DNA of 20,079 nucleotides from the IMG/VR virus record IMGVR_UViG_3300043409_000553, positions 1 to 20,079 of that record, one strand, 5' to 3'. How positions within the stretch are numbered: position 1 is the first letter of the stretch; each line of letters starts with the position of its first letter. The DNA is from a virus. The notes under the pieces were generated by a model, which saw only the letters and a list, made by a program, of their open reading frames with translations, was not told the DNA's origin and did not search any database. This document shows positions 1 through 20,079 of this stretch, in pieces. Position numbers and translations under genes: made by a program.

Positions 1-1
1 G

Positions 2-253
2 CTGGTAATTGCAACGGAGGATAAATTTAATAATTTGACCCCGATCGAGTTCACCAAAGAAAAGACGGGGCTACTTGACGGGCTGAGTATCGGTCAAAGC
101 GTATCGGTCGAAATAAATTTAGGCGGCCGTGAATATTCGGGCAAGTATTACCCAAGCATCACGGGATGGAAGTTGACCGCTGGGCAAAGTGCACCACCTC
201 AAAAGCAAAGTGCACCAGTTGAAGATATTGACGCAGATATGCTTCCGTTCTGA
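2..253 (+). CDS. DUF3127-like (SSB-like) protein, 5' truncated
   Basis: This is the C-terminal part of a small OB-fold-like protein; the frame is open to the left window edge, so the true start lies outside. A TTG at 35 could be read as a start, but the upstream codons continue the same domain. The segment with LLDGLSIGQSVSVEINL followed by GREYSGKYYPSITGWKL matches the end of the DUF3127 family, which is widespread in Bacteroidota and generally regarded as a single-stranded DNA binding-like protein. The tail DIDADMLPF resembles the acidic tip of SSB proteins (DDDIPF type) that binds DNA-repair partners. Inferred role: binding ssDNA in phage replication or recombination. Its TGA overlaps the ATG of the next gene by one base (TGATG), suggesting translational coupling. 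The family call is from memory of its pattern; the function is inference. Confidence 0.68.
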   Translation: MVIATEDKFNNLTPIEFTKEKTGLLDGLSIGQSVSVEINLGGREYSGKYYPSITGWKLTAGQSAPPQKQSAPVEDIDADMLPF

Positions 254-414
254 TGCGCACATTAGCAATCACATATTACATCTCATGCCTGCTTTGCCCA
301 CTTGTAGCTTTCGAGCCGCACGTGTGCAAAGAGGTGATTAAGCCAACGCCAGTACACGTTATGCTGTTTAGCGTGCAACAACAAAGATTATTCTATAAAG
401 ACTTGAACGAATGA
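253..414 (+). CDS. Small hydrophobic protein, 53 aa, unknown
   Basis: A short reading frame, MRTLAITYYISCLLCPLVAF at the N-terminus, then a polar tail ending in KDLNE. Its ATG shares a base with the upstream TGA (TGATG) and its TGA overlaps the next ATG (ATGA), exactly filling the space between two genes; this is the main reason to believe it is real. Residues 4-20 form a hydrophobic stretch with cysteines at 12 and 15, compatible with a signal anchor, a single membrane span or a lipoprotein-like signal. Next to a DUF5675 gene it could belong to a lysis or envelope function, but no family is recognised and this is inference only. Confidence 0.5.
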   Translation: MRTLAITYYISCLLCPLVAFEPHVCKEVIKPTPVHVMLFSVQQQRLFYKDLNE

Positions 415-827
415 TAAAAGCAACCTTAACCCGAAAGTATACGACTACCCAAACGCTGGGCGAATTGGTAATTGGCAATTTCAAATGTAAGACGTTGGAA
501 CTGGCTTGGAAGGATAACGCGGCAAAGATTAGCTGCATACCCGAAGGCGTGTACCAAGTCGTTCCAAGACAGTCCGCAAAGTATGGCCGACATCTGCACA
601 TTACTAACGTGCCGAACCGTTCATTTGTGCTAATCCATTGGGGCAATTATGCTGGTTCAATCAATTTAAAAAGCGGCCAAAGTGACATTAAGGGCTGCGT
701 GTTGGTAGGGTCGGCAATGGCTGACATCAACAAGGATGGCATACTGGACATTGTGAACTCCAAGCCTACATTCGCTGGTTTGATGCTTATGTTTCCTGAT
801 GGTTTTGAGTTGACGGTTAAGAGTTAA
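411..827 (+). CDS. DUF5675 family protein
   Basis: A 138-residue protein whose pattern fits DUF5675, common in phages and prophages of Bacteroidota and of unknown function. Visible marks are the N-terminal beta segment (MIKATLTRKYTTTQTLGELV), IPEGVYQVVP at 43-52, the core LIHWGN at 74-79, and GCVLVG at 95-100. The histidine at 76 and cysteine at 96 stand in an order reminiscent of the His...Cys pair of L,D-transpeptidase (YkuD) folds, which would suit action on cell-wall peptidoglycan, but that is inference. Between the core and the C-terminal helix is an acidic loop, DINKDGILD (105-113), that fits the calcium-binding DxNxDGxxD pattern. The start at 411 overlaps the preceding stop (ATGA). Length is about that expected for the family. 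A strongly structured repeat region begins directly after the stop. Confidence 0.75.
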   Translation: MIKATLTRKYTTTQTLGELVIGNFKCKTLELAWKDNAAKISCIPEGVYQVVPRQSAKYGRHLHITNVPNRSFVLIHWGNYAGSINLKSGQSDIKGCVLVGSAMADINKDGILDIVNSKPTFAGLMLMFPDGFELTVKS

Positions 828-956
828 CGTTCTGTGGCTTTAAGCAGTTGCCAATAAAACTGCCAAAACTTTTAATTTGAAACTAATGATTACAGATAAA
901 AAACAACCTTTAAATTTAGCCAAAAGTGGCAATTGCTTAAAACCGCTGTTACCTGC
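824..956 (+). repeat. attC-like imperfect palindrome upstream of gene 994
   Basis: Directly at the end of the DUF5675 gene lies GGCTTTAAGCAGTTGCC (836-852), which is the near-perfect reverse complement of GGCAATTGCTTAAAACC (928-944): 15 of 17 positions match, and one of the two differences is a G-T wobble. The arms are separated by 75 bases. Outside the arms are TAAC on the left (824-827, including the stop codon) and GTTACC on the right (948-953), the same AAC...GTT layout as integron attC sites. The total span of about 130 bases is within the size known for attC sites. The full consensus core sites (RYYYAAC/GTTRRRY) are not met, so it is called attC-like only. Confidence 0.5.
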
Positions 957-976
957 TGGGCGGATTATTCAGCAGG
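952..976 (+). promoter_or_regulatory. Small hairpin before gene 994
   Basis: CCTGCTG (952-958) and CAGCAGG (970-976) are perfect 7-base complements around an 11-base loop, ending 17 bases before the ATG at 994. No T-run follows, so it is not a typical terminator. It could shape translation of the downstream gene or be part of the flanking recombination-site-like sequence. An AAGGA at 984-988, five bases before the ATG, looks like a Shine-Dalgarno sequence, unlike most genes here. Confidence 0.35.
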
Positions 977-993
977 ATTTAAAAAGGAACAAA

Positions 994-1356
994 ATGAGTT
1001 TAGATGTTTATTTAACACGTAAAAAATGGGTAAGCTATGATGAAGCTAAAACCCACACCGAAGAAAACGAAGAAGTTTATTGGGCAAACATTACCCATAA
1101 CTTAGGTAAAATGGCAGCAGAAGCAGGAATTTACGAAGCACTTTGGAGACCCGAAGAAATTGGCAAAACAAAAGCAAGTGAAATAGTTGAATTACTTGAA
1201 AAAGGATTGGCTGATTTAAAAGCAAGACCTGAACATTTTGAAACTTTTAATTCACCTAATGGATGGGGAATGTATGAGCATTTTGTTCCTTTTGTCGAAA
1301 AGTATTTAGAAGCCTGTAAAGAATATCCTGATGCTGTTATCGAAGTGTCAAGGTAG
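994..1356 (+). CDS. Conserved hypothetical protein, cassette-borne candidate
   Basis: A 120-residue soluble protein starting MSLDVYLTRKKWVSYDEAKT, with a conserved-looking core ANITHNLGKMAAEAGIYEAL followed by WRPEEIG, and a C-terminal part NGWGMYEHFVPFVEKYLEAC. I recall similar proteins as unassigned ORFs in many phages and bacteria; no function is known to me. The frame is open back to 877, but the start at 994 is preferred: it has an AAGGA five bases upstream, the protein begins with the usual MSLDVYLT, and the longer version would read through a palindromic arm. Codons are visibly richer in A and T (GAA, AAA, TTT) than the neighbouring late genes. Long untranslated gaps of 166 and 126 bases flank it, and inverted arms 928-956 and 1361-1390 frame it, suggesting arrival as a mobile gene unit. 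Confidence 0.75.
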   Translation: MSLDVYLTRKKWVSYDEAKTHTEENEEVYWANITHNLGKMAAEAGIYEALWRPEEIGKTKASEIVELLEKGLADLKARPEHFETFNSPNGWGMYEHFVPFVEKYLEACKEYPDAVIEVSR

Positions 1357-1360
1357 CCTT

Positions 1361-1390
1361 GCAGGTAACCAAAGGCTTTGCGAAGTTGCC
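1361..1390 (+). repeat. Inverted arm downstream of gene 994
   Basis: GCAGGTAAC (1361-1369) is the exact reverse complement of GTTACCTGC (948-956) on the other side of the gene. After four bases, GGCTTTGCGAAGTTGCC (1374-1390) follows, a copy of the left arm at 836-852 in the same orientation (13 of 17 identical) and the complement-like partner of 928-944. Both the 836 and 1374 copies are followed after 8-11 bases by TGCCAA, extending the direct repeat. The arm begins four bases after the stop codon, as attC sites do in gene cassettes. No matching 3' arm was found before the next gene at 1483, so this copy looks incomplete. Confidence 0.5.
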
Positions 1391-1470
1391 CTTTGCAATT
1401 TTGCCAAGCCAGTGTTAAACTTTATTTTCACAACGTCTATTTAATTACACAACTAAAGAAAAACACGTAA

Positions 1471-1478
1471 TACCTTCG
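1471..1478 (+). promoter_or_regulatory. Bacteroidota -7-like box TACCTTCG
   Basis: TACCTTCG differs by one base from the Bacteroidota -7 consensus TAnnTTTG and ends four bases before the ATG at 1483, after a 126-base gap without genes. No clear -33 TTTG was found at the usual distance. If used, transcription would start at or next to the ATG, giving a nearly leaderless message for the 1483-2456 genes. Confidence 0.4.
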
Positions 1479-1482
1479 CAAC

Positions 1483-1683
1483 ATGAGCAACCAAGCAAAC
1501 AAAGCAATCCCGATTGACGGGATAATTACATTAGCCAGCCAGCTGATTGAATTAATCAAAACAGGCATTGAAAAGCGCGGCTTACTTCGCGAACGGGTTA
1601 ACCGTTTGGAGCAAGCGTTATTGAAAGCTGCGGAGTATAACCTCGTTCAAGACGAACGCATTAAAGCACTTGAGGACAAATGA
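1483..1683 (+). CDS. Hypothetical protein, 66 aa, coiled-coil tendency
   Basis: A small protein, MSNQANKAIPIDGIITLASQ at the start, then LIELIKTGIEKRGLLRERVN and a charged helix ending IKALEDK. Residues from about 33 to the end have heptad-like leucine spacing (LLRERVNRLEQALLKAAEY), suggesting a short coiled coil. No family is recognised. It follows the -7-like box at 1471 and its TGA overlaps the ATG of the next gene (ATGA at 1680), so it likely heads a small operon of four genes before the terminase genes. Confidence 0.6.
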   Translation: MSNQANKAIPIDGIITLASQLIELIKTGIEKRGLLRERVNRLEQALLKAAEYNLVQDERIKALEDK

Positions 1684-1865
1684 AAACCTACGCAATAGTA
1701 TTGACCGATTCGCATCCGTTAATCCCAAAGGACACCAAGCTGGTAATGTTTGAATCGCACAAATTGGGGCGGCAGTTTGGTAGTAAACAAAATGGCGACT
1801 ACTGGAGTGAGGTCTTTATTTTAAGCAGACCAAGCTTGTTTAAAGTGGTAGAAGAAAATGAGTAA
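1680..1865 (+). CDS. Hypothetical protein, 61 aa
   Basis: A small protein, MKTYAIVLTDSHPLIPKDTK at the start and ending LFKVVEENE. The alternation of beta-prone and charged residues suggests a compact mixed alpha/beta fold. No family is recognised. It overlaps the gene before it by four bases (ATGA) and the next by eight, which supports its reality and translational coupling. Confidence 0.55.
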   Translation: MKTYAIVLTDSHPLIPKDTKLVMFESHKLGRQFGSKQNGDYWSEVFILSRPSLFKVVEENE

Positions 1866-2094
1866 CTATTCACATATTACGGACGTTTTAAAGGGCGTGG
1901 AGGTCGTAGGACGTGCCAATCCAACACGTTACACGGCTATTCACTTTGACGGGCGTAGCGTTAAGCATTCGGGTACGTTTAGGGATTTTTGCACGTTGCA
2001 CAGATTTCCATATCACACTTTAAAAACGCAAGGCAGCACCGCTTTCACGGTTGGTTATAACTGGGAGGGCTGGCAATTCACTAAAGAAAACTAA
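1858..2094 (+). CDS. Hypothetical protein, 78 aa
   Basis: A small basic protein with YTAIHFDGRSVKHSGTF near residues 25-41, FRDFCTLHRFPYHTLK in the middle, and GYNWEGWQF near the end. The FRDFCTLHRFPYHTLK stretch reads like a short helix-turn-helix (a segment with a turn at FPY), and could bind nucleic acid, but this is only an impression. No family is recognised. It overlaps the preceding frame by eight bases. Confidence 0.55.
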   Translation: MSNYSHITDVLKGVEVVGRANPTRYTAIHFDGRSVKHSGTFRDFCTLHRFPYHTLKTQGSTAFTVGYNWEGWQFTKEN

Positions 2095-2099
2095 CGAAA

Positions 2100-2456
2100 A
2101 TGAACCCTGTACTTTTGACTATACCAGTATTTATAGCAGCCACGTTAACCCTTGCGTGTGGTATGCTGTTTGCAATTATCCATCAAAAAGACGAGAGGAT
2201 AGCCGACCTTTTGGAAGATAAAGAAATTTCGATAAAGGCAATAGCTACTATGCGGAAATTTTACGAAGTGGAAGTCGAAGTATCAAAGAAACTTGAGGAC
2301 GATCTACTCCAAGCTGACAAGGAATACGATGCAAAGGATAGGGAGTTAAAAGCCGCTAAGGAAACCATCCAGCATTTGACCGCTCGCACGTTCACAGGAC
2401 GTAAGCGAAACAACAAAGGGCAATTTGTGACGGTTGCTAAGGATGTTGAGCCTTAA
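2100..2456 (+). CDS. Membrane-anchored coiled-coil protein
   Basis: A 118-residue protein with one hydrophobic segment at residues 4-27 (VLLTIPVFIAATLTLACGML), followed by a long charged helix with heptad character to about residue 92, and a basic C-terminus with RKRNNKGQF. The layout of an N-terminal membrane anchor and a periplasmic coiled coil is that of inner-membrane spanins (Rz-like) and of some phage lysis accessories; no overlapping outer-membrane partner gene was found, so a spanin role is only a possibility. It sits five bases after the previous stop and directly before the terminase small subunit. Confidence 0.6.
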   Translation: MNPVLLTIPVFIAATLTLACGMLFAIIHQKDERIADLLEDKEISIKAIATMRKFYEVEVEVSKKLEDDLLQADKEYDAKDRELKAAKETIQHLTARTFTGRKRNNKGQFVTVAKDVEP

Positions 2457-2462
2457 ATTTGA

Positions 2463-2470
2463 TACCTTTG
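2463..2470 (+). promoter_or_regulatory. Bacteroidota -7 box TACCTTTG before TerS
   Basis: TACCTTTG is a perfect match to TAnnTTTG and ends four bases before the ATG at 2475. A TTG lies 14 bases upstream (2446-2448), closer than the usual -33 element. The box would place the transcription start at about the start codon of the terminase small subunit gene, making it a candidate late promoter for packaging and tail genes. Confidence 0.5.
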
Positions 2471-2474
2471 TAAG

Positions 2475-2915
2475 ATGCACCCGACACGGATATTCAAGAC
2501 ACCTGAGGAATTATTTGATGCTTGGGAAAATTACCGAAAGCATCTACAAACAAAGGCTTTAGAATGGCCAAAGGTGCAATACGTGGGCAAAGATGGCATG
2601 AGGGTAGAGGACTATCCAAAGCTACCTTTAACAATGGATGGATTTGAGGTTTATTGCTTTCAGAATTATGGATGCGTTAACCAGTATTTTGACAATAAAG
2701 ACGGTTATTACGATGCGTTCGTTACTATCTGTTCACACATAAAAAAACAAATTCGCGAAGACCAAATAACAGGAGGGCTACTTGGCAACTACAATGCAAG
2801 CATTACGCAGCGTTTGAATGGCCTAAAAGAACAGACCGAAAACAACAACACAAATACGCATAATATCCTAAACATCGACCCGTTAGATGATTCAATCGAC
2901 AACGGCGCTACGTAA
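2475..2915 (+). CDS. terS: Terminase small subunit, GP3-package type
   Basis: A 146-residue protein fitting the small terminase family seen in Bacteroidota phages (GP3-like DNA packaging proteins). It opens MHPTRIFKTPEELFDAWENY, the familiar RxFxTPEEL.xAWxxY start, continues with LPLTMDGFEVYC (51-62), where the family has an LT.EGF segment starting a helix-turn-helix, then FVTICSHIKKQIREDQITGG and LLGNYNASITQRLNGLKEQT, matching the family's helix with FNAxIxxRxLGL. The role is to recognise viral DNA at the packaging site and recruit the large subunit. The acidic, asparagine-rich tail (NNNTNTHNILNIDPLDD) may contact TerL. It overlaps terL by 29 bases and follows a -7 box four bases before its ATG. 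Confidence 0.78.
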   Translation: MHPTRIFKTPEELFDAWENYRKHLQTKALEWPKVQYVGKDGMRVEDYPKLPLTMDGFEVYCFQNYGCVNQYFDNKDGYYDAFVTICSHIKKQIREDQITGGLLGNYNASITQRLNGLKEQTENNNTNTHNILNIDPLDDSIDNGAT

Positions 2916-4077
2916 AATTGCAGGGCTAAAGAAACGCATCAAAGTAATTCGGGGCGGTCAAGGTGCAGGTAAAACAATAAGCGTTCTAATTTTGCTGATT
3001 AACCATGCGGCAAGCAAGCCTGACAAAGAGATTCTAATCATTAGCGCGGAGTTGACCAAGATGCGCCTGACGGTTATTAAAGACTTTGTAAAAGTTATGA
3101 AGATGGCAGGCATTTACGATGAAAGGCGGTTTATAGCTGGCACTCTTTACAGATTTGCGAATGGTTCGTTTATCAAATTCATAGGACTGGACAAGCAGGA
3201 TGTCGGCAAGGGATTACGCTCCGATATTGTCTACTTTAACGAAGTTAACAAATGCGATTCAGAAAGCTACAGGCAGGTTGCTACAAGGGCTGGCAAGGTA
3301 ATAAGCGACTATAACCCCGATGCTAAATTCTTTATTGATACTGAGGTAATCGGGCGCGAAGATTGCGACTTTCTGCAGCTAACTTTTGAGGATAACGAAC
3401 TGCTTGGAATAGATGAGCGAAACGAAATACTCAACTACAAGCGTTTGGGCTATAATGAAGATGGCAGCGTTAAGAATAGCTATTGGGCTAACATTTGGCG
3501 TGTCTATGGACTGGGCGAAGTTGGCGCATTGCAGGGCGTGGTATTCAGCGACTGGAGCGAAATAGAAAGCGTGCCACCTAGCGCAAAAATGGTAGGATTT
3601 GGAATGGACTTTGGATATACGAACGACCCGACCACGTGCATTGCGGCCTATGAATACAACGGCCAAAGGATATACGATGAACTGATTTACCAAACGGGGC
3701 TATTGAATGGTGACATTGCGGCCTTACTCAAATCGAACGGAATAACCAAGCAGGACAAGGGCTATGCTGATTGCGCAGATCCAAAGAGCATTGATGAAAT
3801 TAACCGCTATGGATTCAACCTAAAGCCTGTAACCAAAGGCGCGGATAGTATTGCTTTCGGGATTAGCATCATGCAAGGGCAGCCGTTTCAAGTGACCAAA
3901 AGAAGCGCGAATATCAAAAAGGAATTGAACGCTTATTGTTGGGACACCGATAAGGACGGCAATACAATCAACAAGCCGATAGATGCCCACAACCACGCTA
4001 TTGATGCCATGCGATACGTTGAGATGATGCTAACCATCAAACCATCATTCAAGCCATTTAGAGCCATCCAATTTTGA
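2887..4077 (+). CDS. terL: Terminase large subunit
   Basis: A 396-residue packaging ATPase and nuclease. The ATPase domain has the Walker A motif GGQGAGKT at 23-30, a Walker B-like strand DIVYFNEVN at 113-121 with the catalytic glutamate at 119, and SDYNP at 140-144 as the coupling motif. The nuclease domain has the RNase H-like acidic residues: D241 in GMDFGYTNDPTT, the DCADPKS segment at 295-301, and D373 in HNHAIDAMRY. It drives ATP-dependent DNA translocation through the portal and cuts concatemeric DNA. The start at 2887 is the only one before Walker A; it overlaps TerS by 29 bases. The end overlaps the next gene by four bases. A length of about 400 residues is normal for this family in Bacteroidota phages. 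Confidence 0.93.
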   Translation: MIQSTTALRKIAGLKKRIKVIRGGQGAGKTISVLILLINHAASKPDKEILIISAELTKMRLTVIKDFVKVMKMAGIYDERRFIAGTLYRFANGSFIKFIGLDKQDVGKGLRSDIVYFNEVNKCDSESYRQVATRAGKVISDYNPDAKFFIDTEVIGREDCDFLQLTFEDNELLGIDERNEILNYKRLGYNEDGSVKNSYWANIWRVYGLGEVGALQGVVFSDWSEIESVPPSAKMVGFGMDFGYTNDPTTCIAAYEYNGQRIYDELIYQTGLLNGDIAALLKSNGITKQDKGYADCADPKSIDEINRYGFNLKPVTKGADSIAFGISIMQGQPFQVTKRSANIKKELNAYCWDTDKDGNTINKPIDAHNHAIDAMRYVEMMLTIKPSFKPFRAIQF

Positions 4078-4790
4078 AAACAGCCATAACGATAAACGGC
4101 CAGCCTGTTAACATTCCTGCCCAGTGGGAGGACATAACACTAAAGCAAGCGATTCAATTACATTCGGCTAAAACAGATGCCGAAATACTTGCAGCCGTCA
4201 GTGATTTAGACTTGGAAATGTGCGAAAACATTAGGCCGATGCAACTTGCCGCGATAGTGTGGCCTATTAACGCACTAGGTGAGATGCCTAGCCTAGATGA
4301 GTGGACATTATCACTCCCAAAGCCTAAATCATTGGGGAGCATGGAATTTGCACGAAAGGTAAACGTGGAAGGGCTGGCGAGATTAAAGCTAATTGACACC
4401 GAACTAATCGGGCGAACGGTTGCCATTTATTGTGCAAATGATATAGATGACAAGGATATTGAGGACTGCTATTTACGTCTGCTGAATGAGCCGTTTATTG
4501 CCGTTGCCGCTGCTGGTCAATACATATCTAGCCAACTTGCCGAGATGTCAAAGGCTGAGGCTGCAATCAAGCCTGCTGAATACGAATCTGAAGAATGGCA
4601 AGCTGGCATTTCTGACTTCAAAAAATATGGTACTTTTGGACTGGTTAGGGGCATATCTTTGCGACACCATTGTAGTGATGAAGATGTATACCGTTGGAGT
4701 TACAACAAGGTGCTATTGGAGTTGCAATATGCAGCAGATGAGAACGCCTACCAAAGGAAGTTAAATAAGATTTTGAACAAGAAGAAATGA
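4074..4790 (+). CDS. Putative tail assembly chaperone-like protein
   Basis: A 238-residue mainly helical protein. It begins with a short beta hairpin, ITINGQPVNIPAQWEDITLK, followed by QAIQLHSAKTDAEILAAVSD, a pattern I recall in proteins of Bacteroidota phages placed before tail genes. The C-terminal part WSYNKVLLELQYAADENAYQ looks like the end of gpE/gpG-like tail chaperones, which keep the tape measure protein soluble. The gene follows terL with ATGA overlap and is itself followed by an ATGA overlap. No slippery heptamer typical of the gpG/gpGT frameshift was seen at its 3' end. The chaperone role is inference from position and shape. Confidence 0.45.
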   Translation: MKTAITINGQPVNIPAQWEDITLKQAIQLHSAKTDAEILAAVSDLDLEMCENIRPMQLAAIVWPINALGEMPSLDEWTLSLPKPKSLGSMEFARKVNVEGLARLKLIDTELIGRTVAIYCANDIDDKDIEDCYLRLLNEPFIAVAAAGQYISSQLAEMSKAEAAIKPAEYESEEWQAGISDFKKYGTFGLVRGISLRHHCSDEDVYRWSYNKVLLELQYAADENAYQRKLNKILNKKK

Positions 4791-5239
4791 GCAGCATAGT
4801 AAGCATAATTGAAACGGTTGTTTTGGACTTAACTCCAAAGCCTGATTTCATTCACGGGTTTAAATCGTGGGCAAATCTAAAGGCCGATGAAAAGAGGTTT
4901 CCATGTGTGATACTTGTTGAGCCGATTACTAGCGATGACAACTTTAGGCAGGGGGGATTAGTAGATAGCACATATCCGTTATTTATGCTATTTTTAGGCC
5001 GTACCGAATTGGCATACACACCTGAGCAGCATCGGGTTACAATAGATGCAATGCGTGATTTGCGCAGACAGTTTGTTCTCAAATTAAAGGCAACCAAAAA
5101 CATTTACGGTGAGCATATCTTCAAATCAATTGACAACGTGAAAACCACCGACACGTTTAACGAACTAGATGCCAACGCATCGGGCGTATTCATGACATTC
5201 ACAGCGACACCATTTAATTCTGATTCAGTATGCGTGTAA
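4787..5239 (+). CDS. Putative tail terminator/completion protein
   Basis: A 150-residue protein starting MSSIVSIIETVVLDLTPKPD, with FPCVILVEPITSDDNF at about 38-53, a central helix with RVTIDAMRDLRRQFVLKLKA, and a beta-rich end GVFMTFTATPFNSDSVCV. The alternation of an N-terminal helix, a strand with a proline, a long helix and C-terminal strands fits the compact alpha/beta fold of tail terminator or tail completion proteins, and the position among tail genes agrees, but no named family was recognised with confidence. It overlaps the next gene by 10 bases. Confidence 0.45.
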   Translation: MSSIVSIIETVVLDLTPKPDFIHGFKSWANLKADEKRFPCVILVEPITSDDNFRQGGLVDSTYPLFMLFLGRTELAYTPEQHRVTIDAMRDLRRQFVLKLKATKNIYGEHIFKSIDNVKTTDTFNELDANASGVFMTFTATPFNSDSVCV

Positions 5240-5589
5240 CACATTCAAAGCAAGGGGGCAAATCACATAGCAAAAAGAAGCTAAAGGATTTCGAGGCTGC
5301 AAAAGTCAAGGCAGTTAGTATGGTAATGCGTAACGTGGCAGAAGAAGCGCGCAAAATCGAGATGGAAGCTGTTAGGCAAGTTTTAGAATCATATCTAAAC
5401 AGGCCGTTAATTCAAAGCGATGTGCAGAAGATAGGGCGAATTGCTATGCCGAACGGTTACGTGCTAACCTATGGCAATAAACCATTGGGCGAAATTCAAC
5501 GCGAAACGCATAAAGACCCGAAGGCTCAAGAGAATTATCGCGTTACCTTTACAGCCTACGAAGATGAGCATACAGAAACCCCTTCTTGA
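5230..5589 (+). CDS. Hypothetical protein, 119 aa, basic N-terminus
   Basis: A 119-residue protein with a strongly basic start (HSKQGGKSHSKKKLKDF), a long helix with MRNVAEEARKIEMEAVRQVL, then GRIAMPNGYVLTYGNKPLGE and a polar tail. No family is recognised. Both ends overlap neighbours (10 bases with the gene before, 26 with the next), and the set sits between packaging and large tail genes, so a minor virion or neck role is plausible. Confidence 0.45.
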   Translation: MRVTHSKQGGKSHSKKKLKDFEAAKVKAVSMVMRNVAEEARKIEMEAVRQVLESYLNRPLIQSDVQKIGRIAMPNGYVLTYGNKPLGEIQRETHKDPKAQENYRVTFTAYEDEHTETPS

Positions 5590-6025
5590 GCAATTAGGCA
5601 AGACCTTAGTAGGGCAATTTCGGGCGAATATAGCCCCGATGAAAGCAAGCGGCCGCACTAGCGACAGTATACACTACGTGGCGACCGAAAACACTTTAGA
5701 GGTGTTGGCATTGCGAAGCATCGGGACGGCCGAATATGGAAGGAAGCCAACAAGACAAGGGGCAGAAGCTGGCGACCCTACGCTATTTGAAGCCATCAAA
5801 GAATGGGCGAAAATACGTGGCATAGTTACCAATTTGGACGACAAAGCACAGCTAGGCATTGTTTACGCAATCACTAAGCACATTCACAAGAACGGATGGA
5901 AAACCAAGCTAACCAAGCCACTTTCATCTGTTACGGATAACCTAGACATTGATGCGTTAATTAAGCCTTTGGTAGTGTATCAAATGACTCAGTTCAAAAG
6001 TGGTATAATCAAAGAATTACAATGA
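5564..6025 (+). CDS. HK97 gp10-like tail/neck protein candidate
   Basis: A 153-residue protein when started at ATG 5564 (MSIQKPLLEQLGKTLVGQFR). The frame is open back to 5471, but the added residues are very basic, unlike the rest, and would overlap the previous gene by over 100 bases; 5564 leaves a 26-base overlap. It has an N-terminal helix, then SGRTSDSIHYVAT and LEVLALRSIGTAEYGRKPTR, a strand-turn pattern like that of HK97 gp10-family tail-completion proteins, followed by helical segments FEAIKEWAKIRG and IVYAITKHIHKNGW. It likely acts at the head-tail joint or tail end. Its stop overlaps the next ATG by four bases. Confidence 0.5.
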   Translation: MSIQKPLLEQLGKTLVGQFRANIAPMKASGRTSDSIHYVATENTLEVLALRSIGTAEYGRKPTRQGAEAGDPTLFEAIKEWAKIRGIVTNLDDKAQLGIVYAITKHIHKNGWKTKLTKPLSSVTDNLDIDALIKPLVVYQMTQFKSGIIKELQ

Positions 6026-7086
6026 GTTTCCTAATAACACGAAAGCCCGAAAAGCTATTTGCATCGTCTGTAAAGTTCTCAAGATGGACAGCCCTTGCGA
6101 ACCCGTATCTTTTTGAATTAACCCGAACCGATTACGGGGTTAACTCTACAGGAATACGTCCAGCATATCATCCAACTAAGCCCACCGTAAGAACTACAGG
6201 CGACCCTATTACCGTTCCTGTATTTGTTTTAGCTGGGGATAGGATTTACGTTAATAGCGGTGTTTACAATGGCATCTATACGGTGTTCAGCGTAACGAAT
6301 GAATACATCGTTTTAGATACTCCTTACATTGGCGTTGGTGGCACTGGATGGGTTAACCTAGTGGATCGGCTCCAGAACTTCAAAGCGTACATTAAAATTT
6401 ACGATGGCGTTACCAATGTGCTGATAGATGAATTAAGACTTTCGCCCGATAGCACTGGCCTGTTAATTGCGGACGTATCGGGCATATTGCGCAAACAGCT
6501 AAACACTACAGCAGACCCAACGCAATCAACAATTAACAAGGCAAATAAAGGTATTTCGGGTTCGTTTAGAATTGGATACGGTGCAACGTGGCTATACGTA
6601 AGTGAAGAAATAACTACGGACGTCACGTCACCTGAGGTAATAGTAAAAGAAAAATACTATTGGCTTTCTGCTGCAAAACAGATAGATGGAAACATTGCCA
6701 GCGGCATGAGTGGAATCGGTCAAAACTTGAAAGAATTTGTGCCTAAAAACTTGGCAAGTTCTGAGGCTAAGTTCTTAACGATGTTTGAGCGGCCTACCTA
6801 TTTCGATGGATTTCCGTTTTTCCTTTCGTTTATTTATGATGAAGATTTTGACGGTATTACGCTCGAACGCCATCAACAAGATGCCGACATAAATGGTATT
6901 GACGTTGGCTCAGAAACAAGCACTACCTTAATTGTCAGCCAAAAGCATTACGTAAATAACATGAAGCTTCGCGCCCCGAATGCTGGCACAAAGATTATAA
7001 AAGCATGGCTTGAAGATGGAGCAGCAGAAACAGATGGATATATTGGAGTCGGTGGTATTCCAATCGGAGGGGCATCTAAATACTAA
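6022..7086 (+). CDS. Tail-associated beta-rich protein, 354 aa
   Basis: A 354-residue protein rich in beta strands. Near residues 69-100 it has VPVFVLAGDRIYVNSGVYNG and YTVFSVTNEYIVLDTPYIG, a small barrel-like motif I recall in tail proteins of Bacteroidota phages. Further on come FKAYIKIYDG, an aromatic-rich stretch with WLSAAKQ, FLTMFERPTYFDGFPFFLSF, and a glycine-rich end YIGVGGIPIGGASKY. No enzyme motifs are seen. Position before the 665-residue protein and the tape measure gene suggests tail or baseplate structure. It is separated by only five bases from the next gene, and the two may act as one unit. Confidence 0.5.
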   Translation: MSFLITRKPEKLFASSVKFSRWTALANPYLFELTRTDYGVNSTGIRPAYHPTKPTVRTTGDPITVPVFVLAGDRIYVNSGVYNGIYTVFSVTNEYIVLDTPYIGVGGTGWVNLVDRLQNFKAYIKIYDGVTNVLIDELRLSPDSTGLLIADVSGILRKQLNTTADPTQSTINKANKGISGSFRIGYGATWLYVSEEITTDVTSPEVIVKEKYYWLSAAKQIDGNIASGMSGIGQNLKEFVPKNLASSEAKFLTMFERPTYFDGFPFFLSFIYDEDFDGITLERHQQDADINGIDVGSETSTTLIVSQKHYVNNMKLRAPNAGTKIIKAWLEDGAAETDGYIGVGGIPIGGASKY

Positions 7087-7091
7087 AGAAA

Positions 7092-7529
7092 ATGATAGTC
7101 ACAGAAGTCAAAGAAATAGATTACCTAGATTGCCTACCTCAGAACCCGTTGCAATTGATGTGGCTAAACTCATTAGGCGGCATGGATACTTGGGTATTTT
7201 CAAGACACCAAGAGTTCAGCGCGAGCGTTTCAGACGTTGACCAATTTGAGCCTGTGGTAAATTATCTACAAATTGCCAACTCAAACCAAAAGGTACTAAA
7301 TAAGGAATTGCTTGTTGTGGTCAATTTGGGATATGAGCAACTAAATACCCAGCAAGTTATCGGGATAAGTGGCGTTCTTTCTGCGGCATTGGTTTACGCA
7401 AACATCGGAGGTTATTGGGTGCAAGTAATTGTCAAAGATGGCAGCTACAAGATATTTGACACGGGCGAAAGCAGGCATAAATTGGAATTTGACATTATCA
7501 TTCCTAAGCAATATACTTCAAGCCTGTGA
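7092..7529 (+). CDS. Tail-associated protein with LNSLGGMDTW motif
   Basis: A 145-residue protein whose residues 22-37 read LMWLNSLGGMDTWVFS. This resembles a motif (LxWLNxxGGxDxWxF) that I recall near the C-terminal end of larger tail proteins in Bacteroidota phages, where it is fused to a region like the preceding gene. The rest is beta-rich (LLVVVNLGYEQL, YWVQVIVKDGSYKIFDTG). It may be a separate subunit or the split end of the 6022-7086 protein. Its TGA overlaps the GTG start of the next gene. Confidence 0.5.
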   Translation: MIVTEVKEIDYLDCLPQNPLQLMWLNSLGGMDTWVFSRHQEFSASVSDVDQFEPVVNYLQIANSNQKVLNKELLVVVNLGYEQLNTQQVIGISGVLSAALVYANIGGYWVQVIVKDGSYKIFDTGESRHKLEFDIIIPKQYTSSL

Positions 7530-9523
7530 GCAATTTAATCATAAAGATTGGCGACAGACCACTAGACTTAAATAGTGGTGAAACTATTGCGCTAACTAGG
7601 CAAGCGGCAAAGGTTGGTGACTTCGTTGCCGTTATGGCCGATGGCACTAACGAGGTGACTATACCTTTGACCGCGAACAACAAGGCGGTGTTGGATAATG
7701 CCCACATATTTGGGACGGATAGCCTAATCCCGTATCGGAGGACGGATGCAACAATGATACAGGAGGGATATGAAACAATCACAAACGGTTATTCAATCGT
7801 TAAAAGTTCAGCTAACAATTTCAGCCTGCAAATTGTGGGAGGTAACGGAGGCTTTTTTGACCTTATACGGAATTTGAATTTAAGGGATTTGGACTTAGTG
7901 GAGTATAGTCACTTTTGGACAAACCTAAATGTCTTTGACAACCGAAATAATACAGATGGCTACGTTTACGCGGTATTTGAGCAAAGTGATTTGGAGGGCG
8001 TTGATTCAACCATGCGCACCTATGGCACAAATTTATATGCGGTTCAAACAGCTAGGTTGCTGCCATCATTTCACGTTAAGACTTTGGTTAGTAAAATCTT
8101 TGGTGAGCAAGGCTATACCTTCGTGACCGACTTAGTAGCTGAGGACATTTACAATAATCTGATTGTTTTTAATGGCAAGCCTGACCGAGGTGAGGATATG
8201 AGCCATCATTTGTGTAGGGTAACGGCAACGACTTTTAACGTGCCATCAGATACGCCTTTAATCGGTTACTTATTTGATGCCGTAGCAGTAAGTGGAACAA
8301 GTGACTACATTGCAAATTCTGAATTTTTAAGTAGATTAGTTTTGCCCTTTGGTTCTAATCCTAGATTTACTTTAACAGACCCGTGTACTTTAACGGTTGA
8401 GTTTTCATTAACAATTACATTTACTCAATTTCTAGTTTATGCAAATACATTAAGAATTGAAATTGAAGCCACAACAAGCGGAGGCACTAATATAATTACT
8501 AGCGATACTATAAATTTTACCGTTGGAATAGTTGGTGACCCTGACTTAACATTAAACATATCTATGTCTTTTGATGTTGGAGATTTTAACGGAGATGTGT
8601 GGTTTAGCCCATTTGCGGTGTTTGGATTTGATGTTAATTTTTATATTCTAGAGGATAGCAGCTACACGGTTACAAATGCGGTTATGCTGGCGAATTCAGA
8701 TATAACCACATCGTTTCCAAACAACTATTTTAACGGCCTTGTCCCCGTTCCTGACATGAAACAGGGCGACTTTCTGAAAGACTTGTCAAAGGTGTTTCAA
8801 TGGATCTACGATGTAGATGAAGTGACTAAGGTGGTAACTGCTAGGCGTTATGATTCGGTGCAGGAAAACATACCAACGGCTATTGATTTGAGCGACCATA
8901 TTGACGTCAGAAAGCAAAAGATAACCTACGGAATTGATGGCTTTGCTCAAACCAATTCTTTGGCATACAAGCCCGATGACATTACAAGCTATGATGCTAT
9001 TGGTTATATCAATGTAGATGACCAAACATTAAAGGCCGAAAGCAAATATGTCGAGGTTTCATTATTTGCGGCCAGTTCGACCCGTCAAAGGTTTGATTCA
9101 GTTGCCGCGCCTTACGTGCCGATATTTGATGTCGATGTAATGCCCAACAATGCGATCACTCACAGATTGCTATTGACTAAAAGAGTAGATCCTTTTCCGT
9201 ACAACGTGAATTTTAACCGAGCAGCGGAAGCACCTTATGATTATCCAACGGACGACCTGACCTTCGCGTATTTCGCTGAGGCTGGCAATTTGGATAGCTT
9301 GGATTTTCCTAACCTAATAAACCGATTTTATCAAGCGGTAATGGCGATAACCTATCGGGGCAAAACGCTTGAATGTTTGATGAATCTGAAAATTTCAGAC
9401 GTAGTAAATTATAACCCGTTTATTCCTGTTTACATCTCACAGCATGGCAGTTATTTCTATTGGCAAAAAGTGAGTAACTATGTGAAGGACAAATTAACCA
9501 AATGCACGTTTATACGCTTATAA
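7526..9523 (+). CDS. Large tail/baseplate protein, 665 aa
   Basis: A 665-residue protein with a GTG start overlapping the previous stop (GTGA). The N-terminal part (LIIKIGDRPLDLNSGETIAL, then a segment ending DSLIPYRRTDATMI) and the middle (LPSFHVKTLVSKIFGEQGYTF and DMKQGDFLKDLSKVFQWIYD) follow a layout I recall in Bacteroidota phage proteins found next to the tape measure gene; they are thought to be distal tail or baseplate hub components. Residues about 260-385 form a beta-rich, low-GC segment with many T, I and F residues. No signal peptide or catalytic motif is evident. It ends one base before the tape measure gene. Confidence 0.55.
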   Translation: MSNLIIKIGDRPLDLNSGETIALTRQAAKVGDFVAVMADGTNEVTIPLTANNKAVLDNAHIFGTDSLIPYRRTDATMIQEGYETITNGYSIVKSSANNFSLQIVGGNGGFFDLIRNLNLRDLDLVEYSHFWTNLNVFDNRNNTDGYVYAVFEQSDLEGVDSTMRTYGTNLYAVQTARLLPSFHVKTLVSKIFGEQGYTFVTDLVAEDIYNNLIVFNGKPDRGEDMSHHLCRVTATTFNVPSDTPLIGYLFDAVAVSGTSDYIANSEFLSRLVLPFGSNPRFTLTDPCTLTVEFSLTITFTQFLVYANTLRIEIEATTSGGTNIITSDTINFTVGIVGDPDLTLNISMSFDVGDFNGDVWFSPFAVFGFDVNFYILEDSSYTVTNAVMLANSDITTSFPNNYFNGLVPVPDMKQGDFLKDLSKVFQWIYDVDEVTKVVTARRYDSVQENIPTAIDLSDHIDVRKQKITYGIDGFAQTNSLAYKPDDITSYDAIGYINVDDQTLKAESKYVEVSLFAASSTRQRFDSVAAPYVPIFDVDVMPNNAITHRLLLTKRVDPFPYNVNFNRAAEAPYDYPTDDLTFAYFAEAGNLDSLDFPNLINRFYQAVMAITYRGKTLECLMNLKISDVVNYNPFIPVYISQHGSYFYWQKVSNYVKDKLTKCTFIRL

Positions 9524-9524
9524 G

Positions 9525-12125
9525 ATGGCAACTGAAAAATATGAAGTACTTGTCAAAATTGGCATAGATTCAAAAGTAGTACAAGACAGCATTGCCAACG
9601 CAGACCGATTAACCGCTGAAATCACTAAACTTCGAGAGGCTCAAAAGGCAAGCGGTGTTCAAGATGCGGAAACTACGGCCGCAATTAAGGCGTTAACCCA
9701 AGAACGTAGCCGTGACCTTCGTGTGGTGCAACAGGCCAACACGCTGGCATCGGAAACGGTCAAAGGTCAGGAACGATTAAAGGCTGAGTTGTCGCTGCTT
9801 ACGGTGCAATATAACAACCTAAGTACAGCGGAGCAAAAGACTACGGAAAGCGGTCAAAAGATGGGTGCAAGGATTCGCGCGCTTAGTGATGAGTTAAAAG
9901 CAAACGAAAGCGCGGTAGGCAATAACGCTCGCAATGTGGGCAATTATACAGATTCGATAAAGGAAGCGTTGGTATCTATTACGGGAGCAGTACCGGGACT
10001 GAATGGATTTAAGGGCGGACTGGATGGCGTGACTAATGGGTTCAAAGCGGCTGGTGGTGGCGTTAAGGGATTTGGAGCGGCTTTAATGACATTGGGGCTG
10101 CCTTTGATAGTTGCGGGCGTTACTGCTTTAATTGGTGTATTCAAAGCGTTTAAGCCTGTAGCCGATGCGGTGGAGAATGCGGTTACAGCGGTTAAAGCGG
10201 CCTTTGGGGCGTTAATATCGGGCGGCTCAATTATGGAAGCAGTGCGCCAGTCAAAAGAATTACTTGAGGTGCAACGAGATCTAGAGGATACGCAAAAGGC
10301 GTTTGCAATTTCGGCACAAAAATATGGCAACGAAATCGCTAAGTTAATAGTTGCATCAAAAGACCGTACTAAAACAGACCAAGAGCGGCTTGCAATAGTT
10401 GCCAAAGCAAACAAACTAGAGGAGGAGTATTTTAACGCATCGGTTGCAAGAATTGACAAGGAATTATCTGCTCGTGAAAGTGAATTTATGCGTAAAAACA
10501 AAATCACAAAAGCGGAATTGCAACTACTTGCAGAGGGTACTTCTAAACAGGCTCTTGCATTGCGTGAAAGATTGGAAAAGGGCGCAGAATATAGCGAAGA
10601 AGAATTGGCTCAGGTTCAAGATTTACTTGTTGAACGTGCTAAATTGGAGGGTGAAAGCCTTGTTTTGCAAGAGAAACTTGCAAACCGAACAAACCAACTT
10701 GCTGGCGATATGGAAAAGGACAGGCAATCTGAGGCTGACAAAATCGCAGCAGCCACCGAAAAGGCAAACGAGGCAAGGCAAAAAGAACAGGATAAAAAAG
10801 ATGCGATTGCGGCCAAAGAATTAGAGGATGCCAAAAAGCAAGCGGAAGAATTAAAGAAAATTGCTAACGACTTTATGCGGTCGCAGATGTCGGACACGGA
10901 TAGACAACTTTTGGAAATAGGCGAAAAGGCTAATGTACTAAAGGCTGCTGGTGTTGAGGAAGTTGCCATAACTAAATTCATAAACGATGAAGTTAAAAAG
11001 ATTGAAGATGCGGCAAGAGCAGAAAAGCTGGCAAAGGATAGCGAGGCATTTACAAAGCAAATTGAACTGCTAGGCCTACAGGAACAACTCGAAGTGCAAG
11101 CGGCTGAAACATCAATTAAAAACGAAAAGGAATTAGCAGATGCAAAAGCTAAAATAGCACTTGACTACCTTGCTCAGAAGCTTGCCATCATGCAACAAAT
11201 GGCAATGTTGGATGGGATTGCAACTGCCGAAGAAATCGCAAACCTCAAACTAGTTGAGGGAGAAATAAAACGGATAACCGAAGGGCTGGCAAATCCCGAA
11301 GTTGAACCTACTACGTTGGGCAAGATGCTAGGCCTTACGGAAACGGATATAGAGGACATTCAACTTGCTATGGAAGTGGTGGATGGCTTGCTGGCAACAG
11401 CAATGGCAGCAACTCAGGCATCGGCCGACAATAGGCTTGCTCAAATTGATGCTCAGTCAACCGCTGAAATACAGGCCATAAATAATAGCACATTATCCGA
11501 AGAACAAAAGGCTACTAAAATAAAGGCGATAGAGCAAAAGGCCGCGAGGGATAAGTACAAAATTGAACTTGAACAGTTCAAAATTGCTCAGGCCTTGCAG
11601 ATAGCAATGGCGATAGCCAACACGGCAACGGCAGTAATGGCTCAGCTATCAAACCCAACGCCTTACGCTGGCTTTGTGCTTGCTGCGCTGGCAGGAGTTA
11701 CGGGAGCGGCTCAAATAGCGATGATTGCAAGCCAACAGCCACCTCCACCGCCTGCCTTTGCATCGGGTGGATTTGTATCGGGTGCTGGAAGCGGAACGAG
11801 TGATTCAATTCCTGCTATGCTTTCAAATGGCGAGAGCGTAAATAATGCGGAAACGACTAGACGATTTGCGCCATTGCTTTCATCTTTGAACGCGGCTGGT
11901 GGTGGTGTTGATTGGTATCGTGGCGAAGGATTTGCATCGGGCGGTTTGGTTCGTAAATTCGCAACGGGAGGCGTTGCCATGTCCAGTTCTTCGATGATAC
12001 GGGAAAATCAACAAGTTGCAATGATGGCAGCACAAATGAGTATGTCGCAGCCTGTTTTGGTTATTGAGGAATTTCAAAGCGTACAGGGTAGGCAAGTTAG
12101 AACCGAGCAGAATTTACAACTATGA
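9525..12125 (+). CDS. Tape measure protein
   Basis: An 866-residue protein spanning the tail lumen and setting tail length. The N-terminal 140 residues are helical coiled coil. A hydrophobic stretch follows at about 181-211 (FGAALMTLGLPLIVAGVTAL), then long charged coiled coil to about 680 with many AKELEDAKKQAEELKK-like heptads. A second hydrophobic region at about 689-739 ends in a run of five prolines. The C-terminus carries GGFVSGAGSGTSDSIPAMLS followed by NGESV at about 746, a well-known tape measure end motif, and further glycine-rich repeats (GFASGGLV, FATGG). By the usual rule of about 1.5 angstroms per residue the tail would be near 130 nm; this assumes no trimming. Its TGA overlaps the next ATG. 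Confidence 0.88.
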   Translation: MATEKYEVLVKIGIDSKVVQDSIANADRLTAEITKLREAQKASGVQDAETTAAIKALTQERSRDLRVVQQANTLASETVKGQERLKAELSLLTVQYNNLSTAEQKTTESGQKMGARIRALSDELKANESAVGNNARNVGNYTDSIKEALVSITGAVPGLNGFKGGLDGVTNGFKAAGGGVKGFGAALMTLGLPLIVAGVTALIGVFKAFKPVADAVENAVTAVKAAFGALISGGSIMEAVRQSKELLEVQRDLEDTQKAFAISAQKYGNEIAKLIVASKDRTKTDQERLAIVAKANKLEEEYFNASVARIDKELSARESEFMRKNKITKAELQLLAEGTSKQALALRERLEKGAEYSEEELAQVQDLLVERAKLEGESLVLQEKLANRTNQLAGDMEKDRQSEADKIAAATEKANEARQKEQDKKDAIAAKELEDAKKQAEELKKIANDFMRSQMSDTDRQLLEIGEKANVLKAAGVEEVAITKFINDEVKKIEDAARAEKLAKDSEAFTKQIELLGLQEQLEVQAAETSIKNEKELADAKAKIALDYLAQKLAIMQQMAMLDGIATAEEIANLKLVEGEIKRITEGLANPEVEPTTLGKMLGLTETDIEDIQLAMEVVDGLLATAMAATQASADNRLAQIDAQSTAEIQAINNSTLSEEQKATKIKAIEQKAARDKYKIELEQFKIAQALQIAMAIANTATAVMAQLSNPTPYAGFVLAALAGVTGAAQIAMIASQQPPPPPAFASGGFVSGAGSGTSDSIPAMLSNGESVNNAETTRRFAPLLSSLNAAGGGVDWYRGEGFASGGLVRKFATGGVAMSSSSMIRENQQVAMMAAQMSMSQPVLVIEEFQSVQGRQVRTEQNLQL

Positions 12126-12358
12126 ATGAACTGATTTTAGAACTTGACAAAAGCGGTCAATTGTTTGAACTATTCAAAGGAGGCTTTATATCTTGGACGG
12201 TGCTAAGGGATAAGGATATTTATCTCACCTATTTAACCCATCGCCAAACGGGATTAAATAAGACACAAGCGGTCAAAAGAACGGCCGACCAATTTGACTT
12301 AAGCGACAACGTTGTATGGGTTGCATTGCGTAAAATGGTCACACCAAAAAACGAATAG
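12122..12358 (+). CDS. Small helical protein, 78 aa, HTH-like
   Basis: A 78-residue protein, MNELILELDKSGQLFELFKG at the start. The second half, LNKTQAVKRTADQFDLSDNV followed by VWVALRKM, reads like a helix-turn-helix in which an AVKRTADQF helix is followed by a turn at DLSD and a second helix. It could bind nucleic acid or be a small structural helix pair. No family is recognised with confidence. It overlaps the tape measure gene by four bases and lies 37 bases before the protease gene, at the tail-to-head module boundary. Confidence 0.55.
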   Translation: MNELILELDKSGQLFELFKGGFISWTVLRDKDIYLTYLTHRQTGLNKTQAVKRTADQFDLSDNVVWVALRKMVTPKNE

Positions 12359-12395
12359 TAAAAGCCTGTTTTGCCGTGTGGAATTTTGCCGCCAC

Positions 12396-13481
12396 ATGGA
12401 AGCACACATTTACATCGAAGGCCAAATCGGTTCGTCTTATAAAGAAGATGGCTCTGTTGACGTTAGCGGTGTTGAATTGCAAGACGTTATTTCACAGGTT
12501 CGCAGAAATGCTGATGCCGAAAAGATTACGTGCCATATTACTAGTCAGGGCGGCTCAGTGGACTCAGGTCGCAAAATAGCCCAATACCTCGCATCACTTC
12601 CCAATGTGCATACGCTAGCTGAGGTTCAATGCGCTTCTATTGCTACGGAGATTCACTTGGCCGTCCCAATTGAACGCAGAAAGGTAGCGGCAGGAACGTC
12701 CTATCTTATTCACCAACCAATGTTCTCTTTTCAACGCGGCATTGCATTGAACAAAGACGAACTGGCAAGTATGTCTACTGAAATAGGACATACGCAGGCC
12801 GAAATGGTGAGCAACTACGCAAAGGCTACAGGCATGGATAAGACCGCGCTTGAATTGCTTATGCAACAAGAAACAGCGTTAACCCCTGAGCAATGCGTTG
12901 AGTTCGGGTTCGCCTCTGAAATCGTAACAAATGCAGCCGTATCGGTTGCCCTAATTAAACCAAAACAAACCAATTCAATAGACACCATGAAAAAAGAAAT
13001 CGAAAAGATGCGCTTGCAAATCGCGCAGTTAATTGCTGGTAAACCGCTTCAAGCAGTTGCCCTAGACCTTACAACAATTGAGGGCGTTCCTGTGATTGTA
13101 GTGACCGAAGAAGATGCACCGAAAGTAGGTGATTTAGTAACCGATGCTGAGGGAAATCCAGTACCTGATGCAACTCACAACTTTGAGGGCGTGCAAGTAG
13201 TAACCGTTGATGGCATAATTACCGAGATTATCGAAGTAGTTAGCCTTAACGTTGAAGAAATGGCTGCTGAGTTGGCACAATTAAAGGCTGAACGCGAAGA
13301 GGAGCAGACAGCCCTTGCAGCATTGCAGACTGAATTTGTAGCCCTTGCTCAACTTTCAAGCAAATACAAGCCAATCGCTAAGGCGGTTGCATTTCGTAAG
13401 CCAATCGCTGAGGCAAAGACCGAAGCTTCAAGCTACTCAACAATCAAAGAAGCCCTTGCAGCACGTAAGGCAAAAAAATAA
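12396..13481 (+). CDS. ClpP-like head maturation protease with scaffold-like tail
   Basis: A 361-residue protein. Residues 1-185 are a serine protease of the ClpP/S14 type: GGSVDSGRKIAQYLASL at 52-68, the nucleophile S81 in CASIATEIHLAV, and H106 in SYLIHQP. The 25-residue Ser-His spacing equals that of E. coli ClpP (98 and 123). The third triad position aligns with E159 (QQETALTPEQ), Glu rather than Asp, as I recall in phage members. Residues 225-285 form a small beta domain with VGDLVTDAEGNPVPDATHNF, and 286-361 are coiled coil and basic, as in protease-scaffold fusions. It would cleave scaffold and capsid precursors in the prohead. The start at 12396 gives the family's usual beginning (AHIYIEGQIG); the longer frame from 12312 runs through the previous gene. 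Confidence 0.87.
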   Translation: MEAHIYIEGQIGSSYKEDGSVDVSGVELQDVISQVRRNADAEKITCHITSQGGSVDSGRKIAQYLASLPNVHTLAEVQCASIATEIHLAVPIERRKVAAGTSYLIHQPMFSFQRGIALNKDELASMSTEIGHTQAEMVSNYAKATGMDKTALELLMQQETALTPEQCVEFGFASEIVTNAAVSVALIKPKQTNSIDTMKKEIEKMRLQIAQLIAGKPLQAVALDLTTIEGVPVIVVTEEDAPKVGDLVTDAEGNPVPDATHNFEGVQVVTVDGIITEIIEVVSLNVEEMAAELAQLKAEREEEQTALAALQTEFVALAQLSSKYKPIAKAVAFRKPIAEAKTEASSYSTIKEALAARKAKK

Positions 13482-13511
13482 TAACTAACCAATCAAAACA
13501 AATCAAATCAA

Positions 13512-14615
13512 ATGGCAATCCTTAACCCAGCAGACTTAGCCTTTAATGGCGAAGAAATAAAAGCCCTTTCAGAAGGGATAATGGAGGACGTGTACGCAAA
13601 ACCTGCGATGACCGAATTCCTTACTATCTACACAGGCATCAAAGCCAAGAAGCAAATTGCTTTTCTTGGAATTTTGTCAGGTTTGGTAGGACAAAAGCAC
13701 GATACCTCTAGCTGTTCTCCAATCGAGAATGATGCGGCTATCGAAAATACAGAAAAGTTTTGGGAGCCTGCTTATATTGATGACCGTTTTAGCGAGTGTT
13801 TCGATAACCTACTTGAAACCTTCTTTGTTTACGGTTTGAAAAATGGTGTTCAAAAGGGCGACTTGAGCAATACTGACTTTGCTTTATTTTTCGTAGAGCG
13901 TTACCAAGATGCGATTGCTGAAATGTTCCACCGCCTTGTATGGTTTGGTGACACAGCAGCAGACGACACCGCTGGTGGTGGTATATTCGTAACTGCTGGA
14001 TTCGTTGCCAAGCGTTGGGATGCTTTCGATGGCATTTGGAAACAACTTTTTGCAATCGTTACTGCTAATTCTGCGCGTAAAACAACTGACTTGACTGCTA
14101 AAAATGCACAGACTACTTTTGCATTGCAAGCGTTCAATTCAACAGATACAACTAACCGTGTGGTAACTAACACGCTACAAAACTTGGTGTTCAATTCTGA
14201 CTTCCGTCTACGTGATAAAGCAGACAAAATCATTATCGTTACTCAGTCAGTAGCTGACCAGTACGTTCGCGAATTGGAAGCTGGAGCAAACAACGGTCTA
14301 TCTGTAGCATTCGAATACATCCAAGACGGTGTAATGGTAATTAAGCGCATGGGTGTTACTATTTACGCTTATAGCTTTTGGGATAGAATGATACAGGGAT
14401 ACCAACGTACCGCTGCGAGTGAATTGAACTACTACCTTCCTCACCGCGCTTTGTTGACCACTAAGGCTAACATTGCATTCGGAACAGAAGAGGAAGGTAC
14501 GCTTTCTGAAGTAGACGTTTTTGTTGATAAGAAGGACAAGAAAACATACTTTGATTTCGGTGCTAACCTAGATGCAAAAGTGTTGCAAGACTACTTGGTT
14601 CAAGTTGCTTATTAG
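13512..14615 (+). CDS. Major capsid protein, HK97-fold candidate
   Basis: A 367-residue protein directly after the maturation protease, the canonical place for the major head protein. It has no protease motifs, begins MAILNPADLAFNGEEIKALS, has a central alpha/beta region with IAEMFHRLVWFGDTAADDT and IWKQLFAIVTANSARK, a segment ADKIIIVTQSVADQYVRELE and GVMVIKRMGVTIYAY typical of the HK97-fold P and A domains, and ends with a beta-rich segment. It resembles capsid proteins I recall from Bacteroidota phages (LSEGI.E.vy.kP.l..f.ti..GI at the start). No long N-terminal delta domain is obvious, in line with a separate scaffold in the protease tail. A 30-base spacer precedes it; no SD or -7 box was seen. 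Confidence 0.82.
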   Translation: MAILNPADLAFNGEEIKALSEGIMEDVYAKPAMTEFLTIYTGIKAKKQIAFLGILSGLVGQKHDTSSCSPIENDAAIENTEKFWEPAYIDDRFSECFDNLLETFFVYGLKNGVQKGDLSNTDFALFFVERYQDAIAEMFHRLVWFGDTAADDTAGGGIFVTAGFVAKRWDAFDGIWKQLFAIVTANSARKTTDLTAKNAQTTFALQAFNSTDTTNRVVTNTLQNLVFNSDFRLRDKADKIIIVTQSVADQYVRELEAGANNGLSVAFEYIQDGVMVIKRMGVTIYAYSFWDRMIQGYQRTAASELNYYLPHRALLTTKANIAFGTEEEGTLSEVDVFVDKKDKKTYFDFGANLDAKVLQDYLVQVAY

Positions 14616-14639
14616 TATTAACCTTCAACAAAAGAAATC

Positions 14640-15215
14640 ATGCCAATTTGCGATAATATCACAGCAGGGATTGCCTACGATTGCGCTTATCCTCCAACGG
14701 GGGGTGTGAACGATAGGCTTATCCTTTTGAACTATGCCGACATTGACGGAAACGTTACATACGACAACGTTAACCCAATAATCGTTACCAACATCACACT
14801 CACAGCCCCAGCAGTTGGGTATGAGTACGAAGGTGTTAACAACTCAAATGAGCCACGTTCGGCAATGGTTAAAGGCCGTTACGTTAACGGATACGACCAC
14901 GAGGTGAGATTCAAATGCTTTGACAATAGCCCTGATGCCAAATTGCAACTAGGCAAATTAGACGGGGCGTTGGTTGTAGCAATTGTTCAGAATAACAGGA
15001 AGGGACTAGACGGTAATTCAGCCTTTGAAATCTACGGTCTTGAAACAGGACTACGGTTGCAAGAACTTGAGCGTATTTTGGCAGATGCTGAAACACAAGG
15101 TGCATACAACCTTTTGATTCGCAACGATGAAATTAGCCGACCTTCAAGTTTGCCGCATACATTGTGGGATACTGATTATGCTACCACTCTTGCGCTGGTT
15201 AACGGCTTAGTGTAA
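14640..15215 (+). CDS. Putative major tail (tube) protein
   Basis: A 191-residue protein starting MPICDNITAGIAYDCAYPPT, with VNDRLILLNYADID at about 23-36, ITLTAPAVGYEYEGVNNSNE, VKGRYVNGYDHEVRFKCFD, and a C-terminal half with LVVAIVQNNRKGLDGNSAF and YGLETGLRLQELE. This pattern (MPIC start, RLILxNxxDI, GYEYEG, VAIVENxxKG, YGxExGL) is one I recall from Bacteroidota phages just after the capsid gene, often unannotated; its size and beta-rich layout fit a tail tube protein. No catalytic motifs are seen. Followed 16 bases after its stop by a strong terminator that closes the transcription unit. Confidence 0.5.
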   Translation: MPICDNITAGIAYDCAYPPTGGVNDRLILLNYADIDGNVTYDNVNPIIVTNITLTAPAVGYEYEGVNNSNEPRSAMVKGRYVNGYDHEVRFKCFDNSPDAKLQLGKLDGALVVAIVQNNRKGLDGNSAFEIYGLETGLRLQELERILADAETQGAYNLLIRNDEISRPSSLPHTLWDTDYATTLALVNGLV

Positions 15216-15231
15216 TCTAATCAATTGAAAT

Positions 15232-15275
15232 AAAAAAAGGCGGTGCGCGTGGAAACATGACACCGCTTTTTTTTT
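15232..15275 (+). terminator. Rho-independent terminator after tail tube gene
   Basis: GCGGTG (15240-15245) pairs with CACCGC (15261-15266), extended by the flanking run of A residues (15232-15238) and the nine T residues (15267-15275). Inside, CGTG and CATG pair around a GAAA tetraloop (GNRA type), giving a stable stacked hairpin. The A-tract, stem and T-tract could stop transcription on both strands. It lies between the stop at 15215 and the ATG at 15289. Confidence 0.82.
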
Positions 15276-15276
15276 G

Positions 15277-15284
15277 TAAATTCG
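15277..15284 (+). promoter_or_regulatory. Bacteroidota -7-like box TAAATTCG
   Basis: TAAATTCG is one base from TAnnTTTG and ends four bases before the ATG at 15289, directly after the terminator T-run. The -33 region would fall in the terminator hairpin and shows no clear TTTG. It would restart transcription for the portal unit with an almost leaderless message. Confidence 0.42.
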
Positions 15285-15288
15285 CAGC

Positions 15289-15828
15289 ATGACACCACTA
15301 GAATTAAAAGCATTACTTGAGGAGGTCAGCCCTTTAATTGTTGTGCCCAAAGGTCAAATTGATAAGACGCACCCAACTGTAGTAAAATTCCTAGCGGTTC
15401 ACAAAGAATTAACGGGGAAAAAGGTAGGGGAGGGAACTTGTCAAAGTTGCATATTGGACGCCTTATTTGAATTAAAAGGGTTAACCGAATCACAGTTAAA
15501 ATTGATGACAATGGAACGCAAATACAAACTAAAACCGACCGCGCTGGTTTACTTTAATCACGCTCACTATACAGTCGCAAACATTACTGACGATGTGGCA
15601 GTAGAGATGGTAAAAGCCAACTCAGGACATTCACGTTCATTCGTAAATGGCGAGGCTTTACTTGCCGAATTGGATGGCGTTGAAAAGCCAAAGGGTAAAA
15701 GAGGTAGAAAGCCTAAAGCAGTTGCGCCCGAAATTACCGAAACCGTAACGGAGGAAGTAACGGATGTTAACGCTGATAATCAATCGGGCGAAGTTGCCGA
15801 AACTATAACTACGAAGGTTACTGAATAA
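15289..15828 (+). CDS. Hypothetical protein with AT-hook-like motif
   Basis: A 179-residue protein. The N-terminal part is helical (MTPLELKALLEEVSPLIVVP, then HPTVVKFLAVHKELTGKKVG), with a CQSC pair at 51-54 that could bind metal, followed by LDALFELKGLTESQL and a small beta region (TALVYFNHAHYTVANITDD). Residues 133-143 are KPKGKRGRKPK, close to the AT-hook RGRP type that binds the minor groove of AT-rich DNA, followed by an acidic, threonine-rich tail. It heads the transcription unit with the portal and connector genes, and its TAA shares a base with the portal ATG. A DNA-binding or head-associated role is inference; the general layout recalls unassigned proteins of Bacteroidota phages. Confidence 0.6.
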   Translation: MTPLELKALLEEVSPLIVVPKGQIDKTHPTVVKFLAVHKELTGKKVGEGTCQSCILDALFELKGLTESQLKLMTMERKYKLKPTALVYFNHAHYTVANITDDVAVEMVKANSGHSRSFVNGEALLAELDGVEKPKGKRGRKPKAVAPEITETVTEEVTDVNADNQSGEVAETITTKVTE

Positions 15829-17144
15829 TGAGGATTAACATCGCCAAGATTCAAAAACGCATAATTCGCAGGGACGACAAGTCTTTAGGAATTATCAACT
15901 ATGACATTGATAACGCATATCCTCAAAGGGTTGTGGACATTGTTAACGGGTCGGGCGTTGCCATCACTTGCATTGACATCTATTTCAAATTTATTAACGG
16001 CACAGGCTTTGCCGATGCTTCTTTAGGCGCAACGGTGGTAGATGGCGACCGATTAACCGCTGACAAGTTGCTTCGCAGATGCGCCTATGATTTCGCAATG
16101 CACGGAGGGTTTGCGATTCATAAAAATTACGACATAACAGGAAAGGAAACAACTTCTAGCCATGTTCCTTTTTCGCATTGTAGAATAGGAATTGATAGGG
16201 ACAGAAAACCCGATTCAATTGCGGTATATAATGATTGGGGGCGCGAAATTGACAAGCGAATTGATAAGGCAAAGATTGACTTTATAGACCTTTACAATCC
16301 CGATCCTGAAACCGTTAAAAAGCAAATAGAAGCGGCTGGTGGAATTGAATACTACAAAGGGCAAATATACTATCACGGGGCTGGTGGTGACGTTGCTTAT
16401 CCGTTGTCGCATTTTGATAGTGAATTAGAGGACATTGAAACAGACAGCCAAATAAAGCTATTCAAATACAGAAACATAAGCGGTTCGTTTATGGCTTCGC
16501 ACATGATGGTCAGATACGGCCAAGCTGAGGGCGACAATAATAATTCGGATGGATTAGTAGAGCAGCTAAAGGAATTTCAAGGCGCGGACAATTTTAATCG
16601 CTTAATGCTTTTGGACATTGACACGCCTGAGCAGAAACCTGAGTTAATCCCGTTTACGCATTCAAATAACGACAAGCTATTTGAGTACCATGAGAAAAGC
16701 ACGCAGGACAATATCCGTAAGGTGTTTGCAATTCCAACGGTGTTTTTAGATGCCGTTGCTGGTTCGCTTGGTTTATCGGCTCAGCTAGATGATGCGGTTT
16801 CGTTCTATAATCGCATGACACAAGACGAGAGGGCAATTTTAGAGGAAACATTCGACTGGTTATTATTCGATACTTTTGGAGGGTCTTACAAGATTAAACC
16901 GCTAACGATGGCCGACATAACAGAAAGGAATTTAGATGCGGAAACGGCCGACAAGATTGCCAACGCTCAGGCTGAACTTCGCGGTTCTGTTGGTGGTGTT
17001 ACGGCGTTGATTACATTGCAACAATCCATAAGTGCAGGACAAACAAGCGTGCCTGCTGGTATTGCTATGCTTCGAGAGATTTATGGCTTTAGTAATGAAA
17101 TAGCGCGCGAAATGTTAGCAGGCGTAACAGAACCAATGGCATGA
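15828..17144 (+). CDS. Portal protein
   Basis: A 438-residue protein with a portal layout: an N-terminal region with NAYPQRVVDIVNGSGVAITC then IDIYFKFINGTGF, a mid-region clip/wing part, and a C-terminal stem-like part with LIPFTHSNNDKLFEYHEKST, IRKVFAIPTVFLDAVAGSLG and a long helix with NRMTQDERAILEETFDWLLF, as in HK97/SPP1-type portals where the sequence KVFgIPpvll...g is typical. As a dodecamer it forms the DNA gate at one head vertex, docks the terminase, and then joins the connector. It overlaps the gene before by one base and the next by four. It is placed after the capsid gene instead of next to terL, which is unusual. Confidence 0.72.
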   Translation: MRINIAKIQKRIIRRDDKSLGIINYDIDNAYPQRVVDIVNGSGVAITCIDIYFKFINGTGFADASLGATVVDGDRLTADKLLRRCAYDFAMHGGFAIHKNYDITGKETTSSHVPFSHCRIGIDRDRKPDSIAVYNDWGREIDKRIDKAKIDFIDLYNPDPETVKKQIEAAGGIEYYKGQIYYHGAGGDVAYPLSHFDSELEDIETDSQIKLFKYRNISGSFMASHMMVRYGQAEGDNNNSDGLVEQLKEFQGADNFNRLMLLDIDTPEQKPELIPFTHSNNDKLFEYHEKSTQDNIRKVFAIPTVFLDAVAGSLGLSAQLDDAVSFYNRMTQDERAILEETFDWLLFDTFGGSYKIKPLTMADITERNLDAETADKIANAQAELRGSVGGVTALITLQQSISAGQTSVPAGIAMLREIYGFSNEIAREMLAGVTEPMA

Positions 17145-17656
17145 TAAACCTTATCAACATAACGGATTTCACGGAAAACAAGTTTTTAACTCAGAACTTG
17201 GACGACCGCGATATTGACCCGATAATTACAGAGGCTCAGGAGTTCGATATTAAGCCCATAATTGGAGCGGCTATGTACTTGGATATGATGAACAATTTAA
17301 CAGCGGTGAAATACGTTGAGTTGCTGGATGGCAGGATATACACTCCAAACGGTGAGGCAGATGCCATCTACTTTTCGGGCTTAAAGATGGCGTTGAAATA
17401 CTATGTCTACGCTCGCCTTTTGGTGGTCAATGGAGTTAAGTCTACAAATAGCGGATTCGTTCAAAAGACGTTAGAAAATAGCGAAAGGATAAGCGGAACG
17501 CAACTTACTCAAATGATAGCCCAAACTCGCAGCGGTGCGAAAGTTTACGAAACGGAAGTAAGGGATTTTCTTTGCAATTACTCAGCGGTTTATCCTTTAT
17601 ACTGTGAGGGTGTTCGCAAAAATAATGGTCACGGTTTTAGAATGAAAGCGATATGA
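17141..17656 (+). CDS. Head-tail connector candidate, DUF6712-like
   Basis: A 171-residue mainly helical protein. Its opening NITDFTENKFLTQNLDDRDI, then PIITEAQEFDIKPIIGAAMY, and ALKYYVYARLLVVNGVKSTN match the layout I recall for DUF6712 and other gp6-like connectors: a short N-terminal helix, a helix with the LG(x)ALY-like end, and helices around YYxxAR. Such proteins form a ring below the portal. Direct placement after the portal with ATGA overlap agrees. The basic C-terminus (NNGHGFRMKAI) may contact DNA. Confidence 0.65.
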   Translation: MINLINITDFTENKFLTQNLDDRDIDPIITEAQEFDIKPIIGAAMYLDMMNNLTAVKYVELLDGRIYTPNGEADAIYFSGLKMALKYYVYARLLVVNGVKSTNSGFVQKTLENSERISGTQLTQMIAQTRSGAKVYETEVRDFLCNYSAVYPLYCEGVRKNNGHGFRMKAI

Positions 17657-18411
17657 GCGCATTAAATGATTTGGATGCAATGGTTTTACGTCAGGAGGTT
17701 TATCCACCTATGACAACCAAAAATGCGGAGTTAACATTCACCGAATGGGACGACCGTGTAATTGATATTTATCGCGTAATTCAAGACGTGGTGAATGGCG
17801 ACAACGTGGATGCGTATAATCCTGCTACCACATACGATGGAACGTCCTCAGATGTTTACCTGAAATTTGTGGGTTATAATTCGCGCATTTGGCAAGCGGT
17901 TTTTGCTGGCACATTCTCAGGTGAAACGCCTGCTGAGGGTATCTACTGGACTCAGGTAACTTTGGCTCAGATGCTGCCAAATGTTTTGAAGCTAGCTGAA
18001 ATTGGTAGTGGAACTGGAATTAGCGTTCGAGTTTATAATGATGACTGGCCGAGTGTTGACGTTTTGGCGGCCGTAACAGGCTCGCCCGAAACCTTATTAA
18101 TTACGAGGGCTGCTGGCCAATCGATATTTATCCAGTCGGCTATAATAGGTATGTCGGGAACATTAACAACGCCATATGACACGAATGTAACCGTTGCGCT
18201 TCGATATGCTGGAGCAGATGAACCCATTTATACTTGTCAAGTTTTGGACAGAACGGTAGTTGGGATAGTTAATATGTCGCCAAATGTTACCCCTGCTATT
18301 GGTAGCACAGTAATACTTGGCGATGCTGACCTTGAGTGGTATGTAGATGGTGGAGCGGCATTAAACGGAACGGGGGATTTGGTCATAATAGTTACTTACT
18401 TAATACTATGA
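17653..18411 (+). CDS. Virion protein with carbohydrate-binding-like motif
   Basis: A 252-residue protein. Residues 1-50 are helical (EWDDRVIDIYRVIQDVVNG). Residues 55-102 have YNPATTYDGTSSDVYLKFVG, IWQAVFAGTFSGETPAEG and IYWTQV, the layout of CBM5/12-like carbohydrate-binding modules (Y..xxxY..G..V.......W.A......G..P......W..V). The C-terminal half is beta-rich with GISVRVYNDDWPSVDVLAAV and LEWYVDGGAALNGTGDLVII. This suits an adsorption component binding surface or capsular polysaccharide. Overlaps with the genes on both sides are four bases (ATGA). No signal peptide is seen. The polysaccharide role is inference. Confidence 0.5.
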   Translation: MSALNDLDAMVLRQEVYPPMTTKNAELTFTEWDDRVIDIYRVIQDVVNGDNVDAYNPATTYDGTSSDVYLKFVGYNSRIWQAVFAGTFSGETPAEGIYWTQVTLAQMLPNVLKLAEIGSGTGISVRVYNDDWPSVDVLAAVTGSPETLLITRAAGQSIFIQSAIIGMSGTLTTPYDTNVTVALRYAGADEPIYTCQVLDRTVVGIVNMSPNVTPAIGSTVILGDADLEWYVDGGAALNGTGDLVIIVTYLIL

Positions 18412-18773
18412 GCATAGTTCGCAAGTCAGACAGGGTAATTCAAGTCACGGTTACGGGAGGCAATGGCACGCCTGTAACCATTTCAACGCTTGCCGACCTT
18501 GAAATTTTAGCCTATCAATTTCCAAAGCGCATCATTCAAAGATGGTTGCTTTCAGATGCTGAAATAACTACGGTTAACAATGCTGCTGGTATTGTGAGCG
18601 TTAATTTTGACCGAGCAAATACTCAAACGCTAAACTTTAAGAACGATCCTTGTTTATTGGAGGTGGTGGCATCATTCACGGATATTGATTTTGAGGGTGG
18701 TATTAAGCGCGATGTGGCTACAGGAATAGAGTTGTCAATCGTTGAAGATAGCCCAACGGCTTATGAGCAATGA
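18408..18773 (+). CDS. Small beta-rich tail protein, 121 aa
   Basis: Starting at ATG 18408 (overlapping the TGA before it) this is a 121-residue protein MSIVRKSDRVIQVTVTGGNG. The frame is also open back to 18336, but those residues lie inside the previous gene and are of a different kind. The sequence alternates short strands: QVTVTGGNGTPVTISTLADL, LSDAEITTVNNAAGIVSVNF, and DPCLLEVVASFTDIDFEGGI. It resembles the immunoglobulin-like upper domains of some phage receptor-binding complexes (BppU-like), where a parameter strand such as LPGxY is followed by a conversion region, but the match is only in shape. It probably fits between the CBM-like protein and the repeat protein. Confidence 0.5.
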   Translation: MSIVRKSDRVIQVTVTGGNGTPVTISTLADLEILAYQFPKRIIQRWLLSDAEITTVNNAAGIVSVNFDRANTQTLNFKNDPCLLEVVASFTDIDFEGGIKRDVATGIELSIVEDSPTAYEQ

Positions 18774-20079
18774 TAACGGCAACCGCGATACTTACGGAAA
18801 CGATAGTAGTTACCGCATATTTAGGCGGTAACGTATGCCAGCCAGCCACATGGACTCTTGTCGATGAAGATGCCAATGTGCTGGACACGGGTTCGATTAT
18901 TTCGGGCGGTGCAGAAACCATAATTGCACCCGATGGTACTGTTTTACGCGATGGATTAGCTTATGGCTCAGTATTAAGCGGAGGTACAATAGATGTGCCA
19001 AGCGATACTTGCGCAGATGCAACCATTGACATCAACGGTTTGCCATTTGACACGGTTGCAAGCGGGGGTACGTTAGACATTCCTGTTATAAGTAGCGGTT
19101 CAAATCCCGTAGGTTCACAAATTGGAACGGATTGGGTAATTGCCAACAACGCCACGTATATCAATAGCGTTCAAGTCACAGACCAAGAAGCCGAAGTTGA
19201 CGCAAGTATAACCGTAATTTTAGACGGTATTCCTTCGGGAACTTGGAACGCTGGGCTACAATTGTGGGAGGTTACAAGTGACCCTTGTTTGGATGGTAAT
19301 ATCGAATTAAACGGTGTTCAAGTTGCTACGGTTGCAAGTGGGGGCACGGAAGATATACCCGTACTTTCGGAAGGTTCAAATCCTGTCGGTTCGCTTGTAG
19401 GGTCGGATTGGGTAATTGAAAATAACGCCACTACAATAAACGGTGTTCAAGTAACCGACCAAGAAGCAGAACAGGATGCGGCTATATTTGTAACCCGTGA
19501 CGGAGTTCAAAACGGGTCGTGGAATGCGGGAACGCAAACGTGGGAAGTCACCTCCGCGCCATGTTCACCCGTTACTTTTCAAATCAACGCGGTCAACAAG
19601 GAATCCTTGTCGAGTGGTTCTACATTTAACCTTATTACTAAACTTGACGGGGCGGTTAATTCGGGGTCTTATGATGCGCCTACGGATACGCTTTCTTTTA
19701 CCAGTGCAGCCTGTTCACCAGCAGCCCTACAAATAAACGGAACGCCACAGGAATCAATAGCAGCTGGCGCAACGTTCAACTTAATTGCTACATTGGATGG
19801 CGTGGCTGGGGGTACATACACGCCAGCAACCGACACTCTTGCGTTTACTTCAAATAGTGGATGGATTAGACCCTCTTTTTGGCCAGCATTACCAACTTTG
19901 ACTGCTGCAAGTGAAGCGGGGTATATTCTTTTGCCTGTTTATGAGAATAGAATTAACAGGTTTTCACTTCAAATTAATAACAGTACAGTAGACTGGGGCG
20001 ATGGCACAACAAGCGCACCAAGTGGCTCGGTTAGGACAAAGACATACGACTACGCAACTATTTCGGCTACTGTTTATGT
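18770..20079 (+). CDS. Modular repeat tail fibre/adhesin candidate, 3' truncated
   Basis: An open frame of 436 codons from ATG 18770 (overlapping the previous TGA) to the window end, with no stop. After an N-terminal region (ATAILTETIVVTAYLGGNVC, then CQPATWTLVDEDANVL) come tandem modules: two near-identical units of 92 residues from 19034 and 19310 (each with TVASGGT, GSNPVGS, DWVI, VQVTDQEAE, WNAG, WEVTS), then two shorter related units of about 50 and 39 residues from 19586 and 19736. The last part holds WGDGT (about 19994-20008), the hallmark of a PKD-type beta-sandwich. Low complexity in charge, many Ser/Thr/Gly/Asn and paired cysteines between units are typical of extracellular or tail-tip proteins. 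Position after connector and CBM-like genes fits receptor binding. Confidence 0.62.
   Translation, partial: MITATAILTETIVVTAYLGGNVCQPATWTLVDEDANVLDTGSIISGGAETIIAPDGTVLRDGLAYGSVLSGGTIDVPSDTCADATIDINGLPFDTVASGGTLDIPVISSGSNPVGSQIGTDWVIANNATYINSVQVTDQEAEVDASITVILDGIPSGTWNAGLQLWEVTSDPCLDGNIELNGVQVATVASGGTEDIPVLSEGSNPVGSLVGSDWVIENNATTINGVQVTDQEAEQDAAIFVTRDGVQNGSWNAGTQTWEVTSAPCSPVTFQINAVNKESLSSGSTFNLITKLDGAVNSGSYDAPTDTLSFTSAACSPAALQINGTPQESIAAGATFNLIATLDGVAGGTYTPATDTLAFTSNSGWIRPSFWPALPTLTAASEAGYILLPVYENRINRFSLQINNSTVDWGDGTTSAPSGSVRTKTYDYATISATVY
19034..19852 (+). repeat. Tandem protein modules in fibre gene
   Basis: The first AAC of each unit falls at 19034, 19310, 19586 and 19736, giving steps of 276, 276 and 150 bases, all multiples of three. 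The two long units share most residues, including SGSNPVGS/EGSNPVGS, DWVIANN/DWVIENN, VTDQEAE and GTWNAG/GSWNAG. The second half of a long unit aligns with the short units (LDG..SG.....T..FTS..C), so each 92-residue unit looks like two units of about 46 residues. A partial leading copy (SVLSGGTIDVPS) lies just before. Confidence 0.72.

Follow-up and report, generated by a model that had tools for sequence, protein, structure and literature searches.

The last open reading frame of the window, a DNA stretch of 20,079 bases that makes up the entire IMG/VR record IMGVR_UViG_3300043409_000553, is probably the gene of an adhesin carried on the virion of a tailed Bacteroidota phage. The protein would have an N-terminal anchor specific to its lineage, then a stalk built of units of 45-50 residues, and a tip, and these parts would be exchanged between Bacteroidota phages. 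A repeat is present in the protein, the number of units varies among its relatives, different anchors and tips are found on similar stalks, and the type of unit changes at the joints. The findings are most economically explained by a virion adhesin whose anchor, stalk and tip can be exchanged, and this explanation as a whole is considered probable. A role in the exchange of host range is rather likely. We infer a location in the virion, a receptor role and binding of the host by the tip.

Genomic context and relatives

As judged by its genes, the record is that of a tailed phage of Bacteroidota type. It carries genes for a large terminase (2887-4077; PF17288, E 4.2e-12), a tape measure (9525-12125; PHROG 20660, E 4.6e-15), a Clp-type protease (12312-13481; PF00574, E 9.7e-20) and a portal (15828-17144; PHROG 11226, E 3.9e-76). 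The portal protein had matches in 156 phage records of GenBank, almost all of them carrying the names of Bacteroidota hosts, with 23-29% identity among the 20 matches listed; 6 of the 156 fell in the 60-80% band. Bacteroides phage BS-TP3 has the same gene order, namely protease, capsid, 191- and 179-residue genes, portal and a 171-residue gene, after which come uncharacterised or hydrolase-named proteins and then a holin. Because the gene order is as in BS-TP3, the adhesin gene can be placed just behind the head genes; it is located just downstream of the portal gene and has the orientation of the phage structural genes.

Two small genes on the plus strand are found directly upstream of the adhesin gene. 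The second of these codes for a conserved protein of 121 residues (18408..18773), and its last 4 bases are also the first of the adhesin gene. A scan with this neighbour gene gave 11 loci, and the identity was 63-88% in the seven relatives aligned. No support for it was obtained from Pfam, PHROG or NCBIfam; by eye we take it to resemble the BppU-like N-terminal beta sandwich of the lactococcal neck passage structure (NPS). The first gene (17653..18411) specifies 252 residues, with a conserved N-terminal part and an exchangeable C-terminal part of some 120 residues. The latter recurs in proteins whose N-termini are unrelated, in one case at the end of a protein of 989 residues, and was seen at window 17653-18411, L010:967-1734, L024:2980-3534, L013:3521-4087, L020:10709-11254 and L017:6482-9451 (L numbers designate loci of relatives and G numbers their records; L006 lies in G005). 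The version in L010 resembles L024:2980-3534 (84%) and the end of L017:6482-9451 (73%).

Scanning with the window protein yielded 11 loci in 11 viral records. Overlapping sets of 8, 24 and 8 loci were obtained with the LRR tip, the second ORF of L011 and the anchor of L004, respectively, and the family set comprises 35 proteins from 30 records, window included. No match was found in 50,697 GenBank phage records for the window protein, the L004 and L041 anchors, the L003 stalk-tip piece or the L058 protein, and scanning 84,980 species genomes revealed no relative. The stalk and tip sequences scanned had no Pfam or NCBIfam match over the curated cut-off and no PHROG match under E 0.01. For the stalk units, neither convincing membership in a Pfam, PHROG or NCBIfam family nor sequence similarity to PDB entries was observed.

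The stalk and its repeat units

The adhesin ORF (18770..20077, plus strand) has 436 codons, starts with the ATG at 18770 and stays open up to the last bases of the record. As the window comprises the whole record, the protein is cut by the contig end. The genes in L004, L006, L008 and L010 run on to a stop codon, as does that in L003, of which the start is cut. The N-terminal segment of the window lineage (residues 1-80, 18770..19009, plus strand) begins with MITATAILTETIVV; other anchors take its place elsewhere.

A profile of the unit finds six copies on the plus strand in the window protein: units 1 (residues 84-128, 19019..19153) and 2 (128-172, 19151..19285) are the halves of a first 92-residue pair, units 3 (176-220, 19295..19429) and 4 (220-264, 19427..19561) are those of a second pair, and units 5 (268-314, 19571..19711) and 6 (318-363, 19721..19858) are single units of approximately 50 residues including the joint. 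The matches have E-values of 7e-19 to 2e-21, which are partly circular as the 15 seeds came from the same proteins, window units included. As the profile gives six units, each 92-residue repeat consists of two units of about 46 residues. The first-pass annotation had described two much-alike 92-residue units followed by two shorter ones, an arrangement that is recovered here as two pairs and then two single units. At an offset of 92, residues 75-208 match residues 167-300 with 74 identities in 134 positions. The best ungapped self-alignment score was 379, whereas 100 residue shuffles averaged 36.4 and did not exceed 49, and the repeat is thus far beyond chance.

The similarity of the two pairs had earlier been attributed to recent duplication. 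The copies are identical at 60 of the 92 residues and at 180 of the 276 bases, and 62 of the 92 codons differ, 30 of them silently. Given 32 changed residues and 62 changed codons out of 92, the two copies are old. In a comparison of 86 units (at least 40 residues, E <1e-4) from 26 of the 35 proteins scanned, not a single unit had its nearest relative in its own protein (0/86), an outcome that the presence of close relatives in the sample favours. Recent tandem duplication was rejected on the basis of these two results.

Across the family the number of units per protein ranges from 0 to 6, some of the proteins being truncated. Six are present in the window protein and in L002, which is truncated in the tip. 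L010 has two units and another three in a separate downstream ORF, L011 has two and two, and L067 has one and two. Three units were counted in L071, two in L074, one weak and short unit in each of L072 and L075, and none in L076. The unit scan omitted L007, L009, L046 and L048, which are the same protein as, or 99% like, those of L008, L045 and L047, and also L056 and L073, the reading frame of L073 being interrupted in the record. The suggestion of number-variable modules, to be checked by comparing copy numbers in related phages, is borne out by this variation, as copy number is not fixed.

Some further features of the array genes were noted. An ORF of 195 residues lies between the two array ORFs in L010 (2875-3462) and L011 (8783-9370), and a similar one is present in L064 (6188-6787); the 195-residue ORF of L011 has no Pfam, PHROG or NCBIfam match. 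Two consecutive array proteins with different tips are encoded at L006:5334-7943 and 8112-9395, on a backbone with a sheath gene. In L073, from 6363 onwards, the adhesin frame is broken soon after its start and the remaining array and tip are open in another frame. L065 and L066 are the two ends of the 37,828-base record IMGVR_UViG_3300043772_001253; both lie inside the adhesin gene and cover query residues 70-220 and 1-62, respectively, which looks as though a circular map had been opened within it.

Switch points at the cysteine joints

It had been proposed that each unit ends near a cysteine. This applies to the joints at residues 81, 173, 265 and 315; the joints within the pairs, at residues 128 and 220, lack a cysteine. 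Close to the four cysteine joints, all on the plus strand, nucleotide homology between the window and its relatives begins or ends. Homology with L003, L004, L005 and L064 of group b begins at 19002 (residue 78), 8 bases before the codon of cysteine 81 (19010..19012), and that with L010, L011 and L064 ends 7 bases beyond the codon of cysteine 173 (19286..19288). At cysteine 265 (19562..19564) it starts or resumes 12-14 bases before the codon in L006, L008, L010, L011, L041, L047, L064 and L067. In L005, L036, L037, L041, L045, L047 and L067 it stops just before cysteine 315 (19712..19714), where the homology with L006 switches place. The sequence ACCTCCGCGCCATGTTC forms the joint leading into unit 5 in the window, where it follows unit 4, and also in the second ORF of L011, where the preceding unit is of another type.

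In all, 33 of 36 homology ends fall within 20 bases of a joint cysteine codon, compared to a mean of 5.1 and a maximum of 14 in 10,000 random draws. L002 and L038, matches below 110 bits and ends outside 18830-20000 were left out of this count. The ends are non-independent and some derive from paralogous units, so that the switch points indicate changes of whole units rather than a number of events. The joints may recombine via short homology, helped by the annealing recombinases (ERF or RecT) of several relatives. ERF was present in four of the five proteins tested (L010, L011, G002 and G003) and RecT in L076; we infer that such enzymes could drive exchange at the joints.

Similar stalks and tips on different backbones

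The window portal was 96-99% identical in three of 11 relatives' records and 27% in another three, and had no match in the remaining five. Outside the adhesin gene, the window matches G002, G003, G005 and G007 by nucleotide only in its first 2.84 kb; between 2840 and 18769 there was no nucleotide match to these four records at E 1e-10. Yet L006, in G005, is 92.2% identical to the 370 bases of window 19710-20079. G005 has a lambda-family portal (PF05136, E 4.9e-98) and a tail-sheath gene (PHROG 23, E 4.7e-35; no Pfam match at 0.001), and a tape measure was detected in G003 (PHROG 1533, E 4.8e-67). On the evidence of these comparisons, very similar stalks and tips are present in phages with different structural genes. 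The exchange is not limited to the adhesin, because early genes are also common to the lineages: window 1-831 and 1413-2457 are found in G002, G003 and, in part, G005.

Genes with a possible role in glycan modification were seen in some of these phages. In the regions L004:422-1414 and L013:335-2360, between the tail and portal genes, group b phages carry a GDP-mannose 4,6-dehydratase (PF16363, E 1.5e-113) and genes that by eye are methyltransferase- or glycosyltransferase-like, possibly forming a glycan-modifying cassette. L017:2964-3956, of group d, also looks glycosyltransferase-like by eye.

Anchors

Four N-terminal anchor types, designated (a) to (d), are found on different phage backbones. 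Anchor (a) is the short MITATA segment of the window lineage; the same or a similar segment is present in L002, L010, L011, L067 and L069, and one with a diverged start in L071, L072 and L074-L076 as well as in L073. Anchor (b) is a domain of 220 residues that occurs in L003 (start cut), L004, L005, L012, L062, L063 and L064; residues 1-220 of L004 had no Pfam or PHROG match. Anchor (c), in L006, is a Gp37-family domain at residues 10-154 (PF09646, E 9.1e-16, 58.4 bits versus a cut-off of 27.3). We take PF09646 to be a terminator family; in PHROG the same stretch is phrog_209 'portal protein' (E 3.4e-07), which disagrees with its reading as an adhesin anchor. Anchor (d), of about 150 residues, is shared by L007-L009, L036, L037, L041, L045-L048 and L053. 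L054, L055, L057 and L058 possibly carry a distant form of it, by alignment alone and with 14-27% identity to L041. Stalk and tip follow behind this anchor in the group d proteins, which reach 810 residues in all (L008). An hhalign comparison of anchors (b) and (d) aligned only the linker (20 columns, E 4.5e-05, probability 69%).

The anchor of group d is predicted to have a tail-terminator fold. An AlphaFold2 model of L041 residues 1-189 had a mean pLDDT of 71, with residues 144-189 below 50, and contains the elements H5-18, E42-53, E56-68, H78-102, E109-122 and E126-139. Its best fold matches included the P74-26 neck (Z 12.5), lambda gpU (12.4), T5 p142 (12.3) and Mu (12.0), and phage neck, terminator and cap entries aligned over 106-140 residues with Z scores of 12.5 to 8.6. 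The 50 fold matches listed are phage, GTA or contractile-injection entries with the exception of PilO, an unrelated protein at Z 8.0, 2gjv and 4acv; the latter two are named as terminators in PMC11784142. With Foldseek the best match was to Mu (E 2.6e-05); those at E 0.0044 and worse included baseplate proteins, histidine kinases and a designed protein. Lambda gpU, T5 p142 and the Mu terminator share the fold predicted for the group d anchor, to which group d adds a stalk and a tip; unlike them, the window protein is without a terminator domain.

Because of its anchor fold, the group d fibre would be expected at the head-tail neck, possibly projecting from the tail-terminator ring; the predicted fold points to this position rather than to the tail tip. 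As stalk and tip are fused continuously to the terminator fold, a location in the virion and at the neck is likely in group d, and for this group the neck position is held with good confidence. The window ORF has no terminator domain at its N-terminus, as judged by length: the approximately 80 residues that precede the first unit (at residue 84) are too short for one. A neck position is rather unlikely for the window lineage. One gene in the window (4787-5239, 150 residues) appears terminator-like by eye and matches PHROG 33245 (function unknown, E 0.00041); it was considered as a free-standing terminator akin to the group d anchor, but the profile probability was 2.3% and this is not claimed.

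A conventional fibre of the tail tip or baseplate, placed at the far end of the tail, is a possible alternative in the window lineage, the group d fusions being another arrangement of the same stalk. The missing terminator-sized anchor fits such a fibre, and the upstream 121- and 252-residue genes, which are kept in the window lineage, could form a docking complex of their own. The C-terminal part of the 252-residue protein, moreover, also ends the 989-residue protein of L017:6482-9451, which adjoins a gene 25% like the tape-measure-like L021:895-3162. The adhesin gene itself, however, is located downstream of the capsid and portal genes and not beside the tape measure at 9525-12125, and in group d the terminator-fold anchor favours the neck.

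Tips

The window protein ends in the start of the tip, a beta domain with a PKD-like motif (19859..20077, plus strand), as follows from alignment and from modelling and fold comparison of L003, the tip piece of which is 97% like that of the window over the common stretch of the alignment. The L003 model is mostly confident over residues 290-661, with weak stretches at 387-396 and 416-422; residues 22-283 of the stalk have pLDDT values below 50 and are unreliable. In the model, what looks like a beta domain precedes a BspA-type LRR with a predicted LRR solenoid fold. The tip matched TpLRR (Z 16.3, 186 residues), 4h09 (Z 16.2) and the B. caccae surface protein 4fd0 (Z 15.7, 251 residues), scores to be read with the knowledge that repeats reach high Z easily. 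A Foldseek search of the stalk-tip model against the PDB had no match with an E-value of 0.001 or lower (best E 0.013); against predicted viral proteins (BFVD) ten matches were obtained, including phage proteins named for PKD and BspA/LRR.

The final WGDGT had been read as the mark of a PKD-type domain. The motif is there, at residues 409-413 (19994-20008), but PKD (PF00801) was not found over the Pfam cut-off in the window protein, nor in the L004 tip. In L072 it scored 13.8 bits (cut-off 23.5) in a different part of the protein. LRR_5 (PF13306) scored 18.8 bits in the L004 tip, below the cut-off of 27.7. BspA-family LRR surface proteins, including the phage-encoded ones in BFVD, are alike in tip fold; unlike them, the tips described here stay below the LRR_5 cut-off and stand on a stalk of units. 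Judging from the relatives, the BspA-type LRR would fall beyond the window contig.

Tips differ among the relatives, being PKD/Ig-like with a BspA-type LRR in some and, by eye, C-type-lectin-like or otherwise lectin-like in others. The alternative tip of L011, L036, L037, L053-L055, L057 and L058 is presumably C-type-lectin-like. The C-type-lectin-like and ConA-/LamG-like labels, given by eye, had no support from PDB sequences or Pfam. Two possible sources of tip diversity gained no support. For positive selection, dN/dS was 0.10-0.12 over the LRR tip in three pairs, although about 18 of the 24 amino-acid changes between L003 and L010 lie in codons 181-300 of 381; these are too few to base a claim on. 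A diversity-generating retroelement was the other. The variable proteins of such elements, for example in Hankyphage (PMC6199706), are of the C-type-lectin kind that the alternative tip would resemble; unlike in those systems, reverse transcriptase (PF00078) matched 0 of 25 relatives' records, which are fragments.

The tip, a putative PKD/Ig-like domain plus BspA-type LRR, would probably bind a glycan or protein on the host surface. Alternatively, stalk and tip might bind mucus, extracellular polysaccharide or another surface and raise local encounter rates without determining the host range. According to PMC13370021, another phage gains epithelial binding when it displays modular Ig-like adhesins of Bacteroidota phages, and the NPS of TP901-1 is reported in PMC6669499 not to be essential for infection. 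The exchange of tips is, however, equally compatible with variation of the host surface, and such a non-receptor function is regarded as doubtful. That the protein is made by the host cell during lysogeny as a surface protein outside the virion, as the LRR tip, with structural matches of L003 to the Bacteroides surface proteins 4fd0 and 4fdw, might suggest, is very improbable given that in group d a stalk and tip of this kind run on from a terminator fold and that the gene directly follows the phage structural genes on the same strand.

Relation to known systems and implications

The adhesin resembles the lactococcal NPS in logic, not in anchor fold. PMC6669499 describes, for the NPS of 936 and TP901-1 phages, a constant neck anchor, a shaft and several exchangeable carbohydrate-binding tips, a comparable layout. 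Unlike the NPS, with its BppU-like beta-sandwich anchor and coiled-coil shaft, the proteins described here would have a terminator fold (in group d) and a row of 45-50-residue units. The BACON/PKD Ig-like adhesins of gut Bacteroidota phages are also built of small domains in varying combinations and are mostly encoded near structural genes (PMC13370021). In contrast to those, the present units stay under Pfam cut-offs, and the words terminator and neck do not occur in that text. A search limited to the open-access literature, and therefore of little weight, did not turn up any report of Bacteroidota phages in which an adhesin is joined to a tail terminator.

It is already known in general that domains are shuffled among the receptor-binding and NPS proteins of phages, with recent exchange across distant phages (PMC10684548). 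The present case differs in that the switch points lie at the cysteine joints of a repeat stalk, and in that very similar tips were found both on a backbone with a sheath gene and on backbones in which none was detected.

The receptor-binding parts of Bacteroidota phages are, to our knowledge, poorly known. It is tentatively proposed that the neck of Bacteroidota phages might be a general socket, in which the terminator ring would carry unit stalks with lectin- or LRR-type tips, and that a pool of stalk and tip cassettes, recombining at the cysteine joints, might circulate among both siphovirus-like phages and those with a sheath. Should the terminator-anchored form be real, these phages may start to recognise their host at the neck, and the adhesin will be missed by annotation that seeks fibres next to the tape-measure gene. 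If the socket reading is true, phages with different tails would acquire the same tip. The occurrence of similar tips on different backbones leads to a testable prediction: phages with the same tip should share a receptor.
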